Source: Prosthecobacter debontii (GTDB taxonomy: Bacteria; Verrucomicrobiota; Verrucomicrobiia; Verrucomicrobiales; Verrucomicrobiaceae). Taken from it: a DNA stretch of 64,000 nucleotides. A model generated the notes under the pieces. That model searched no databases. It was not told the origin of the DNA and worked only from the letters and a program-made list of their open reading frames with translations. A program made the position numbers and the translations under genes. The stretch spans positions 1 to 64,000 of the forward strand of contig CAMAQH010000023.1 of assembly GCA_945860295.1 (NCBI GenBank), in the 5' to 3' direction. Below are positions 1-64,000 of the stretch, piece by piece (position 1 is the stretch's first letter; the number at the start of each line of letters is the position of its first letter).

Positions 1-97
1 CGCCCATGATCGCCTCCGGTGAATGGCCGCTTTTGGCGATTAACACGTCCAGCGCTTCATCGAGCGCTTTGTCTTCCTTCGTTTTGGGTCTTCTCAT
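1..97 (-). CDS. Partial transposase N-terminus, probable IS256 family
   Basis: Thirty-two codons are visible, beginning MRRPKTKEDKALDEALDVLI and continuing to the edge with a SPEAIMG segment. Short N-termini of this kind, with an LDxALDxLI stretch followed by xPEEIxGxxG, are common at the start of IS256-type transposases, just before the GLLKxLTK motif, which would lie outside this window. A purine-rich AGGACAGGAAGAC lies directly upstream of the ATG and supports the start. The DDE catalytic residues are not in view, so family assignment rests on this short stretch only, and the gene could be intact or broken beyond the edge. Confidence 0.5.
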   Translation of the reverse strand, partial: MRRPKTKEDKALDEALDVLIAKSGHSPEAIMG

Positions 98-147
98 GTC
101 TTCCTGTCCTCGGATTTGACCCTCCACACAAACTTTCTGACAGGCTC
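1..147 (-). mobile_element. End of an IS256-like insertion sequence (truncated by window edge)
   Basis: The left edge holds the 5' end of a transposase-like gene read leftwards, preceded by about 50 non-coding bases. Reading on the minus strand from about position 147, the sequence gagcctgtcagaaagtttgt resembles the terminal repeats of IS256-family elements as I remember them, which often carry a gtttgtgt motif near the tip. The outer boundary near 147 is therefore an estimate; no target duplication can be seen because the other end lies outside the window. The element would sit about 50 bases from the start of the glcD-like gene. Confidence 0.4.
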
Positions 148-199
148 ACCATGACTAGCTTTTTTTGCGCTTTTGAATTGACCACGTGCGCCTCAATCA

Positions 200-1636
200 A
201 TGCAGAACTGGCTTGGCACTGGGCTTTCCCCGCCCAAACTCCGGGCTGTGCACTCGGTAACCTACAACCTCATTTCCGCGCTCCAGTCGGCGCTTTCTCC
301 AGACCGCGTCTTGACTGAGGCGGAGGATATTTTGCCTTATAGCTTCGATGGCACTGCTGCATTGAAAGTGCGGCCCGGTGCGGTGGTGTTTCCTCTCACT
401 TCACTGGAAGTCGCAGCCTGTGTGAAACTTGCCAGCGACGCCGAAGTGCCTGTCGTGACTCGTGGCTCGGGCACGGGACTCAGCGGCGGCAGCGTGCCTA
501 TCTCAGGTTGTCTGGTCATCTGCCTGACTCAGATGGATCAGATCATTGAGGTGGATGAAAAGAACCTGACGCTGCGTGCTCAGTGCGGCGTCATCACCAA
601 GGACATCGACGATGCAGCAGGGAAAGTGGGTTTGTTTTATCCGCCTGATCCCGGCAGCATGAAGATCAGCACGATCGGTGGCAATGTAGCCGAGAACAGC
701 GGCGGGCTGCGTGGCTTAAAATATGGCGTGACTCGCGACTATGTGATGGGACTCACCGTGGTGCTGCCTGATGGCTCTCTGACGACTCTGGGGAACAAGT
801 GTGTCAAAGACGTAGCAGGCTACTCGATGAAGGATGTCTTCATTGGCAGTGAAGGCACTCTCGGTATCATCACCGAGGTTACACTGAAGCTGGTGCCCAA
901 ACCGAAAGCGCGGAAGACCATGCTGGCGCTCTATGATTCGATGGAGGCTGCCGCTGAAACGATCAGCGCTATCATCGCCGCCAAGATCATCCCCTGCACG
1001 CTGGAGTTCCTCGACCGCGTGACGGTGCAGTGCGTGGAGGACTTTGCTAAAATCGGTCTGCCAACCGATGTCGAAGCCGTGGTGCTTATGGAGACTGATG
1101 GGCACCCTGTGGTGGTCGAAGAGGAGTCCGCCATGATGATGGAACTGGCTCGTCAAAATGGCGCGCGTGAAGTCCGAGCTGCCGCTGATGAGGCTGAGGC
1201 TTTGCGCCTAGCGACCGCGCGCCGCAGTGCTTTCTCCGCGCTCGCTCGACTGCGGCCCACGACCATTCTTGAAGACGTGACCGTGCCGCGCACCGAGTTG
1301 GCTCACATGGTTAAATTTATCCGTCAGGTGGCAGAGAAGCACCGACTGCAAGTCGGCACCTTCGGTCATCTGGGGGATGGCAATCTGCACCCCACTTTCC
1401 TCACTGATGAGCGTGATCACGAGGAGATGCACCGCGTGGAGGAGGCGCTCGAAGACATCGTGAACGAGACCATCCGCCTCGGCGGCACCGTGACTGGTGA
1501 ACACGGAGTTGGTTTGGCCAAGAAAGCTTTTGTCAAACGTCAACTCGGTGAAGCCAGCTATGAGCTGATGCGCACCATCAAGCGTGCGCTTGATCCACAG
1601 GGCTTGCTGAACCCCGGAAAGATTTTTGATCTGTGA
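200..1636 (+). CDS. glcD: FAD-linked oxidase, glycolate oxidase subunit GlcD-like
   Basis: The 478-residue product is a soluble flavoprotein of the GlcD/D-lactate dehydrogenase family, which oxidises 2-hydroxy acids such as glycolate or D-lactate. The N-terminal FAD-binding type 4 domain (roughly residues 45-220) shows TRGSGTGLSGG, YPPDPGS, GGNVAENSGGLRGLKYG and GSEGTLGIITE. The C-terminal FAD-oxidase domain shows GHLGDGNLHP and GTVTGEHGVGLAKK near the active site, and the protein ends with the family-typical LDPQGLLNPGKIF. The length matches GlcD. The start is uncertain: no clear ribosome site precedes the ATG at 200, and a GTG at 248 is possible. GlcE and GlcF partners are absent nearby. 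The stop overlaps the start of the next gene by four bases, so the two are probably co-translated. Confidence 0.88.
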   Translation: MQNWLGTGLSPPKLRAVHSVTYNLISALQSALSPDRVLTEAEDILPYSFDGTAALKVRPGAVVFPLTSLEVAACVKLASDAEVPVVTRGSGTGLSGGSVPISGCLVICLTQMDQIIEVDEKNLTLRAQCGVITKDIDDAAGKVGLFYPPDPGSMKISTIGGNVAENSGGLRGLKYGVTRDYVMGLTVVLPDGSLTTLGNKCVKDVAGYSMKDVFIGSEGTLGIITEVTLKLVPKPKARKTMLALYDSMEAAAETISAIIAAKIIPCTLEFLDRVTVQCVEDFAKIGLPTDVEAVVLMETDGHPVVVEEESAMMMELARQNGAREVRAAADEAEALRLATARRSAFSALARLRPTTILEDVTVPRTELAHMVKFIRQVAEKHRLQVGTFGHLGDGNLHPTFLTDERDHEEMHRVEEALEDIVNETIRLGGTVTGEHGVGLAKKAFVKRQLGEASYELMRTIKRALDPQGLLNPGKIFDL

Positions 1637-2709
1637 GTAAGGTGACGATCACTGCTGTCGAAACCATCTGCGCGCTCGGTGGATCATTACCCGAGTGTCT
1701 GGAAACTTGGCGTGCGGGCAAGTCAGGCCTCGTCGAATACAGCGGCCAGCTCTGTGGTCGCATCGCCGATCAATCGGTGATGAAAGGACGCCGCTATGGC
1801 GCTGCATCGAACCTCGCCGTGCATGTGGCGCGTCAGGCTGTGACGAGAGCTGGCTGGGATTCTGATCAAACCAAGAGCGCGTGGCTTTTCGCCGCCAGTA
1901 GTCGCGGGAATGCCGCGGAATTGCTTGGCCAGAATAAGGCTCGGCGTCCGGTGCGGCGCTTCAGTGCCAGCAATACGATTCACAGTGAGATCGCCGCTGC
2001 GGTGAGCATTGAACTGGGCATTCGCGGCCCCTGGCAGATGCTTTCCAGCGGATGTTCGTCCGGCCTAGATGCACTGGGCATGGCATGGATGGCACTGCGT
2101 ACAGGATTGACTAAACGCGCTCTCATTGTGGCTGTGGATCTGCCGCTTGTGCCTAAGCTAATCCAAGCTTTTCGAGATACGCATCTACTCTCGACGAATG
2201 GTGTGAATGATCCGTTATCGACTATGACCACGGGCCTGCACCTCGGGGAGGCAGGCGTGGCAGTTACGCTTGAATTGACTGACAGCGGACTGGCTGAAAT
2301 GACCCGCTATGCGGCGAATAGCGACGCTTACGATTCACTCATGATTCCTGATGATGGTGCCCCGCTGGCGGATTTGCTCAGCACGTTTTCTCGGCCTGCA
2401 CTCATCTGCCCTCATGCCACAGGTACGCCAAATCACGCCATGGCTGAGATGAAGGCTTTACGCACTGCGTTTGGTGATGTGCCGCTCCTGCTATTATTGA
2501 AGCCGTTCACCGGCCACACCCTCGGCGCTTGTGGATTGCTTGATGTGGCCTTGATCTCTGCTGCATTGCCATTGCTCCCGGCAAACTTGCAAGGGCTCAC
2601 GGGTTTGACTTCAGAGATGTGCCAGCTTTCTCAAGGAGACGAGATTCTCAAAATCGCCTCAGGCATGGGCGGTCACAATGCCGTCGTCGGACTGCGCGTG
2701 ACAGGATAG
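1633..2709 (+). CDS. Beta-ketoacyl synthase-like (thiolase-fold) protein
   Basis: The 358-residue protein has the ketosynthase active-site signature: Cys141 in SSGCSSGLDALGMA, His261 in CPHATGTPNHAMAEMKAL and His295 in KPFTGHTLGACG. This matches the Cys-His-His set of condensing enzymes such as FabF/FabB. It is shorter than FabF (about 410 residues), so peripheral loops are reduced. Intact catalytic residues suggest real condensing activity rather than a chain-length-factor role. The start is a GTG at 1633 that overlaps the glcD stop (GTGA), which implies translational coupling. There is no acyl carrier protein, ketoreductase or dehydratase next to it, so the substrate cannot be inferred. It ends 12 bases from the convergent TPR gene. 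Confidence 0.75.
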   Translation: MSKVTITAVETICALGGSLPECLETWRAGKSGLVEYSGQLCGRIADQSVMKGRRYGAASNLAVHVARQAVTRAGWDSDQTKSAWLFAASSRGNAAELLGQNKARRPVRRFSASNTIHSEIAAAVSIELGIRGPWQMLSSGCSSGLDALGMAWMALRTGLTKRALIVAVDLPLVPKLIQAFRDTHLLSTNGVNDPLSTMTTGLHLGEAGVAVTLELTDSGLAEMTRYAANSDAYDSLMIPDDGAPLADLLSTFSRPALICPHATGTPNHAMAEMKALRTAFGDVPLLLLLKPFTGHTLGACGLLDVALISAALPLLPANLQGLTGLTSEMCQLSQGDEILKIASGMGGHNAVVGLRVTG

Positions 2710-2721
2710 GGGCACAGTAAC

Positions 2722-4800
2722 TCAGGGCTTGAAGGGCAGCGGCTTATTAATCGTCTGCATGTCGTTGGTCGTTTGAGCAGCGGGAGGCAAAGCCGCGCTG
2801 CGTGCAGTTGCTGCTGGTGTGGCGACCTTGCTATCCGATTTAGGCTGGCGTTGAATCTGAATGATTTGATCTAGCACGCTCTTCACCTTTTCCACAAAGG
2901 CAGGGAGAATGTTGGGAACTTTACTGGTGCCGGCTAGACATTCCTCGAGAATGGGACGTGCTTCGTTGATCTTGTTTTGTTGTCCAAGACAGATTCCGGT
3001 CAGAAAGAGTGTCTGTAGAATCTCAGGATCAGTAGGCTTCAAAACTCGACGCTGATCGCGCAAGACCTGAAGAAAGATGGGCTCTGCTTCCGGCCACTTA
3101 TTTTGGTTGAGTAGGGCGTTGGCGACTTCTCTGAGGATCTTCAGGCTCTCAGGAGTCTCTTCTTTTAGTAAACGGGTCAGGCTGGCATGAACCAGACGGT
3201 ACTCTTTTTCAGCTTCCGTTAGTTGCCCTTGGTTTGTGAGAGTGCCTGCAAGATTAAGCTGGGTGTTCAGCGTCCTCGTATCATTGGGGCCGTAGGTTTT
3301 GACAGCTTTTGCAAGTTGCGTTCTTGCATTGTTAATCATGAGGGTTTTCGCCTCAGGTGAAGTCAATAAATCAGAGACTCGCTGAGTCGCTAAAACAGTC
3401 TTCGGATGCTGCTTCCCGAGTTGTTTTGTTAGCGCCGTCAGCACAGCGCGAAACTCAATTTCAGCCTCTTCAAGTGACCCTGTATTTTGGTAAGCGATCC
3501 CCAATTGGCTGCGTGTATCCAGGGTGTCTCGATGATCAGGATTGAGCAGGCGGACCCGTGCGCCGAGCGCGGGCTTAAGCACTGTCACCGCCTCGGCATA
3601 CTTGTGCTGAGCATTCAGGCAGGTGCCCAAGTCTTGAGCGGTGTTCAGTGTTTCCAAGTGGTCAGCTCCGAGGACTTTAATTTCCTGCTCCTGAAGTGTC
3701 CGTAACTTAGCCTCAGCTTCCGCCATCATGCCTTGTTCGCGCTGGCATTGAGCAAGTTTAAGATGGCATGAAAGGGTCACTAAATGATCAACGCCAAGCT
3801 CCTTTTGGCTGAGTTCCAGCAGGCCAATAGCCTCGGCTTCGCACTCGGGAAACTTGCGCTGCTCAAACAAGTTTTTCACCAACTGATCTCGGCTACGCAA
3901 AGTGACCGGACTATCGACACCTAGCGTGCGCTTTTGGGTATCAATGATGGCGCGCCGAAAGGTTTCTGCGTCTTCAAAAGAATCCTGACTTTCGAGAATG
4001 CGCGCCAGGTTCTTTCGCACAGACACGGTCTTTACATCATCGGCTCCAAAGTTGGTTTCGGTGACTCGCAGAATATCCCGTAGTTCTTTCTCTGCTGCTG
4101 CATCCTGGTGGTCATCGTAGAGCGCTGCGGACAGCTCATTGTGATAATAAAGCGTGTAAGGATTGGTGACGCCCTCTGCCTGTAGGTATTCGCTGTGGAT
4201 GAGACGAAGCGTGTTGATTTGCTCCTCTGGCCTGCCGCTGCGCCAGTGAATGTGTGCCAAGCTGATCTGAATCTGTGCCCATACTGGCAGATCTTTTTTC
4301 GGATCAGTCTCTCCCTGCGCGACTTGGATATACTTCAGCGCTGAATCATTCTGCCCACGCTCCAAGGCCGCCAGCGCAGCCAGTTGCAGAGCTGAACTGA
4401 TGTCTGTGGGCTTGCGTGATTTAGCGCGATGCGCGGCATCTCCTGCCTGAAGCGCGAGTTCCTCTGCCTGCTGATACTGCCTGCACACGAAATCCGCTCT
4501 GGCATGCTCAAGAAGTGGCGCTTTCTCGTCTCGTCTCAGGTTCTCCGCTCGTTCGCGGATGGCTTTGGGAGATAGCTCCGGCGGTAACTTTAGCCGAGTC
4601 ACTAACTCCTCGTAAACACGAGTGAAGCGCTGTTCATCACCGCCCTCCCCGGCCGATGGCCCCTGGATTGCATAAGCGGTGGGGAACTCACGCAAGAAGT
4701 CGTTAAAAGGCGACGCTTCAGCCTGAGCGCAGTTGATGAATCCCATGCTGATGATGAGAGCGCAGATTGATAGAGGCAGGCTTTGACAGCGAAAGAACAT
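2722..4800 (-). CDS. Secreted TPR-repeat protein
   Basis: The 692-residue protein begins with a signal peptide (MFFRCQSLPLSICALIISMG, cleavage likely after CAQA near residue 27). From about residue 130 to 640 it is built of long tetratricopeptide repeats of the kinesin-light-chain/TPR_12 kind: about 42-residue units with recurring LGxDHxxTL and GxxxEAExxxR patterns. The tail (about 650-692) is low in complexity and rich in Ala, Pro, Lys and Thr. Such repeats mediate protein contacts, and the signal peptide puts it in the periplasm or outside. No enzymatic domain is visible. It is convergent with the ketosynthase gene and transcribed toward it. The partner is unknown. Confidence 0.8.
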   Translation of the reverse strand: MFFRCQSLPLSICALIISMGFINCAQAEASPFNDFLREFPTAYAIQGPSAGEGGDEQRFTRVYEELVTRLKLPPELSPKAIRERAENLRRDEKAPLLEHARADFVCRQYQQAEELALQAGDAAHRAKSRKPTDISSALQLAALAALERGQNDSALKYIQVAQGETDPKKDLPVWAQIQISLAHIHWRSGRPEEQINTLRLIHSEYLQAEGVTNPYTLYYHNELSAALYDDHQDAAAEKELRDILRVTETNFGADDVKTVSVRKNLARILESQDSFEDAETFRRAIIDTQKRTLGVDSPVTLRSRDQLVKNLFEQRKFPECEAEAIGLLELSQKELGVDHLVTLSCHLKLAQCQREQGMMAEAEAKLRTLQEQEIKVLGADHLETLNTAQDLGTCLNAQHKYAEAVTVLKPALGARVRLLNPDHRDTLDTRSQLGIAYQNTGSLEEAEIEFRAVLTALTKQLGKQHPKTVLATQRVSDLLTSPEAKTLMINNARTQLAKAVKTYGPNDTRTLNTQLNLAGTLTNQGQLTEAEKEYRLVHASLTRLLKEETPESLKILREVANALLNQNKWPEAEPIFLQVLRDQRRVLKPTDPEILQTLFLTGICLGQQNKINEARPILEECLAGTSKVPNILPAFVEKVKSVLDQIIQIQRQPKSDSKVATPAATARSAALPPAAQTTNDMQTINKPLPFKP

Positions 4801-4908
4801 GACCCGTAGAGAGTGCTCGGCCCTGAGGGTGGGTCAAGGGCGCCGAATGACATCGGCAATCTAACGAGTTCGACATAGCCTGTCGTGACTTGCCTTCGAA
4901 GCCGTGCG

Positions 4909-5190
4909 TCACCCTTGAAGTGGTGCCCAATCGGCAACGGCATCTGGCAACTCCTCACCATAAAGGCGCTTGTAAAAGTGCCGTCGACACTGGGACTCAC
5001 TGAGGTCTTTTGGTAGCGATGCCCAGATCATTTCCCTTGCCGTGGTGAGCATCGACATGCCCATCAGGAAGCGCTCTGAGCTGGTCAGCGCCATCGTGCG
5101 CTGGAAGATCATCTCATTGATCTCCGGCGCGGTATCCTCCACGGAGAAGCCCGTGTCAGCATATCTGTCAGGTTCAATCTGGCTGCCCAT
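4909..5190 (-). CDS. Small conserved-looking protein, putative partner of a nucleotidyltransferase
   Basis: The 93-residue product has a compact, charged, helical composition with the recognisable run DTAPEINEMIF, ALTSSERFLMGMSMLTTARE, SLPKDLSE and RRHFYKRLYGEELP. I recall similar small proteins (D-T-x-P-E/I near the start, ER and a terminal R-x-Y/H-G-x-E) next to nucleotidyltransferase genes in many bacteria, but I cannot name the family. The preceding reading frame (5174-5350) is a fragment of just such a nucleotidyltransferase, which supports the pairing. The ATG at 5190 lies inside the 3' end of that fragment and has no good ribosome site, so the true start may differ or the gene may be losing expression. 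Confidence 0.55.
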   Translation of the reverse strand: MGSQIEPDRYADTGFSVEDTAPEINEMIFQRTMALTSSERFLMGMSMLTTAREMIWASLPKDLSESQCRRHFYKRLYGEELPDAVADWAPLQG

Positions 5191-5350
5191 GAGTGGAGAT
5201 AATCCATGTCACAGCCGGTTCCAGATCACGCGTCATACGCGGCTGGGCATAGCGGTTCAGCGCCATGTAGCTAGAGAGCATGTATTTGATACCCGCTTCC
5301 TCCAAGCGAGTCAGCAAGTCATGCAGGGTGTCGAGTTCTGCGCTTATGCC
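5174..5350 (-). pseudogene. Remnant of a nucleotidyltransferase gene (5' and 3' truncated)
   Basis: Directly after the fdhA stop, in the same frame, the minus strand encodes about 58 residues including SAELDTLHDLLTRLEEAGIK, YMLSSYMALNRYAQPRMTRD and then an unrelated-looking tail ending GQPD. The pattern LLxxLExAGIxYMLxGSxAL followed by PRMTRDIDxVV is typical of AbiEii/DUF6036-like nucleotidyltransferase N-termini. Here the GS of the nucleotide-binding loop is SS, the expected D-I-D is D-L-E, no start codon precedes the homology, and the remaining catalytic domain is missing. This looks like a decayed gene deleted from its middle up to the small partner gene at 4909-5190. Confidence 0.55.
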
Positions 5351-8110
5351 TCAAGCCATCTCCATCATCCGCTTCTTCTTTGGCTTGCCTGCACTGACGA
5401 AATCGACATCGGCGGCGATGACTTTGTACTCGGGGCACAGGGTATCTGCGTCGCAGCCTTGGCCGGTGACGTTGTTCACCATGGCTTCGGGGAAGTGGAA
5501 GGTGGTGTAGAGGATGCCGGGTTTGACTTCATCCGTGACGCGAGCTTCAAGTTCGACTTCACCGCGAGCGCTGAAGAGGCGAACTTTGTCGCCACTGCGG
5601 ATGGATTTGCGCTTCGCATCGGTGGGGTTCAGGGCGAGCACGTCTCGGGTGACGATTTCTCCATTACCAGTGCGGCGGGTCATGGTGCCGCAGTTGTAGT
5701 GCTCCAATAGGCGACCGGTGGTAAGGATGAAGGGGAACTCTGCGCCGTTGGTTTTGAGTTCGGTGGACTCCTTCCAGTCGAAGAAGTGAAAGTGGCCCTT
5801 GCCGCGACTAAAGGTCTCCTGATGCAGGATCTGCGTGTCGGTGCCATCAGCGGCGATGGGCCACTGCTTGCCGTTGGTGCTGAGATTCTCCCAGGTGGCG
5901 CCTTTGAAGAAGGGAACTATTTGAGCGATCTCAGCGAGCACACCCTCGGGCGTGTAGTCGGGCTGTGGGAAGCCGAAGCGCTGCAAAATCTCACACATGA
6001 TCTGTCCATCTGGCCGGGTGCCTGATAGTGGCTTCACGGCGGCGTTCACGCGCTGCACACGGCGCTCGGCATTGGTGAAGGTGCCGCTCTTTTCGAGGAA
6101 GCTGGATGCTGGGAGGATGACGTGAGCATACTTTGCTGTTTCGGTCATGAAGATCTCCTGCACGACGAGAAACTCCAGGCTCTCCATGGCATGGCGGACG
6201 TGATGCGCATCGGGATCTGTCTGCACGACATCTTCGCCCATGAGCCAGAGCGCTTTGAGTTTGCCTTCAATGGCGGCATCAAACATCTGCGGGATTTTCC
6301 AGCCGGGTTCAGTCGGAGTGGGTGCGCCGTAGAAGTCGGCGTAGCGTTTTTGGGCATCGAGATCGGCCATCTCGAAGTAACCCGCACCCTGATGCGGCTG
6401 GCAGCCCATGTCAGCGGCACCTTGGACGTTGTTCTGGCCGCGCAGTGGGTTCACGCCGACGCCTGGACGACCGATGTTGCCGGTCATCATGGCGAGGTTT
6501 GAGATGAGCATGACGGTCTTCGCGCCTTGCTCGTGCTCGGTGACACCAAGTCCGTGGAAGCTCATCGCCGCCTCACTGCTGGCGTATTCGATGGCGGCAG
6601 CGCGGACGAGTTCGCGATCTACGCCGGTGATTTTTTCCAAAGCGTCGATGTCTAGCGCGCGGAGACCTGTTTCAAATTCGGCCCAGTTTTCACAGCGCTT
6701 TTCAACGAAGTCTTTCTTCACCAAACCTGCGTCGAGGATGAAGCGCGCAAACATATTCAGCAACGCGATGTTGGTGCCAGGGCGAAGCTGGAGGTGATAT
6801 TTGGCATACGGCACGAGTTCGATCTTGCGTGGGTCGATGACGATGAGCGGCGTGCCTTTCATCACCTGTTGTTTCATACGTGCTCCGGTGACTGGGTGGC
6901 CCTCAGTCGGGTTAGCACCAATGATCATGATGCACTTAGTGTATTCGAGATCTTCTACTGAGTTTGTGGCGGCACCTGTGCCGAAACTCTTCTGCATGCC
7001 CCAGGCGGTGGGCGAATGACAGACGCGGGCGCAGCAATCGATGTTGTTTGTGCCCATGACGGCGCGGATGAATTTCTGCATGAGGTAGTTCTCCTCATTG
7101 GTGCAGCGTGCGGACGAAATGCCAGCCACAGCATTGCCACCGAACTCCGCTTTGATGCGGGTCAAATTGGCGACGATGTGATCATAGGCTTCGTCCCACG
7201 TTGCTTCTTTGAATTGACCATCAGGCTGACGAATGAGCGGCTTGCGCAGGCGGTCCCGGTGATTGTAGAACTTGAAGGCAAAGCGGCCTTTGAGGCAGGT
7301 GTGCGCGTGGTTTACTTCTGCATCAAAAGGAGCCTGGATGGAGAGTACTTCATCTCCCTTCGTTGCCACATCGAGATTGCAGCCCACGCCGCAGTAGGTG
7401 CAGATGGTGCGCGTTTTCTTCGTCGCCTCGATGGATTTGGAGAAGAACTTGTCGCTGATGGCCGAGGTTGGGCAGGCTTGTGCGCAGGCACCGCATGACA
7501 CGCACTCTGAGTCTTCAAAGGATTGGTCGAGGCCTTTGATGATGCGCGCATTGAAGCCGCGACCATGCATCGAGAGCACATGCTGACCCTGGACTTCATC
7601 GCAGGCACGCACGCACCGTGAGCAGTTGATGCACTTCGAGAGTTCCGAAGTCATGTAGGCATGCGAGTGATCTTTCGCACGATCCAGATGGTTCGCTCCT
7701 GCTGGGTAACGAACTCCGCGAATGCCCACTTTCGCCGCCACGGTTTGCAGTTCGCAGTTGCCGCTGACTTCACAGGTCAAGCAGTCGAGTGGGTGGTCGG
7801 TGAGTACGAGTTCGACGATGTTCTTGCGCAGGCTGCGAATCTTCTTCGACTCAGTGAAGACATGCATGCCCGCTGAAAGTGGCGTGTGGCAGGAGGCGAC
7901 GACACGACGCGGCCCATCGGACTGCAAAGCGACTTCGACCGAGCAAACGCGACACGCGCCATAAGGCTCAAGCTGTGGTGCATCGCAAAGTGTTGGCACA
8001 TGCCCGCGTCCGCGATGCCGGTCGATGTACTTCAGGAGTGTGTCGCCGGACTCGAAACGCAGGGGTTCGCCGTCGATGAAAGCTGTGAGTGTGGAGAGGT
8101 CTTGAACCAT
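5351..8110 (-). CDS. fdhA: Formate dehydrogenase alpha subunit (NAD-linked type, Cys-containing)
   Basis: The 919-residue protein has the layout of FdhA/FdsA-type subunits. A [2Fe-2S] ferredoxin domain (Cys42, 53, 56, 74) is followed by a NuoG-like cysteine cluster (CLTCEVSGNC, about 110-119), two [4Fe-4S] ferredoxin motifs (CINCSRCVRAC at 160-170, CVSCGACAQAC at 203-213), a molybdopterin-type [4Fe-4S] site (CTYCGVGC at 237-244) and the large molybdopterin domain. The Mo/W ligand is Cys364 in ARVCHSPTA, where some homologues use selenocysteine. The C-terminal molydopterin dinucleotide-binding domain is present (GRLLEHYNCGTMTRR). It oxidises formate and passes electrons to a NuoEF-like subunit, here probably the gene at 25979-27640. 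The N-terminal MVQDL segment lies in a 25-bp repeat shared with the MNT gene upstream. Confidence 0.9.
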   Translation of the reverse strand: MVQDLSTLTAFIDGEPLRFESGDTLLKYIDRHRGRGHVPTLCDAPQLEPYGACRVCSVEVALQSDGPRRVVASCHTPLSAGMHVFTESKKIRSLRKNIVELVLTDHPLDCLTCEVSGNCELQTVAAKVGIRGVRYPAGANHLDRAKDHSHAYMTSELSKCINCSRCVRACDEVQGQHVLSMHGRGFNARIIKGLDQSFEDSECVSCGACAQACPTSAISDKFFSKSIEATKKTRTICTYCGVGCNLDVATKGDEVLSIQAPFDAEVNHAHTCLKGRFAFKFYNHRDRLRKPLIRQPDGQFKEATWDEAYDHIVANLTRIKAEFGGNAVAGISSARCTNEENYLMQKFIRAVMGTNNIDCCARVCHSPTAWGMQKSFGTGAATNSVEDLEYTKCIMIIGANPTEGHPVTGARMKQQVMKGTPLIVIDPRKIELVPYAKYHLQLRPGTNIALLNMFARFILDAGLVKKDFVEKRCENWAEFETGLRALDIDALEKITGVDRELVRAAAIEYASSEAAMSFHGLGVTEHEQGAKTVMLISNLAMMTGNIGRPGVGVNPLRGQNNVQGAADMGCQPHQGAGYFEMADLDAQKRYADFYGAPTPTEPGWKIPQMFDAAIEGKLKALWLMGEDVVQTDPDAHHVRHAMESLEFLVVQEIFMTETAKYAHVILPASSFLEKSGTFTNAERRVQRVNAAVKPLSGTRPDGQIMCEILQRFGFPQPDYTPEGVLAEIAQIVPFFKGATWENLSTNGKQWPIAADGTDTQILHQETFSRGKGHFHFFDWKESTELKTNGAEFPFILTTGRLLEHYNCGTMTRRTGNGEIVTRDVLALNPTDAKRKSIRSGDKVRLFSARGEVELEARVTDEVKPGILYTTFHFPEAMVNNVTGQGCDADTLCPEYKVIAADVDFVSAGKPKKKRMMEMA

Positions 8111-8113
8111 GAT
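8089..8113. repeat. 25-bp direct repeat, copy A (start region of fdhA)
   Basis: This stretch covers the first codons of fdhA and three bases upstream of its ATG. It matches positions 8885-8909 in 24 of 25 bases, with the identical core aggtcttgaaccatgat; the only mismatch is A versus T at the seventh base. Both copies are in the same orientation and sit at the start codon of a gene, so both encoded proteins begin MVQDL followed by Ser/Thr-Thr. The MNT and HEPN genes lie exactly between the copies. Confidence 0.85.
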
Positions 8114-8131
8114 AATGAAAATAATGAAACG

Positions 8132-8548
8132 TTACGTTGGATGTGTTTCTGACGGAAGCACGGAAAGCACAAAATCATAGATGCGGCGCGCTGCGGCGAG
8201 GGCTTCGTCGAATTCAGCGCGGGTTGGATTTAGCGGTGCGAAGTCATCTGGGTAGCGAAACGTAAAGGCGAGGGGTGACAGTATTGAGGCCTCCGTTCTC
8301 CACTGCTGAAAACTGGCATTGATGGAAGAGCACAGTGGTAGCAGCAAGACCAGACTGTGTGTTTTGGTAAAGGTCACGGCGTGAGCGAGTAGAGAGCCCT
8401 TGAGGGCTTTTTCTGCGGCTTGCTGGCAATGATAAACACATGTGTCTAGCACCTCGTCGTCACCTGCGCTGGATCTCTCTGCGTTAACCAAAACGTGTGC
8501 TGCTTTGGTCAGCCAACGTCTGGTAGAATCAATCGCGGCCTGATCCAT
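8132..8548 (-). CDS. HEPN-domain protein
   Basis: The 138-residue, all-helical protein is a HEPN domain, the class that pairs with minimal nucleotidyltransferases. Visible signs are the early WLTKAAHVLVNAE helix, the conserved YHCQQAAEKALKG helix, KTHSLVLLL and a final RYPDDF motif before the last helix. I do not see the R-x4-6-H ribonuclease motif in the usual C-terminal helix, so it may be of the non-nuclease, substrate-binding kind. The start at 8548 is supported by GGGGAGG seven bases upstream; a longer frame begins at 8572 without a site. It overlaps the 3' end of the MNT gene by 20 bases, which indicates translational coupling. Confidence 0.8.
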   Translation of the reverse strand: MDQAAIDSTRRWLTKAAHVLVNAERSSAGDDEVLDTCVYHCQQAAEKALKGSLLAHAVTFTKTHSLVLLLPLCSSINASFQQWRTEASILSPLAFTFRYPDDFAPLNPTRAEFDEALAAARRIYDFVLSVLPSETHPT

Positions 8549-8906
8549 AGAGCAACCTCCCCTCATTCGCAATTTTGTAGCTCAGTGACGCTTTCACGTG
8601 CCGGAAGCGCTCAAATTCAGGTTTGGTGGGCACAAAAATATCGGCCGCCATCGAAACATCGAAGACGCTCATTTGCGCTCTTTGAGCACGCCGTAAGGGC
8701 GACTCTTCACTCGACTGTACGACGACGACAAAATCCAGATCGCTATCCTCCGTTGGCTCGCCCCAGGCATAGGATCCGAAGAGCCACACCTGCTCGGGTT
8801 TAAACTCTGCCACGAGACGCCTTGTGGCTTCCGCAATGACAGGCTGCGCATCCGCGATGCGGTTGCTGCTGGCCTGAGATTGGGGTGTGGTGAGGTCTTG
8901 AACCAT
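8529..8906 (-). CDS. Minimal nucleotidyltransferase (MNT), partner of HEPN protein
   Basis: The 125-residue protein carries the GS-x10-D-x-D signature (GSYAWGEPTEDSDLD, about residues 44-58) of polymerase-beta-like minimal nucleotidyltransferases. In MntA/HepT-type modules the MNT protein modifies or neutralises the HEPN partner, whereas in others the pair acts as an adenylyltransferase with its substrate-binding subunit. Here the MNT gene comes first and overlaps the HEPN gene. The first seven residues, MVQDLTT, repeat the beginning of FdhA, and the underlying DNA is a near-perfect 25-bp repeat. The homologous part of the domain begins only near residue 15, so the N-terminus looks like an addition acquired at insertion. 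Confidence 0.82.
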   Translation of the reverse strand: MVQDLTTPQSQASSNRIADAQPVIAEATRRLVAEFKPEQVWLFGSYAWGEPTEDSDLDFVVVVQSSEESPLRRAQRAQMSVFDVSMAADIFVPTKPEFERFRHVKASLSYKIANEGRLLYGSGRD

Positions 8907-8909
8907 GAT
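8885..8909. repeat. 25-bp direct repeat, copy B (start region of the MNT gene)
   Basis: Second copy of the repeat at 8089-8113 (24 of 25 bases identical), again spanning the ATG and the first codons of a minus-strand gene. It bounds the MNT/HEPN cassette on its upstream side. The sequences outside the two copies are not alike, so the similarity is confined to the repeat. Confidence 0.85.
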
Positions 8910-8974
8910 GGGTTATTTTAGCACTGAATGCTGAATTTTATAGATGACACATCAGTGGGCGTCGAGTCTGGAAG

Positions 8975-10306
8975 TCACACCACGGTGACCTTTTCGACGC
9001 ACTTCTTCGGGGAGATGACATAGAGCAGGGCTCCAATCAGTATCGTGACCAAGCCGGCCAGAGATTCGCGTGGCTGTTGGATCATCTGGTAGGTCATCAT
9101 CCAGATGCTGATGCCGATGAAGATGAGTGGTGTGACTGGGTAGCCCCAGCAGCGGATGGGGCGTGGTAGATCAGGCTCTGAATGACGCAGCACGGTGAGT
9201 CCGCTCACAGTCAAAAAGGAGCAAAGCTGGATACTGAACTGCACATAGTTCAGCACTTTCTCAAACGTGGCCGTGAGGATCAGCGTGATGACGATGGCCA
9301 GCTGCGCGAGTAGTGCGGCCCATGGCACACCACCCGCCGTGACGGCGGCAAAGGGCGAGAGAATGCGCACGTCCTGGCCGAGCGCCACCGTCACACGCGG
9401 CCCGACCCAGGTCATGGCGCTGATGCTGGAGACGAGTCCGAGACAGATCAGGCCAGACATGATCCGGCCGCCCTGGGTGCCAAAGATGTAGTTCGCGGCG
9501 ACATGCGCGACATCGACCTGACCGGCCAGTTCCTTCATCGGTGTCACATGCAGAAAGACGGCATTGAGTGCGATGTAGAGCAGGCTCACGAAGAACGTGC
9601 CGATGCCAATCGCGAGCGGCACATTGCGTTGTGGATTCCTGATTTCTCCGACGATGTAGGTGGCCGCATTCCAGCCTGCATACGAGTACATCACAAACAC
9701 GAGACTAATGGCAAAAGGCGGGCTTGTGATCAGCGCGGCGTCTCCAGCAGCGGGTAGAAAGCTCACGGGTTGTGGATTCGCCACACACATGCCAGCAACG
9801 ATGAAAACGAGGATGAGCACCACCTTCATCCACGTCGCCACATTTTGAAATCGTGCGCCGACATGGATGCCGGATGAGTGAATGATGGTGACCACAGTGA
9901 CGACAACAAGCGATGCCGTCATGGGTGAAACGATGCTGGTGACGCCGCTGAGATACTTGCCCAGCGCCATCGCGGCCAGGGCAATGGGTGCAGCAAAACC
10001 CACCGTGCATGAAAGCCAGCCCGCGATGAAGCCAACACAGGGATGAAAGGCCCGTGAGAGAAACTGATACTCACCGCCCGAGCGCGGCAAAGCAGCCGCC
10101 AGCTCTCCATAGGCCAGCGCTCCGCAAAAGGCGCACAACCCGCCTATGGCCCATAGGATGACAATGCTAAAACCCGTCGGCAGATCCGTGACCTGATAGC
10201 CGAGGCTGGTGAAGATACCCGTGCCCACCATGTTCGCGATCACGATGGCTGTGGCCGTGATGAGTGAGACACCGTGAGGCTTGGTGGTGACTGGGTTGGC
10301 GCTCAC
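8975..10306 (-). CDS. APC-superfamily amino-acid permease
   Basis: The 443-residue protein is a polytopic membrane transporter of the amino acid-polyamine-organocation superfamily. TM1 contains the unwound substrate-binding signature ANMVGTGIFTSLG, followed by about eleven further hydrophobic segments and the family-typical GGEYQFLSRAFHPCVGFIAG loop between TM2 and TM3. The closest pattern is the LAT/y+LAT-like group (NVPLAIGIG, WNAATYIVGEIRNP). It probably imports or exchanges amino acids; the specific substrate cannot be told. The start is a GTG at 10306, 16 bases downstream of the membrane-fusion gene stop, so the two are likely co-transcribed. Confidence 0.85.
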   Translation of the reverse strand: MSANPVTTKPHGVSLITATAIVIANMVGTGIFTSLGYQVTDLPTGFSIVILWAIGGLCAFCGALAYGELAAALPRSGGEYQFLSRAFHPCVGFIAGWLSCTVGFAAPIALAAMALGKYLSGVTSIVSPMTASLVVVTVVTIIHSSGIHVGARFQNVATWMKVVLILVFIVAGMCVANPQPVSFLPAAGDAALITSPPFAISLVFVMYSYAGWNAATYIVGEIRNPQRNVPLAIGIGTFFVSLLYIALNAVFLHVTPMKELAGQVDVAHVAANYIFGTQGGRIMSGLICLGLVSSISAMTWVGPRVTVALGQDVRILSPFAAVTAGGVPWAALLAQLAIVITLILTATFEKVLNYVQFSIQLCSFLTVSGLTVLRHSEPDLPRPIRCWGYPVTPLIFIGISIWMMTYQMIQQPRESLAGLVTILIGALLYVISPKKCVEKVTVV

Positions 10307-10322
10307 GCGTTTGAATGGCGTC

Positions 10323-11594
10323 TTAAGTTGTCGCCGCCTTCTGGCTCACTACGGGCGGCTTCTTGCCGGGCTGCTTGGCATCTTTGCTTTTGGGCGCTGT
10401 TTCAACACTGCCATCAATGGTTGGCAGCACACGTGCGCCGTCAGCGGGGAAGGGGATCGGTGTCAGGCAGAGCACGTCGCCCTCTTTTGGCGCTTTGGGG
10501 GCTTTGGCGGAGATGACAATGTGTTTCTCCGTGCTGACCAGCGGCTCGACATTCAGGCGGCGGAGCGTGTTTTGCGGGCGGTCGATGAGAATGATTTCAT
10601 TGCCTGCGCGCACCGCATTGCGTGGGATCACATAGACATCACTCAGGGCTTCACCAGCGATCTCGGCTTCGACAAAGGCACCGATGGTGAGCGGTGGTGA
10701 GCCATCGGCACGGCGGGCATACGGATCAGTCACTTGGGCCACGGCCATGGCCTGACGTGTCTGTGCATCCAGACTGCTTTCGACACGGACGATGCGGCCT
10801 TCCCAAATCACCGATTTACCAGCGGCGGTGGTCTTGAGCACTACCTTTGGACTTTCACCAGCAGGCTGATCACGGAAGGGCTGCGGTAGATTTAAGAACT
10901 GGCTTTCGCGCTCTGGCAGCGGCAGACGGATCTCCACATAATCCACGGCAAAGATGCGCCCGAGTGTGGTTCCCTGAGTTACGAACTGCCCCACATCCGC
11001 CATCTGCTCCAGAACCTGTCCGGCATACGGCGCGCGGATGACTGTGCGCTCCAGATCACGCTGTGCTTTTAGGCCGCGTGCTTTGGCGGAGGCGACATCG
11101 GCTTCAGCCTGCATGACTTGTGGTCCGCGTATGACGAGTGCCGAGGGTGCGCCTGAGCGGCCCATGGCCTTCCAGTTCTCGAGTGCCTGCTCGGCACGGG
11201 CTTTCTCTTCGGCCAGCGTCACTTCGGCCTGCGCCTGCGCGGCTTTGGCCACAATGATCTCCGTATCGTAGTCCACCGGGTCCAGCTTCATCAGCACCTC
11301 ATCTTTGGCAAAGAAACCACCAGGGCGGAAGGAGGCGCTCATCTCGATGATCTTGCCACTCACTTCTGGCAGCAGCGTGCTGCGCGTGCGCGGCTGCACG
11401 GAACCCTGAGAGCGCACATAGAGTTCGTAGCCTCTCTTGTGCAAAGCGGTGCCCTCGACTCGCACCAGCGTTGGCGGCACCTCCACCTTTGGTTGCTCCG
11501 GCGGGTTCGAGATCAGCCACCATGCCGCATAACCGCAGCCACCCAGGATAAGAACAGGCAACAGAGCGCGGAGGATGGATTGAAGAAGACGCAT
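10323..11594 (-). CDS. RND-type efflux periplasmic adaptor (membrane fusion protein)
   Basis: The 423-residue protein has one N-terminal membrane anchor (about residues 9-29, containing LILGGCG, so possibly a lipoprotein-like anchor), a split biotinyl-lipoyl domain (RSTLLPEVSGKIIEM and VIRAPYAGQVLEQMADVGQFV), an intervening alpha-helical hairpin rich in Ala, Glu and Lys (about 105-165) and a beta-barrel. This is the HlyD/AcrA adaptor plan that links an inner-membrane pump to an outer-membrane channel. The C-terminal 40 residues are Lys/Pro-rich. No RND pump gene follows; the next gene is an amino-acid permease. An outer-membrane factor is encoded far away at 47841-49256. Confidence 0.85.
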   Translation of the reverse strand: MRLLQSILRALLPVLILGGCGYAAWWLISNPPEQPKVEVPPTLVRVEGTALHKRGYELYVRSQGSVQPRTRSTLLPEVSGKIIEMSASFRPGGFFAKDEVLMKLDPVDYDTEIIVAKAAQAQAEVTLAEEKARAEQALENWKAMGRSGAPSALVIRGPQVMQAEADVASAKARGLKAQRDLERTVIRAPYAGQVLEQMADVGQFVTQGTTLGRIFAVDYVEIRLPLPERESQFLNLPQPFRDQPAGESPKVVLKTTAAGKSVIWEGRIVRVESSLDAQTRQAMAVAQVTDPYARRADGSPPLTIGAFVEAEIAGEALSDVYVIPRNAVRAGNEIILIDRPQNTLRRLNVEPLVSTEKHIVISAKAPKAPKEGDVLCLTPIPFPADGARVLPTIDGSVETAPKSKDAKQPGKKPPVVSQKAATT

Positions 11595-11668
11595 CGAGGG
11601 GGGGCACAGAAAACTTAAACGCTTCTGATTCGCTCAAGATTCGGGTTTTGTCGAACGGAGGCTGTTCT

Positions 11669-12364
11669 CTACAGCATCGTGTGCTCCAGCCCCTGCACTT
11701 CTTTCTTCACCAAGGCACCGACGCGGTGTTTGGCCAGATAGACCTGCGCGGCGTTGATGCCGAGCGCTTCACTCGTCTTTTTCACACCCCAGCCCTTCAT
11801 CACATAGCAGTCGAAAATTTGAAACTGCCGTGGCGAAACCTTGGCCTTCACCCGCTCCAGAGCGGCGGAGGTGATGTTGTCCCGCCATTCTTTATCCCAG
11901 ATGCTTTCGAGCAGGTTGTCCTTGTCGTTGGAAAGACGCTCCAGGGCGTAATTCGACGTCTCTTCACTGTCGGCATTGCCCTGATCAGCGAGAGAAGGCT
12001 GGCGCTTGCGAGCGCGGAAGACATCCAGCACACGCCAGCGGGTCATCTGTAGCAGCCAGGCTTTAAAGGAGCCTGCGCGCGGATCGTACTGCCCCTTCTG
12101 GACTTGGCGGGCGATGGCGATTGTCGTCTCCTGTATTACATCAAAAGCCTCTTCACGGGTCAGGCCAGCTTTCGTGGCCACGCTGTAGATGAGCCGCCAG
12201 TAAGTCTGGTAAAACTCATTCCAAGTCTTTTGGTCCTCCCAGTTATTGAGTCGCTCGATCAGGCTTTTGCGGGTTTTTTCCCACAAGCCCTTTTCCTTTT
12301 TGATCTCTTCAGGGATATCCGGTGTTTCCTCCATCTTAACCGATATCAGCCGTTCACGGCCCAT
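11669..12364 (-). CDS. ECF-like RNA polymerase sigma factor
   Basis: The 231-residue protein is a short sigma-70 family factor with only regions 2 and 4. Region 2 spans about residues 45-125 (FYQTYWRLIYSVATKAG, EEAFDVIQETTIAIARQV, GSFKAWLLQMTRWRVLDVFR). Region 4 lies near the C-terminus, with a helix-turn-helix around GVKKTSEALGINAAQVYLAK. The 30-residue acidic/basic N-terminal extension is not part of the fold. The start is uncertain: ATG at 12364 and ATG at 12334 are both possible and neither has a clear ribosome site. No anti-sigma factor is adjacent. It is followed by the membrane-fusion protein and permease after 74 bases, so it may control or simply precede that operon. Confidence 0.85.
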   Translation of the reverse strand: MGRERLISVKMEETPDIPEEIKKEKGLWEKTRKSLIERLNNWEDQKTWNEFYQTYWRLIYSVATKAGLTREEAFDVIQETTIAIARQVQKGQYDPRAGSFKAWLLQMTRWRVLDVFRARKRQPSLADQGNADSEETSNYALERLSNDKDNLLESIWDKEWRDNITSAALERVKAKVSPRQFQIFDCYVMKGWGVKKTSEALGINAAQVYLAKHRVGALVKKEVQGLEHTML

Positions 12365-12532
12365 GTCAAACTGCGACTCAGCCTCGAAATGACCCGCGCT
12401 GAAAAAGTATTTCTATCGTGGAATGTTAGGCCGTTGTCAGCGGCCATCAGATGCATCGAAGCAAAATCTCAGGATTGAGGTTGAGTGAGTAATGAGTTTG
12501 GGCCTGAACTAGGAAGACGCATTCGAATTCCC

Positions 12533-14611
12533 TCACTCGGCCAAAAACTGCACGGCGTCGATGATGACGTGGCCGCGGGTACCGGTGTTGGTGATCTCGA
12601 CCCATCCGGTTTTACCGACCTCGAACCTGTAGGTGCCGAGGAGGTGGAGGCCTTTCTTGCCAGCGGGCTTTTTCTTCTGATCGACGATCACCGTTGCGTC
12701 ACCATCGGCGTGGTGGATGGTAACGGGGACGTTGGCGGCGCGGTTGGCGAGGGCGCTGTAGGTGATGGCGACCTGATAGAGTCCGGCTCTCGGCAGGACC
12801 GGGATGAAGCGGGCTTTTTGCTCGCCTTTGGCGGTGTCGCTGTCATGACGGTAGCCCTGTTCGACAAAGCCGGGGGTGGTGTCGCCGATGGAGTCGAAAC
12901 CAGTGAGCTGGGCTTCACTGTCATCGACGATGATGCCGGGGAAATCCGCCTTTTTGAGTGAGCTGACCACAGGCATAGGCGGCGACTCGAAGTCGAGCAT
13001 TTGATTGTCGGCAAGGAGGCGCGCCTTCAGCTTGGCGGCGTCGATGCCCTGGACGGTGCTGCCTTGCTCGATAGCGTGAACGGCGGCGGTGGCGGCGCTT
13101 TGACCGAGCACCATGAAAACAGGCTCCATGCGTATGCTGCCATAGGCGATGTGGCTGGCGCTGAGGCAGACGGGGACGAGCAGGTTGCTGCATTCTTCGG
13201 CCTTGGGCCGGATGCTGCGGTAGCTCACGGGATAGGGGCGGCTACCGAACTGCACGTCGCCTTCATTGCGGACAAAACCTTCCTTGGTGACGAAGCGCTG
13301 GATGTTATGCGAGTCCATGTTGTAGGCACCCATGCCGACGCTGTCTTCGACGATCTCCTGGCGCTTGCAGTTCTTCTCGGTCATGACGTAGTCGGAGATC
13401 ATGCGGCGGGCCTCGCGCACATAGAGCTGGCGCGGCCAGTGGTCATTGTCGGCGAATTCGTCTTTGGCGAGCCCGAGTTTCTGGTAGGCGTCGCGGATCT
13501 TTTTTGGCACGCGGGGATGGTGGGCGTAGGTCCACATCAGGCCTTTCTGCCAGTCTTCGTGAGCTTGCCAAATTTTGGCGCGGGTGGCGTAATCCACCTC
13601 TGGGTAGTCCCAGTTCATGCCGATGAAGTCGGTACTGATGGCGAAATTATTATTGGTGTCGGTCTTGCGGTTTGGCATCCAACTCGGAGCCCAGGAAATG
13701 CGCTCGTCACCCGCCTCGACATTGCGGAGGGCCAGCTCAAACCAGCGCTCGTCGTAGTTGGCTGGCTTGACCCAGTCGAGGCGGTTTTCCGGCACGTCGG
13801 TGGTGGTCATGCGGAAGTTGTAAGCCTGCACTTTCTTATCACCGCTGAATTCCTTACCAGGATCTTTTTCGATGCCGGGCAGAAGGCCACTGCTGGGATC
13901 GCCAGGCTTCACATAGGGGTCCACGTTTTTGGTGAACTGATGGTGGATGGTGCGCGCGACCTGCACGCCGTTGATGACTTCGCCATAGACGCTGTTGGCC
14001 TCACGTCCGACGTGGTAGCGCACGCCAGCCTTCGACATGAGATCGCCCTCGTAGGTGGCATCGATGAACATGGGCGCGGTGAATGTGCGGCCGCTCTCCA
14101 TAATAATCTGGGTGAGCTGTGTGCCGTCTTTGACCACGCCTTTTTTCAAATCTAAGCGCTCACCTAGCACCACCGTCACCTTACCCGCCGCCTCTTTGAG
14201 CATGGCCTCGTAGATCTCCGTCGCCACATGTGGCTCAAAGGTCCACATGGTGTCCTCGCTGCCGGTGTTGCCGTGTGGCTTCTTGGCAAAATAGGCGTCG
14301 CGCGTCTCGTGCTGCCACTTTGACGCATCTTTGTAATAACTGAAGACGCTAGCGTAGAACTCGCGGGACAGGCCGCCGATCGCCTTCTTGTTGCCGATGT
14401 CTGTAGCACCGAGCCCGCCCGTGGTGAGGCCGCCGAGAAACTTCGTCGGCTCGATCAGGATCGCTGTTTTCCCCATCCGCGCCGTCTGAATGGCCGCCGT
14501 GACACCACCCGAAGTGCCACCATAGATGACCACATCCGCCGCATCTCCCGCGAGTAGCAGACCGGGCAGAGCTAGGAGGCAAAGGAACGTTTGGCGCAGA
14601 GAGATGAACAT
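12533..14611 (-). CDS. Secreted FAD-dependent oxidoreductase with golvesin-like C-terminal domain
   Basis: The 692-residue protein has a signal peptide (MFISLRQTFLCLLALPGLLL, cut near AGDA) and then a Rossmann dinucleotide-binding motif, VVIYGGTSGGVTAAIQTARM, followed by [12 protein letters not shown], typical of the FAD_oxidored/xanthan-lyase-associated family common in PVC and Bacteroidetes. Around residues 560-690 a beta-rich domain (IVDDSEAQLTGF, VTIHHADGD, GWVEITNTGTRGHVIIDAVQF) matches golvesin-type C-terminal domains, which bind carbohydrate or cell-surface material. The substrate is unknown; association with extracellular polysaccharide is plausible. ATG 14611 is chosen because the signal peptide begins there; a frame extension to 14623 adds only four residues. 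It is divergent from uvrA. Confidence 0.8.
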   Translation of the reverse strand: MFISLRQTFLCLLALPGLLLAGDAADVVIYGGTSGGVTAAIQTARMGKTAILIEPTKFLGGLTTGGLGATDIGNKKAIGGLSREFYASVFSYYKDASKWQHETRDAYFAKKPHGNTGSEDTMWTFEPHVATEIYEAMLKEAAGKVTVVLGERLDLKKGVVKDGTQLTQIIMESGRTFTAPMFIDATYEGDLMSKAGVRYHVGREANSVYGEVINGVQVARTIHHQFTKNVDPYVKPGDPSSGLLPGIEKDPGKEFSGDKKVQAYNFRMTTTDVPENRLDWVKPANYDERWFELALRNVEAGDERISWAPSWMPNRKTDTNNNFAISTDFIGMNWDYPEVDYATRAKIWQAHEDWQKGLMWTYAHHPRVPKKIRDAYQKLGLAKDEFADNDHWPRQLYVREARRMISDYVMTEKNCKRQEIVEDSVGMGAYNMDSHNIQRFVTKEGFVRNEGDVQFGSRPYPVSYRSIRPKAEECSNLLVPVCLSASHIAYGSIRMEPVFMVLGQSAATAAVHAIEQGSTVQGIDAAKLKARLLADNQMLDFESPPMPVVSSLKKADFPGIIVDDSEAQLTGFDSIGDTTPGFVEQGYRHDSDTAKGEQKARFIPVLPRAGLYQVAITYSALANRAANVPVTIHHADGDATVIVDQKKKPAGKKGLHLLGTYRFEVGKTGWVEITNTGTRGHVIIDAVQFLAE

Positions 14612-14717
14612 GAGGCAGACCAAAGCGCTGAACGGCCGTCGCTTCTTTCGGGGATAGAGGCAAGACGAGCGCCTCGGCTTGCAGACGACAGGCGTAGCTT
14701 CTACCTACCGCTATCTC

Positions 14718-17700
14718 ATGCCGAAAAAATCTGCCGCCAAGTCCCTGAAAGCTCCAGCCCTCTCTGATGTGATTCAAGTCCGCGGGGCGCGACAAAATAA
14801 CCTGCGCGGCATCGATTTGGATCTGCCTTTGGGCAAGCTGACAGTTGTCACGGGACCGAGTGGCAGTGGTAAATCATCTCTGGCCTTTGACACGATTTAT
14901 GCGGAAGGGCAGCGGCGCTATGTGGAGACGTTTTCTCCTTACACTCGGCAGTTTTTTGAGCGCATGGATAAGCCGAAGGTGGACGCCATTCACGGCATCC
15001 CGCCCGCCATCGCTATCGAGCAGACAAACAACATCCGCTCCACGCGCAGCACGGTGGGCACCATCACGGAGATCAATGATTACTTGAAGATGCTCTTCCC
15101 ACGCCTCGCAGAAGCATCGTGCCCCGAGTGCCAGCGCCCGGTGCGGCCTGAGACGGCGGAGAGCATCCAGTTTGAACTGCTGAATGAGCACGCGGGTCAA
15201 CAAACGGTCATCGGCTTTGGGGTTCCCGTGCCAAAGGACACGAAGATAGAGGACTTTTTTCTCTTTCTGCAAAGCCAGGGCTACCTGCGCATCTGGATTT
15301 ATGGCGAACTTATCCGCGCCGATGAACCCGCGATGATGAAGGGCCGCAAATTGCCTGCTGTCGTGCTCGTCGTGCAGGATCGCGTGAAGCTGGAAGCCAA
15401 ACAGAAGGCGCGCTTGAGCGAGGCGATCGAGGCGGCGCTGAGGTTCGGCAAAGGCCAGCTTAGTGCGGTACTTTCCGATACAGCCGAAGTTCTCTCCTTC
15501 TCCACCGACTGGCGCTGCGCCGACTGTGATTTGAAATTGCCAGCACCCACGCCGGGTCTGTTCTCCTTCAACAATCCGATCGGTGCCTGTCCGACGTGTA
15601 AGGGCTTTGGCCGAACTCTCGGACTCGATCTGCGGAAGGCGATGCCTGATGAATCATTGAGCATCAGTGAAGGCGTGGTGAAGGCTTTCACTGGCACGAC
15701 TTATCGCGAGAGTCAGGAAGATCTGGAGCGCACAGCCATCGCCAAGGGAGTCGATCTCGACACACCTTTCTGCGACCTGCCGGCCGAGCAGCAGAAGTGG
15801 GTGCTCGAAGGTGTGAAGAACCCCAAGCGCGGCGAGTGGTATGGCGTGAAGGGCTTCTTCCAATGGCTGGAATCACGCGCCTACAAGATGCATGTCCGCA
15901 TCTATCTCAGTCGTTTTCGTGCCTACACCACTTGTGGTGATTGTGATGGCGGGCGCTTGAAGAAGGAGGCTTATAATTTCCGCGTCGCTGACAAGACCAT
16001 CGCGGATCTGTGGAATCTGCCGGTCATTGATCTGCTGCCTTTCTTGCAAGCGCTTCCAGTTCAGGAAAAAGACGGTGCCACCCGGATGCTACGGGATGAA
16101 ATTTGTAGCCGTCTCAGCTACTTGGATCGTGCAGGTTTGGGCTACATTCATTTGGATCGGCAAACGCGCACGTTGAGTGGTGGCGAGCTTCAGCGTGTGA
16201 ATCTTACGACCTGTCTCGGTGCCTCATTGGTGAATACGCTGTTCGTGCTTGATGAACCCAGCATCGGCCTACACCCGCGTGACATCGGGCGTCTAATCGG
16301 CGTCATGGAAGGCCTTCGTGACAAAGGCAACACGCTGCTTGTCGTGGAGCATGAAGAGTCGGTCATGCGTGCAGCGGATCATCTGATCGAGATCGGCCCT
16401 GGTCGTGGTGATAAAGGCGGCCTGCTCGTTTATGACGGTGATTTGAAAGGCCTGGAGAAGATGAAGGGATCTCTCACGGCTGACTATCTCACGGGGAGGA
16501 AGAATATCCCGGTGCCAGAGGTGCGGCGTTCTGTAGTTCCGCCTTCAGGCGGTTCCGGAAAAGGATCGCCATCAGCCAGACCGTCTAAAGGCAGCACTAC
16601 AAAACATCTGATCATCAAGGGCGCTCGTCAGAACAATCTTCAAAACATCGACATCAACATTCCGCTCGATGTTTTTTGCTGCATCACGGGTGTCTCGGGG
16701 TCTGGTAAAAGCACGCTGATTCACGAAGTTCTCCACAGGAACCTGCAACGACTGCGCGGTGAAGTTTGTGAAGATGAGCCGGGTCGAGTCAAAGCCATCA
16801 GGGGTCATGAGAAGCTCAGCCAAGTGGTGATGGTGGATCAGTCGCCACTAGCACGCACCCCACGCAGCACGCCTGCCGTTTACATCGGAGTCTTCGATGC
16901 TGTCCGCCAACTGTTTGCTGAAACCGAAGATGCTAAAGCACTAGCCATCACGCCTGGATTTTTTTCCTTCAACTCCGGTGAAGGTCGCTGCGAACGCTGC
17001 TGGGGCACAGGCTATGAGAAGATCGAAATGCAGTTCCTGAGTGATCTGTACGTGACCTGTCCCGAGTGTGAAGGGAAGCGTTACCAACCTCACGCGCTCA
17101 AGCTTCGGCTCAATGATAAAAGCATCCACGACGTGCTCTGCATGACGGTCGAAGAAGCGGTGCAGTGGTGTCGTGATGGAGCCAGTGAATCCATCAAGAC
17201 ACAGCAGAAACGTTTCACCAATATTGCCGATCAACTCTCCATTCTCGTGGAAGCGGGGCTTGGGTATCTTAAGCTTGGCCAGCCGCTCAATACGCTATCT
17301 GGTGGCGAGGCGCAGCGTCTGAAACTTGTGGGGCATCTCATTGAGAGCGCCAATGAGAAGGAATCCGAAACGAAGTCAGCTTTGTTGTTGCTCGATGAAC
17401 CTACGACGGGTCTGCATTTCGATGACATCGCTCTGCTGGTGAAGTTGCTGCAACGTCTGGTCAACGAGGGCAACAGCCTCATTGTCATCGAGCATAATCT
17501 GGATGTCATCCAATGTGCCGACTGGGTCATCGACCTCGGCCCGGATGCGGGTGTGAATGGTGGCAAGCTCGTCGTGGCTGGAACACCGGAGGACATTGCG
17601 GCGTGTGAGGAGTCTTGGACTGGGCGGTATCTCAAAGACAAAGCGCTCGGAGTGTCTTCGTTTGGAGCGCCGCTTTTAAGCGGCTCAGAAAAGCGTACGC

Positions 17701-20420
17701 AGACCCCCAGACCGCTTAAAAGCGGGACTCCGAACTTAGCTGCTAACTCGATCAGCATCCGAGGGGCTAGAGAACATAACCTCAAAAATATCAGTCTCGA
17801 AATCCCTCGTGATCAGTTCGTTGTCGTTACGGGCTTGAGTGGTTCGGGTAAATCGACGTTGGCTTTTGATCTGGTGTTTGCGGAAGGGCAGCGCCGCTTC
17901 CTTGACAGCATGTCGGTCTATGCGCGCACCTTTGTGGAGCAGATGGAGAAGCCTGAGGTGGATCTGATCACAGGCGTGCCGCCGACGGTGGCCATCGAGC
18001 AGCGTATCTCGCGCGGCGGTGGTAAATCAACGGTCGCGACGGTGACCGAGGTTTGGCACTTTCTGCGTTTGTTGTTTGCTAAACTCGGCACGCAGTATTG
18101 TCCGGAGTGTGACGTGCCGGTGGTGAAACAGAGTGCCACGGCCATCACGCAATCCATCGCTGATCAAGCTAAGCGTGGACCTGTGCATCTGCTTGCGCCG
18201 CTCATCAAGGCTCGCAAAGGATTCCACACTGAGATCGCGGAAGGTGCGCGCAAACATGGCATCGAGACGCTGCTGGTGGATGGTGAGTTCAAGGACACGC
18301 TGAACTTCAAACCGCTCGCACGATTCAAGGAGCACAACATTGATGCCGTCGTCAGTCGAGTGGAAAAAGGCGCGTCAGTAATTGAGCTGCGACCGCTGGT
18401 CGAGAAGGCGCTGAAGATGGGTCGTGGTAATTTGAAGCTGCGCTTTAGCGACAAGTCCACGCAGGTGCTGAGCACCGAGATGAGCTGCCCTTCATGCTCG
18501 CTTTCGTTTGAAGAATTGGACCCGCGTTTGTTTTCCTTCAATAGCCCGCATGGCTGGTGCAAGCAGTGTCGTGGGTTCGGCTTTGTCGTGGCGGATCATG
18601 GAGCCACGCCGCGCAATGATGACATGTCTCAACTCGCCGCCGAACTCGAAGAAGAGCGCCGTTTGACACGACATGATGATGACGAGGAGTCCAGTGAGCG
18701 CGTGGTCTGTAAGGCCTGTGCTGGCAGCCGCCTGAATGAAACAGCGCGCTATGTGAAGCTGAGCTGGAACCAGATTGTCGGTTCATCCAAAAAGAAAACA
18801 GCCGAGCCAACCAGCCTGCGTATTCAGGACATCAATCATCAGTCGGCAGAGGAGGCGGCTTTGGCTTTGTCCGGGCTTTCATTCACCGGCACGGCTGGAG
18901 AGATTTCGCGCGATATTTTGGCTGAGATCAAACAGCGGCTGCACTTCATGAAGGAGGTGGGATTGGGCTACCTGCAACTTGACCGAAGCGCCGACACGTT
19001 GAGCGGGGGGGAAGCGCAGCGCATTCGACTTGCTGCACAGCTTGGCTCGAATCTGCGTGGCGTGCTTTATGTGCTGGATGAGCCGACCATAGGTCTGCAT
19101 CCGCGTGATAATGAGCGCCTGCTCAACACGCTCGTGGCCTTGCGTAATAAGGGAAACTCGCTGCTGGTCGTGGAGCATGATGACGACACCATGCGCCGTG
19201 CTGATACGATCATTGACCTTGGGCCTGGAGCAGGTCGATTCGGTGGCGAGATTATCAGTCAAGGCACTCTCAGCCACATCCTCAAAGACAAGAACAGCGT
19301 CACAGGTCGGGAGTTACGTCAGCCGATGAAGCACCCGATCAAGGGAGCGCGTCGTGTGCTGCCATCGGCCAACAAGAAGGAAGGCTGGCTAACTATTGAC
19401 GGCGCACACGCGAACAACCTACGTGACATCCATGTCAGCATTCCGGTCGGGCGACTTACCGTGATCACGGGTGTCAGCGGCAGTGGCAAGAGCACCTTCA
19501 TGCATAGCGTGCTCGGCCCTGCGGCTAAGGATGCGCTGAATAAAGACAAGAAGAAGACTGTGCAGCCGTGGAGGGCGGCACATGGATTTGATCAGATATC
19601 TGCGATGCATGAGGTGGATCAGTCGCCTATCGGCAAGACCTCACGCTCCTGCCCGGCGACCTATGTCGGTGTGCTGGATGAAATCCGAAAACTCTACGCT
19701 CAAGTGCCTTCGGCGCGTGCCCGTGGCTACGATGCTGGGCGCTTCTCTTTCAATACTGAGGGCGGGCGCTGTGAGACCTGCATGGGTAATGGCGAGATCA
19801 AAGTGGAGATGAACTTTCTGCCGACGACTCGTGTGCCTTGTGAGATTTGTCGCGGCATGAGATTCAACGGCGCGACGCTGGAGATCGACTTCAATGGCAA
19901 GACAATCGGCGATGTTTTGCGCATGAGCATTACTGAAGCTGCAGAGTTCTTTTCCAGTCAGCAACGCATTGCCCGACCGCTGCAATTGCTCGCCGACACG
20001 GGCGTCGGTTATTTGCAACTCGGCCAGCCAAGCCCGACGCTCAGTGGGGGGGAGGCGCAGCGCCTGAAACTCGTCACTGAACTCAGCGTGGGGCAGGGGA
20101 AGACGATCACTCAGAAGATGCGCGGACTGAATACCGTGAAGCGCAATCTTTACCTGATCGAGGAGCCAACCATCGGCCTGCACATGAGTGATGTGTCACG
20201 CCTGCTAGATGTGCTGCATCGTCTCGTCGATGAAGGTCATACCGTCGTCGTCATCGAGCATCATCCCGATGTCTTTGCTGAGGCTGATTACTTGATCGAC
20301 ATCGGTCCCGAAGCCGGGCCTGAGGGTGGTCATGTCGTTGCATGTGGCGCACCGGAAGAAGTCGCCAAGCACAAGACCAGTGTTACTGCGCCGTTTCTGC
20401 GGCGTGTGCTTGGGCTCTGA
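14718..20420 (+). CDS. uvrA: Double-length excinuclease UvrA (tandem fusion)
   Basis: UvrA is the damage-recognising ATPase of nucleotide excision repair and normally has about 940 residues with two ABC modules, working as a dimer. This product has 1900 residues and four modules. Walker A motifs start at residues 46 (GPSGSGKSS), 658 (GVSGSGKST), 1039 (GLSGSGKST) and 1585 (GVSGSGKST); LSGGE signatures at 486, 860, 1428 and 1775 (LSGGELQR or LSGGEAQR). Paired CxxC zinc sites occur in all four parts (for example CERCWGTGYE with CPEC; CETCMGNGE with CEIC). The chain is thus two UvrAs in one polypeptide. Chlamydial UvrA is also of double length, as I recall. Linker regions near residues 606-628 and 981-1006 are coded by palindromic elements. 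ATG 14718 is preferred over an upstream start at 14679. Confidence 0.95.
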   Translation: MPKKSAAKSLKAPALSDVIQVRGARQNNLRGIDLDLPLGKLTVVTGPSGSGKSSLAFDTIYAEGQRRYVETFSPYTRQFFERMDKPKVDAIHGIPPAIAIEQTNNIRSTRSTVGTITEINDYLKMLFPRLAEASCPECQRPVRPETAESIQFELLNEHAGQQTVIGFGVPVPKDTKIEDFFLFLQSQGYLRIWIYGELIRADEPAMMKGRKLPAVVLVVQDRVKLEAKQKARLSEAIEAALRFGKGQLSAVLSDTAEVLSFSTDWRCADCDLKLPAPTPGLFSFNNPIGACPTCKGFGRTLGLDLRKAMPDESLSISEGVVKAFTGTTYRESQEDLERTAIAKGVDLDTPFCDLPAEQQKWVLEGVKNPKRGEWYGVKGFFQWLESRAYKMHVRIYLSRFRAYTTCGDCDGGRLKKEAYNFRVADKTIADLWNLPVIDLLPFLQALPVQEKDGATRMLRDEICSRLSYLDRAGLGYIHLDRQTRTLSGGELQRVNLTTCLGASLVNTLFVLDEPSIGLHPRDIGRLIGVMEGLRDKGNTLLVVEHEESVMRAADHLIEIGPGRGDKGGLLVYDGDLKGLEKMKGSLTADYLTGRKNIPVPEVRRSVVPPSGGSGKGSPSARPSKGSTTKHLIIKGARQNNLQNIDINIPLDVFCCITGVSGSGKSTLIHEVLHRNLQRLRGEVCEDEPGRVKAIRGHEKLSQVVMVDQSPLARTPRSTPAVYIGVFDAVRQLFAETEDAKALAITPGFFSFNSGEGRCERCWGTGYEKIEMQFLSDLYVTCPECEGKRYQPHALKLRLNDKSIHDVLCMTVEEAVQWCRDGASESIKTQQKRFTNIADQLSILVEAGLGYLKLGQPLNTLSGGEAQRLKLVGHLIESANEKESETKSALLLLDEPTTGLHFDDIALLVKLLQRLVNEGNSLIVIEHNLDVIQCADWVIDLGPDAGVNGGKLVVAGTPEDIAACEESWTGRYLKDKALGVSSFGAPLLSGSEKRTQTPRPLKSGTPNLAANSISIRGAREHNLKNISLEIPRDQFVVVTGLSGSGKSTLAFDLVFAEGQRRFLDSMSVYARTFVEQMEKPEVDLITGVPPTVAIEQRISRGGGKSTVATVTEVWHFLRLLFAKLGTQYCPECDVPVVKQSATAITQSIADQAKRGPVHLLAPLIKARKGFHTEIAEGARKHGIETLLVDGEFKDTLNFKPLARFKEHNIDAVVSRVEKGASVIELRPLVEKALKMGRGNLKLRFSDKSTQVLSTEMSCPSCSLSFEELDPRLFSFNSPHGWCKQCRGFGFVVADHGATPRNDDMSQLAAELEEERRLTRHDDDEESSERVVCKACAGSRLNETARYVKLSWNQIVGSSKKKTAEPTSLRIQDINHQSAEEAALALSGLSFTGTAGEISRDILAEIKQRLHFMKEVGLGYLQLDRSADTLSGGEAQRIRLAAQLGSNLRGVLYVLDEPTIGLHPRDNERLLNTLVALRNKGNSLLVVEHDDDTMRRADTIIDLGPGAGRFGGEIISQGTLSHILKDKNSVTGRELRQPMKHPIKGARRVLPSANKKEGWLTIDGAHANNLRDIHVSIPVGRLTVITGVSGSGKSTFMHSVLGPAAKDALNKDKKKTVQPWRAAHGFDQISAMHEVDQSPIGKTSRSCPATYVGVLDEIRKLYAQVPSARARGYDAGRFSFNTEGGRCETCMGNGEIKVEMNFLPTTRVPCEICRGMRFNGATLEIDFNGKTIGDVLRMSITEAAEFFSSQQRIARPLQLLADTGVGYLQLGQPSPTLSGGEAQRLKLVTELSVGQGKTITQKMRGLNTVKRNLYLIEEPTIGLHMSDVSRLLDVLHRLVDEGHTVVVIEHHPDVFAEADYLIDIGPEAGPEGGHVVACGAPEEVAKHKTSVTAPFLRRVLGL
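16533..16600. repeat. Palindromic mini-element 1, in frame within uvrA
   Basis: A 68-bp imperfect inverted repeat. The 20-base arms 16533-16552 and 16581-16600 pair in 16 of 20 positions, starting GTAGT and ending ACTAC. Each arm also contains its own small palindrome: CCGCCTTCAGGCGG at 16539-16552 and the less perfect CCGTCTAAAGGCAG at 16581-16594, separated by exactly 28 bases. It codes for a Ser/Gly/Pro-rich linker (residues about 606-628, PSGGSGKGSPSARPSKGS) between the first and second ABC modules. The organisation matches the element at 17660-17735. Confidence 0.75.
17660..17735. repeat. Palindromic mini-element 2, in frame within uvrA
   Basis: A 76-bp inverted repeat. The 24-base arms 17660-17683 and 17712-17735 pair in 21 of 24 positions and each includes a perfect 14-base palindrome (CCGCTTTTAAGCGG at 17670-17683, CCGCTTAAAAGCGG at 17712-17725). 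The two palindromes are separated by 28 bases, the same spacing as in element 1, and the two spacers share 16 of 28 bases, including the terminal CCAGA. It codes for linker residues about 981-1006 (GAPLLSGSEKRTQTPRPLKS) between the second and third modules, in the same orientation and reading frame as element 1. Confidence 0.8.
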
Positions 20421-20421
20421 A

Positions 20422-23337
20422 TTATTCCCGTGATCCTGGTATGATTTTTAGCTCCACGGGTTTGCTTTCGCGCAACACTGTGATGGTGGTTTCTTTACCG
20501 ATTTTCAGCTCACCCATGAGAGAGGTGTAATCATAAATGTTGAGCACCTCTTTGCTGCCTAGTTTGATGATGATATCGCCGCCTTTCACCCCAGCTTTAC
20601 CAGCTGGGCCGATGGGCGAGACACCACTGAGCTTCACGCCCTTGATGTCACCCTGCGAGTAGTCGGGAATTGTGCCGAGATAGGCCCTCATGCCGCCGCG
20701 CGTGTTTTGATTCTTTGGCGCTTCCATCGCCACATACTCGGGATTCGTGTCAGCGGTCGCGATTCCTCTCGCGAGCAGGCTCATGAGCTTGGCGATCTTC
20801 GTGGCGTTGTCGTAGTCGATCTTGTCGGCGGTATCACTCGGCATGTGATAGTCGGCGTGGCTGCCGGTGAAGGCGTTCAGGGTCGGAATCCCGCGCAGAT
20901 AAAACGTGGTGCTGTCGGTGGGTAGATGCGCGTCGTTCTGCGTGGTAATAGGCAGACCGATAGGCGCGTTGCGTTTCTCGATCTCCTTCGGCCACCAGGT
21001 GCTGGAGCCGACGCCTTGCAGGACGAGGGTTTTCTGGAAGCGTCCGATCATGTCCATGTTCAAACAGGCGGCGAACATGCCCGTGAGTTTACCATTGGGA
21101 TCACCGCGAAACATTTTGGCCAATGATTCGACGTAGTGATTGCTGCCGAGCAGGCCGAGTTCTTCACCTGACCATGCGGCAAAGATGACATCGCGTGTCA
21201 GCCTGATCTTGCCGTGCTTCTTTTGATCAGCCAACCACTGAGCGATCTCGATCACACCAGCGACGCCGCTGGCATTGTCATCCGCGCCATGATGGACTCG
21301 ATTGAGTTCATCGCCTTTCGCACGCGAGTTGCTGCCACCTTTGCTGCCAAGATGATCGACATGCGCGCAGATGATCAGCGGAGCCACATGCGGGTCAGGT
21401 TTGTCTTTGGCAGGCAGTACACCGAGCACATTGCGTCCGGTTTTCTTCTCCTGCTTGATGTCGATGGTCGCTGCCAGCGTGAGCTTGCCGCATTCGATGC
21501 CGCCCATGAGATCGCCGGTGTCGAGTTTCTCCTGGAGTTCTTTAAGTGTCTTACCTGTGCTTTTCAAAAAGCTGTCCGCGATGGCATCCGTCACACTGAT
21601 CGCAGCGATGCCGGAGGTGGCGAGTGAAGCATCGAAAGCCATGGGAACGAGCTGCTCCACGACCTTGCTGCTCGGGCCGCTGGCGATGATCAATCCGCGT
21701 GCGCCCTTCTGCCGAGCGACCAGTGCCTTGTGACGAAGGCTGGCATAGCGCGTGAGTTCATTGCGCCGATCCTGGTTCATGCCTTCTGGCAAATAGCGCA
21801 GCACAAGCACCCACTTATCCTTCACGTCGAGATGCGCGTAGCTGCTGTATGGGTCGAGCTTTTTACCGTCTTTGTCCGTTGCCTCGTCCGGTGTCTCGAT
21901 GCCGTAGCCTGCGAACACAATGCCGCTCGCGGACACGTCACCGAGTTGAGAGAAGGAGAGGGGACGCCAGTCCTTGTCGGCGGTCAGAGATTGGTCAAGG
22001 AGGGTCAAGCGATTGCCATCTCCAAGTGCAACGCCCGCGGTGAATTCAAAGGGCTCGAACCAGCCTTCATCTCCGTATGCTTCCAGGCCAATGCCTTTAA
22101 AAACGTCTGCCACATACTGCGTCGCCAGCTTTTCACCCGGCGTGCCTGTGAGACGACCATCGAGTTCATCACTCGCGAGGTAGGTCACATGCTGGCGCAT
22201 ATCTGTCGGCGTGATCTCACCTTTGGTTAGTGTGAAATCGGGTGTTTTGACGGCGTTGACTGGTTTGACTGTTGAGCCAAGGCTCAGAGCCGCCCGTACA
22301 TGATCATGGTTCCAGTCAGCCATGAATATCTGGCTCTGTGCATTCGCTGTGCGCCCGCTGGTCCATGAGAGTTTTTTGCCATCTGGCGTAAAAATAGGCA
22401 GGCCGTCAAAGCCATCTGTGGTAGTCACGCGCACAGGGTTGTGCTTGCCTGCGGCATCGACGATGTAGAGCTCAAAATTGGCGAAGCCGTTTAGGTTCGT
22501 GGTGAAGATCAGGTAGTCACCGCTAGGGTGAAAGTAGGGAGCCCAACTCATCGCTCCAAGCTTAGTGATGTCGCGTTGGTCGCTACCATCGGTATTCATC
22601 GTCCACACCTCAGCCACATCACCCTTGGGTGTGAATCGTCGCCAGCAGATGCGCTTGCTGTCTGCGCTGAAAAACGGCCCGCCATCATAGCCAGGCACGC
22701 TGGTGAGGCGCTGCACATTTGAGCCGTCCGCATCAGCGGTGTAGATCTCCATGAAGTACTGCTTGTCGATCTTAAGTCGCTCTTCGTCCTCCTTGCTCAG
22801 CTTGCCTTCATAGGCAGCACGATTGCTGGCAAAGACAATCTTCTTGCCATCAGGCGACCACCCGCCTTCTGCATCGTAGCCGCGGGTGCTGGTGAGGTTC
22901 TTGAGTGACTTGTCTGCCAGTGTGTATTGCCAGATGTCGTATTGCTCATCGTAGTCCCAGGCGTAGCGGCGCACCTTGGAGTTCTTGCGTTCTTCATACT
23001 CGGCTAGCTGGAGTTTTTTTGAATCAGGATCGGTGTGCGTCGAGGCAAACAGCACGCGCTTCCCATCCGGGTGAATCCACGCGCAGGTCGTCTTACCCAT
23101 ACCGGGGGAAATGCGCTCCTGGTCGCCCGTCTCAAGATCCATCAGGTAGATCTGATAAAATGGGTTCCCCTCCTCACGCTCGGATTGGAAGATCATTTTC
23201 GTTCCATCGGCATTGAAGTAGCCCTCTCCAGATCGGCGACCTTCAAAGGTGAGCTGGCGGATGTTAGCCAGGTAGTCTGCCTCCGTCTGGGCAAAAGCGG
23301 CGGCGGTAGTCAGGATAAGAAAGGCAAGGAGTCGCAT
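20422..23337 (-). CDS. Secreted beta-propeller / M28 metallopeptidase / PDZ protein
   Basis: The 971-residue protein starts with a signal peptide (MRLLAFLILTTAAAFAQ). Residues about 25-370 are TolB-like WD40/PD40 propeller blades (repeats such as GGWSPDGKKIVFASNR and SADSKRICWRRF). A PA-like insert (about 430-610) is followed by an M28 aminopeptidase domain with zinc ligands in AHVDHLG, GADDNASG, WSGEELGLLG, LNMDMIGR and SHADYHMPSD. A PDZ domain closes the protein (LSGVSPIGPAGKAGVKGGDI). It probably trims peptides outside the cytoplasm, with the propeller and PDZ domains handling substrate. The ATG at 23337 gives a proper signal peptide; an upstream frame extension to 23394 does not. Its stop is two bases from the end of convergent uvrA. 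Confidence 0.88.
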   Translation of the reverse strand: MRLLAFLILTTAAAFAQTEADYLANIRQLTFEGRRSGEGYFNADGTKMIFQSEREEGNPFYQIYLMDLETGDQERISPGMGKTTCAWIHPDGKRVLFASTHTDPDSKKLQLAEYEERKNSKVRRYAWDYDEQYDIWQYTLADKSLKNLTSTRGYDAEGGWSPDGKKIVFASNRAAYEGKLSKEDEERLKIDKQYFMEIYTADADGSNVQRLTSVPGYDGGPFFSADSKRICWRRFTPKGDVAEVWTMNTDGSDQRDITKLGAMSWAPYFHPSGDYLIFTTNLNGFANFELYIVDAAGKHNPVRVTTTDGFDGLPIFTPDGKKLSWTSGRTANAQSQIFMADWNHDHVRAALSLGSTVKPVNAVKTPDFTLTKGEITPTDMRQHVTYLASDELDGRLTGTPGEKLATQYVADVFKGIGLEAYGDEGWFEPFEFTAGVALGDGNRLTLLDQSLTADKDWRPLSFSQLGDVSASGIVFAGYGIETPDEATDKDGKKLDPYSSYAHLDVKDKWVLVLRYLPEGMNQDRRNELTRYASLRHKALVARQKGARGLIIASGPSSKVVEQLVPMAFDASLATSGIAAISVTDAIADSFLKSTGKTLKELQEKLDTGDLMGGIECGKLTLAATIDIKQEKKTGRNVLGVLPAKDKPDPHVAPLIICAHVDHLGSKGGSNSRAKGDELNRVHHGADDNASGVAGVIEIAQWLADQKKHGKIRLTRDVIFAAWSGEELGLLGSNHYVESLAKMFRGDPNGKLTGMFAACLNMDMIGRFQKTLVLQGVGSSTWWPKEIEKRNAPIGLPITTQNDAHLPTDSTTFYLRGIPTLNAFTGSHADYHMPSDTADKIDYDNATKIAKLMSLLARGIATADTNPEYVAMEAPKNQNTRGGMRAYLGTIPDYSQGDIKGVKLSGVSPIGPAGKAGVKGGDIIIKLGSKEVLNIYDYTSLMGELKIGKETTITVLRESKPVELKIIPGSRE

Positions 23338-23670
23338 GGTGGAATGAAGCAGAACATACGCGCCTAGCAGCAACTTGCAGTCAATGGATCGCATCTAGGA
23401 AAGACGACAGTGCCTCAGAGCACTTCCGTGCTTCTTAAGCAGGGTTGCAAAAAATGAGAAATATTTTTTCATAGCCACGGAAAATAGAGTGCTTGAGGAT
23501 TGTCTAGTACTGCCGATTTATGATAACAAACAATCCATTCAAAAAAGAAGTTCTGAAATCACAGGCATCAGCTTTGGAGCAGCCGTGACGACCGCCCTGG
23601 AGGCCCCTCTCAAAGTCGCTCATGAGGCGGTTTATTGGGGACCAGAATCAACCGGGAGGTGAAGATACAA
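23338..23670. other. Intergenic region between the M28 peptidase gene and the xylA terminator
   Basis: About 330 bases without a convincing gene. The part nearest the peptidase (23440-23540) is A/T-rich and could hold its promoter, but no clear -35/-10 pair stands out. Two short frames exist (a 22-codon frame from 23520 and a 25-codon GTG frame from 23587), neither with a ribosome site nor recognisable similarity. Confidence 0.5.
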
Positions 23671-23700
23671 AAAGAGGCAGGTCGCAGGACCTGCCTCTTT
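23671..23700 (-). terminator. Rho-independent terminator of xylA
   Basis: A perfect 13-base-pair stem (aaagaggcaggtc with its complement) and a four-base loop. Read on the minus strand it lies 32 bases after the xylA stop and ends in a run of T (ctctttttgt). Confidence 0.85.
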
Positions 23701-23731
23701 CATAAGCCTGCAAGAGCTCTCGCTGTATGGC

Positions 23732-25042
<1,311 letters not shown>

Positions 25043-25158
25043 AGATTGAGTTGGGGCGCATTGGAGCCGTTTGGCCGCGTGGCGTCAAGCTCGTTCCTAA
25101 ACGACGAATTACAGGCATAATCAGACAACTTGTATCTTTGACACGCTCTAAAAAAAGT

Positions 25159-25193
25159 GGCCCGGAGGGACCCAACCAAAATCCCTCCGGGCC
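25159..25193 (-). terminator. Rho-independent terminator downstream of thrH
   Basis: A perfect 12-base-pair stem (ggcccggaggga pairing with tccctccgggcc) with an 11-base loop; on the minus strand it is followed by acttttttt. It lies about 120 bases after the thrH stop and insulates thrH from xylA. Confidence 0.85.
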
Positions 25194-25316
25194 TTAATTG
25201 ACCGGGCTGCCCCCAACCATGAAGTGACAGTCCAGTTCGTTGTTATGAAGCTCGCGCTTCATATAGGAGCAAGAGCAGGTAGCAGGCCAAGTTAGGCGGC
25301 CAATTCACAGAATTTG

Positions 25317-25922
25317 TTACAACTCCGTTTTGATTGCTGCGAGCAGATCTTCGTAGCGATCAAAGCCCTGAAATTGAGGAAACTGAGTGCGGATATTTTC
25401 GGGTGCGTGCAAAAAGAAGCCCTTGTCCGCCTCACCCAGCATGGTGGTGTCGTTGAAGGAATCACCAGCGGCTATGACTTTATAATTCAGTGCCTTGAAG
25501 GCTGCGACGGACTTCTGCTTCTGGTTCGGTTGGCGCAGTTTGTAGTTCACGATGCGGCCTGTGGCGTCGCATTCGAGATGGTGGCAAAAGATGGTCGGCC
25601 AGCCGAGCTGGCGCATCAAGGGTTGGGCAAATTCTAGAAAAGTGTCGCTGAGGATGATGACTTGTGTCAGTGAGCGCAGCTCATCAAGAAAGGCTTTGGC
25701 TCCGTCCATCGGCGAGAGCGTGCCGATGACGTCCTGAATATCCGGCAGCTTCAACTCATGCTGATCTAGAATGGCGAGCCTGCCCTTCATGAGCACATCG
25801 TAGTCCGGCTCATCTCGTGTGGTGCGGCGCAGTTCCGGGATGTCGGTCTTTTCCGCAAAGGCGATCCAGATTTCCGGCACAAGAACGCCTTCAAGATCGA
25901 GAGTGATGATGGTCTGCTGCAT
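25317..25922 (-). CDS. thrH: HAD phosphatase, ThrH-like (phosphoserine phosphatase/homoserine phosphotransferase)
   Basis: The 201-residue HAD-superfamily enzyme shows the motif I DLEGVLVPEIW (with Glu where many HADs have a second Asp, as in ThrH), motif II SDTFLEF, and motif III/IV GDSFNDTTMLGEADKG. Length and the start MQQTIITLDLEGVLVPE match ThrH of pseudomonads, which hydrolyses phosphoserine and can move phosphate to homoserine. It could supply serine or threonine synthesis. A homoserine dehydrogenase is encoded at 56342-57664, but the two are not linked. Residual alternative: another HAD phosphatase with serine-phosphate specificity. Confidence 0.85.
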   Translation of the reverse strand: MQQTIITLDLEGVLVPEIWIAFAEKTDIPELRRTTRDEPDYDVLMKGRLAILDQHELKLPDIQDVIGTLSPMDGAKAFLDELRSLTQVIILSDTFLEFAQPLMRQLGWPTIFCHHLECDATGRIVNYKLRQPNQKQKSVAAFKALNYKVIAAGDSFNDTTMLGEADKGFFLHAPENIRTQFPQFQGFDRYEDLLAAIKTEL

Positions 25923-25978
25923 GAGTACGCTTTTCTAGCGTGAACCGGCGGCGATGCAACTTTGATCCCAAGTTGAGA

Positions 25979-27640
25979 CTACTCTTTGAAATACCTTTTC
26001 AATTCTTCATCGAAGTATTGTAGCGCGTTTTTGATGGGTAGAGGCACGCCGCCGCCGAGGGCGCAGAGGCTGGTCAGCTCCATGGTTTCGAGGAGGTCGT
26101 TGATGAGTTCTCGGTCGATCTTGTAGCTGGTGTCGGCACGGGCCTTGGCGATGAGTTCTTTGCCGCGCGTGCTGCCGAGGCGGCAGGGGAAGCACTTGCC
26201 GCAGCTTTCGTCGGCGGTGAATTGGAAGAGATGCTGAATGTATTCAATCATCGGTAGCGACTCAGGGATGCTGACGACGCCAGCGTGGCCGAGCAGGAAG
26301 CCGGCTTTCTTGAAGCTCTCGAAATCGACGGTGAGTTGATCAATGTGGCTCATGGGCACGATACCGCCGAGCGGGCCGCCGATCTGGATGGCTTTGATCT
26401 TGGTTTTGAAGCCACCAGCGAGGTCAATGACGGTTTGCAGCGGTGTGCCCATGGCGACTTCATAGATGCCGGGCTTCACGAAATGCGAGTCGAGTGAGAG
26501 CAGCTTGGGTCCGCTGGACTGTGGCGTGCCGATCTTCGCATACTCTTTGCCGCCGAGCGTGAGGATGGCGTGGATGTTCGAGAAGGTCTCGACGTTGTTG
26601 ACGATGGTCGGCTTGCGGAAGAGGCCTTCGATCGTTGGGAATGGCGGGCGCGTGCGGACTTCAGGGCGCTGGCCTTCGAGGCTGGCGAGCAGGGCGGTTT
26701 CCTCTCCGCAGATATAGGCTCCGGCACCTTTGATGGCTTTGAGATTGAAGCTGAAATCGCTGCCGAGAATGTTTTGTCCGAGCAAGCCGATGGCACGCAG
26801 GTCCTCTATAGCTTCGGCGATGATGCGCACTGAATCTGGATACTCAGCACGGATGTATAAGATGCCGTTTTCAGCCCCAGCAAACCAGCCGGCGGCCATC
26901 ATGCCGAGCAGGACGCTGTGGGGCTGTTTCTCCATGAGATACTTGTCGATGTAGGCTCCTGGATCGCCTTCATCGGCATTGCAGACGATGTATTTTACGC
27001 TGCCTGCGGCTTCGCGGCATGAGGTCCATTTGAAATGCAATGGGAAGCCCGCGCCGCCGCGTCCACGCAGGCCGCTTTCTTTGAGTTCGATGGCGAGCGT
27101 GTCGCGATCTTGAGTGAGCAGTTTTTTAAAGGGAGAGTAATAGGCGTCGATGCCAGGGAAGGGGGCAGTGAGCTGCGCTGGCTGGAGATGGGAGACGACT
27201 TCGTAGAGATCTTCGGAATCGCCTTTGCCGGTGGAGAAGAGGGTTTCCATCGCGGCTTCTGATTGGCCTGAGTAGTTGTTTCCTTGGTATTGAAAAGCTG
27301 CGCCCTGATGGCAGCGACCGAGGCAGCAGATGTGGCCGATTTCCTCCGCCTTGAAGCGTCCTTCCATCTGGTGATGTAGCTTCTCCTGAGTGCCAGCGCA
27401 GAGGCAGGCGGAACCGTTACAGAGGAAGACTTTTTTGTTCGCGTTTTCGGCTTTCAGGAAGTCGTAGGCTGACACGGCACCCATCGTCAGGGCATCGCCA
27501 AAGAGTGACTCTTTGCCAAGATCATGGACGTCGCTGGCGATCTCGGCGGTGCCTTTGTCATCGGCTGCTGCGACCATGCGCTCGAAGAGATTTTTTTCGA
27601 CACCTTGGCGGAAAGAGAGATGGCTGAGATTTTTGGACAT
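25979..27640 (-). CDS. fdhB: NuoEF-like NADH/formate dehydrogenase beta subunit
   Basis: The 553-residue protein has an N-terminal thioredoxin-like [2Fe-2S] domain (Cys74 and Cys79 in CNGSACLCAG, Cys106 and Cys110 in CCLGRC) fused to a NuoF-type flavoprotein: NADH/FMN site GLRGRGGAGFPLHFKW, CNADEGDPGAYIDK, GAGAYICGEETALL, and a [4Fe-4S] site SCGKCFPCRLGSTRG with the later Cys in TSLCALGGG. This is the layout of formate dehydrogenase beta subunits (FdhB/FdsB) and of HoxF-like subunits. It probably transfers electrons from FdhA (5351-8110) to NAD, although about 18 kb separate them. The start at 27640 (MSKNLSHLSF) is chosen over 27712. Confidence 0.85.
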   Translation of the reverse strand: MSKNLSHLSFRQGVEKNLFERMVAAADDKGTAEIASDVHDLGKESLFGDALTMGAVSAYDFLKAENANKKVFLCNGSACLCAGTQEKLHHQMEGRFKAEEIGHICCLGRCHQGAAFQYQGNNYSGQSEAAMETLFSTGKGDSEDLYEVVSHLQPAQLTAPFPGIDAYYSPFKKLLTQDRDTLAIELKESGLRGRGGAGFPLHFKWTSCREAAGSVKYIVCNADEGDPGAYIDKYLMEKQPHSVLLGMMAAGWFAGAENGILYIRAEYPDSVRIIAEAIEDLRAIGLLGQNILGSDFSFNLKAIKGAGAYICGEETALLASLEGQRPEVRTRPPFPTIEGLFRKPTIVNNVETFSNIHAILTLGGKEYAKIGTPQSSGPKLLSLDSHFVKPGIYEVAMGTPLQTVIDLAGGFKTKIKAIQIGGPLGGIVPMSHIDQLTVDFESFKKAGFLLGHAGVVSIPESLPMIEYIQHLFQFTADESCGKCFPCRLGSTRGKELIAKARADTSYKIDRELINDLLETMELTSLCALGGGVPLPIKNALQYFDEELKRYFKE

Positions 27641-27804
27641 GAAATGGAACGTGAGTTGGTAGGGCCTTGATCTATCCGCGCTCGGGCCGTTCTGGCGAGC
27701 ACAAAAATGCACTCGACGGCTTAACGTTTAAAAGAGACGACGACTGCGCTGCCGCCTTAGATAGGGCCGCCGAGTCTGGGGCGCACATCGGGATCAGGCA
27801 GCAT

Positions 27805-28526
27805 TCAGACGCATGAGTGATCGGCGGTGCGACGCTGTCCCATGAGCTGCCGGAGCGCCAGCAGCACTAAAATCAGCACCGAAAAGCAAGCTATAGCGAA
27901 CGCCACGACTTGCCAGAATGGAAGCGATGCCCACCCAACATCTGTCTTTGGCGCGAGCGTGCCCAACACCTCTTGAATGAGTGCTCTGGTAATCTTTGAC
28001 TCGGCGGCGAGCAGTCCTTTTTTTAGCCAGAAGAGACGTGTCGAAAGTCGCAGGGTGAAGCGCTGCAACTGCTGCGCTTCATCCTCCGCCTGCTGGGCAT
28101 CCTGGTCGCTAGGGTTGTGAGTAGCTCTTGCGGCAGCTCACGCAGCGACATCACGGGCGTGGGCTGGTGGGGTGCATGGGCTGGTTTGACGGCCTGCAAA
28201 ATACTGCCATGAAGAAAGAGTGAGAGGTCAGTGGGACCAAGCTCGCTGTAGCCAGGCATGAGAACTGGCGGCGCATCCGCCAGCCGCGGGCCGCTTTGCA
28301 ACAGGCCCTGCTGCTCAGGCGGTGAGGGCAGTAAGCTGTCTGTTGGCAGCAGGGAGTTGAATTGGCTACCGGGTTCTGAGATCCGAGGCAGGGCAGGGGC
28401 CTCGCGTTCCCACCTTGGCAGTGGTAGCTCTTCATCGATGGACTGAGCGCTAAGCGGTAAGGCTAGACCAATTGCCAGTGCGACGAATAGCGACTCCAGG
28501 CAGTGATCACATCTTGCGAGAGGCAT
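27805..28526 (-). pseudogene. Frame-broken gene for a secreted/membrane protein, linked to the TPM-like gene
   Basis: Two overlapping frames appear to be one gene. The first (from 28526) gives a signal-like start, SLFVALAIGLALPLSAQ, then a Pro-rich region and VMSLRELPQELLTT. Near 28105-28125 the coding continues in another frame as NPSDQDAQQAEDEAQQLQRF and then RLFWLKKGLLAAE, a C-terminal membrane helix (VVAFAIACFSVLILVLLALR) and stop at 27805. After the break the first frame gives only an Arg/Ser-rich tail. One inserted or lost base explains this. The ATG at 28526 overlaps the stop of the upstream TPM-like gene. No known family was recognised. Confidence 0.55.
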
Positions 28527-29144
28527 GGAGGAGTGGTCGTGAAGGTGGACGCAGGCTGTGCATGCCGAGATCGGCGGCATCACCCAAGATGACTGGCGGT
28601 TGCTGTGTGAGCCGCGTTTCTTGCGTGGCGACAGATTTTAGTAGTGCCTCGATACGCTGCTCTGCGCCTTCGATAACGGAGGCCACAAGACCTTTGAGTA
28701 ATGCTGTCCGCAGCTTTTTCAGAATGCCCGTCAGAGCCTGGTCGGGCAGTGCTTTTTCTAGCGCGTAGCCGACAGCAAAACTGGCCTCCTGGCGCAGTGT
28801 GTCGATGATTAGTACGAGGCCAAAGTCATTGCGACGCGCTATCTGATGCGTTTGAAAAGCACCATGATTGATTAGCCAAAATCTCAGATCAGGCAGATTT
28901 AGTGTTTTTGGTAGAGCACCCGCATAGGCCGCCATGAAGCATTGGGGGGAACTGGCGCGCAAAGTCATCAAGCACCGTTTCTAAATGTCGCGCATCGCGT
29001 AGGCTGAGACGTTGTGAATTGTCAGTGATGCGCTCCAATCGTACCCATTGAGAGCCTAGATAAGCTCGGATGGCTGCCGCCGAAAAACCGCACTTTAAGC
29101 AGACAGGCTGCCCTGAAGTGAGTGGAACAATGCGGACATTTCAT
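28507..29144 (-). pseudogene. Frame-broken zinc-ribbon / TPM-like domain gene
   Basis: Reading from ATG 29144 gives MKCPHCS, the first half of a zinc ribbon. After a one-base shift near 29120-29128 the frame continues LTSGQPVCLKCGFSAAA and HLETVLDDFARQFP. A second shift falls exactly in a run of six G (28944-28949); removing one base restores QFPQCFMAAYAGALP, and the rest reads on as a TPM-like domain (FGLVLIIDTLRQEASFAVGY) to the stop at 28507. TPM (YgcG-like) proteins usually pair with membrane-repair or stress proteins. Two breaks in one gene, both restorable by a single base, mean either decay or assembly error. Confidence 0.6.
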
Positions 29145-29256
29145 TTAGTTAATTTTTCTTAATCTTTCCAGAGAGGCAACCCCGAACTGCTGCCAATCGC
29201 ATGCGGGTAATGAATGCATGCCCGCTTGTCGTGCTTTGACTCCCCGGTTTTTTTCT

Positions 29257-29285
29257 TTGCAACGCATTCAGCCCGCCCCTATAAA
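29257..29285 (+). promoter_or_regulatory. Sigma-70-like promoter of cysK
   Basis: TTGCAA at 29257-29262 and TATAAA at 29280-29285 are separated by 17 bases, an optimal spacing for a housekeeping promoter. Transcription would start near 29292, leaving a leader of about 60 bases before the cysK ATG at 29352. Confidence 0.6.
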
Positions 29286-29351
29286 CTCGACACTACGTGC
29301 CGGGCTGCACTAGCGCCGTATCTTTTCTCCAATTCTAACCACCTGCATTTC

Positions 29352-30335
29352 ATGGGCCACATCTACAACAACATCGTCGAAACCGTCGGCAAGACACCGC
29401 TGGTGAAGCTGAACAAAGTCACGGCTGGCCTCAATGCCACGATCGCTCTCAAGTGTGAGTTTTTTAATCCGCTGGGTAGCGTTAAGGATCGTATTGGCAT
29501 GGCCATGATCGAGGATGCTGAGGTGCGTGGCATTCTAACGAAAGACACCGTCATCGTCGAGCCGACCAGCGGCAATACTGGCATCGCACTCGCCTTTGTG
29601 GCGGCGGCCAAGGGCTACAAGCTGATCCTCACCATGCCGGAAACCATGAGCACAGAGCGCCGCACGCTGCTCGCCCTGCTAGGTGCCGATCTCGTCCTCA
29701 CCCCAGGTGCTCAAGGCATGAAGGGTGCGATCGCCAAGGCTGAAGAAATCGTCAAAGCCACGCCGAATGCATGGATGCCGCAGCAGTTTGAAAATCCAGC
29801 CAATCCGGCTATCCACATGAAAACGACCGCCGAGGAAATCTGGGCGGATACCGATGGTCAAGTGGACATATTCGTCGCCGCAGTGGGCACGGGCGGCACC
29901 ATCACCGGTTGCTGTGAAGTGTTAAAGCCACGCAAGCCAAGTTTCCAAGCCATCGCCGTCGAGCCTGAGGCTTCGCCAGTCATCAATCAGACGCTTGCTG
30001 GTGAGCCTGTGCAGCCAGGGCCACATAAAATCCAGGGCACGGGTGCAGGCTTCGTGCCGAAGAATCTCCACCTCAAAGACGCAGCCGGAAATGCCCAGAT
30101 CGTTGAGTGCGTGAAGGTCAGTAATGACGACGCCTTTGCTATGGCACGTCGTCTCGCTGCTGAAGAAGGACTCCTCGTCGGCATCAGCACAGGTGCAAAT
30201 GTTGTGGCTGCGATTCGCATCGCCCAGCGTCCTGAGAATGCGGGTAAACTCATCGTCACCATCGCCTGCTCTACGGGTGAGCGCTACCTTTCTACTGCCC
30301 TGGCTGATGAAGCACGTGCAAAAGTGGGCGCTTGA
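29352..30335 (+). CDS. cysK: Cysteine synthase A (O-acetylserine sulfhydrylase)
   Basis: The 327-residue PLP enzyme makes cysteine from O-acetylserine and sulfide. Visible hallmarks are the PLP lysine Lys45 in [11 protein letters not shown], the substrate loop [13 protein letters not shown], the phosphate-binding glycine loop VGTGGTITG, and [10 protein letters not shown] and [13 protein letters not shown] near the C-terminus. The upstream ATG at 29214 is rejected because it lies before the promoter found at 29257-29285, and because the family N-terminus ([17 protein letters not shown]) begins at 29352. The next gene begins 36 bases later on the same strand. Confidence 0.96.
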
Positions 30336-30371
30336 TTCGTCCAAACCTTATTTCTTTAAAACAATCCTCTC

Positions 30372-31349
30372 ATGTCTAGCACCACCCACACGCCCGCTCT
30401 CGACCCCACTCCCGCTTGGGAGAAGTTTTTGGATAAGAATTTCAAGACACTCCTCCTCGCATTCATCGCCCTCGTCATCGCGCTCTGTTTGTATGGAGCC
30501 ATCCAATACATGAATCGGGCCAAGGCTCTGAAAGCTGGTGAGGCCTATGTCTCTGCCAAAACAGTCGAAGATCTCGATGTCGTCATCCAGGAGCATGGCG
30601 GCACCATGGCGGCTGGAAACGCACTGCTAAAGAAGGCCGACTTGCTATGGGAACAGAACAAGAAAACCAGTTCAGTGGATATGCTGAATGAGTTCACCGT
30701 GAAGCACAAAGATCACCCACTCCTTCCACAAGCACTCTTGGCGCTTGGCTCCAAGCTTGAATCTCTCGGCAAGCGTGGCGATGCAAAACCCGTCTTCGAA
30801 CGTCTCGTCAATGAGTTCGCTAAAACCGATGTCGGAGCACTCGCTGGAGTGCGTTTGGGTGATCTGCTTTGGGCAGATGGTAAGGAGGACGAAGCCAAGA
30901 AAGTCTATGAAGGACTTGCCGCTAAGTTCCCCGGTTCCGATAACGCCATCCTCAATCACGGTGAAACTCGCACGCAATGGATCGCCGCCAAGTTGCCGAC
31001 TAAAGAAGTGGACGGACCACCAAAACCCAAAGTCGAAGCACCTACCGGAATGCCGAACATTCCTGGCATGCCACAATTTAATATGGGTGGACCCAAAGGC
31101 TTGTCTCCAACCGTCACCGGCGCTGGTGGCGCGACCTCTGAGGTGATCAATCTCACCCCAGGGAAGCCTTCCACACCGATCACCGTCACTCCAGGTGCCT
31201 CGATGCCTGCTCCCGCTCCCGTCAGCGTGCCGACTTCTGCGGTCACGCCAGCCGTTGCTGCTCCCCCTGCACCTGCCGCACCAGCCATCAAAATTGCTCC
31301 ATCAACTCCACCAGCCCCAGCCGCTACGGCACCCGTCAAGGCATCGTGA
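30372..31349 (+). CDS. Membrane-anchored TPR-like protein (YfgM-like)
   Basis: The 325-residue protein has a cytoplasmic N-terminus, one transmembrane helix (about residues 28-48, LLLAFIALVIALCLYGAIQY) and a helical repeat domain (about 50-215) of the TPR_21/YfgM type, with GNALLKKADLLWEQNKK, ALLALGSKLESLGKRGDAKP and KVYEGLAAKFPGSDN. From about residue 225 to the end it is Pro/Ala/Thr-rich and probably unstructured. YfgM-like proteins assist folding of secreted proteins at the SecYEG translocon; that role is inferred from architecture only. It follows cysK closely and is followed by a terminator, suggesting a two-gene unit. Confidence 0.7.
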   Translation: MSSTTHTPALDPTPAWEKFLDKNFKTLLLAFIALVIALCLYGAIQYMNRAKALKAGEAYVSAKTVEDLDVVIQEHGGTMAAGNALLKKADLLWEQNKKTSSVDMLNEFTVKHKDHPLLPQALLALGSKLESLGKRGDAKPVFERLVNEFAKTDVGALAGVRLGDLLWADGKEDEAKKVYEGLAAKFPGSDNAILNHGETRTQWIAAKLPTKEVDGPPKPKVEAPTGMPNIPGMPQFNMGGPKGLSPTVTGAGGATSEVINLTPGKPSTPITVTPGASMPAPAPVSVPTSAVTPAVAAPPAPAAPAIKIAPSTPPAPAATAPVKAS

Positions 31350-31377
31350 GTTCGCATTGAACCTGATACATTTTAAG

Positions 31378-31412
31378 AGCCTCCAAGTCCGTTTCGGGCC
31401 TGGAGGCTTTTT
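31378..31412 (+). terminator. Rho-independent terminator after the cysK unit
   Basis: The sequence agcctcca pairs with tggaggct around an inner GC-rich stem (imperfect) and is followed by ttttt. It lies 29 bases after the stop of the TPR-like gene. Confidence 0.75.
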
Positions 31413-31425
31413 GTTTCTCAGTCAC

Positions 31426-31610
31426 TCAGTTCTTCCAGTTCAGGAGGCAAGCGGTCAGTGCTGCACCGATTCCCCAGAGCAGCCATGCGTCCGAGGTCAG
31501 GTAGGGATAAATCATCTTCTTCGCCTGCATCGTGATCTTGCCATAAACAAATGCCGCCAGCCCGATCGACCCAAAGATCAACGATCCAAAAAAGCAGCTT
31601 CAGAAGGCAT
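31426..31610 (-). pseudogene. Small two-helix membrane protein gene with a homopolymer frameshift
   Basis: On the minus strand, ATG 31610 gives MPSEAAF; then the reading must move by one base in a run of six T (six A on the plus strand, 31588-31593). With one extra T it continues FGSLIFGSIGLAAFVYGKIT, then a short loop and a second hydrophobic stretch, DAWLLWGIGAALTACLLNWK, to a stop at 31426. Small proteins of about 60-70 residues with this GSIGLAAFVYGK start are frequent in bacteria; I do not know their function. The homopolymer break could be real or an assembly error. Confidence 0.6.
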
Positions 31611-31748
31611 CCGCAAAACTGTCGCTCTCATCCTGGCGCTGCAACTTGGAAAGACGATGCTGGCCAGGATCTACTTTGACTGAATTGCCAGTCACCCAGA
31701 TCCAAAGTATTCAAGACTCACCAGATGCTCCGCGCTTTAATGAAATAA

Positions 31749-32609
31749 ATGAAACGCATCCCTATCATTGACTCACACACTGGCGGCGAGCCAACACGCG
31801 TCGTGCTCGGCGGCGTGGCGGCTGATGAATTGGAAACCTACCGCCGTGCGATTATCAGCGAGCCACGCGGGCATGAGGTGATCGTTGGTGCACTCCTCGT
31901 GGAGCCGAAAGACAGTTCATGTGTGGCTGGCGTGATCTTCTTCAACAACGTCGGCCTACTCGGCATGTGCGGGCACGGGATGATCGGACTCATCATCACG
32001 CTAAAACATCTCGGACGCATCGTAGCAGGCGAACATCGCATCCAGACGCCAGTCGGCATCGTCACCGCCACGCTGCATGACGATGACCGAGTCAGCATTC
32101 GCAATGTGCCATCCTATCGAAAAGCCAAGGCCGTGAAAGTAGGCAACGTCACTGGCGATGTGGCCTGGGGCGGAAACTGGTTCTTTCTCGTCGCCGATCT
32201 AGGGCTTGACCTCACAATGAAAAATATCCCGATCCTCACGAAGGTCACTATGTTACTGCGCGACGCCGTGCGCGCCGCAGGCTATCCCGAAGTCGATCAC
32301 GTCGAGCTTTTCGCTGCGCCGCACGATGCCGCGAATCACAGCCGTAATTTCGTATTGTGCCCCGGCGGCGAATACGACCGCTCCCCCTGTGGCACCGGCA
32401 CAAGTGCGAAACTCGCCTGCCTCGCAGCGGATGAAAAACTCGCCCCCGGTGAAGTCTGGAGGCAGGAAAGCATTCTTGGCAGTGTGTTTGAAGGCCGCTA
32501 CGAAGGCACGACGGATGGCATCATTTCCACAATCACCGGGCAGGCTTTCATCTCGGCTGAAACCACTCTTATCCTCGATCCCAATGACCCTTTTCGACAT
32601 GGTATATAG
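31749..32609 (+). CDS. 4-hydroxyproline epimerase (proline racemase family)
   Basis: The 286-residue enzyme belongs to the proline racemase/hydroxyproline 2-epimerase family. Both catalytic cysteines are present: Cys74 in [10 protein letters not shown] and Cys214 in [12 protein letters not shown]. This excludes the dehydratase subgroup, which has Thr at one position. The start [16 protein letters not shown] is typical of hydroxyproline epimerases. It is somewhat shorter than the usual 310-335 residues; the gap lies around residues 25-38, in a variable loop. In the Hyp pathway it turns trans-4-L-hydroxyproline into cis-4-D-hydroxyproline, the substrate of a flavin dehydrogenase such as the one at 35719-36960. 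Confidence 0.88.
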
Positions 32610-32628
32610 TTGGCGAAAATATGGGCGA

Positions 32629-34797
32629 ATGAAGAGGGCTTTATTTTTAGCGACTCATTTTTTTTCTATCTCTGCTTGGAGCATCACGGATCTCCCTAAG
32701 CGCACCGAAAACACCGTCTTCCGAGACCGTGTGAAGGCTCACTGGCTGCCGGGCGGCAAGTCGTTCTGGTATCGTGTCCAAACCGGGCCGCAGTCGCACG
32801 AGTATGTCCTCATCAACGCCGAGAACGGTAAGCGCCAGGCCGCATCTGAACTCAAAGTTCTGGGCGTCGTCTCGGCAGAAACCAAGACCAGCGCGTTGAA
32901 GATCGAACTGCGATCCACGAAGCGCACGGGCGGGTCTTCCGGGTTCAAGTTCATCAATCAGCTCGGTGAAGATGTGGATCTCTTTTGGATCAATCAGCAG
33001 GGCGAGCACGTCCGCTACGGTGGTATCCGCGCAGGCACGGAGCGCGAGCAGCATACTTATGAAGGCCACGTCTGGCTCATCACCAGTCGCACCGGAGCGT
33101 GCCTCGCCATTGTCGAAGCGGAGGCGACCGCGAAGACGCTCATCATTGATGGTAAAGGTACCACGAAGGCCAAGGAGGAGCCCAAGAAGCGCGGCATACC
33201 TGGCAAATCACCTGACGGCTCCTGTATCGTTACGAGTGAGGCGGAGGCAGTCACAAAACGACAAATTACCATCGTCGATTCCTTGCCCAAAGACGGCCTT
33301 CAGCCGAAGGCCAACGTCATCGACTACACTAAGCCGGGCGATCCTTTGCCAAAGCCACAGTTGGTTATCACCAAAATCGATGGCGCGAGGATTCGAGTTG
33401 AGAGAGATCTGTATGAGAATCCCTTCACTGAGTCCGGCAAGCTCGATGTCACGTGGTCGCCAGACAGTCGAGAGTTTTACTTCGACTACAACCAGCGCGG
33501 GCATCAGCTTTACCGAATCCTCGCGGCGAATGCGGAGACTGGCGCAGTGCGTGTCGTCGTCGAAGAAACGTTGAAGACCTTCATCGATTACACCAAGAAA
33601 ACTTGGCGTCACTGGCTGCACAGCAGCGGTGAACTCATCTGGATGAGCGAACGCGACGGATGGTGCCACCTCTGGCTTTACGATATAAAAACCGGCCAGC
33701 CCAAACATCAAATTACCCAAGGCCGATGGCCCGTGCGTGAGGTATTGCATGTCGATGAAGACAAACGCGAGGTCTGGTTCTTAGCGAGTGGATTGCAGGT
33801 CGGCGAAGACCCCTATCATGAGCATCTCTGCCGCGTGAACTTCAACGGCAACGGCTTCAAGCAACTTACGGCAAGCGATGGTAATCACCGCGTCGAGTTC
33901 TCACCGAAACGAGACTTCTTCATCGACACATGGTCGCGCGCCGATCACCCGCCAGTCACCGAACTTCACCGTAGTAGCGATGGTGGACTTGTGTGCGAGT
34001 TGGAGAAGGCAGACGCCACAGCACTACTCGCCGCTGGTTGGACAATGCCTGAGCGCTTCGTTGCGAAAGGGCGTGATGGCAAAACCGACATCCATGGCAT
34101 GATCATCAAGCCGTCGAACTTTGATCCGTCGAAAAAATACCCAATCGTAGAGAATATCTATGCGGGGCCGCACGGTGCCTTCACACCGAAGGAATTTGGG
34201 AGGCTGCTCGGACATCACACGATGGCTGAGTTGGGCTTCATCGTGGTGCAGATGGACGGCATGGGCACGAATCATCGCGGCAAGGCCTTCCATGACTTGT
34301 GCTGGAAAAACCTCAAAGACGCTGGCTTTCCTGACCGAAGACTCTGGATCACAGCAGCCGCCAAAACTCGTCCCTGGATAGACCTGAACCGCGTCGGCAT
34401 CTACGGCGGCAGTGCGGGTGGGCAGAACGCCATGCGTGCATTGCTCGATCATCACGACTTTTATAAAGTCGCCGTCGCCGATTGCGGCTGCCACGACAAC
34501 CGCATGGATAAAATCTGGTGGAACGAGCAATGGATGGGCTGGCCAATCGATGAGAGCTACAAGCTCAGCTCCAACTTTGAAGACGCTCATAAACTGCAAG
34601 GCCAATTGCTCCTCATCGTCGGCGAACTCGACACGAACGTCGATCCTGCCAGCACCATGCAAGTCGTCGGCGCTTTGCAGAAAGCTGATAAGACCTTCGA
34701 TTTCATGCCCATCGTCGGCACTGGCCACGGTGCTGCGGAGACGCCGTATGGGTCAAAGCTGCGGGCAGATTTCATGGTGCGGCATTTGAAGCCGTGA
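32629..34797 (+). CDS. Secreted S9-family prolyl oligopeptidase/dipeptidyl peptidase
   Basis: The 722-residue serine peptidase starts at ATG 32629, giving a signal-like N-terminus (MKRALFLATHFFSISAW). A DPP-IV-type propeller (about residues 60-460, with DVTWSPDSREFYFDYNQRG and SELIWMSERDGW-like blades) precedes an alpha/beta-hydrolase domain with Ser595 in YGGSAGGQ, Asp668 in GELDTNVDP and His700 in GTGHGAAETP as the likely triad. S9 enzymes cut after proline, which fits a neighbourhood that handles hydroxyproline. A longer frame upstream overlaps the epimerase gene and is not used. It lies 19 bases after the epimerase stop, so the two are likely co-transcribed. Confidence 0.88.
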   Translation: MKRALFLATHFFSISAWSITDLPKRTENTVFRDRVKAHWLPGGKSFWYRVQTGPQSHEYVLINAENGKRQAASELKVLGVVSAETKTSALKIELRSTKRTGGSSGFKFINQLGEDVDLFWINQQGEHVRYGGIRAGTEREQHTYEGHVWLITSRTGACLAIVEAEATAKTLIIDGKGTTKAKEEPKKRGIPGKSPDGSCIVTSEAEAVTKRQITIVDSLPKDGLQPKANVIDYTKPGDPLPKPQLVITKIDGARIRVERDLYENPFTESGKLDVTWSPDSREFYFDYNQRGHQLYRILAANAETGAVRVVVEETLKTFIDYTKKTWRHWLHSSGELIWMSERDGWCHLWLYDIKTGQPKHQITQGRWPVREVLHVDEDKREVWFLASGLQVGEDPYHEHLCRVNFNGNGFKQLTASDGNHRVEFSPKRDFFIDTWSRADHPPVTELHRSSDGGLVCELEKADATALLAAGWTMPERFVAKGRDGKTDIHGMIIKPSNFDPSKKYPIVENIYAGPHGAFTPKEFGRLLGHHTMAELGFIVVQMDGMGTNHRGKAFHDLCWKNLKDAGFPDRRLWITAAAKTRPWIDLNRVGIYGGSAGGQNAMRALLDHHDFYKVAVADCGCHDNRMDKIWWNEQWMGWPIDESYKLSSNFEDAHKLQGQLLLIVGELDTNVDPASTMQVVGALQKADKTFDFMPIVGTGHGAAETPYGSKLRADFMVRHLKP

Positions 34798-34806
34798 GCA
34801 ATTAAG

Positions 34807-35598
34807 TCACTTCTGCTTAATCTCAAACGCATCCAAGCACGGCAGCGTGATCTGTGGCGGCATGCCGCCGAAGGGCTGATAGGCGGGAAGTTGGACGATG
34901 CTCATGCTGTGAGGTTGGCTGGCGATGAAGAACATCGCATCGGCGCAGTCGGCGCAGGTGATCATGGCTTCCTTGTGCTTGGCTGATGGCTGCACAGGGC
35001 GCTTTTTGACGAGCGGCGTGTCGGCCTCGCCCGGAGCGTATTCTGAGACGACGATACCGTGAGCATTGAGCTGCATGCGGATGGTGAAAAGCATGCCATG
35101 CACGGCCCACTTGCTGGCCGTGTAGGGCACGCCAGCGAAGGAGTCGTAGCCGTGTCCGGCCGTGGAAGAGACGACGACGATCTTGCCGCCGCCATTTGCC
35201 GCCATCGGCTTCGCGACGGCTTGGATCATGTTCGCTACACCAATGACATTGATCTCTATGACCTTCCGCCAGCTTTCCTCGCTAGCGATGCGTGACGGAT
35301 CGGCATGCGCCATAAAGCGGTCTGGCGTGTTGATGCCTGCGGTGTGGATGAGCGCGTCGGGCGTGCCGTGTTTCATCACTTTCGCCATCGCTGTGGCGAT
35401 GCTGGAGCTATCTGCTACGTCACAGACAATGGGGATGATGTTTGGTGAAAGCTCGGCGCTTTCCTGGAGTGGTTCCAGCGTACGTCCAAACACGAATGTC
35501 TTCGCACCGGCCTCGGCGAAACGCTTCGCCGCTGCCTGCCCCATGCCGCCGCCACCACCAGTGACGATCACGATTTTATCAGTCCAATTTAGATCCAT
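34807..35598 (-). CDS. Short-chain dehydrogenase/reductase
   Basis: The 263-residue SDR starts MDLNWTDKIVIVTGGGGGMG at ATG 35598, with the nucleotide-binding TGGGGGMG motif (about residues 14-21), CDVADSSS, the structural INVIGVANMIQA motif, a catalytic Ser in VVSSTAGHGY and the YTASK active site. Its specificity is unknown. It lies convergent with the S9 peptidase gene and divergent from the D-amino-acid dehydrogenase, within a stretch likely concerned with imino acid use. It could act on a hydroxyl or carbonyl intermediate of that pathway, but nothing in the sequence decides it. A longer frame to 35877 overlaps the start of the next gene and is not supported. Confidence 0.85.
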   Translation of the reverse strand: MDLNWTDKIVIVTGGGGGMGQAAAKRFAEAGAKTFVFGRTLEPLQESAELSPNIIPIVCDVADSSSIATAMAKVMKHGTPDALIHTAGINTPDRFMAHADPSRIASEESWRKVIEINVIGVANMIQAVAKPMAANGGGKIVVVSSTAGHGYDSFAGVPYTASKWAVHGMLFTIRMQLNAHGIVVSEYAPGEADTPLVKKRPVQPSAKHKEAMITCADCADAMFFIASQPHSMSIVQLPAYQPFGGMPPQITLPCLDAFEIKQK

Positions 35599-35718
35599 GC
35601 ATGAGACTATGCGAGGGGGCGCGATTCGTCCAGCTTGTGGCCTTGGCAAAATTTGGTGTACGTGCTGCCAAAGCGTCCAAGACGACAGCCCAATGAGTCG
35701 ATTATATGTCATCTCATC

Positions 35719-36960
35719 ATGAGCAAACACGTCACCATCCTCGGCGCAGGCGTCATCGGCCTCAGCACCGCCCTGTATTGCGCTCGGCGCGGCATGAGGG
35801 TCACGGTGATCGAAAAAAAGGCGCAGCAGCGGGATGGCTGCTCCTTTGGCAACGCGGGCATGATCGTGCCGAGTCACTTCACCCCGCTCGCCGCGCCTGG
35901 GATGGTCAAACTCGGCTTGAAGTGGATGTGGAATCCTGAGTCACCCTTTTACATCAAGCCGCGACTCAATCTCGATCTCATCACTTGGGGACTGCGCTTC
36001 TGGCAAGCTTCCACGAAACAGCGTGTCGATGCAGCAGCGCCAGTGCTGCGTGATTTGAGCCTGCTGAGCCGCCAATGTTTTGAGGAGATCGGACTTGATT
36101 TCGGTCTCGTGAAAAAGGGCCTGCTAATGCTCTGTAAAAAGCAGCAGACACTCGATGAAGAAGCTCACATGGCTGCACAAGCACTTGGCCTCGGCATTCC
36201 TGCTGAGGTGCTCGATGCTAAAGCCACCGCTGCGCTTGATCCTGCTGTGACGATGGATGTGGCGGGCAGCGTGTTCTTTCCCAAAGACTGCCATCTATCA
36301 CCCGGACGCTTCATCACTGCGATGGAAGAGGAGCTGAAGCGCTGTGGTGCTGAGATACTCTGGGAAACAGAGGTTAAGGGTTTCCGTACAGAGGCAGGAA
36401 TACTCAAATCCGTGCAGACGAACTGTGGTGAAATCACTAGTGATGAGTTTGTGCTTAGCGGTGGCATTTGGTCAGACGAAACTGCCCGCGCACTGGATCT
36501 CAAACTACCGATGCAAGCTGGCAAAGGCTACAGCCTGACGGTGAAGAATCCGCGCCAGCTCCCCGAGCTATGCAGTATCTGCACTGAAGCACGCCTTGCC
36601 GTGACGCCAATGGATGGAGCCCTGCGCTTCGGTGGCACGATGGAGATGGCAGGAATCGATGAAAGGATTAATCCACGTCGCGTGCGCGGCATCATCTGCG
36701 CAGTGCCAGATTACTTCCCGGCCTTTCAAGAAAGCGACTTTTCCGATATCCAACCCTGGAGTGGCCTCCGCCCCTGCTCCCCCGATGGTATGCCCTACAT
36801 CGGCCGCACCCAACGCTGGAAAAATCTCACCATCGCCACCGGCCACGCGATGATGGGGCTGAGCTTGGCTCCAGCCACAGGCAGAATCGTCGCCGATGTG
36901 CTGGCGGGCGAGAGGTCACCCGTGGCGCTTGAGTTGCTTTCACCGGATCGGTATGCGTGA
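35719..36960 (+). CDS. FAD-dependent D-amino-acid dehydrogenase (DadA/D-hydroxyproline dehydrogenase-like)
   Basis: The 413-residue flavoprotein begins with the dinucleotide-binding motif VTILGAGVIGLSTALYCARR and carries the DadA-typical CSFGNAGMIVPSHFTPLAAPG. A DAO-type C-terminal half ends GLRPCSPDGMPYIGR and ATGHAMMGLSLAPATGRIVADV. In hydroxyproline breakdown, an enzyme of this family oxidises cis-4-D-hydroxyproline to a pyrroline carboxylate; the nearby epimerase makes that role likely, though general D-amino-acid oxidation is also possible. ATG 35719 fits the family start; an upstream extension to 35635 lacks similarity. The downstream pathway enzymes (deaminase and semialdehyde dehydrogenase) are not seen here. 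Confidence 0.85.
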   Translation: MSKHVTILGAGVIGLSTALYCARRGMRVTVIEKKAQQRDGCSFGNAGMIVPSHFTPLAAPGMVKLGLKWMWNPESPFYIKPRLNLDLITWGLRFWQASTKQRVDAAAPVLRDLSLLSRQCFEEIGLDFGLVKKGLLMLCKKQQTLDEEAHMAAQALGLGIPAEVLDAKATAALDPAVTMDVAGSVFFPKDCHLSPGRFITAMEEELKRCGAEILWETEVKGFRTEAGILKSVQTNCGEITSDEFVLSGGIWSDETARALDLKLPMQAGKGYSLTVKNPRQLPELCSICTEARLAVTPMDGALRFGGTMEMAGIDERINPRRVRGIICAVPDYFPAFQESDFSDIQPWSGLRPCSPDGMPYIGRTQRWKNLTIATGHAMMGLSLAPATGRIVADVLAGERSPVALELLSPDRYA

Positions 36961-37168
36961 TGAGAGGTAAGGTATCAATTTGAAGGAGAGAAATTAGCGC
37001 GGCTGAACGTTTGTGGGTGGCAGGTTGAGCGTCTGAGGTCATAGTCAGGTGTTCACTTTCTTTTACCTTTATGGACTCGCTTTTCTCATTGCCGCATCGC
37101 CCGTATTCATTTCCGCTTTTGGTTGAATTTCAGTCGCTACCAACCGCAATTTTTGGCGCTACTCTGTG

Positions 37169-38287
37169 ATGGATTTGGGCGCTTTCGATTTTCAGCCGCG
37201 GACACGGCTCGTCTTTGGCAATGGCACGCTGGCTTGTGTCGGTGAGCTTGTGCATGAGTTTGGTGGCACTCGCGTGCTCATTGTCAGTGATCCTGGCATT
37301 GTCAAAGCAGGCTATGTTGCGCGAGCAGTGGCTTTGCTTGAGGCTGCAGGTTTAGCTGTGCGGATTTATGGTGAGGTGCGTGAAAATCCAAGCACTGAAG
37401 ATGTCGATCGCTGCGTCGCCGTCGCTCGTGATTTCGAGGCGAACTTCATCATCGGTCTCGGTGGTGGCAGCAGCATGGATACCGCCAAGGGGTGCAATTT
37501 TATACTCACCAATGGCGGACGCATGCACGACTACTGGGGCACGGGAAAGGCCACGAAGCCGATGCTGCCAATGATCGCCATCCCAACCACGGCGGGCACT
37601 GGGAGCGAGTGTCAAAGCTATGCTTTGATTTCAGATGCTGAGACGCATGTGAAGATGGCCTGTGGTGATCCGAAGGCAGCGGCAAAGGTCGCTATTCTTG
37701 ATCCTGAACTCACCGTCTCGCAGCCACACCGCGTCACCGTTTGCACGGGTATGGACGCCATTTCTCACGCGCTGGAGTCTGCGGTGACGAACAAGCGCAG
37801 CAGCATTTCCGCCATCTTTTCGCGGGAGGCCTTTAAGCTCTGCCACGCAGGCTTCAGCCGCGTCCTGCATGATTCCTCGGATCTCGATGCACGCGCCATG
37901 ATGCTCCTCGGAGCGGCCTATGCAGGCACGGCTATCGAGAACTCGATGCTCGGTGCGGCCCATTCCTGCGCCAACCCATTGACCGCTAAGTTTCATGTCG
38001 TGCATGGGGAAGCGGTGGGTGTCATGCTGCCTCACGTCATCCGTTTCAATTCGGCTCTGCCCGAGATTGCAACCATTTACGAGAGCTGCCTTGATGGTGA
38101 CTTAGCCGATCGCCTCAGCGAGCTGCTTTGGGAGGCTAAGATGCCTGGCAAGATTTCCCACTTCGGAGTCACGGAAGCCGATCTGTCAGATCTCGCCGAA
38201 ATGGCACTGAAGCAGTGGACCGCTCAGTTCAATCCGCGCTCACTCACCATGGACGACTTCGTTGGCTTGTATCAAGCAGCTCTTTGA
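37169..38287 (+). CDS. Iron-containing alcohol dehydrogenase
   Basis: The 372-residue protein is a group III (iron-type) alcohol dehydrogenase. The NAD-binding GGGSSMDTAKG motif, TTAGTGSECQSYALI and the metal-binding set (Asp and His in GMDAISHALES, His in AAHSCANPLTAKFHVVHG) are all present. ATG 37169 lies three bases after an in-frame GTG. Its substrate cannot be read from the sequence. It follows the D-amino-acid dehydrogenase after about 200 bases on the same strand and is convergent with the AraC regulator, so it may belong to the same catabolic group, acting on an alcohol or semialdehyde intermediate. Confidence 0.88.
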   Translation: MDLGAFDFQPRTRLVFGNGTLACVGELVHEFGGTRVLIVSDPGIVKAGYVARAVALLEAAGLAVRIYGEVRENPSTEDVDRCVAVARDFEANFIIGLGGGSSMDTAKGCNFILTNGGRMHDYWGTGKATKPMLPMIAIPTTAGTGSECQSYALISDAETHVKMACGDPKAAAKVAILDPELTVSQPHRVTVCTGMDAISHALESAVTNKRSSISAIFSREAFKLCHAGFSRVLHDSSDLDARAMMLLGAAYAGTAIENSMLGAAHSCANPLTAKFHVVHGEAVGVMLPHVIRFNSALPEIATIYESCLDGDLADRLSELLWEAKMPGKISHFGVTEADLSDLAEMALKQWTAQFNPRSLTMDDFVGLYQAAL

Positions 38288-38324
38288 TCAGGTGTGTTGG
38301 TGACATTCAGGAATCGCACGGTGA

Positions 38325-39170
38325 TTACAGCCCGCGCCGCCCATGCTGTCGTGTGCGGAACTCAGCCGGGCCGCAGCCAAACTGGCGCGTAAACATGCGC
38401 GTGAAGTAGTGGCGGTTGGGAAAGCCGTTTTGCACAGCGACCTGATCAATCGTCTTGTCAGTGAGTGCCAGAGCCTCTCCTGCAAGTCGGAGTCGGGTAT
38501 TCAAAACATACGCCGCCGGGGTGAAGCCTGTGTGCTCGCGAAAGGAGCGGATGAAGCGCTCCACGCTCATGCCCGAACGCTCTGCAAGAAAAGGATTCGA
38601 GAGATCGGAATGCGGAGCCTTCTGGATGAGTGCCAGAATCTCCAGCAAGCGCTCTGGCATCGTTTCTGGCACCGGCGCGTCCCACTCCGCAAAGATCGCG
38701 TGCAGCAGCGCGGCACTTTGGTGATGCACTCGCTGATCACGCGCAGCGCTGGCGGCCTGCTGATGGGTTTCAACCACCGCACTGACCAAGGCCTGAAGCA
38801 GAGGATTCATCGGCAGAGTCACAGGCGACTCCGTGACCTGCCCAGCCAGTCGATTCACCGTAAAGTGCAGCCAGAAGTGGCAAGCCAATCCAGGTCCGCA
38901 GCAGTCAAAGATCGTATTCGCAGGGATCAGCACGAAGCGCTCAGGACCGAGCGGAATGTCCCGTCCCTGAAAGCGCAGATGACAGCCCGGTTTCGGATTG
39001 TGATACAAACGCCAGAATGGGCTGTCCACAGCCTCGTGATTCCAATTATCCAGCGCCGCTTGAAAGCCACTTTCATGAATCAAAAAAGACGAAAGGCTGC
39101 CTCTGGACACACCTGAAAGACTAATGCCCCAAGGCGTGGTATAGTTCAGATACTTGTGGCGTTTTGGCAT
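38325..39170 (-). CDS. AraC-family transcriptional regulator
   Basis: The 281-residue regulator has an N-terminal cupin-like sensing half (about residues 15-150, with FWRLYHNPKPGCHLRFQGRD and ERFVLIPANTIFDCCG) and a C-terminal double helix-turn-helix of the AraC type (about 185-280, with LAERSGMSVERFIRSFREHT and TIDQVAVQNGFPNRHYFTRM). The sensing half would bind a small effector such as a sugar or amino-acid derivative. It points away from the planctomycete-type cytochrome gene and is convergent with the alcohol dehydrogenase. The inverted repeat TGATAG-N7-CTATCA in the divergent region (39198-39216) is a candidate binding site. The start ATG 39170 is preceded by caccTCatgcc-like sequence without a strong ribosome site. 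Confidence 0.88.
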   Translation of the reverse strand: MPKRHKYLNYTTPWGISLSGVSRGSLSSFLIHESGFQAALDNWNHEAVDSPFWRLYHNPKPGCHLRFQGRDIPLGPERFVLIPANTIFDCCGPGLACHFWLHFTVNRLAGQVTESPVTLPMNPLLQALVSAVVETHQQAASAARDQRVHHQSAALLHAIFAEWDAPVPETMPERLLEILALIQKAPHSDLSNPFLAERSGMSVERFIRSFREHTGFTPAAYVLNTRLRLAGEALALTDKTIDQVAVQNGFPNRHYFTRMFTRQFGCGPAEFRTRQHGRRGL

Positions 39171-39194
39171 GAGGTGAAGCTAATCAGATACGAG

Positions 39195-39224
39195 TTGTGA
39201 TAGAAACTTGCTATCAAATAGAAT
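39195..39224 (+). promoter_or_regulatory. Candidate promoter with embedded inverted repeat, between araC-type and cytochrome genes
   Basis: TTGTGA (39195-39200) and TAGAAT (39219-39224) are 18 bases apart and point toward the gene at 39307. Inside lies the perfect inverted repeat TGATAG-N7-CTATCA (39198-39216), covering the -35 region. Such overlap is typical of an operator. The regulator could be the divergent AraC protein, though AraC sites are more often direct repeats. Confidence 0.4.
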
Positions 39225-39306
39225 AAGCCTCGCACCCGCTTTGCAGGATAAGATACAAAAATGGCATAAGTAGGCATAGCCCGGCGGCGTTTAAACCGGC
39301 GACTTT

Positions 39307-41487
39307 ATGTCGTCAATGTACAGGCTTCTCATCACCCTCCTGATTTCATCTTCGTTGCTCGCTATGGAAGCGGTCCTGCCAGATGATCATGCGCAACGCA
39401 TGGCGCGTGGCCTGAAGACTTTCGATCAGCACATCTCCGCTATCTTGAAGCAGAACTGTCTCGGCTGCCATGGCGGTGAAAAGGTGAAGAGCGATCTCGA
39501 TCTCGCCACGCGCGAGGATCTGCTGCGCGGTGGTTCGCATGGTCCGGTGGTGGTGCCGTTTGATGCGAAGAGTAGCTCACTGATTGATCAAATCAATCAC
39601 GTCAAAGAACCTCACATGCCCGATGGCAAACCGAAGCTCTCGGAGCAAGTCATCGCCAAGCTCACCGCCTGGATCAACGATGGCGCACCGTATGCCGAGC
39701 CACTCATTGCTGGGAAGAAACCCAAGCGCGATGCCTCAGTCGTCACGAATGAAGACCGCCAGTGGTGGGCGTTCCAGCCTCTGCAGAAGGTGATGGCAAA
39801 ATCCATCGAGGAACTGCTGCTGAGGAATGCGAAGGGCATGACCTTCAGCCCATCTGCTGACCGCGCTACTCTCGTCCGCAGGATGTCTTTGGATCTCACG
39901 GGGCTGCCGCCGTCTGATATGTCGGATACGTCCGACTTGTCTGACCTGCTGGACAAGCTGCTCAGCAGCCCGGCCTACGGTGAGCGCTGGGCACGTCACT
40001 GGCTCGATGTGGCACGCTTCGCTGAAAGCACCGGCTTCGAGCAGGACTACGACCGGCCCTATGCCTTCCATTACCGCGATTTTGTCATCAAGGCACTGAA
40101 CGCCGACATGCCGTATGACCAGTTCGTGAAGTGGCAGCTGGCGGGAGATGAATACGAGCCGAGTAATCCACTCGCACTCGCCGCCACTGGCTTCCTCGGC
40201 GCGGGCGTGTTTCCTTCGCAGATCACTGCGAACGAAGTCGAGCGAACGCGCTACGATGCGATGGACGACATGCTCAGTACCACCAGCAGCGCCATGCTTG
40301 GCCTCACCGTGGGCTGCGCGCGCTGCCACGATCACAAGTTCGATCCGTTTCCCACACGCGACTACTACCAGATGCTCAGCACCTTCACGACGACGACACG
40401 CATGAACGTGGACGTGCATCCTGACGGAAAGATTACCTCCGCCATCACCACGATGGACAAAAAGAAAAGCACGCCCGTCGTGCCAGGTGCCATGCGCTTG
40501 ATGATCTGCGGCGAGGGCTACGATCCCATCGTCATGCACACACAGGGCGGGCCGTTCTTTGACAAAACCTTCATCTTGAAGCGCGGTAATCCCGATCTCA
40601 AAGATGGCGAAGCCACGCAGGGTTTCCTTCAGGTGCTTTCACGCCCTGGTGATGGAAAACGCTGGCAGTGGCAGCCGCCGAAAGACGCCAAGACAACAGG
40701 TCGCCGCCGCTCACTGTCGAACTGGATCACCGATGTCGATCACGGTGCTGGCGCACTGCTTGCTCGCGTCATCGTCAACCGTCTGTGGCAGCATCATTTC
40801 GGCACCGGCATTGTCCCCACATCGAATGACTTTGGTAAAACCGGCACACCACCCAGCCAGCCCGAGTTGCTCGACTGGCTTGCGGGACAACTCATCGCCA
40901 ATGGCTGGCAGTTGAAGCCGCTGCATCGAATGATCATGCTCTCCCAGGCCTACCAGCAAAGCACGCGACTTGATCCCGCCAAAGAAGCCTCCGATCCCGC
41001 GAATGCACTCTTCATGCGCCGCGTGCCACAGCGTCTCGAAGGCGAGGCGATCCGCGACTCCATGCTCGCTGTCAGTGGTTCCCTCGATGAGACAATGTAT
41101 GGTGCAGGCACGCGCGATGAAAACAGCAAACGCCGCAGCATCTACTTCAACATCAAACGCAGCCTGCTGATCGGCAGCATGGTTGCTTTCGATCTGCCGG
41201 AGCCGCTTGTCAGTCAGGGCAGTCGCCCCACGACGACCGTCGCCCCGCAGGCACTCATTCTCATGAACAGTCCACAGGCGCGAACATGGGCGGGTGGACT
41301 CGCCAAACGCATCGTCAGCACTGGCGATATAAAGCAGCAAATCACGCGAGCCTATAGACTCTGCTTCAACCGCCCGCCCAATGCCGACGAACTCGCGCGA
41401 GGCAGCGACTTTCTCCAGCAAGTCGGTGATCTCACCGACTACTGCCAGGTGCTTCTGGGTTTGAATGAATTCATCTATGTGAATTGA
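39307..41487 (+). CDS. Planctomycete-type cytochrome C / DUF1549 / DUF1553 secreted protein
   Basis: The 726-residue protein begins with a signal peptide (MSSMYRLLITLLISSSLLAM). Next comes a planctomycete-type cytochrome segment with one heme motif (NCLGCHGG, about residues 57-61), then the DUF1549 domain (LVRRMSLDLTGLPPSD, YGERWARHWLDVARFAES) and the C-terminal DUF1553 domain (WQHHFGTGIVPTSNDFGKTG, LLDWLAGQLIANGWQLKPLH). The function is unknown; these proteins are exported, heme-bearing and almost always paired with a DUF1501 protein, as here. The two are thought to take part in degradation of complex extracellular substrates. The DUF1501 gene follows with only five bases between stop and the chosen start. 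Confidence 0.9.
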   Translation: MSSMYRLLITLLISSSLLAMEAVLPDDHAQRMARGLKTFDQHISAILKQNCLGCHGGEKVKSDLDLATREDLLRGGSHGPVVVPFDAKSSSLIDQINHVKEPHMPDGKPKLSEQVIAKLTAWINDGAPYAEPLIAGKKPKRDASVVTNEDRQWWAFQPLQKVMAKSIEELLLRNAKGMTFSPSADRATLVRRMSLDLTGLPPSDMSDTSDLSDLLDKLLSSPAYGERWARHWLDVARFAESTGFEQDYDRPYAFHYRDFVIKALNADMPYDQFVKWQLAGDEYEPSNPLALAATGFLGAGVFPSQITANEVERTRYDAMDDMLSTTSSAMLGLTVGCARCHDHKFDPFPTRDYYQMLSTFTTTTRMNVDVHPDGKITSAITTMDKKKSTPVVPGAMRLMICGEGYDPIVMHTQGGPFFDKTFILKRGNPDLKDGEATQGFLQVLSRPGDGKRWQWQPPKDAKTTGRRRSLSNWITDVDHGAGALLARVIVNRLWQHHFGTGIVPTSNDFGKTGTPPSQPELLDWLAGQLIANGWQLKPLHRMIMLSQAYQQSTRLDPAKEASDPANALFMRRVPQRLEGEAIRDSMLAVSGSLDETMYGAGTRDENSKRRSIYFNIKRSLLIGSMVAFDLPEPLVSQGSRPTTTVAPQALILMNSPQARTWAGGLAKRIVSTGDIKQQITRAYRLCFNRPPNADELARGSDFLQQVGDLTDYCQVLLGLNEFIYVN

Positions 41488-41492
41488 ACTCG

Positions 41493-42935
41493 ATGATTGC
41501 CATGAACTCACCCTCACATTTCTCCCGTCGTCATCTCCTGCAACGCGTAGGCGGTGGCTTCGGCATGTTGGCCGCCGCTGTGTCGCTCGAACGCGACGGC
41601 TTTGCGGCGAACTCACTCAATCCCTTCGCACCGAAGAAGCCGATGCATTTGGGCAAGGCGAAGTCGATCATCTGGATCTTCACCAATGGCGGACCGTCGC
41701 AGGTGGATACATGGGATTACAAACCGGAATTGAAGAAGCGTGATGGAAAGGTTCTCGATGGCTTTGATCCCAAGACCGGATTCTTCCCCGGCTCCGTGGG
41801 GCCGCTGATGGCCTCGCCATTTGAATTTAAGCAGCATGGACAAAGCGGGACATGGGCGAGTGAGCTGTTTCCAAAGACCGCCATGCATGTCGATAAGATG
41901 TGCTTCATCCACTCCTGCTGGACAGAATCGAACAATCACTCGCCTGCGCTTTTCATGATGAACACCGGCGCGACGCGCATGGGCTATCCATGCGTCGGCT
42001 CATGGGTGAATTATGGCCTTGGCAGCGAGAGCGATTCACTGCCGAGCTTTGTCGTGATGAGTGATCCGCTCAATCGCGGCCTGCCTAAAGGCAGCGCAGC
42101 CAACTGGGGCGCGGGCTTCTTGCCAAGCATCTATCAAGGCACCTGGCTGAAGCCTACTGGCGCGCCTATCGACAACCTCGTCATGCCCGCCTCGCTAACC
42201 CCAAGGCGTCAGCGCGCGCAACTCGACCTGCTGGCGAAACTGAATCGAGGTGCTCTCGCTCAATCGCCCATTGAGAGCGAACTCAATGCACGCATCGAAA
42301 GCTTTGAACTCGCCTACCGCATGCAGACCGCTGCGCCTGAGGCATTCGATGTCAAAAGCGAGCCAGAGCATATCGAGAAGCTCTACGGCTTGAATGAAAA
42401 ACACTGCGGCCATTTCGCTGCACAGTGCCTCAACGCGCGGCGCATGGTCGAGCGCGGCGTGCGTTTCATCCAGATCTACAGCGGCGGCATGGAGAACCAG
42501 CAGAGCTGGGATGGTCACAACGACATCGCGGGCAATCATCGCGGATTTGCCAATGAGAGCGACCAGCCCGTGGCGGCGCTCATCTCCGATCTGGAGCAGC
42601 GCGGGCTGCTCGATCAAACGCTCATCATCTGGGGTGGCGAATTTGGCCGCCTGCCCATCTCCCAAAAAGCCGCCAAGCCTGGCCGCGATCATAATCCGCA
42701 CGCCTTCACCGTCTGGATGTGCGGCGGTGGTGTCAAAGGCGGCTACCACCACGGCGAGAGCGATGAGCTAGGCTTTAAGGCGGTGGTTGATAAAGTTAGT
42801 GTCCACGATCTTCACGCGACCATCTTAGCTGCCGCAGGATTGGACCACGAACGACTCACCTTCAAGTTCCAAGGACTCGATCAGAAGCTCACAGGTGTCG
42901 AGAATCCGAAGGTGGTGAAGCAAGTGTTTACGTGA
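41493..42935 (+). CDS. DUF1501 protein with Tat signal
   Basis: The 480-residue protein starts with a twin-arginine-type signal (HFSRRHLLQRVGGGFGMLAA) and carries the DUF1501 pattern: FTNGGPSQVDTWDYKP, FIHSCWTESNNHSPALFMMN, GGEFGRLPISQ, and VHDLHATILAAAGLDHERLT, a fold related to sulfatases and alkaline phosphatases. Metal-type residues in GGPSQVDTWD and GRDHNPHAFTVW are kept. It is exported folded and forms a pair with the preceding DUF1549/DUF1553 protein. The exact reaction is not established. ATG 41493 is used; a TTG at 41484 (overlapping the upstream stop) and an ATG at 41502 are alternatives. Confidence 0.9.
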   Translation: MIAMNSPSHFSRRHLLQRVGGGFGMLAAAVSLERDGFAANSLNPFAPKKPMHLGKAKSIIWIFTNGGPSQVDTWDYKPELKKRDGKVLDGFDPKTGFFPGSVGPLMASPFEFKQHGQSGTWASELFPKTAMHVDKMCFIHSCWTESNNHSPALFMMNTGATRMGYPCVGSWVNYGLGSESDSLPSFVVMSDPLNRGLPKGSAANWGAGFLPSIYQGTWLKPTGAPIDNLVMPASLTPRRQRAQLDLLAKLNRGALAQSPIESELNARIESFELAYRMQTAAPEAFDVKSEPEHIEKLYGLNEKHCGHFAAQCLNARRMVERGVRFIQIYSGGMENQQSWDGHNDIAGNHRGFANESDQPVAALISDLEQRGLLDQTLIIWGGEFGRLPISQKAAKPGRDHNPHAFTVWMCGGGVKGGYHHGESDELGFKAVVDKVSVHDLHATILAAAGLDHERLTFKFQGLDQKLTGVENPKVVKQVFT

Positions 42936-42984
42936 CTTGAAAAAGTGTTTCTCTTAGTGTGAATTATCGTGCTAATATCAGGGT

Positions 42985-43257
42985 ATGAAGCGCAGATGGA
43001 TCATTCGGTTGAGCCTAACGGGACTGGCTTTAGGGCTTGCCCGAGCGGGTTGGCTGAAGGTGGATGGCGACCCAGGACTGATGTTTATTTACTTCATTTT
43101 CATGGGGGTAGCGGTTGCATTATTGACGGCGAAATGGGTATTGCCTTGGATGATCGAGGTGCTGACAGCATCACTGTTTTTTCCTAGTGAAAAAGTTAGG
43201 CATGATGAGTCGGAGGAGGCTGAGCAAAAAGACAGTAACCATAGAGAGGATGGTTGA
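42985..43257 (+). CDS. Small membrane protein encoded just upstream of comEC
   Basis: The 90-residue product has a basic start (MKRRWIIRL), two hydrophobic stretches (about residues 10-24 and 32-66, including FIYFIFMGVAVALLTAKWVL) and a highly charged C-terminal tail rich in Glu, Asp, Lys and His (KVRHDESEEAEQKDSNHRED). No family is recognised. Its stop TGA overlaps the comEC start ATG in TGATG, a strong sign of translational coupling, so it is probably made with ComEC and could have a role in the same membrane process. Confidence 0.65.
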   Translation: MKRRWIIRLSLTGLALGLARAGWLKVDGDPGLMFIYFIFMGVAVALLTAKWVLPWMIEVLTASLFFPSEKVRHDESEEAEQKDSNHREDG

Positions 43258-45656
43258 TGCCTCACCAGCCCGATCAGTGCCTAGCGATCTCTGCGCGCTT
43301 GCGGAGTTGGCTGATCCGTTGGTGTCAGATGAATCCTCTGACGTTGTTTGGACTGGCAGCGGTGGCTGGTGTCATTTTGGCTGATTGGTGGAGCGTGAGA
43401 TTAAACTTCTGGCTGATGGCAGCCGTGGTTTTCACACTTTGGTTTGGCTTGCGACGGAGCACGATATTCGGATGGGTGCCACTGGTTTTCGCGGCGTTCA
43501 TGACGCTGCATGGCTGGCATTTACGACAGACTTTTTCTCATCCACTGCGTGAGCAATTGCTGGCGATGCCGGACCGTCCTAATCCGGTGGGTGTGAAAGC
43601 GCGATTGTTCCCATGGACGGAAGGGGCCGAACTGGATGAGTCGAGCGCTATCGGTGAGGTTATTGAACTGCGATGGGGGCGCGCAGGGATATACCGCGCG
43701 ACGAGCGCTCAGGTGAAGGTGCGGCTACCGCGTGGTTGGCGTCTCACTGAACCGGGTGTGTATGAGATCGATGGGTTGTTAACTTTGCTCAGGTCGCCGC
43801 GGAACCCTGGGCAGTTTGATGCGGCGGGTTATGGTCTGCGCATGGGCAGTGTGGCGCTCGTGCAGGCTGATGGGGTCAAGCTCCTGAAGCCTGAGTCTTG
43901 GTCGTTGAGTTTTCATCTGCTGCACTGGGCCGAAACTTCACGGCAGTGGATCAGCAAGGCTTTGGCGCGTGGAATCGAAACTGAGGATCAAGCGACGGCT
44001 GTGCTCTTGGCGATGGCGCTCGGGGCGTCTGATGCGGCGGGCGAGGAAATTGAAGATGCCTTCCGCAATAGTGGAACATTACATATTTTTGCTGTCAGTG
44101 GTTTGCATGTGGTGATGCTCGCGGGTGTTGCTGCGTTTGTGCTTCGTTGGTTGGGTGTGGGGAAGTCACGGGCTGTTGCTTGGTTGATCGTGATCGTGTT
44201 TGGTTACGCCTATATTACTGGCTGGCGGCCATCTGCAGCGCGGGCGGCTTTTATGATCGCGCTGGTACTGATCGCACCGTGGTGGAATCGTAAATCATCG
44301 GTGCAAAATAGTCTGGGCGCTGCTGTGTTACTGCTGTTGGCGTATGATACACATCAGCTTTTCCAGCCTGGGTTTCAACTTTCCTTTGCAGTGCTCTGGG
44401 CCATCGCTTTTTTCGCTTCGCCAATGCTGAGGAGCCTGAATCCGTGGACGGAGTTGGACCCTTTTTTGCCTCCGCAACTGGCGAGTCGTCGTCAGCGTTT
44501 TGCGGCTTGGGCTCGGCAATCGCTGGCGAGTCTGGCTTGCGTGTCATTGGCTGCATGGATCGGTAGTTTGCCGCTGACTTTGGGGCATTTTAGGACGGTG
44601 ACTCCTGTGGGTTTGGTGGCGAACTTGCTGCTCGTGCCGATCTCGGGATTCAGCATCACGGCGTCTTGTATTAGCGTGTGTTGCGCGGCGGTGGGGTTTA
44701 GTTCAGGGCAGGTTTTAGCAAACATCGTTAATGCATGGCTGGCGCGATTGATGGTTCTGCTAGCCACATGGTTTTCTTCGCTGCCACTGGCGAATTTCAC
44801 ACTCGATTTACGCTTTGAGAAGGAGCCACCACCTCTGGAATTACGCGTGTTTCATGTGTCGGGTGGTGGGGCGATAAGTCATCTGATAGCGGGTGATAAG
44901 CAGTGGCTGATCGACACGGGAAATGTCCACGCTTGGCGAAGTGTGCTGCGGCCATTCTTTAGAAGTCGAGGGATCAATCATCTGGATGGTGTCATCCTCA
45001 CTCACAGCGACATCGCCCATGTCGGCGCGGCTGAGCTGGCGCATGAGTTTGGCGCACCACGGCTGCATACAAGTGTGCATGAGCCTTGGCCGCTTGAGGC
45101 CTCCTTTTCCAGTATTAACCGGCTGGCCCAAAAGGTTGCTGTGGACAGTCGCGGCTGGCATAGGCATCGCATGGATGATGTGATCGATATTCAGCCCGGT
45201 GGGCTTGCGCCTGCAACCGCGACAGTGCTGTACCCCATGCTTTCTGATCTGAGTGAAAAGGCTGATGATCGTGGACTCGTGCTCATGATGCGTCTCGGTC
45301 GCCTGCGTGTGCTTTGGCTGGGAGACGCAGGCTTTATCACAGAGAAGAAACTACTGGAGCGCCGAGTTCCGTTGGCCTGTGACATTCTGATTCGCGGTCA
45401 GCATTCGGCTGATATTTCAGGTCTTACTGAGCTGCTGATAGCTGCGCATCCGCAGGTGATCATTAGCTCCAATGACTCGCGTTTTCCAGAACAGACTCTG
45501 CCAGAGCGAGTGCGTGATTTCTGCAAAACTCAGAAGATCCAACTCCTCGATCTCGAAGTATCTGGCAGTGTGAATATCGGCGTCACTCAAACCGGCGCGG
45601 AGGTGACGGCTTTTCGCAGTGGTCAGGAGATTATTATCACTCCTCTAGTGCGATAA
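43257..45656 (+). CDS. comEC: ComEC/Rec2-family DNA-uptake channel protein
   Basis: The 799-residue polytopic membrane protein has the ComEC arrangement: an N-terminal OB-like DUF4131 region (about residues 55-215), the Competence domain with many TM helices and the signature SGTLHIFAVSGLHVVMLAG plus GYAYITGWRPSAARAAFMIA, and a C-terminal beta-lactamase-like domain (ILTHSDIAHVGAAELAHEFG, LWLGDAGF). In the last domain the canonical HxHxDH is reduced to THSDIAH. ComEC carries single-stranded DNA across the inner membrane in natural transformation. ATG 43257 overlaps the small gene's stop. It lies only about 50 bases after that gene's operon start, and DUF1080 follows. Confidence 0.88.
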   Translation: MPHQPDQCLAISARLRSWLIRWCQMNPLTLFGLAAVAGVILADWWSVRLNFWLMAAVVFTLWFGLRRSTIFGWVPLVFAAFMTLHGWHLRQTFSHPLREQLLAMPDRPNPVGVKARLFPWTEGAELDESSAIGEVIELRWGRAGIYRATSAQVKVRLPRGWRLTEPGVYEIDGLLTLLRSPRNPGQFDAAGYGLRMGSVALVQADGVKLLKPESWSLSFHLLHWAETSRQWISKALARGIETEDQATAVLLAMALGASDAAGEEIEDAFRNSGTLHIFAVSGLHVVMLAGVAAFVLRWLGVGKSRAVAWLIVIVFGYAYITGWRPSAARAAFMIALVLIAPWWNRKSSVQNSLGAAVLLLLAYDTHQLFQPGFQLSFAVLWAIAFFASPMLRSLNPWTELDPFLPPQLASRRQRFAAWARQSLASLACVSLAAWIGSLPLTLGHFRTVTPVGLVANLLLVPISGFSITASCISVCCAAVGFSSGQVLANIVNAWLARLMVLLATWFSSLPLANFTLDLRFEKEPPPLELRVFHVSGGGAISHLIAGDKQWLIDTGNVHAWRSVLRPFFRSRGINHLDGVILTHSDIAHVGAAELAHEFGAPRLHTSVHEPWPLEASFSSINRLAQKVAVDSRGWHRHRMDDVIDIQPGGLAPATATVLYPMLSDLSEKADDRGLVLMMRLGRLRVLWLGDAGFITEKKLLERRVPLACDILIRGQHSADISGLTELLIAAHPQVIISSNDSRFPEQTLPERVRDFCKTQKIQLLDLEVSGSVNIGVTQTGAEVTAFRSGQEIIITPLVR

Positions 45657-45716
45657 ATGCAGCGTCACGCGGCCCTTGCAACATTGGCTCAGCGTGCTCG
45701 TTTGAAGACCGTCCCT

Positions 45717-46535
45717 ATGAAGAATACAAACAGACTCCTGATCATGCTCGCTCTGAGCAGCGCTGCCACTTTTGCCGCTGATGATAAGCCATCTCCTATC
45801 GGCTATTCTGATACACCGGTCATCCCCGGCACGCAGTGGAAGGTGCATGACATCGATCGTCCGCGTCCTGAGGCAGTAAAGCCAGGTAACAAGCTGGGGC
45901 AGCCACCAGCAGATGCGATCATCCTCTTTGATGGTACAAATACGGATGCTTTTCAGTCCAAGAAGAAGGACGACAAGGGTAAAGAAACTGGCGAGATCAT
46001 CCCTTGTCCGTGGAAGATCGAAAAGGGTGAACTGCTCGTCGATGGTGGCGACAGTTGGACCAAGCAGGAGTTCGCTAGTTGCCAGTACCACATCGAGTGG
46101 AAGAGCGAGCCACACACGAAGGGTAACTCCCAGAAGAAGGGCAATGGAGGCACCTTCTTCATGGATCGCTATGAGTGCCAGATGCTTGATTGCGATAACA
46201 ACCCAACTTATGCCGATGGCATGACGGGCTGCATTTACGGACAGACACCACCGCTGGTAAATGCAGTTAAAAAAGCGGGTGAATGGCAGGCGTATGACAT
46301 CATTTTCACCGCTCCTAAGCTGGATGGAGATAAGGTCATTGAGCCTGCTTATGTGACCACATTCGTGAATGGTGTTTGCGTGCAGATCCACACAGAAATC
46401 ATGGGTCCGACGAAGCACAAGAATGTCACGGACTACACTGGCAACTTCCCCGCAAAGGCACCGATCCGTCTCCAGGATCACAAGAATGATCCGCCGATCC
46501 GCCTGCGTAATATCTGGATTCGCCCGCTGCCCTAA
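45717..46535 (+). CDS. Secreted DUF1080 (3-keto-disaccharide hydrolase-like) protein
   Basis: The 272-residue protein begins with a signal peptide (MKNTNRLLIMLALSSAATFA, cut before ADDK) and continues with a DUF1080 jelly-roll fold (IILFDGTNTDAFQSKK, WKIEKGELLVDGGDSWTKQ, YHIEWKSEP, NGGTFFMDRYECQMLDC, PIRLQDHKNDPPIRLRNIWI). Structural members of this family resemble lectin-like or glycosidase folds and some hydrolyse 3-keto-disaccharides; the activity here is not proven. It is exported. ATG 45717 gives a correct signal peptide and is preferred over a longer frame from 45657. A likely terminator lies at 46563-46592. Confidence 0.88.
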   Translation: MKNTNRLLIMLALSSAATFAADDKPSPIGYSDTPVIPGTQWKVHDIDRPRPEAVKPGNKLGQPPADAIILFDGTNTDAFQSKKKDDKGKETGEIIPCPWKIEKGELLVDGGDSWTKQEFASCQYHIEWKSEPHTKGNSQKKGNGGTFFMDRYECQMLDCDNNPTYADGMTGCIYGQTPPLVNAVKKAGEWQAYDIIFTAPKLDGDKVIEPAYVTTFVNGVCVQIHTEIMGPTKHKNVTDYTGNFPAKAPIRLQDHKNDPPIRLRNIWIRPLP

Positions 46536-46562
46536 TCTTGATCAGCAAGACCTTCCTCACAC

Positions 46563-46592
46563 GCCTTGGCCTCTAACGTCAGGGCTTTTTTT
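46563..46592 (+). terminator. Weak terminator after the DUF1080 gene
   Basis: A short stem (gcctt with agggc, including one G-T pair) ahead of a run of seven T. It lies 28 bases after the stop. The stem is short, so confidence is modest. Confidence 0.45.
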
Positions 46593-46615
46593 CATGTCGC
46601 ACTCTTCCTATAAAA

Positions 46616-46643
46616 AAACACCGCCTGTTTCCGGGCGGTGTTT
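46616..46643 (-). terminator. Rho-independent terminator of glnII
   Basis: The ten-base-pair stem aaacaccgcc with ggcggtgttt, around an eight-base loop, ends in seven T when read on the minus strand. It lies about 35 bases after the glutamine synthetase stop. Confidence 0.88.
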
Positions 46644-46677
46644 AGTGGGAATCTGGACTTGAGAGGCCAGAAACAAA

Positions 46678-47694
46678 TTACTTCTGTGGCACAGTCGCGA
46701 TTGTCTTGAGCACGCGGCTGGAGATTTGGTAGGGACAGCCTTGGCTATTAGGCCGGCGATCTTCAAGGTAGCCTTTCCAGCCGTTATTTTTGAAGCTGTG
46801 CGGCACGCGGATGGAAGCTCCACGGTCAGCAATTCCCCATGAGAACTGGTCGATGGACTGAGTCTCATGCAGGCCGGTGAGGCGCATGTGATTGTCTGGA
46901 CCATAGACGGCGATGTGCTCAGCGCAGTATTTCTCAAAGGCACCCATGAGGGCGAGGAAGTAGGCTTCACCGCCGACTTCACGCATGTACTTAGTGGAGA
47001 AATTGCAATGCATGCCTGAACCATTCCAGTCGGTGGCACCCAGCGGCTTGCAGTGATATTCGACGTCGATGCAATATTTCTCGCAGAGACGGTTCAATAT
47101 ATATCGGGCAACCCACATCTGGTCAGCACAGGTCTTGGAGCCTTTTCCGAAAATCTGGAATTCCCACTGACCTTTGGCAACTTCGGCATTGATGCCTTCG
47201 TGATTGATACCGGCAGCGAGGCAGATTTCGAGATGCTCTTCGACGATCTGACGAGCGATGTCGCCAACGTTCTTGTATCCGACGCCCGTGTAATAAGGGC
47301 CTTGCGGGGCAGGGTAGCCGTTCTCAGGGAAGCCAAGTGGGCGGCCATCCTGGTAGAAGAAATATTCCTGTTCGTAGCCGAACCATGTTTCTGCATCGTC
47401 CAGGATAGTGGCACGATCATTGGAGGCGTGCGGCGTGCCGTCGGCGCTATAGACTTCACACATGACGAGCACACCATTGATGCGGGTGCTGTCTGGGAAA
47501 ACGGCCACAGGCTTCAGCACGCAGTCGGAACTGCCGCCAGGGGCCTGCTGAGTGGAGCTGCCATCAAATCCCCAATCAGGAAGTTCTTCCAGCTTCGGAA
47601 AGCTAGCGAAGTCCTTGAGCTGAGTCTTGCTGCGCAGGTTGCGGACTGGCTGATAGCCGTCCAGCCAGATGTATTCGAGTTTGTATTTGGCCAT
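46678..47694 (-). CDS. glnII: Glutamine synthetase, class II (eukaryotic type)
   Basis: The 338-residue enzyme belongs to class II glutamine synthetases (about 330-370 residues), the kind found in eukaryotes and in a minority of bacteria such as rhizobia and Frankia. Its beta-grasp N-terminus (YKLEYIWLDGYQP, WGFDGSSTQQAPGGSSDC) and the ATP-guanido-type catalytic region (WFGYEQEYFF, YYTGVG, GQWEFQIFG, NGSGMHCNFSTKYMRE, GIADRGASIRVPH) are intact. It makes glutamine from glutamate and ammonia with ATP and works as a decamer in known cases. Unlike class I enzymes, no adenylylation Tyr loop is expected. It is followed by a strong terminator. Confidence 0.95.
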   Translation of the reverse strand: MAKYKLEYIWLDGYQPVRNLRSKTQLKDFASFPKLEELPDWGFDGSSTQQAPGGSSDCVLKPVAVFPDSTRINGVLVMCEVYSADGTPHASNDRATILDDAETWFGYEQEYFFYQDGRPLGFPENGYPAPQGPYYTGVGYKNVGDIARQIVEEHLEICLAAGINHEGINAEVAKGQWEFQIFGKGSKTCADQMWVARYILNRLCEKYCIDVEYHCKPLGATDWNGSGMHCNFSTKYMREVGGEAYFLALMGAFEKYCAEHIAVYGPDNHMRLTGLHETQSIDQFSWGIADRGASIRVPHSFKNNGWKGYLEDRRPNSQGCPYQISSRVLKTIATVPQK

Positions 47695-47840
47695 GGTTGT
47701 AGGGTTCGACTTGGATTAAGAAGCTTGGCGGCAGGAGACGATCCTCCCGCAGAAGCCGACTTTGAAAAAGCACAGGCCATGCCAAAATAGAAGCGATTTT
47801 TTTGGCTTGGGGGGAAGTTTTTCAGGGGTGCGTGGCCGCT

Positions 47841-49256
47841 TTAGAATTCACCGCCCAGGGCTAGGTGTAATTCTGCACGGTTACGCAAACGCTGTGCCTG
47901 CACGCTGATGAGGCTGCTGCGGGCATCAAAAGCGCGCTGCCGGGCATCTAGCAGGGTGAGTACTTCGGACAATCCTTTCTCATATTGGCCTTGTGCCAGC
48001 TTCTCTGCACGCTCGGCCTCAGTGGCGGCAGTAGTGAGGGCGGCGGCTTGATCACGAAGAAAACCATCGCCAGCCAGAGCTGTCTCGACCTCGCGAAAAG
48101 CGGTGAGGGCACTGTTGGTGTAGGTCTGAAGTTGTTCTTCGTATTTGGCCCGCGTTTCTTTGGAAGTGGCCATAATACGACCACCCTGAAAAAGACTCTG
48201 AGTCACATTGCTGGCGATGCTCCAGATGGCGGCTTCTGGAACGAGTAGCTTGTCGGTAGCCTGAGATGTTCGACCGCTCTCACCGGTCAGGCGGATACTC
48301 GGTAGAAAGGCTTTTTTAGCGGCGCTCTCGCTGCGCAGAGCTGCCTCCAGCCGCCGCTCTGCTGCACGTAGATCGGGGCGGCGGAGCAGTAACTCTGACG
48401 GTAGCCCTGCCGGGATGCTGCGGCGCAGTGTGGGCATGCGGGAAAGTCCCCGCTCGGTGCCTGCCGGGTAGCCGCCGAGCAACACTTCAAGAGTGCGGCG
48501 CGTCTGATCTGCCGTGGCTCGCCGCTGTTGGATCGTGGACTCTGCTCTTGCTAAATCAGCACGGCTCAAAGACACGTCGAGCGCCGCACGGTCGGGATCG
48601 AGTCCTCGCTCCATCTGTTTTTCCATGATGCTGAGCTGCACGCGGCGAGCCTGCACGTTTTGTTCGGCAAGAGTGATGAGTGATTGTACCTCTGTCAGCG
48701 TGATGGCCGCGCGTACCGTCGTTGCCGCCAGTGAAAGACGAGCTGCATGGAAGTCCTCTTCGACGGCGTAGCGACGAGACTTCGCCGCGCCACGCTCATC
48801 AGCCACGCGGCCCCAGAAGTCGATTTCCCAGCTCACATTCAGGGGCAGGCGGAAGCGGTTGTTGATAAAGTTTAGGCCCGCGAAACGCTGATCTGAAGGC
48901 GTCTGAGTTCGGCTGGCGATGAAGCTGGTCGAAATGCTCGGTAGCATGGCCGCACCTGCCTGGACGGTCTGCGCTTGAGCTTGGGTGACTCGTGCTTCTG
49001 CGGCCTTCAGATTCGGGTTGGCGGTGATGGCGCGCTCCACCAAATCTTTAAGTGTCTCACTATCAAAGTCACTCAACCAACCGGTCCCAGCAGAGGCTGA
49101 AATCGTGGGTAAAGCTGCCCAATTTTCAGGAGCGATGCTATGGACATTTGCCGTGTCATTTTTGAGCCGCTTCGACCCCAAAGGCTGCAGCAACCCGCAG
49201 GAGGATAGAATGAACAGAGACAGGATGAAACTGGAGGCGCGAATCGGCAAGAGCAC
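47841..49256 (-). CDS. Outer-membrane efflux lipoprotein (NodT/OprM type)
   Basis: The 471-residue protein starts from a GTG at 49256 with a lipoprotein signal (SFILSLFILSSCG, Cys20), then shows two outer-membrane-efflux repeats rich in Ala, Arg and Gln (LVERAITANPNLKAAEARVT, VSWEIDFWGRVADERGAAKS and LLLRRPDLRAAERRLEAALR). The C-terminal half repeats the pattern, as in OprM/NodT channel proteins, whose trimers form a beta-barrel plus long alpha-helical tunnel. It would take substrates from an adaptor such as the one at 10323-11594, but no pump is encoded next to it. It stands alone between intergenic stretches. Confidence 0.9.
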   Translation of the reverse strand: MLLPIRASSFILSLFILSSCGLLQPLGSKRLKNDTANVHSIAPENWAALPTISASAGTGWLSDFDSETLKDLVERAITANPNLKAAEARVTQAQAQTVQAGAAMLPSISTSFIASRTQTPSDQRFAGLNFINNRFRLPLNVSWEIDFWGRVADERGAAKSRRYAVEEDFHAARLSLAATTVRAAITLTEVQSLITLAEQNVQARRVQLSIMEKQMERGLDPDRAALDVSLSRADLARAESTIQQRRATADQTRRTLEVLLGGYPAGTERGLSRMPTLRRSIPAGLPSELLLRRPDLRAAERRLEAALRSESAAKKAFLPSIRLTGESGRTSQATDKLLVPEAAIWSIASNVTQSLFQGGRIMATSKETRAKYEEQLQTYTNSALTAFREVETALAGDGFLRDQAAALTTAATEAERAEKLAQGQYEKGLSEVLTLLDARQRAFDARSSLISVQAQRLRNRAELHLALGGEF

Positions 49257-49470
49257 AACGCGGATGCTGCATGTTCTCTGTGGTGCTCACAAGATGAAAA
49301 GTGCGAGCTGAAGCAAACGAGAGCATGAGTTCATATCAGTGCACACCTAGGGTGCAGGCGCAGAAGTATCTGGCTACCTAACGTCAGATGATGCCAGTTC
49401 GATGAAGTAATAACATCAATGTATCCCGGCACCTGTGGAATCTGCTGTGCAAAAAGGGTGATGTATGAGA

Positions 49471-50868
49471 CTAACCAACCACTGCAGCAGGCTCCGGCAG
49501 CGCGCGTCCGATCTCTTCGACTCGATAACCGAAGCCGCTACCTTTGAGTGAGCAGAGATCGATGATGCCATCGCGACGGCGATACAGACCGGGGTGGATG
49601 CGCTCTTCGATGGTGGAGGCATCTGGATAAAACTGCATGGCGTTGCATTCGACGCCCTGGATAGTGCCGGCATGGGCGGCGAGTCTGACGTGTGGGATGA
49701 TGGCGAGCATAGGATTCGTCAAATCTTGTACCATGAGCGGCATGCCGTGCGCTTTGGCCCAGCAGAGACTGAGCAGCGCTCCTGTTTGTGTTTTGCAGGT
49801 CTTCAAGGCGACGCCGCTCCAGCCGAGACGGCGACCGAGGCGGACGAACTCCCAATCGTGCGCGCTTTCATCGAGGAAGAGCGGCTTGCGTGCGGAGACG
49901 CTGTGGACGTCGATCTGATGTGTCTCAAGGTCATAGGGGAAGGGTTGCTCGACATAAAGCGTGCGGGCATAGATCTCAGGCTTTTCGGCGAGCAGACGGT
50001 CGATGATTGCATTGACGTAGGCTGGATCTTTGACCGTGCAGTTGAAGTCGGCGCTGAGCCAGCACACGCCATTGGCAAAGCCGATGCGACCTATTCGCAC
50101 CATGCGCTCATAATCCCACTCGGCATCCGTGCCGCGCAATTTCACTTTGAGGCACTTGAGACCATCTCGCTGAATCCAGTCGGCGAGGAGGATGGGGTGC
50201 TCGTCATTGGGTTCGCTGCCATTCAGGTCGGCGGCTTCGAGTGCATCGACACCGCCGACTAGATGCCAGACGGGCAGCTTTTTCGGAGCCTGAGCGACGA
50301 AGTAATCCTGCGGATAGCGACCTGTGAAGTCGATGCCGCTGCCGGCCTCCGCTTGAATGAAAGCGCTGAGATCGCGATTCATGAACTCGGAGCCGTAGGT
50401 CTTATACACATCAAGTCCGAGCAGATTGCCAAAGGCATCATGAATGGCGATGTCGAACGCACTGAAGGCGACGAGTGAGCCGAGGTAAGGCATCTCGGGT
50501 CCACCAGCTTCGTCGTTTGCGGTCTTCAGTGTTTCAGCGAGTGGGCCGTGGATGAAGTCGGCGCCGATTTCCATCGGGTGGCCGACGAGTCCGCTAGCCA
50601 CGAGACGATGCGCGAGGCGGATGGAAAAATCCTCCATGCGGCAAGCGCGCTCCGCCACACTAAGGGTGCTCGGCCAGACCCATGAGACACTCAGCGGAGT
50701 CTCGCCCCAGCCTTCTGCGGTGCGTCCGCTGCGGTCACTCGCGCATACTTTTACCCGCAGGCAAACGACGCTGGTGACTGTCTCTGGCCCAAACTTCAAT
50801 GGCACACGCATGGTGACAGGAAGGAAATAGACGGAGGCTGAGGTGATGCGGATATCGCTGTTTTTCAT
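49471..50868 (-). CDS. Enolase-superfamily enzyme (MLE/dipeptide-epimerase-like)
   Basis: The 465-residue protein is in the enolase superfamily: an N-terminal capping domain (SASVYFLPVTMRVPLKFG) and a C-terminal barrel. The barrel shows the KxK pair (CLKVKLRG), metal ligands in SADFNC, YVEQPFPYD and LFLDESAHD, and the opposing lysine in GVALKTCKTQTG. This residue set is of the muconate-lactonising/L-Ala-D/L-Glu epimerase type rather than mandelate-racemase type. It is longer than the usual 320-380 residues, with an insert around residues 190-235. Substrate is unknown. The neighbouring cell-wall turnover genes (51027-54141) make a peptide or sugar derivative possible, but this is inference. 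Confidence 0.75.
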   Translation of the reverse strand: MKNSDIRITSASVYFLPVTMRVPLKFGPETVTSVVCLRVKVCASDRSGRTAEGWGETPLSVSWVWPSTLSVAERACRMEDFSIRLAHRLVASGLVGHPMEIGADFIHGPLAETLKTANDEAGGPEMPYLGSLVAFSAFDIAIHDAFGNLLGLDVYKTYGSEFMNRDLSAFIQAEAGSGIDFTGRYPQDYFVAQAPKKLPVWHLVGGVDALEAADLNGSEPNDEHPILLADWIQRDGLKCLKVKLRGTDAEWDYERMVRIGRIGFANGVCWLSADFNCTVKDPAYVNAIIDRLLAEKPEIYARTLYVEQPFPYDLETHQIDVHSVSARKPLFLDESAHDWEFVRLGRRLGWSGVALKTCKTQTGALLSLCWAKAHGMPLMVQDLTNPMLAIIPHVRLAAHAGTIQGVECNAMQFYPDASTIEERIHPGLYRRRDGIIDLCSLKGSGFGYRVEEIGRALPEPAAVVG

Positions 50869-51026
50869 GGGTGGTTAGAGAGGCTTTAAATGGATGGCTT
50901 GTTTTTAGAATTGAGTCGCAAGCTCGGCCGAATCTTCACTCAATCGAAATCGAGCCTAGACACGACTTAATCAAACATTATTCGTTGCTCTCGATGGCCC
51001 CGAAATCCACTTGGATTCTAACACTG

Positions 51027-52232
51027 ATGATTCACCGCCTGCTGAACTGCATCAGTGGAGTGATTTTGCTTTGCTCCGTGCTGCTATCATTGGCCAATGC
51101 GAATGATCTTTTGGTCTCGAAACCGGCACCGGTCGATGCACCTGAACTGATTGTTCGCAGGGCGTTGCCAGCAAGCTCTACGTCCTTGATTTGTCCACCC
51201 GAGTCACTACCTGCGAAGCCTGCTGATGTGGTCGAGAAGCCTTTCCATAAAACACATCGGACCCCACGCGGAGTTAGGATGTGGAAGGTGTTTCAAGATG
51301 ATGTGACAGAGCTTTTCCGCACCGAGATCCCTGACCTCAGTGGTCTGCCTCTCCTGCATTATGCCGTGCTTCTGGATGACGCTGAGTGGGTCGATCAACT
51401 GATCGCGCACGGTGCTGATCCAAATGAGATGACGCCGGGTGGTGACACCATTCTATGTGGTGCGGCGCGTCTTGGTTCGCTAAATTCTGCGCGTGCTCTT
51501 TTGTTTGGCGGTGCGGTGGTGACTCAGCCTGGATATGAAAAACAGCCGCCTCTAGCCCTAGCTTCCCTGAGGCGCGGCACAGACATGTTGCGGGCTTTGA
51601 TCGCAGCGGGCGCGGACCCGAACACACGCTTCATCTCACCACCTACGAAAGCTTTTCTCGACCGTGTCACGATCAAGGATCTCAGGAACACGCTCGAAGA
51701 TGATCGTGGCATCACACCATTGATCGCCTGTGCTTCACGGGGTGATGTGGAGGGGGCCGCAGAGCTGCTGCGCGCAGGAGCCAGCCCATCTCAGTGCACC
51801 ACGCGCTACCACCGCTACCCGATCAATTTCGCCGCCACACAGGGCTACATTTTCCTCATGCGCATCATCCTGGGCCGCCAGCCAGAGTCTGAGCCGGAAG
51901 TGCTGGTGACGATTGATCTATCCGAGCAGCGCGCCTGGGTCATCAAGGAGGGTAAGGTGATCGACACTTGCTCAGTATCCACGGGACGTGAGGGTTTTAG
52001 GACCCCCGCTGGCCGCTATGTGATCACAGACAAACATCGTTCCTGGACCTCCACTCTTTACCATGTGGCTATGCCTTATTTCATGCGGCTGAATTGCAGC
52101 GCTATCGGCATGCACAGTGGCCACGTCACTGGTAGTCCTGCTTCACACGGCTGCATCCGACTGCCGTATGAAAAGGCGCAAAAATTCTTTGGTATCTGCC
52201 GCGTCGGTGATGAAGTGCAGATCGTGTATTGA
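51027..52232 (+). CDS. Ankyrin-repeat / L,D-transpeptidase (YkuD) protein
   Basis: The 401-residue exported protein has a signal peptide (MIHRLLNCISGVILLCSVLL, cut near ANA), four or five ankyrin units (about residues 110-285; for example PLLHYAVLLDDAEWVDQLIA, LRALIAAGADPN, AAELLRAGASP), and a C-terminal YkuD domain (about 290-401) with the catalytic motif HxxxVTGSPASHGCIR; the nucleophile is Cys376. YkuD enzymes form 3-3 cross-links in peptidoglycan or attach proteins to it. Ankyrin repeats joined to YkuD are unusual and may dock the enzyme to a partner. A longer frame starting at 50871 lacks a signal peptide. The kinase-MurQ gene follows after 31 bases. Confidence 0.85.
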   Translation: MIHRLLNCISGVILLCSVLLSLANANDLLVSKPAPVDAPELIVRRALPASSTSLICPPESLPAKPADVVEKPFHKTHRTPRGVRMWKVFQDDVTELFRTEIPDLSGLPLLHYAVLLDDAEWVDQLIAHGADPNEMTPGGDTILCGAARLGSLNSARALLFGGAVVTQPGYEKQPPLALASLRRGTDMLRALIAAGADPNTRFISPPTKAFLDRVTIKDLRNTLEDDRGITPLIACASRGDVEGAAELLRAGASPSQCTTRYHRYPINFAATQGYIFLMRIILGRQPESEPEVLVTIDLSEQRAWVIKEGKVIDTCSVSTGREGFRTPAGRYVITDKHRSWTSTLYHVAMPYFMRLNCSAIGMHSGHVTGSPASHGCIRLPYEKAQKFFGICRVGDEVQIVY

Positions 52233-52263
52233 GCCAATCTGTTTCGCGGTCTAGTTTTAGGGC

Positions 52264-54141
52264 ATGAAATCAAACCGTCGCATTCTGGCTTGTGGCCAGC
52301 TTATTTCGTTAGGCATCGAGGCCGGTGGAACGCGCACCTCGGTGTTGCTGGTGGATGCTGACGATAAACAAATCATCGCCTTTGAATCCGGCCCAGCCGT
52401 GCTCTCACTCATGTCAGATCGTGAGTTGCAGTGGCATCTGCGAGACATCGCTGCACGGCTGCCGCAGACTCCATCGGCTATTGGTATCGGTATGGCCGGT
52501 GCTCGCTCTGAGGCAGATAAAGAACGGCTTCAGCGCGCGGCTTCACGAATTTGGCCAGCGATCCCTTGCATCGCGACCAATGATCTTGAGACCGCATTGG
52601 CCGGTGCTCCAGTGAGAAAGCAGGCTCTCTCGCGCGTGCTGGTGCTAAGTGGCACAGGCTCCTGCTGCTTTGGTCGCAGTCCAGACGGGCGCACGGCCAA
52701 GGTCGGCGGCCGTGGGCATGTCATCGGAGATCGTGCCAGTGCCTGTGACATCGGCCTGCGCGCGCTGCGTGCCATCATCGCTGATCTCGATTATCATGGC
52801 CGTCTCGGACCGCTCGGTGGGGCAATTCTTCATGCGCTGCTTTTCACAGAGCCGGAGCAGCTCATCTCCTGGTCGGTCATTGCCAGCAAGAGTCAGATCG
52901 CCAGCCTCGCCGTCACTGTTTTTGCGATTGCGGCAAAGGGTGATTCTTTGGCAAAGAAGCTGCTGTCTGATGCCGCAGAGATGCTGGCTGATGACGCCTG
53001 TGCTTGCGCGCAACAGCTCATCGGCGGCAGTGGCCCCGTGGAGTTCATCCTGAATGGTGGCGTGATTTTAAAGAACCCTGCCTTCATGCGAGATGTCTCT
53101 CGCCGTATCAAGAAAGGCTGGCCGCAGGCGCGCGTCACGCCCCTACTTCGATCCTCCGTCTGGGGTGGAGTGGAGTTAGCTCGGCAGGCAGCAGCCAGCC
53201 ATGCGCCCGTGGCATCGTTGATCCAGAAATCCGCCTCTTACTTTGCTTTGCCAGAGGAAATCGCTGATCTTGCCGTGCTTGCGTCATCACCCACCGAGAT
53301 GCGAAATCCGCGCTCGACGGGCTTGGATCAAATGCCGTTAGGCCGTGGCATTGACCTCATGCTCGCAGAAGATGCATCGCTCATGCCAGCGATACGCCGT
53401 GAGAAAAAAGCCATTACTCGTGTCATCACCGAAGTCATCCGCGCCTTCAAGAGTGGTGGCCGACTTTTCTATGCAGGTGCAGGCACCAGTGGCCGACTTG
53501 GCGTGCTCGATGCCAGCGAGATACCGCCCACTTTCCGTGCGCCGCGTGAGCAGGTGCAGGGCATCATCGCCGGTGGACAGCAGGCACTCTGGAGTGCCGT
53601 TGAGGGCGCTGAGGATGATGTGCAGGCCGGTATTTTGGCTATCCGGCACCGCGCCGCAGGTGCCAAAGATGTCGTCATTGGCATCGCCGCGAGTGGGCGC
53701 ACGCCTTTCGTCTGGGGTGCCCTGCATGAGGCTCGTGCGCGTGGGGCATTCACCGTGCTGCTATGTTTTAATCCTGCCATACGTCAGGCCGTGAAGCGCC
53801 TGTCTGATCCCTCGTGGAAGCCTAATTTGCTCATCATCCCCAATGTTGGCCCAGAGGTGCTCACAGGCTCTACGAGGCTGAAATCCGGCACGGCCACCAA
53901 GCTTGTCCTGAACATGATCACCACTCTGGCGATGACGAAAGTAGGCAAGGTGGTCAGCAATCTAATGGTCGATGTGAACCCTTCCAACGTGAAGCTGCGC
54001 GACCGCGCTCTGCGTATTCTTTGCGATCTCACGGGCTGCAATCGTCAAGAAGCCAAAGCAGCTTTGAACCATTCTGGTTGGATCGTCAAAAAAGCCTACG
54101 AGTCTCTGCAACGGAAAAAAACATTGGTCCGTCGAGCTTGA
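52264..54141 (+). CDS. Fused sugar kinase (BadF/NagK-like) and MurQ etherase
   Basis: The 625-residue protein joins two enzymes. Residues about 12-325 are a BadF/BadG-type ASKHA kinase with phosphate-binding LGIEAGGTRTSVLLVD, LVLSGTGSCCFG and LNGGVILK, as in N-acetylglucosamine or MurNAc kinases. Residues about 345-625 are an N-acetylmuramic acid 6-phosphate etherase with AGAGTSGRLGVLDASEIPPTF (catalytic Glu419), EGAEDD and the C-terminal helical segment LLIIPNVGPEVLTGSTRLKS. The chain could phosphorylate MurNAc and then remove lactate to give GlcNAc-6-phosphate, so peptidoglycan-derived sugar recycling in one polypeptide. It is probably co-transcribed with the ankyrin/YkuD gene and ends 26 bases before the next gene. 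Confidence 0.88.
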   Translation: MKSNRRILACGQLISLGIEAGGTRTSVLLVDADDKQIIAFESGPAVLSLMSDRELQWHLRDIAARLPQTPSAIGIGMAGARSEADKERLQRAASRIWPAIPCIATNDLETALAGAPVRKQALSRVLVLSGTGSCCFGRSPDGRTAKVGGRGHVIGDRASACDIGLRALRAIIADLDYHGRLGPLGGAILHALLFTEPEQLISWSVIASKSQIASLAVTVFAIAAKGDSLAKKLLSDAAEMLADDACACAQQLIGGSGPVEFILNGGVILKNPAFMRDVSRRIKKGWPQARVTPLLRSSVWGGVELARQAAASHAPVASLIQKSASYFALPEEIADLAVLASSPTEMRNPRSTGLDQMPLGRGIDLMLAEDASLMPAIRREKKAITRVITEVIRAFKSGGRLFYAGAGTSGRLGVLDASEIPPTFRAPREQVQGIIAGGQQALWSAVEGAEDDVQAGILAIRHRAAGAKDVVIGIAASGRTPFVWGALHEARARGAFTVLLCFNPAIRQAVKRLSDPSWKPNLLIIPNVGPEVLTGSTRLKSGTATKLVLNMITTLAMTKVGKVVSNLMVDVNPSNVKLRDRALRILCDLTGCNRQEAKAALNHSGWIVKKAYESLQRKKTLVRRA

Positions 54142-54167
54142 CCTGCGAGCGCATTTTCTCATAGGAT

Positions 54168-54833
54168 ATGAGTCGTATGAAAAAGCTCCCTCTCTTCCTC
54201 GCCGTATCGGCCCTCAGCTTGCATAGCAGTTTTGCCGACTGGGTCATCAGTCAGAAAACCACTACCGAAGGCAAAACTCAGGACATGGTGATCAAGGTTA
54301 AGGGTGACAAGACGCGCGCTGACATCGGCGATCAGATGAGTGCTATCACTGATGCCTCGAGTGGCGAGATCACCATGTTCATGCACTCGCAGAAGATGAT
54401 GATGAAGATGAACGCCGATAGCATGAAGGGACTCATGTCGCTGGCCGGTCAGTTGCTAGAAAAAGCTGCACCAGCCGCCAAGCCTGAGGCCACTGGTCAA
54501 ATGGAGAAGGTCGGAGACTATGAGACTGAGATCTACACCTGGAAGAGCAAGCTTGGCACAGGCAAGTTTTGGATTGCCAAAGACTTTCCTGGATACAAAG
54601 AAATCAATGCCGCGCAGGACAAGTTGACGAAAGCCATGGGTAATCCCGCCACGGCTTTTGCACCTCAGAGCGGTGACTTTCCTGGTATGGCTGTCAAATC
54701 TGAAATGACACTGATGGGTAAGGTCATCATCAGTGAACTCGTCTCAGCTAAAAATGAACCTGTCGCTGACTCCACTTTCATCGCCCCAGAAGGCTACAAG
54801 GAAATGAAAATACCGTCTCTGCCGGGGAAGTAA
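54168..54833 (+). CDS. Secreted DUF4412-like protein
   Basis: The 221-residue exported protein starts with a signal peptide (MSRMKKLPLFLAVSALSLHS, cut near FADW) and continues with a beta-rich domain resembling DUF4412: DWVISQKTTTEGKTQDMVIK, DKTRADIGDQMSAITD, ITMFMHSQKMMMKMN and YETEIYTWKSKLGTGKFWIA. The Met-rich patch around residues 65-90 is notable. Proteins of this sort are outer-membrane or periplasmic and of unknown function; a lipid- or metal-binding role has been guessed for relatives, without proof. The start may be at 54168 or at the ATG at 54177. Confidence 0.7.
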   Translation: MSRMKKLPLFLAVSALSLHSSFADWVISQKTTTEGKTQDMVIKVKGDKTRADIGDQMSAITDASSGEITMFMHSQKMMMKMNADSMKGLMSLAGQLLEKAAPAAKPEATGQMEKVGDYETEIYTWKSKLGTGKFWIAKDFPGYKEINAAQDKLTKAMGNPATAFAPQSGDFPGMAVKSEMTLMGKVIISELVSAKNEPVADSTFIAPEGYKEMKIPSLPGK

Positions 54834-54839
54834 TCGGTA

Positions 54840-56288
54840 TCAGACCATCCGCATCTTGGTGAAGGGATTGCCTTCATTCTGATCGATGCGTTCGGGGCGG
54901 CCTTTGTATTTATAGACGAGTCTCGTGTGGTCCATGCCCATCAGATGCAGGATGGTGGCGTGCAGGTCGTGGACGTGGAGTTTCTGATCCACAGCACGCA
55001 GGCCCAGATCATCGGTGCTGCCGATCACTTGGCCGCCTTTGATGCCGCCGCCAGCCATCCACATGGTAAAGCCGGTGGGGTTGTGGTCGCGCCCATCACC
55101 CTTTTCACTCATGGGCGTGCGGCCAAACTCGCCGCCCCAAATGACGAGGGTTTCATCAAGTAAACCGCGTGCTTTGAGATCCATGAGCAGACCTGCCACG
55201 GGCTTGTCTGTTTCAGCGCAGTGTAGGCCATGGTTTTCCTCGATCTTATCATGCGCGTCCCATTTGCTGCCTGTTCCGGAGTAGAGCTGGATGAAGCGCA
55301 CACCACGCTCGACGAGTCGCCGCGCTAACAAACAATTGCGGCCAAAGGTGGCTGTCTTTGGGTCATCCATGCCGTAGAGTTTCTTGGTTGTCTCACTTTC
55401 ACGCCCCAGATCCACCGCCTCGGGAGCCTGTGCCTGCATGCGGAAGGCCAGTTCGTAGGCTTTGATACGGGCATCGAGTTGGGTGTTGTCTTGGCGTGAG
55501 GCACCATGCTCACGATTCATCTGATTGAGAAAAGCCAGTTTTGAATGTTGGCGGCCTTCGCTCACACCTTTTGGCGTCATGAGATTGGCAATCGGTGTGC
55601 CATCTGGCTCGAACTGCACGCCCTGATAGAGCGCAGGCATGAAGCCGCTGCCCCAATTGCGCACGCCATTGACGACTTGAGCGTCACTGTCCTTGAGAAC
55701 GACAAACGCAGGCAGGTTTTGGTTCTGCGACCCGAGTCCATAATTCACCCAAGCACCGAGAGAAGGCCGACCACCAAAAATACTGCCGGTGTTCATTTGG
55801 CAGACACCACCCGCGTGGTTGATGCCATCGGAAACGCAGGAACGGATGACGCAAAGATCGTCAGCCATGCGCGCAGTATGCGGCAGCCAGTCAGAGATCC
55901 ACAGGCCGCTTTCGCCATGCTGCTTCCACTCGCGCTTATCCGCCAGCAGGGGCGCACGGCTTTCGCCCATGGCGGTGATGACGCTGCCAAAACTGTCTGG
56001 CAGTGATTGCCCAGCGAGCTTTCGCATCAGCGGTTTTGGATCAAACAGATCCACATGGCTGGGTCCGCCCTCCATGAAGAGGAAGATGACGCTCTTCGCC
56101 TTACCTGTTCGGTGAGCCAGCTTAGCCGACATCGGATTTCCCGCCTGTCCGCCTGCATCACCGAGCGCAGCCATGGCCGGATTTTCACCGAGCAGATAGG
56201 ATAGAGCGAGCGAGCCAAAGCCGCCGCCCACGCGGCGCAGGAAGTCACGGCGGTTGGTGAGGATTTCGTGATGAGGAACAACTGGCAT
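54840..56288 (-). CDS. DUF1501 protein with Tat signal (unpaired)
   Basis: The 482-residue protein carries a twin-arginine signal (ILTNRRDFLRRVGGGFGSLA) and the DUF1501 core: LFMEGGPSHVDLFDPKPLMR, CVIRSCVSDGINHAGGVCQM, SLGAWVNYGLGSQNQNLPAF, IWGGEFGRTPMSEKGDGRDH and HDLHATILHLMGMDHTRLVY. It is a paralogue of the protein at 41493-42935, with the same metal-type motifs. Here no DUF1549/DUF1553 gene is adjacent; upstream is homoserine dehydrogenase, downstream a DUF4412-like gene on the other strand. Its partner may lie outside the window or be one of the paralogues. The start ATG 56288 fits the Tat signal, unlike a longer frame to 56372. Confidence 0.88.
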   Translation of the reverse strand: MPVVPHHEILTNRRDFLRRVGGGFGSLALSYLLGENPAMAALGDAGGQAGNPMSAKLAHRTGKAKSVIFLFMEGGPSHVDLFDPKPLMRKLAGQSLPDSFGSVITAMGESRAPLLADKREWKQHGESGLWISDWLPHTARMADDLCVIRSCVSDGINHAGGVCQMNTGSIFGGRPSLGAWVNYGLGSQNQNLPAFVVLKDSDAQVVNGVRNWGSGFMPALYQGVQFEPDGTPIANLMTPKGVSEGRQHSKLAFLNQMNREHGASRQDNTQLDARIKAYELAFRMQAQAPEAVDLGRESETTKKLYGMDDPKTATFGRNCLLARRLVERGVRFIQLYSGTGSKWDAHDKIEENHGLHCAETDKPVAGLLMDLKARGLLDETLVIWGGEFGRTPMSEKGDGRDHNPTGFTMWMAGGGIKGGQVIGSTDDLGLRAVDQKLHVHDLHATILHLMGMDHTRLVYKYKGRPERIDQNEGNPFTKMRMV

Positions 56289-56341
56289 GATGCCTATTAC
56301 AGGCGCAGCGGCGGACTTCTTGGACAGAAAAAAATGTGACT

Positions 56342-57664
56342 TTATCCCTGCAAGGTCTCTACGCGCATCCAACTCGGCTCGCCGCGCACGCAGTCTAGGG
56401 CGCGAATGGCCTCCAGCGCCTTGAGCATGTCGCCCAGTTTGGCGTCATGGATCATGAGGACGAGGCTGGTGCTACCGCTGGTGTCTTCAAGGTCTTCCGG
56501 CTGGATCATGGAGGAGATGCCGATATTTCTCTGGGCGAGCGCCGTCGCCACTTGAGCTAGCACGCCGGGCACGTCATCGACGGTCAGGCGCAGGTAGTAA
56601 TGGGAAATGGTTTCCTCCATCGGCTTGCTTTTGCCATACAATCCGTGTGGCACAAAACCGCTGTGCCGTGCGCCAAAGACGATCACGGCAGCAGCTTCAC
56701 AGAGATCACTGATGACGCTGCTACTCGTCGGGTCCTGACCGGCACCGCGTCCGTAAAAGAGCGTCTCGCCCACGATGTCGCCATTCACGAGCACGGCATT
56801 GTAGCTGCCACTGACGCTGGCCAGAACATGACTCAGCGGCACCAGCGTCGGCTGCGTGCGCACCTCCACCAGGCCCTGCTCATCTGCGCGGATCACGGAA
56901 AGCAGCTTGATGGTGTAGCCGAGTCGCTTGGCAAATTTGAAATCAGCGATGTCGATCTTGTCCACGCCTTCGACATGCACACAGCCTGTCGGAATCCAGA
57001 ATCCGTAGCTCAGTGAGGCGAGGATGATCGCCTTATGCGCCGCGTCCCAGCCACTGACATCCAGTGTCGGATCAGCCTCGGCATAGCCTTTTTCCTGAGC
57101 CTCGCCCAGCGCATCGGCATAGCTCAAGCCAGCTTGCGACATGCGAGTCAGGATGTAATTGCAGGTGCCATTGATGATGCCGTGGATGGACAGGATGCGG
57201 TTCCCAACCAGCCCCTCTTGCAGCACCTGGATTATCGGGATGCCGCCCGCGACCGCCGCTTCAAAATAGATCGGCACGCCGCAGTCTTCGGCCAGCGCGA
57301 ACAGCTCCTGCCCGCGCTCTGCAAGCAGCGCCTTGTTGCCGGTGACGACGATCTTTTTTGCGCGCAGTGCCGCACAAACCAGATCATACGCCGTGGTCGT
57401 GCCGCCGATGAGTTCCACGATCACCTGGATATCAGCGTCGTTGATTAAATCATGCCAGTCCGTGCTGATCATCTCCGCAGGCACCGCCACATCGCGAGCA
57501 CGGGATGGATCACGCACCACCACGCGCTTCACTCGGATGTCCGCCGCCGTGCGCTGGCGAATGAGGTCGCGGTTAACATCGAGATTCTTGAAGACTCCCG
57601 CCCCCACATTGCCCAGCCCAGCTAGGCCGACATGAATGGTGCGAGGTTTGATGGGTGCGGACAT
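56342..57664 (-). CDS. hom: Homoserine dehydrogenase with ACT domain
   Basis: The 440-residue enzyme reduces aspartate semialdehyde to homoserine, the branch step to threonine and methionine. The Rossmann motif GLAGLGNVGAGVFKNL, TGNKALLAERGQELF, AAVAGGIPIIQVLQEGL, NGTCNYILTRM and GYAEADPTLDVSGWDAAHK mark the NAD- and substrate-binding domains. The C-terminal ACT domain (HYYLRLTVDDVPGVLAQVAT, ISSMIQPEDLED) is the usual allosteric threonine site. ATG 57664 is chosen over a TTG at 57673. It lies 53 bases upstream of the DUF1501 gene and divergent from the flippase-like gene. Confidence 0.95.
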   Translation of the reverse strand: MSAPIKPRTIHVGLAGLGNVGAGVFKNLDVNRDLIRQRTAADIRVKRVVVRDPSRARDVAVPAEMISTDWHDLINDADIQVIVELIGGTTTAYDLVCAALRAKKIVVTGNKALLAERGQELFALAEDCGVPIYFEAAVAGGIPIIQVLQEGLVGNRILSIHGIINGTCNYILTRMSQAGLSYADALGEAQEKGYAEADPTLDVSGWDAAHKAIILASLSYGFWIPTGCVHVEGVDKIDIADFKFAKRLGYTIKLLSVIRADEQGLVEVRTQPTLVPLSHVLASVSGSYNAVLVNGDIVGETLFYGRGAGQDPTSSSVISDLCEAAAVIVFGARHSGFVPHGLYGKSKPMEETISHYYLRLTVDDVPGVLAQVATALAQRNIGISSMIQPEDLEDTSGSTSLVLMIHDAKLGDMLKALEAIRALDCVRGEPSWMRVETLQG

Positions 57665-57798
57665 GGATTTCAAAAGGATGGGAAAGGGCAGCTAGAGATG
57701 CATCGCCCGGGCTAAAGTTCAAAGGCTAAGTCTGATCAGTGCTGAGCACTAAGTTTTCATCTTTCGGTTTTCAATTTTCAGTTTTCAGTCCTGCCCCC

Positions 57799-58737
57799 AT
57801 GCTACGTCCTCTCTTCCACCTCATGCGCTTTCTTTGTGCTGTCGGATCGCTGTGCTGGGTCGTGCAGCGTTTGCGGGTGGAGGAGATCATGTCTTTCCGG
57901 TGGTTGTCGGTGGATCTGCGCTGGCTTTTGCTGGCCTTCATACTTGGCGGTATATCACTGCTCGGTTGGGCGGGGCGCTGGTGGTGGTTTCTCTGGGTGT
58001 ATGGCTTGCGGGCGCGGTTTGGCGAGCTGCTGCGGCTCACACTCTTCGCTGACTTCTTCAATCTTTACTTCATTGGGCCGCTCGGTGCCAATGGTGTGCG
58101 CTTGTTCGGGTTGAAGAGCAGCTTTCCTGAGCAACGCGGTGCCATCGTCGGCTCGCTGTTGCTGGATTATGTGGGTGGGTTGTTTGGTGGCATGGCGCTC
58201 TATTGGGCTTTCTCGCGGAGTGGTGCGTTGCCTGTCAGCATCGTTACTGTGGCGGACAAAGCGGTGCCACTGGTCGTTGTCGTCATCGTGCTAGGATTCG
58301 GGGTTATCATGGAGCCGGCTTTGCAGCGCATAATCGCGCGCATCCCTGGCCTGCTGCGGCTCTCGACATGGCTGTCGCCCGTCTATGCAGCCACGTTTCG
58401 GCATCCGTGGTTATTCTCAGGCTTCGCTGTTTCGGTGCTGAGCACGGCTTGCACCTTTGCAGCCTTTTGGGCGGCGGCGAGAGCTGTCGGTGCTCTCGTG
58501 AGTCTGCCACAGATGTTTGGCCTCATGCCTGCGGTCGATCTCGTGGCGTCGCTGCCCGTGAGCATTAACGGACTCGGAGTTCGTGAAAACCTGATCGTCG
58601 AATGGCTCGGCGGCCAGTCTGATTGCGGCCCATTGCGTGCGCTTGCTGCCTCGTTGCTTGGCTTTGCCGCCATCGGTATCTGGGGGCTGATCGGTGGGAT
58701 TTGGATGTTGGTTTGGCGCAGAAGAACTCATCCTTGA
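57799..58737 (+). CDS. Flippase-like membrane protein (LPG_synthase_TM/UPF0104 type)
   Basis: The 312-residue polytopic membrane protein resembles the membrane domain of lysylphosphatidylglycerol synthases. It has about seven or eight hydrophobic segments, the conserved FFNLYFIGPLGANGVRLFGL-like motif and a C-terminal SLPVSINGLGVRENLIVEWL. Relatives without the soluble synthase domain (DUF/UPF0104-like proteins) are suspected flippases or lipid/glycan carriers. Nothing here identifies the cargo. ATG 57799 is preferred; an upstream frame extension from 57739 covers a low-complexity TTTTCA stretch. The next gene, ilvC, starts 57 bases later. Confidence 0.7.
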   Translation: MLRPLFHLMRFLCAVGSLCWVVQRLRVEEIMSFRWLSVDLRWLLLAFILGGISLLGWAGRWWWFLWVYGLRARFGELLRLTLFADFFNLYFIGPLGANGVRLFGLKSSFPEQRGAIVGSLLLDYVGGLFGGMALYWAFSRSGALPVSIVTVADKAVPLVVVVIVLGFGVIMEPALQRIIARIPGLLRLSTWLSPVYAATFRHPWLFSGFAVSVLSTACTFAAFWAAARAVGALVSLPQMFGLMPAVDLVASLPVSINGLGVRENLIVEWLGGQSDCGPLRALAASLLGFAAIGIWGLIGGIWMLVWRRRTHP

Positions 58738-58794
58738 CCATTCCAGCCAGTTGAACCACTCTGCGCGCCCTCTTAACCTAGACCTACCTAACTA

Positions 58795-59823
58795 ATGCCC
58801 GCTAAAATCTACACTGAAAAGGACGCCAGCCTGGCGCCACTCAAAGGCAAAATCTGCGCCGTGATCGGCTTCGGCTCGCAGGGCCATGCTCACGCTCTGA
58901 ACCTCAAGGAAAGCGGCGTTGAAGTCATCATCGGTCTGTATCCCGGCAGCAAGAGCCGCGATGTCGCCAAGGAAAAAGGCTTCAAGGTGTATGACACTGG
59001 CGAAGCGGTGAAACTGGCTGACGTGATCTTCGTCGCCGTGCCAGACACCAAGATCCCTTCCTGCTACAAGAAGGACATCGAACCGAACCTGAGCAAGGGC
59101 AAGACCCTCCTCTTCTCCCACGGTTTCGCCATTCACTACAAGACCATCGTCCCGCCAACCGATGTGAACGTGATCATGGTGGCCCCTAAAGGCCCAGGTC
59201 ACATCGTCCGCCGTCAATACACGGAAGGTAAAGGCGTGCCAGCCCTCATCGCCATCCATCAGGATCCGACCAAGAAGTCCAAGCAGATCGCTCTCGCCTG
59301 GGCTCATGGCATCGGCGGCACCCGTGGTGGCGTGCTTCAGACCAGCTTCAAGGAAGAAACCGAAACCGATCTCTTCGGCGAGCAGACCGTTCTTTGCGGT
59401 GGCACTAGCGCGCTTGTGCAGGCTGGTTTCGAAGTGCTGGTCGAGGCCGGCTACTCCCCTGAGATGGCCTACTTCGAGTGCTTACATGAGCTGAAACTCA
59501 TTGTCGATCTGATGAATGAATCCGGCATCGCTGGCATGCGTTTCTCCATCTCCGAAACCGCCAAGTGGGGCGATGTCAAAGTTGGCCCTCAGATCATCGA
59601 CGCTGGCGTCAAGAAGCGCATGAAGAAGGCGCTCAAAGAGATCCAGAATGGCAAGTTCGCCAAAGAATGGGTCGCTGAATACGAGAACGGATACAAGACC
59701 TTCAACAAGTTGCTCAAGGATGGTGAGAAGCACCAGATCGAGAAGACCGGTGCCCGCCTCCGCGCTCTGATGCCATGGATCAAGAAGCGCGATGTCAAAG
59801 GCCAGCAGGCTAGCTATTCATAA
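58795..59823 (+). CDS. ilvC: Ketol-acid reductoisomerase
   Basis: The 342-residue class I enzyme makes dihydroxy acids in valine, leucine and isoleucine synthesis, using NADPH and Mg. The cofactor site [47 protein letters not shown] (metal ligands Asp and Glu), and [18 protein letters not shown] are all present, as is the C-terminal half with RAL motif. It has the short-chain length typical of class I. A strong terminator follows at 59862-59891, so it is probably monocistronic. No acetohydroxyacid synthase gene is adjacent. Confidence 0.97.
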
Positions 59824-59861
59824 GCGAAGCGCGGATACACCATCCGCCTCAGTCACTTCAT

Positions 59862-59891
59862 AGCGCGGGTCGAAAGGCCCGCGCTTTTTTT
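59862..59891 (+). terminator. Rho-independent terminator of ilvC
   Basis: An eight-base-pair stem (agcgcggg with cccgcgct), a seven- to eight-base loop and a run of seven T. It lies about 38 bases after the stop. Confidence 0.88.
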
Positions 59892-59920
59892 ATGGTGCGC
59901 TCTCATCAGCAATGCAATAA

Positions 59921-60094
59921 CTGATCGAGACGCTCGTTGCGATGTTCTTCGAGACCAGGGCGGATGCCGCGCAAATTTACTTCACTGGCCATTCGATGGG
60001 GGGCATGGGTACTTGGGGTGCGATTGCACAGAACACGCAAAAAACGCTACAACTCCTTTCGTGTAAAGAATCTAGCACGAAGTCGGATACGTGA
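59921..60094 (+). pseudogene. Fragment of an esterase/prolyl-peptidase-like alpha/beta hydrolase
   Basis: From the stop at 59918 the frame reads LIETLVAMFFETRADAAQIY, then FTGHSMGGMGTWGAIAQ and a short tail to a stop at 60092. The FTGHSMGGMGTW stretch is the nucleophile elbow of dienelactone-hydrolase/esterase-type enzymes (GxSxGG), preceded by the usual IY(F/L). Upstream and downstream parts of the domain, including Asp and His of the triad, are missing, and no start codon or ribosome site fits. This is most likely a leftover of a deleted gene, possibly from the same cluster as the large protein on the other strand. Confidence 0.5.
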
Positions 60095-60125
60095 TTTCCC
60101 TGAGTCGAGCACAGATCTGACAGCC

Positions 60126-63100
60126 TCATTTTGTGCTCGTAATCGGGGTTCGAAGAAAGGCGATAAGGTCGGCCATAATTTGGTGATTGATGGCGGCTTC
60201 AAGACCTTCAGGCATCAATGAGAGCGGCTGGCTTTGAAGTGTTTTGATTTGGTTGCGCAGAACCGTCTTCTGCGTGCCATCGATGAGCTTCATCACGACG
60301 CTATTGGCACTCTCTGAAGCGAGTAGGCCGTAGATCTGCTCGCCAGTGTTGAGCGTGCAGGTGTATGGATTAAAACCCGGTTGGATGTCGGCGCTGGGAT
60401 CGAGGATGTTGCCGAGCATTTTCTCTGGCGGATGCTCGACGATAGAGAGCAAGTCTGGACCGAGTTCGCGGCCTTGAGCACCGCGTTTGTGACAGGCGGC
60501 GCAGATGAGGGTGTAGGTCTGCTGGCCTTTTGCGGGATCGCCTTTCAGGGTCAGGGCGGGAAGATAACTCTCGACGACTTTGCTGCGCGCGGAGGATGCG
60601 GTGTCGAAGACCTTGGCGGCGAGTGAGGCGATGCGTTTGGAGTCGTGCTTGATCAAACGTGCGCGCTGGGTGGTGTCCACGGCGGAGGCGGAGAGTTCCT
60701 TACGCTCAATACGTTGAACGAGATCGAAAGCCCACGGCTCGCGGCTCATCCAGGCGGTGAGTGCGAGCTGTTTTGTGGCGGGACTCATCGTGGGCCAGGC
60801 CTTGGTAAAAGCGGCGGTCACCTCGGGGGTGGCGATGATGGCAAGGGCGCGGATGGCGGCAGCCTGGGCATCGGCAGGGTGCTTTGGATCAAGCCAGGCG
60901 GTGAGCAGCGGCAATGCCTCGGCACGCGAGGCGGGATCACGGCTGAGGAGCACGGTGGCAGCGATGCGTTCTAGGGCGGGTGCGTTCGTGTCGGCGGCTG
61001 TGCCGCGAGCTTGCGCGGTGATCGCGGTGGCTTTGGTGAGCAACTGCGCGAGCGCATCTCCGGCAGAACCAGTGCGGAGTTTGCCGAGCGTGCTGCCGCT
61101 CTGTGCGAGCTGAACATGCAAACGTGCGAAGGAGGTGAGTTGCTCTGGCGTGTAGCGGCTGCCAGTGGAGGTGAAGATGGGTGCGAGCAGCGTCACGATG
61201 GCGTCGCGATCATTCAACCCGAGTGCAATGGTGAGCAATGTGTCAGCGAGTGCGCTCTGTGGTTTGCCGGCTACTGCTGCGATTAACGCGCGGATGTGTG
61301 GTGTGGCGGAACTCATCACGGCTGTGACAATCATGGGATCATCGGTATGGGCGATGAGCAGGCGGCCCAATGTTTTGCCAGCGAGTGCGTCTTTTGATTC
61401 ACCGAGCGTGAAGGCAAGCTGCATCTGCACCTTTGCATCCTTGTCATCCACGAGACGCACGGCGGCGGCGAGAACCTCGGGCGTGAAGCGTGTCTCAGCG
61501 AGGCGCAGGGCATTCTCGCGCACACCGGGATTGTCGTCGCCGAGAGCGCGGGTTACCGTCGCGGATTTGAGTTCGCCAAGGCCATCGAGCACACAGAGCG
61601 CGTGCAGTCGTGCGAGGGGATTTTTGCTTAGCTCGACCAAGGCCAGCAGAGGCGCGACTGTGGATTTGTCCGCACGCCAGAGCAGGATTTGATGCGCCTT
61701 ATCACGCCGCCAACCGTTGGTGGAATCGAGAGCGGCGACGAGATCGGATGTGCTGAGCTTGTCGAAGCGCACGGGCTTGAAATCAGCCATTCCGTTGCGG
61801 CTCACACGATAGATGCGGCCCCGGTCATCACCGAGACGATAGTGCGGGAGCAGTTCGTCTTTGCCTTCTTTTGGCAACCATTGCGGGTGCTCGATCATGA
61901 AGCGATACATGTCCGCGATCCACAGCGCACCGTCGGGTCCTTCACGCACCATCACGGGGCGGCACCAGCGGTCTTCACTGGCGAAGAAGTCGAACTTCCC
62001 TTCACCGAATACTTGCTTCGCAGCGAAGCTCACACCGTTGTCGGTGACAGCCATGTGCTGCACAAGATTATGCACTGGCTCGCAGGTGAAGGCGTCATTG
62101 CTGCCAGGCCCAAACAGGATTTGGTCACGATAAATCACGCCGCTGCACGCCGAAGTGAAGTGTCCCATGGAGGCGGTGAAGTCGTGATAACGCTTCGTCC
62201 CCTTGCTCGCAGGATACACGGGCGGACTGTTCGGAGGCGTGAGCATCTGCACACGTGTCTCATCCACGCCGTAGTGCGGATTGCGCCTCAGGTATTGCTC
62301 GGGCAAAACGTAGTGCCAAAGCGGATGCGCGTTTTGCGTGCCGAACCAGCGGCCCCAGTTGTCGCGATTGCGCCCGAACTGCGTCGGTCCACTCTGCGGT
62401 TCCAGTTCGCCCGTGTCGGGGCGGAAGCGGAAGTCGCGCGCGCCGACTTGGATCTCCTGCCCGTTGCGCAGCGACTTCAGTCGAGTTTCTGCTGCGTATT
62501 TTCCGTGGTGTCCGCCGATGGCGAGATAGACCCAGTTATCGAGTCCCCAGCGCAGCCCATTGCAGCGGAGTTGTTGATTGCCCTCCTGCAATCCGCTGAT
62601 CAGCACTTCTTGTTTGTCGGCTTTGCCATCACCATTCGTGTCTTGCAGGAACAACACATTCGGTGCGGCGGTGATGATGACGCCATCGCGCCAGGTCAGG
62701 ATGCCATTGGGAAAATTTAACCCATCCGCGAACAGCGTGGACTTGTCGTAGCACCCGTCGCCATTCATGTCTTCGAGCACGCGCACTCGGCCACCGGGCT
62801 TGCCATTGCCATCCATGCCGAGCGGATAGTCCGACATCTCGACGACCCACAAGCGTCCGCGCTCATCCCAATCAAAGGCCACGGGATCAATCAAGAGCGG
62901 TTCTGCTGCAATGATCTCCGCTTTGTATCCCGCAGGCAGATGCACTTTCTTTAGAGACTCGCTCGGCTCGAGCGGCTTAGGCACTGACAAGGCGGCTTCC
63001 TTGGCCCGTTGTTCCGCAATGCCAGACACTTTCCAGAAGGCTGCGATTTCTGCTGGCGTGAGAGCACGCTTGAAGACAGCGACCTCATCAAGTTTTCCCT

Positions 63101-64000
63101 GCAACTGATGACCAAAAACCAGATGCTTGTTGTTCGGCTGCATCGGAAAGGCTTTTGCGATCTCGGGCTTCTCTGCGCCATCCAGATGCACGCGCACTTT
63201 GTTACCATCCCGCAAAAGTACAGCAAAGTGCCAGTCATCCGCACGCATCGTGTTCTTCGAGACTTCGCCGTCGAGCACAAGCTGCGCGCGATGTTCACGG
63301 GACTGCTTTGTGCCAAGAACTTCACCACCAAGTCCGGCCACAAGTGTGCCACTGCGCTCGCTCGCGCCACTGGCCTCACCGAGCCAGAACCACAGGGCGA
63401 TCGAGTAATGCTCGCCCAAGCCTGCGACATCCGCCTGCATGTCAGCGCCCGCGAGATGCAGCGCGCGATTGATTTGCTTGGGACCGGAGAAAGCGGAGGG
63501 CGTCAGCTTCTCATGCAAGCCAATGCCAGTGCCGCTACCGACACCGGGCAGAAACCAACTCGCTCCATCACTGATGTGTGCGGAAGCACCGCCAGACACA
63601 GCATTCACTGCCGTCGTCCCATCCACGTCATTGAGCCGCCAGTAAGCTGCGGGCTTCGCGCTTAGCACTGCCTCGGCATACGGCCCGTGATCATCTTGCA
63701 TCACGCGCCGCTTCTGACCGGTGACGCCTTCCAGAGCGCTCAGCAGCGCTGCCACGATCTTTGTCTCTGCTTGCACCTCAAGCCCAGCTGTGCGCGCGGG
63801 CCAAGTGGTGTAACCGCCCAGCACATGTTGCTCGGGCGGTGGAATGTAGCCCTCGGCACCATTGGCTAATTCGATGTTGAAGTGTGAAGTAAATGGCGAC
63901 TGTGCTTTAAGCTTCAAACCCGTCAGTGCATAGACTTCGTTAGGCAGTGTGGCGATCGTCAGATCGCCGATGCGGATGGCTTGCAGCACGAGTTCAGTCT
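60126..64000 (-). CDS. Giant PVC-type protein: ceramidase-like / LamG / dehydrogenase propeller / HEAT / cytochrome c (partial)
   Basis: About 1290 residues are visible and the frame stays open to the right edge, so the N-terminus is cut. In order: the end of a neutral ceramidase-like domain (about 1-95; SPFTSHFNIELANGAEGYIP, LGGYTTWPA), a LamG/concanavalin-like domain (about 110-320; AAYWRLNDVDGTT, HLAGADMQADVAG), a PVC membrane-bound-dehydrogenase propeller (about 345-800; AFDWDERGRLWVVEMSDYPL, DMNGDGCYDKSTLFADGLNF, GPDGALWIADMYRFMIEHPQ), HEAT repeats (about 800-1130), and a heme-binding cytochrome c end (CAACHKRG, Cys1163 to His1167, and GPDLLSIVEHPPEKMLG). It is probably exported and extracellular or periplasmic. 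Substrate is unknown. Confidence 0.85.
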   Translation of the reverse strand, partial: TELVLQAIRIGDLTIATLPNEVYALTGLKLKAQSPFTSHFNIELANGAEGYIPPPEQHVLGGYTTWPARTAGLEVQAETKIVAALLSALEGVTGQKRRVMQDDHGPYAEAVLSAKPAAYWRLNDVDGTTAVNAVSGGASAHISDGASWFLPGVGSGTGIGLHEKLTPSAFSGPKQINRALHLAGADMQADVAGLGEHYSIALWFWLGEASGASERSGTLVAGLGGEVLGTKQSREHRAQLVLDGEVSKNTMRADDWHFAVLLRDGNKVRVHLDGAEKPEIAKAFPMQPNNKHLVFGHQLQGKLDEVAVFKRALTPAEIAAFWKVSGIAEQRAKEAALSVPKPLEPSESLKKVHLPAGYKAEIIAAEPLLIDPVAFDWDERGRLWVVEMSDYPLGMDGNGKPGGRVRVLEDMNGDGCYDKSTLFADGLNFPNGILTWRDGVIITAAPNVLFLQDTNGDGKADKQEVLISGLQEGNQQLRCNGLRWGLDNWVYLAIGGHHGKYAAETRLKSLRNGQEIQVGARDFRFRPDTGELEPQSGPTQFGRNRDNWGRWFGTQNAHPLWHYVLPEQYLRRNPHYGVDETRVQMLTPPNSPPVYPASKGTKRYHDFTASMGHFTSACSGVIYRDQILFGPGSNDAFTCEPVHNLVQHMAVTDNGVSFAAKQVFGEGKFDFFASEDRWCRPVMVREGPDGALWIADMYRFMIEHPQWLPKEGKDELLPHYRLGDDRGRIYRVSRNGMADFKPVRFDKLSTSDLVAALDSTNGWRRDKAHQILLWRADKSTVAPLLALVELSKNPLARLHALCVLDGLGELKSATVTRALGDDNPGVRENALRLAETRFTPEVLAAAVRLVDDKDAKVQMQLAFTLGESKDALAGKTLGRLLIAHTDDPMIVTAVMSSATPHIRALIAAVAGKPQSALADTLLTIALGLNDRDAIVTLLAPIFTSTGSRYTPEQLTSFARLHVQLAQSGSTLGKLRTGSAGDALAQLLTKATAITAQARGTAADTNAPALERIAATVLLSRDPASRAEALPLLTAWLDPKHPADAQAAAIRALAIIATPEVTAAFTKAWPTMSPATKQLALTAWMSREPWAFDLVQRIERKELSASAVDTTQRARLIKHDSKRIASLAAKVFDTASSARSKVVESYLPALTLKGDPAKGQQTYTLICAACHKRGAQGRELGPDLLSIVEHPPEKMLGNILDPSADIQPGFNPYTCTLNTGEQIYGLLASESANSVVMKLIDGTQKTVLRNQIKTLQSQPLSLMPEGLEAAINHQIMADLIAFLRTPITSTK

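Follow-up and report, generated by a model that had tools for sequence, protein, structure and literature searches.

The PVC-type heme-binding CxxCH proteins combine a TIGR02604 propeller with a TIGR02603 cytochrome c domain. One of them, Lac161_ORF7 (TIGR02604-HEAT-cytochrome c), was purified and released glucose from lactose, the activity being read out with a glucose oxidase/peroxidase reagent (PMC5342196). Kustd1711 of Kuenenia is a diheme cytochrome with His/Met-ligated hemes at about +350 mV; the report on it also describes an Hfq-like 'nose' insertion and a calcium-tuned potential (PMC11791136). The 3-keto-disaccharide hydrolase family has been tied to periplasmic 3-oxidation and hydrolysis of sugars in Caulobacter (PMC9007349), and planctomycetes are rich in DUF1080 proteins (PMC5673643). 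The literature searched held nothing on 3-keto sugars in Verrucomicrobiota or Planctomycetota. These bacteria carry greatly expanded sets of propeller-heme proteins, yet the TIGR models are little named in the literature searched. The literature search also returned no description of a ceramidase combined with verrucomicrobial PVC heme-binding proteins. The literature naming ceramidase together with both phyla was a soil survey, judging by the title and the opening of the abstract.

The window analysed here is a 64,000-nucleotide stretch of Prosthecobacter debontii DNA, positions 1 to 64,000 of contig C23, which extends to 71,831. On its minus strand, the frame 60126-63998 of the ORF list is open and runs off the window edge. 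It was found that the full gene occupies C23:60126-65111 (-) and starts with an ATG at C23:65111, so the earlier note was right that the start of the chain lies outside the window. The window holds residues 372-1661 and the stop codon (60126..64000, minus strand); the whole gene is also contained in the fetched locus L007 (4127-9112). The gene is a single ORF of 1661 codons with no internal stop. The encoded protein has 1661 amino acids (about 180.6 kDa), and its N-terminus resembles a Sec signal peptide in a by-eye reading. A separate ceramidase gene with its own stop, the finding that the earlier note had named as fatal to a fusion, is ruled out by this one uninterrupted ORF. Downstream, on the opposite strand, lies an ilvC-like frame (58795-59823), while a deoC-like frame and two aldehyde-dehydrogenase-like frames, named by reading their translations, lie upstream. 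No steady operon partner was found; among 68 same-strand neighbour proteins, taken from 100 chained neighbour ORFs, no Pfam family occurs in more than five.

The order of the domains is ceramidase-like, LamG-type lectin fold, DUF7133/TIGR02604 propeller, HEAT-like solenoid and TIGR02603 cytochrome c, and all of them are encoded on the minus strand. Of the ceramidase-like domain (residues ~20-467), the C-terminal part, residues 372-467, is in the window (63711..63998) and the rest is beyond it. The LamG or concanavalin-A-like fold follows at residues 475-694 (63030..63689), with a Laminin_G_3 (PF13385) match at residues 567-690. DUF7133 covers residues 716-1105 (61797..62966) with 510.9 bits, and TIGR02604 covers residues 728-1106 with 274.4 bits against a cut-off of 122.2. 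The HEAT-like alpha solenoid takes residues ~1121-1537 (60501..61751), where HEAT_2 is matched and the model has helices throughout. The chain ends with TIGR02603 at residues 1524-1655 (121.3 bits against a cut-off of 68.15), whose heme motif CAACH (1537-1541) and candidate axial ligand Met1633, in the motif SLMP, lie within 60147..60542; the Pfam matches to Cytochrome_CBB3 and Cytochrom_C are weak and under their cut-offs. With TIGR02604 and TIGR02603 both over cut-off in one chain, the protein is a PVC-type heme-binding CxxCH protein. Predicted structures support each domain. An N-half model was made for a relative, L091 (675 residues, pLDDT 92.1), and a C-half model for the gene itself (961 residues, pLDDT 88.7). 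The second part of the L091 model matches the lectin domains of sialidases and arabinanases with Z ~18, the tail of the match list being unrelated jelly-roll domains. All fold Z values come from a second comparison of the Foldseek matches with VIA-align, and absence from these lists carries no meaning. Thus, the five domains that the earlier note had read from the letters are all correct by Pfam, NCBIfam and the predicted structures.

What might such a protein do? The explanation that I prefer, with slightly less than even confidence, is a secreted two-part enzyme in which a zinc amidohydrolase is coupled to a diverged propeller-cytochrome. The single chain would be secreted and be periplasmic or at the surface. 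Its N-terminal zinc amidohydrolase of neutral ceramidase fold would cleave an N-acyl amide, perhaps in a glycan or a glycolipid, while the LamG lectin-like domain would bind the target. The propeller-solenoid-cytochrome c module, presumably descended from sugar-dehydrogenase-like proteins, would bind the freed or linked sugar or alcohol and probably oxidise it, and the electrons would pass to its His/Met heme.

The N-half model of L091 matches the neutral ceramidase of Pseudomonas aeruginosa (2zws) with Z 33.0 over 393 aligned residues (rmsd 3.6). A profile of 22 N-halves also finds neutral ceramidases in the PDB, 2zws with E 2.3e-9 and 4wgk with E 1.6e-6. In the gene itself, the Pfam score for Ceramidase_alk (residues 60-276, 28.1 bits) is under its cut-off of 32.1; the cut-off of this family, PF04734, is passed by the relatives L157 and L094. 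Residues H97, H99, R160, H204 and E411 of 2zws, which I take to be the zinc and catalytic residues of the P. aeruginosa enzyme, align with H113, H115, R170, H233 and E392. Of these, E392 lies in the window part of the domain together with the invariant Y422 and Y434. The five aligned residues and the two tyrosines are kept in all 115 N-halves (108 distinct), a set from which the second ORF of L160, a very distant one, was excluded. Thus, the active-site residues that the earlier note wished to see upstream have aligned counterparts there. The serine that was presumably once proposed as the ceramidase nucleophile seems, by eye, not to be conserved. The ceramidase-type active site looks apparently intact as far as aligned residues can tell, and the N-half is probably a zinc amidohydrolase with amidase activity. 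Could it simply be a true sphingolipid ceramidase that acts on ceramides of soil or water, with the other domains as accessories? The fold and the conserved active-site residues are what such an enzyme would have. However, the match to 2zws ends at residue 490, where the LamG domain takes over, and, up to E 1, Pfam lists no C-terminal ceramidase family in the gene. Relatives of the propeller half also point toward sugars, and a sphingolipid ceramidase is therefore improbable.

These relatives were examined in the same genome, which holds 48 TIGR02604 match rows. Four other TIGR02604 ORFs (C1, C8, C10 and C29), whose open-frame lengths agree between the two domain searches, have a 3-keto-disaccharide hydrolase domain before the propeller. 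Together with Lac161_ORF7, these ORFs allow the propeller-heme proteins to be read as sugar-directed modules that carry different cutting domains.

At the other end of the chain, the CxxCH motif and the distal Met1633 occupy columns that are invariant in the alignments. The C-terminal end matches Kustd1711 (7zs0), and the Met that is altered in the Kustd1711 M292 mutants (7zs1 and 7zs2) aligns with Met1633. In fold, the propeller model comes closest to 3a9g, a PQQ sugar dehydrogenase (Z 25.2), and to AA12 enzymes (Z 24.3); SMP-30/DFPase-like propellers follow with Z ~21. A PDB sequence search with the propeller alone found no relative up to E 10.

In the four sugar dehydrogenases of this genome (L169-L172), a His lies 7 residues before and an Asp 12 residues after the F of an F-G-P-D motif. 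I take these two places to be the catalytic pair of PQQ sugar dehydrogenases. In the propeller class of the gene (class A), the corresponding places fall in a class-specific stretch, N845-Q-Q-L848-R ... G867-H868 (62508..62579, minus strand), where the His is matched by L848 and the Asp by G867. In a sequence alignment, Leu stands at the His place in all 95 class A propellers (90 distinct); the position of the Asp is taken by G, A, S or W and never by Asp. N845, Q847, L848 and R849 are fixed in all 95, and the following H868 is found in 94. Counted on the alignment, 22 of the 25 aligned TIGR02604 paralogues of the genome have His at that place or one before it. The four fusions of a second class (class B) read NQQHRVNGLAWGLDNW...NGD and keep both His and Asp. 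Class A therefore appears, at the level of aligned residues, to have lost the pair that its sister class retains. The comparison rests on a MAFFT alignment and on the spacing from the W-G-x-D motif, that is, on sequence and not on superposed coordinates, since nothing usable came from aligning the propeller profile to two sugar dehydrogenases with hhalign. PqqE scored over its cut-off in none of the 68 genomes of the family, so a quinoprotein with its own PQQ supply is unsupported; it is possible that PQQ comes from outside the cell.

With no aligned His/Asp pair in any of the 95 propellers and no PqqE over its cut-off in the 68 genomes, the dehydrogenase activity may be lost. An alternative is thus that the zinc amidohydrolase is joined to a propeller that does not oxidise at all and instead binds or hydrolyses a glycan, the heme being structural, sensory or used for transfer from outside. 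I regard this as a real possibility, although one to be doubted. The replacement of the pair throughout class A, set against its retention in the four class B fusions and the His kept at or beside that place in most paralogues, suggests it, as does the lack of a PqqE over the cut-off. The lactose cleavage by purified Lac161_ORF7, a protein of the same propeller, HEAT and cytochrome order, points the same way, but the assay used a glucose oxidase/peroxidase reagent (PMC5342196). Against this alternative, the invariance of the heme motif and of the Met would be difficult to account for if no electrons were transferred. Dehydrogenases also head the fold matches, and the residues were compared by sequence rather than on superposed coordinates. 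The proposal of the earlier note that cleavage is coupled to electron transfer stays plausible, but the propeller without an aligned His/Asp pair and the lack of a PqqE over the cut-off in the family speak against it.

Is the fusion common in other genomes? Some match to the protein was found in 162 of 189 genomes of the same order, and a single match that runs from before residue 300 to past residue 1100 in at least 39 of the 189. From 577 relatives of the N-half in named genomes, the best 80 loci were taken. In 69 of these 80 the N-half is fused to a propeller, a fraction tilted toward fusions because fused proteins served as the search seeds. By record title, the 69 comprise 45 Verrucomicrobiota, 23 Planctomycetota and 1 Hydrogenedentota, although titles of metagenome-assembled genomes such as 'Akkermansia muciniphila' look unreliable. 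The cytochrome is in the same ORF in 55 of the 69; the contig ends before it in 12, and a stop codon precedes it in 2. The rest of the best 80 are 2 split neighbours, 8 N-halves without a directly adjoining propeller gene and 1 cut locus. In L130, one of the 8, a propeller gene lies two genes upstream. In the two split pairs, L089 and L090, the halves adjoin in the order of the fused gene. The gene is also present in Verrucomicrobium sp. BvORR034 (L117) and Brevifollis gellanilyticus NBRC 108608 (L157), neither of which is marked as a metagenome-assembled genome. Some relatives have an additional ceramidase domain, C-terminal in L050, L062 and L155 and N-terminal in L107 and L108. The same architecture thus exists elsewhere in Verrucomicrobiota, as the earlier note had asked, and its presence in other genomes excludes chance or a local assembly chimera. 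On the other hand, the ceramidase-like N-terminal end, which the same note had called less common, is fused in most of the best named loci obtained with these fused seeds, and the remark is not borne out.

The two halves do not share one history. The C-half tree places the gene in one clade (100/99) with L089, L090, L091 and a stand-alone C-half from another genome, G063. With the N-half data, a clade of these five is rejected (p 2e-6), although the gene still pairs with G063 (100/95). This disagreement indicates that halves have changed partners while the architecture stayed as it was. In G063 each half is a gene of its own (86% and 62% identity to the gene studied here) and the two lie on different contigs, so one chain is not essential. 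A ceramidase-like ORF is present in the fetched stretch of four of five stand-alone C-half loci (L079, L081, L082 and L083). In the genome of this study, none of the eight other ceramidase-like hits has a TIGR02604 hit within 10 kb. By a rough estimate, free ceramidase-like genes near propellers in four relatives are only moderately above the expectation from propeller density.

Five chosen proteins have the ceramidase-DUF7133-cytochrome order without a LamG hit. Four of them are the class B fusions, which lie near class A, while L177 (G007) falls among other propellers. A single clade of all fused classes is rejected (p 7e-6), whereas a clade of class A with class B is not (p 0.31). Thus, the ceramidase-propeller-heme fusion likely arose at least twice, and of the two further fused classes one is apparently independent; long branches are present in these trees, which lend support rather than proof. 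It might be asked whether the fusion does no more than hold together two degradative enzymes that are unrelated and share neither a substrate nor a flow of electrons. Halves that also occur separately (L077/L078, L089 and L090) and half trees that differ to the point of rejecting a clade are compatible with this, but the pairing is seen in two or more separate lineages of the propeller and the split halves of L089 and L090 adjoin in the same order. Such a mere partnership is highly improbable.

The recurrence across Verrucomicrobiota and Planctomycetota suggests an enzyme, so far unstudied, that cleaves an amide bond and also deals with electrons, as in the two-part enzyme preferred here. A bolder version, which I hold to be rather unlikely in its full form, is a heme-linked amidohydrolase assembled at least twice, in which the zinc site and then the propeller-cytochrome would act on one N-acylated glycan or glycolipid, and in which the invariant N-x-Q-L-R / G-x-H site of class A would have a chemistry of its own in place of the His/Asp pair. 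The parts belong to known families; within the literature searched there seems to be no description of their combination, of how it recurs or of the lost pair. A recurrent fusion to an enzyme of known fold with an apparently intact site may offer a concrete handle on the propeller-heme proteins.

Compared with neutral ceramidases (2zws, 4wgk; PF04734), the fused protein shares the fold over 393 residues and the aligned active-site residues. It differs in having only 16% identity in the aligned part, a Pfam score under the cut-off and no C-terminal ceramidase domain, and in being joined to a lectin fold, a propeller and a heme. With the PQQ sugar dehydrogenases and AA12 enzymes (3a9g, 6h7t, 6jt5; Pfam GSDH) it shares the propeller fold (Z 23-25), but the class A propeller is without the aligned His/Asp and has no PDB sequence match. 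The C-terminal cytochrome domain and the position of its Met ligand resemble those of Kustd1711 (7zs0); that protein is diheme, whereas here there is one heme at the end of a giant enzyme-like chain. The order of propeller, HEAT and cytochrome is that of the PVC-type heme-binding CxxCH proteins including Lac161_ORF7, to which the fused gene adds the ceramidase-like and LamG domains upstream and a propeller class of its own without the His.

In five selected proteins, it was found that the ceramidase-like domain is joined directly to a DUF7133 propeller and a cytochrome c domain; four have a class B propeller (L176, L178, L179, and L180) and one has a class C propeller (L177). Their ceramidase-like domains all score above the Pfam cut-off, and LamG has no match in any of these class B and class C fusions. 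Five other proteins of about 2130-2400 residues have two ceramidase-like domains per chain, the additional one being C-terminal in L050, L062, and L155 and N-terminal in L107 and L108. At L079:4269-11669 and L081:52-9450, three same-strand ceramidase-like frames surround stand-alone propeller-cytochrome genes.

The 3-keto-disaccharide hydrolase family has 30 matches across the P. debontii genome, one of them in the window (45915-46523, plus strand). This domain is N-terminal in four TIGR02604 propeller-heme ORFs, located on contigs C1, C8, C10, and C29. The sugar dehydrogenase (GSDH) ORF L171 (G000:C1:80856-81797) appears, judged by eye, to end in cytochrome-like CxxCH stretches which resemble the TIGR02603 end of the main gene.

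For the lactose-cleaving TIGR02604-HEAT-cytochrome c protein Lac161_ORF7, Table 3 of PMC5342196 gives a kcat of 13.2, a Km of 1.8 mM, and a kcat/Km of 7.3 x 10^4; as tabulated there, the last value is 10 times that computed from the other two. By sequence alignment, the His and Asp pair of PQQ sugar dehydrogenases is missing from the window's propeller class, while class B retains both residues.
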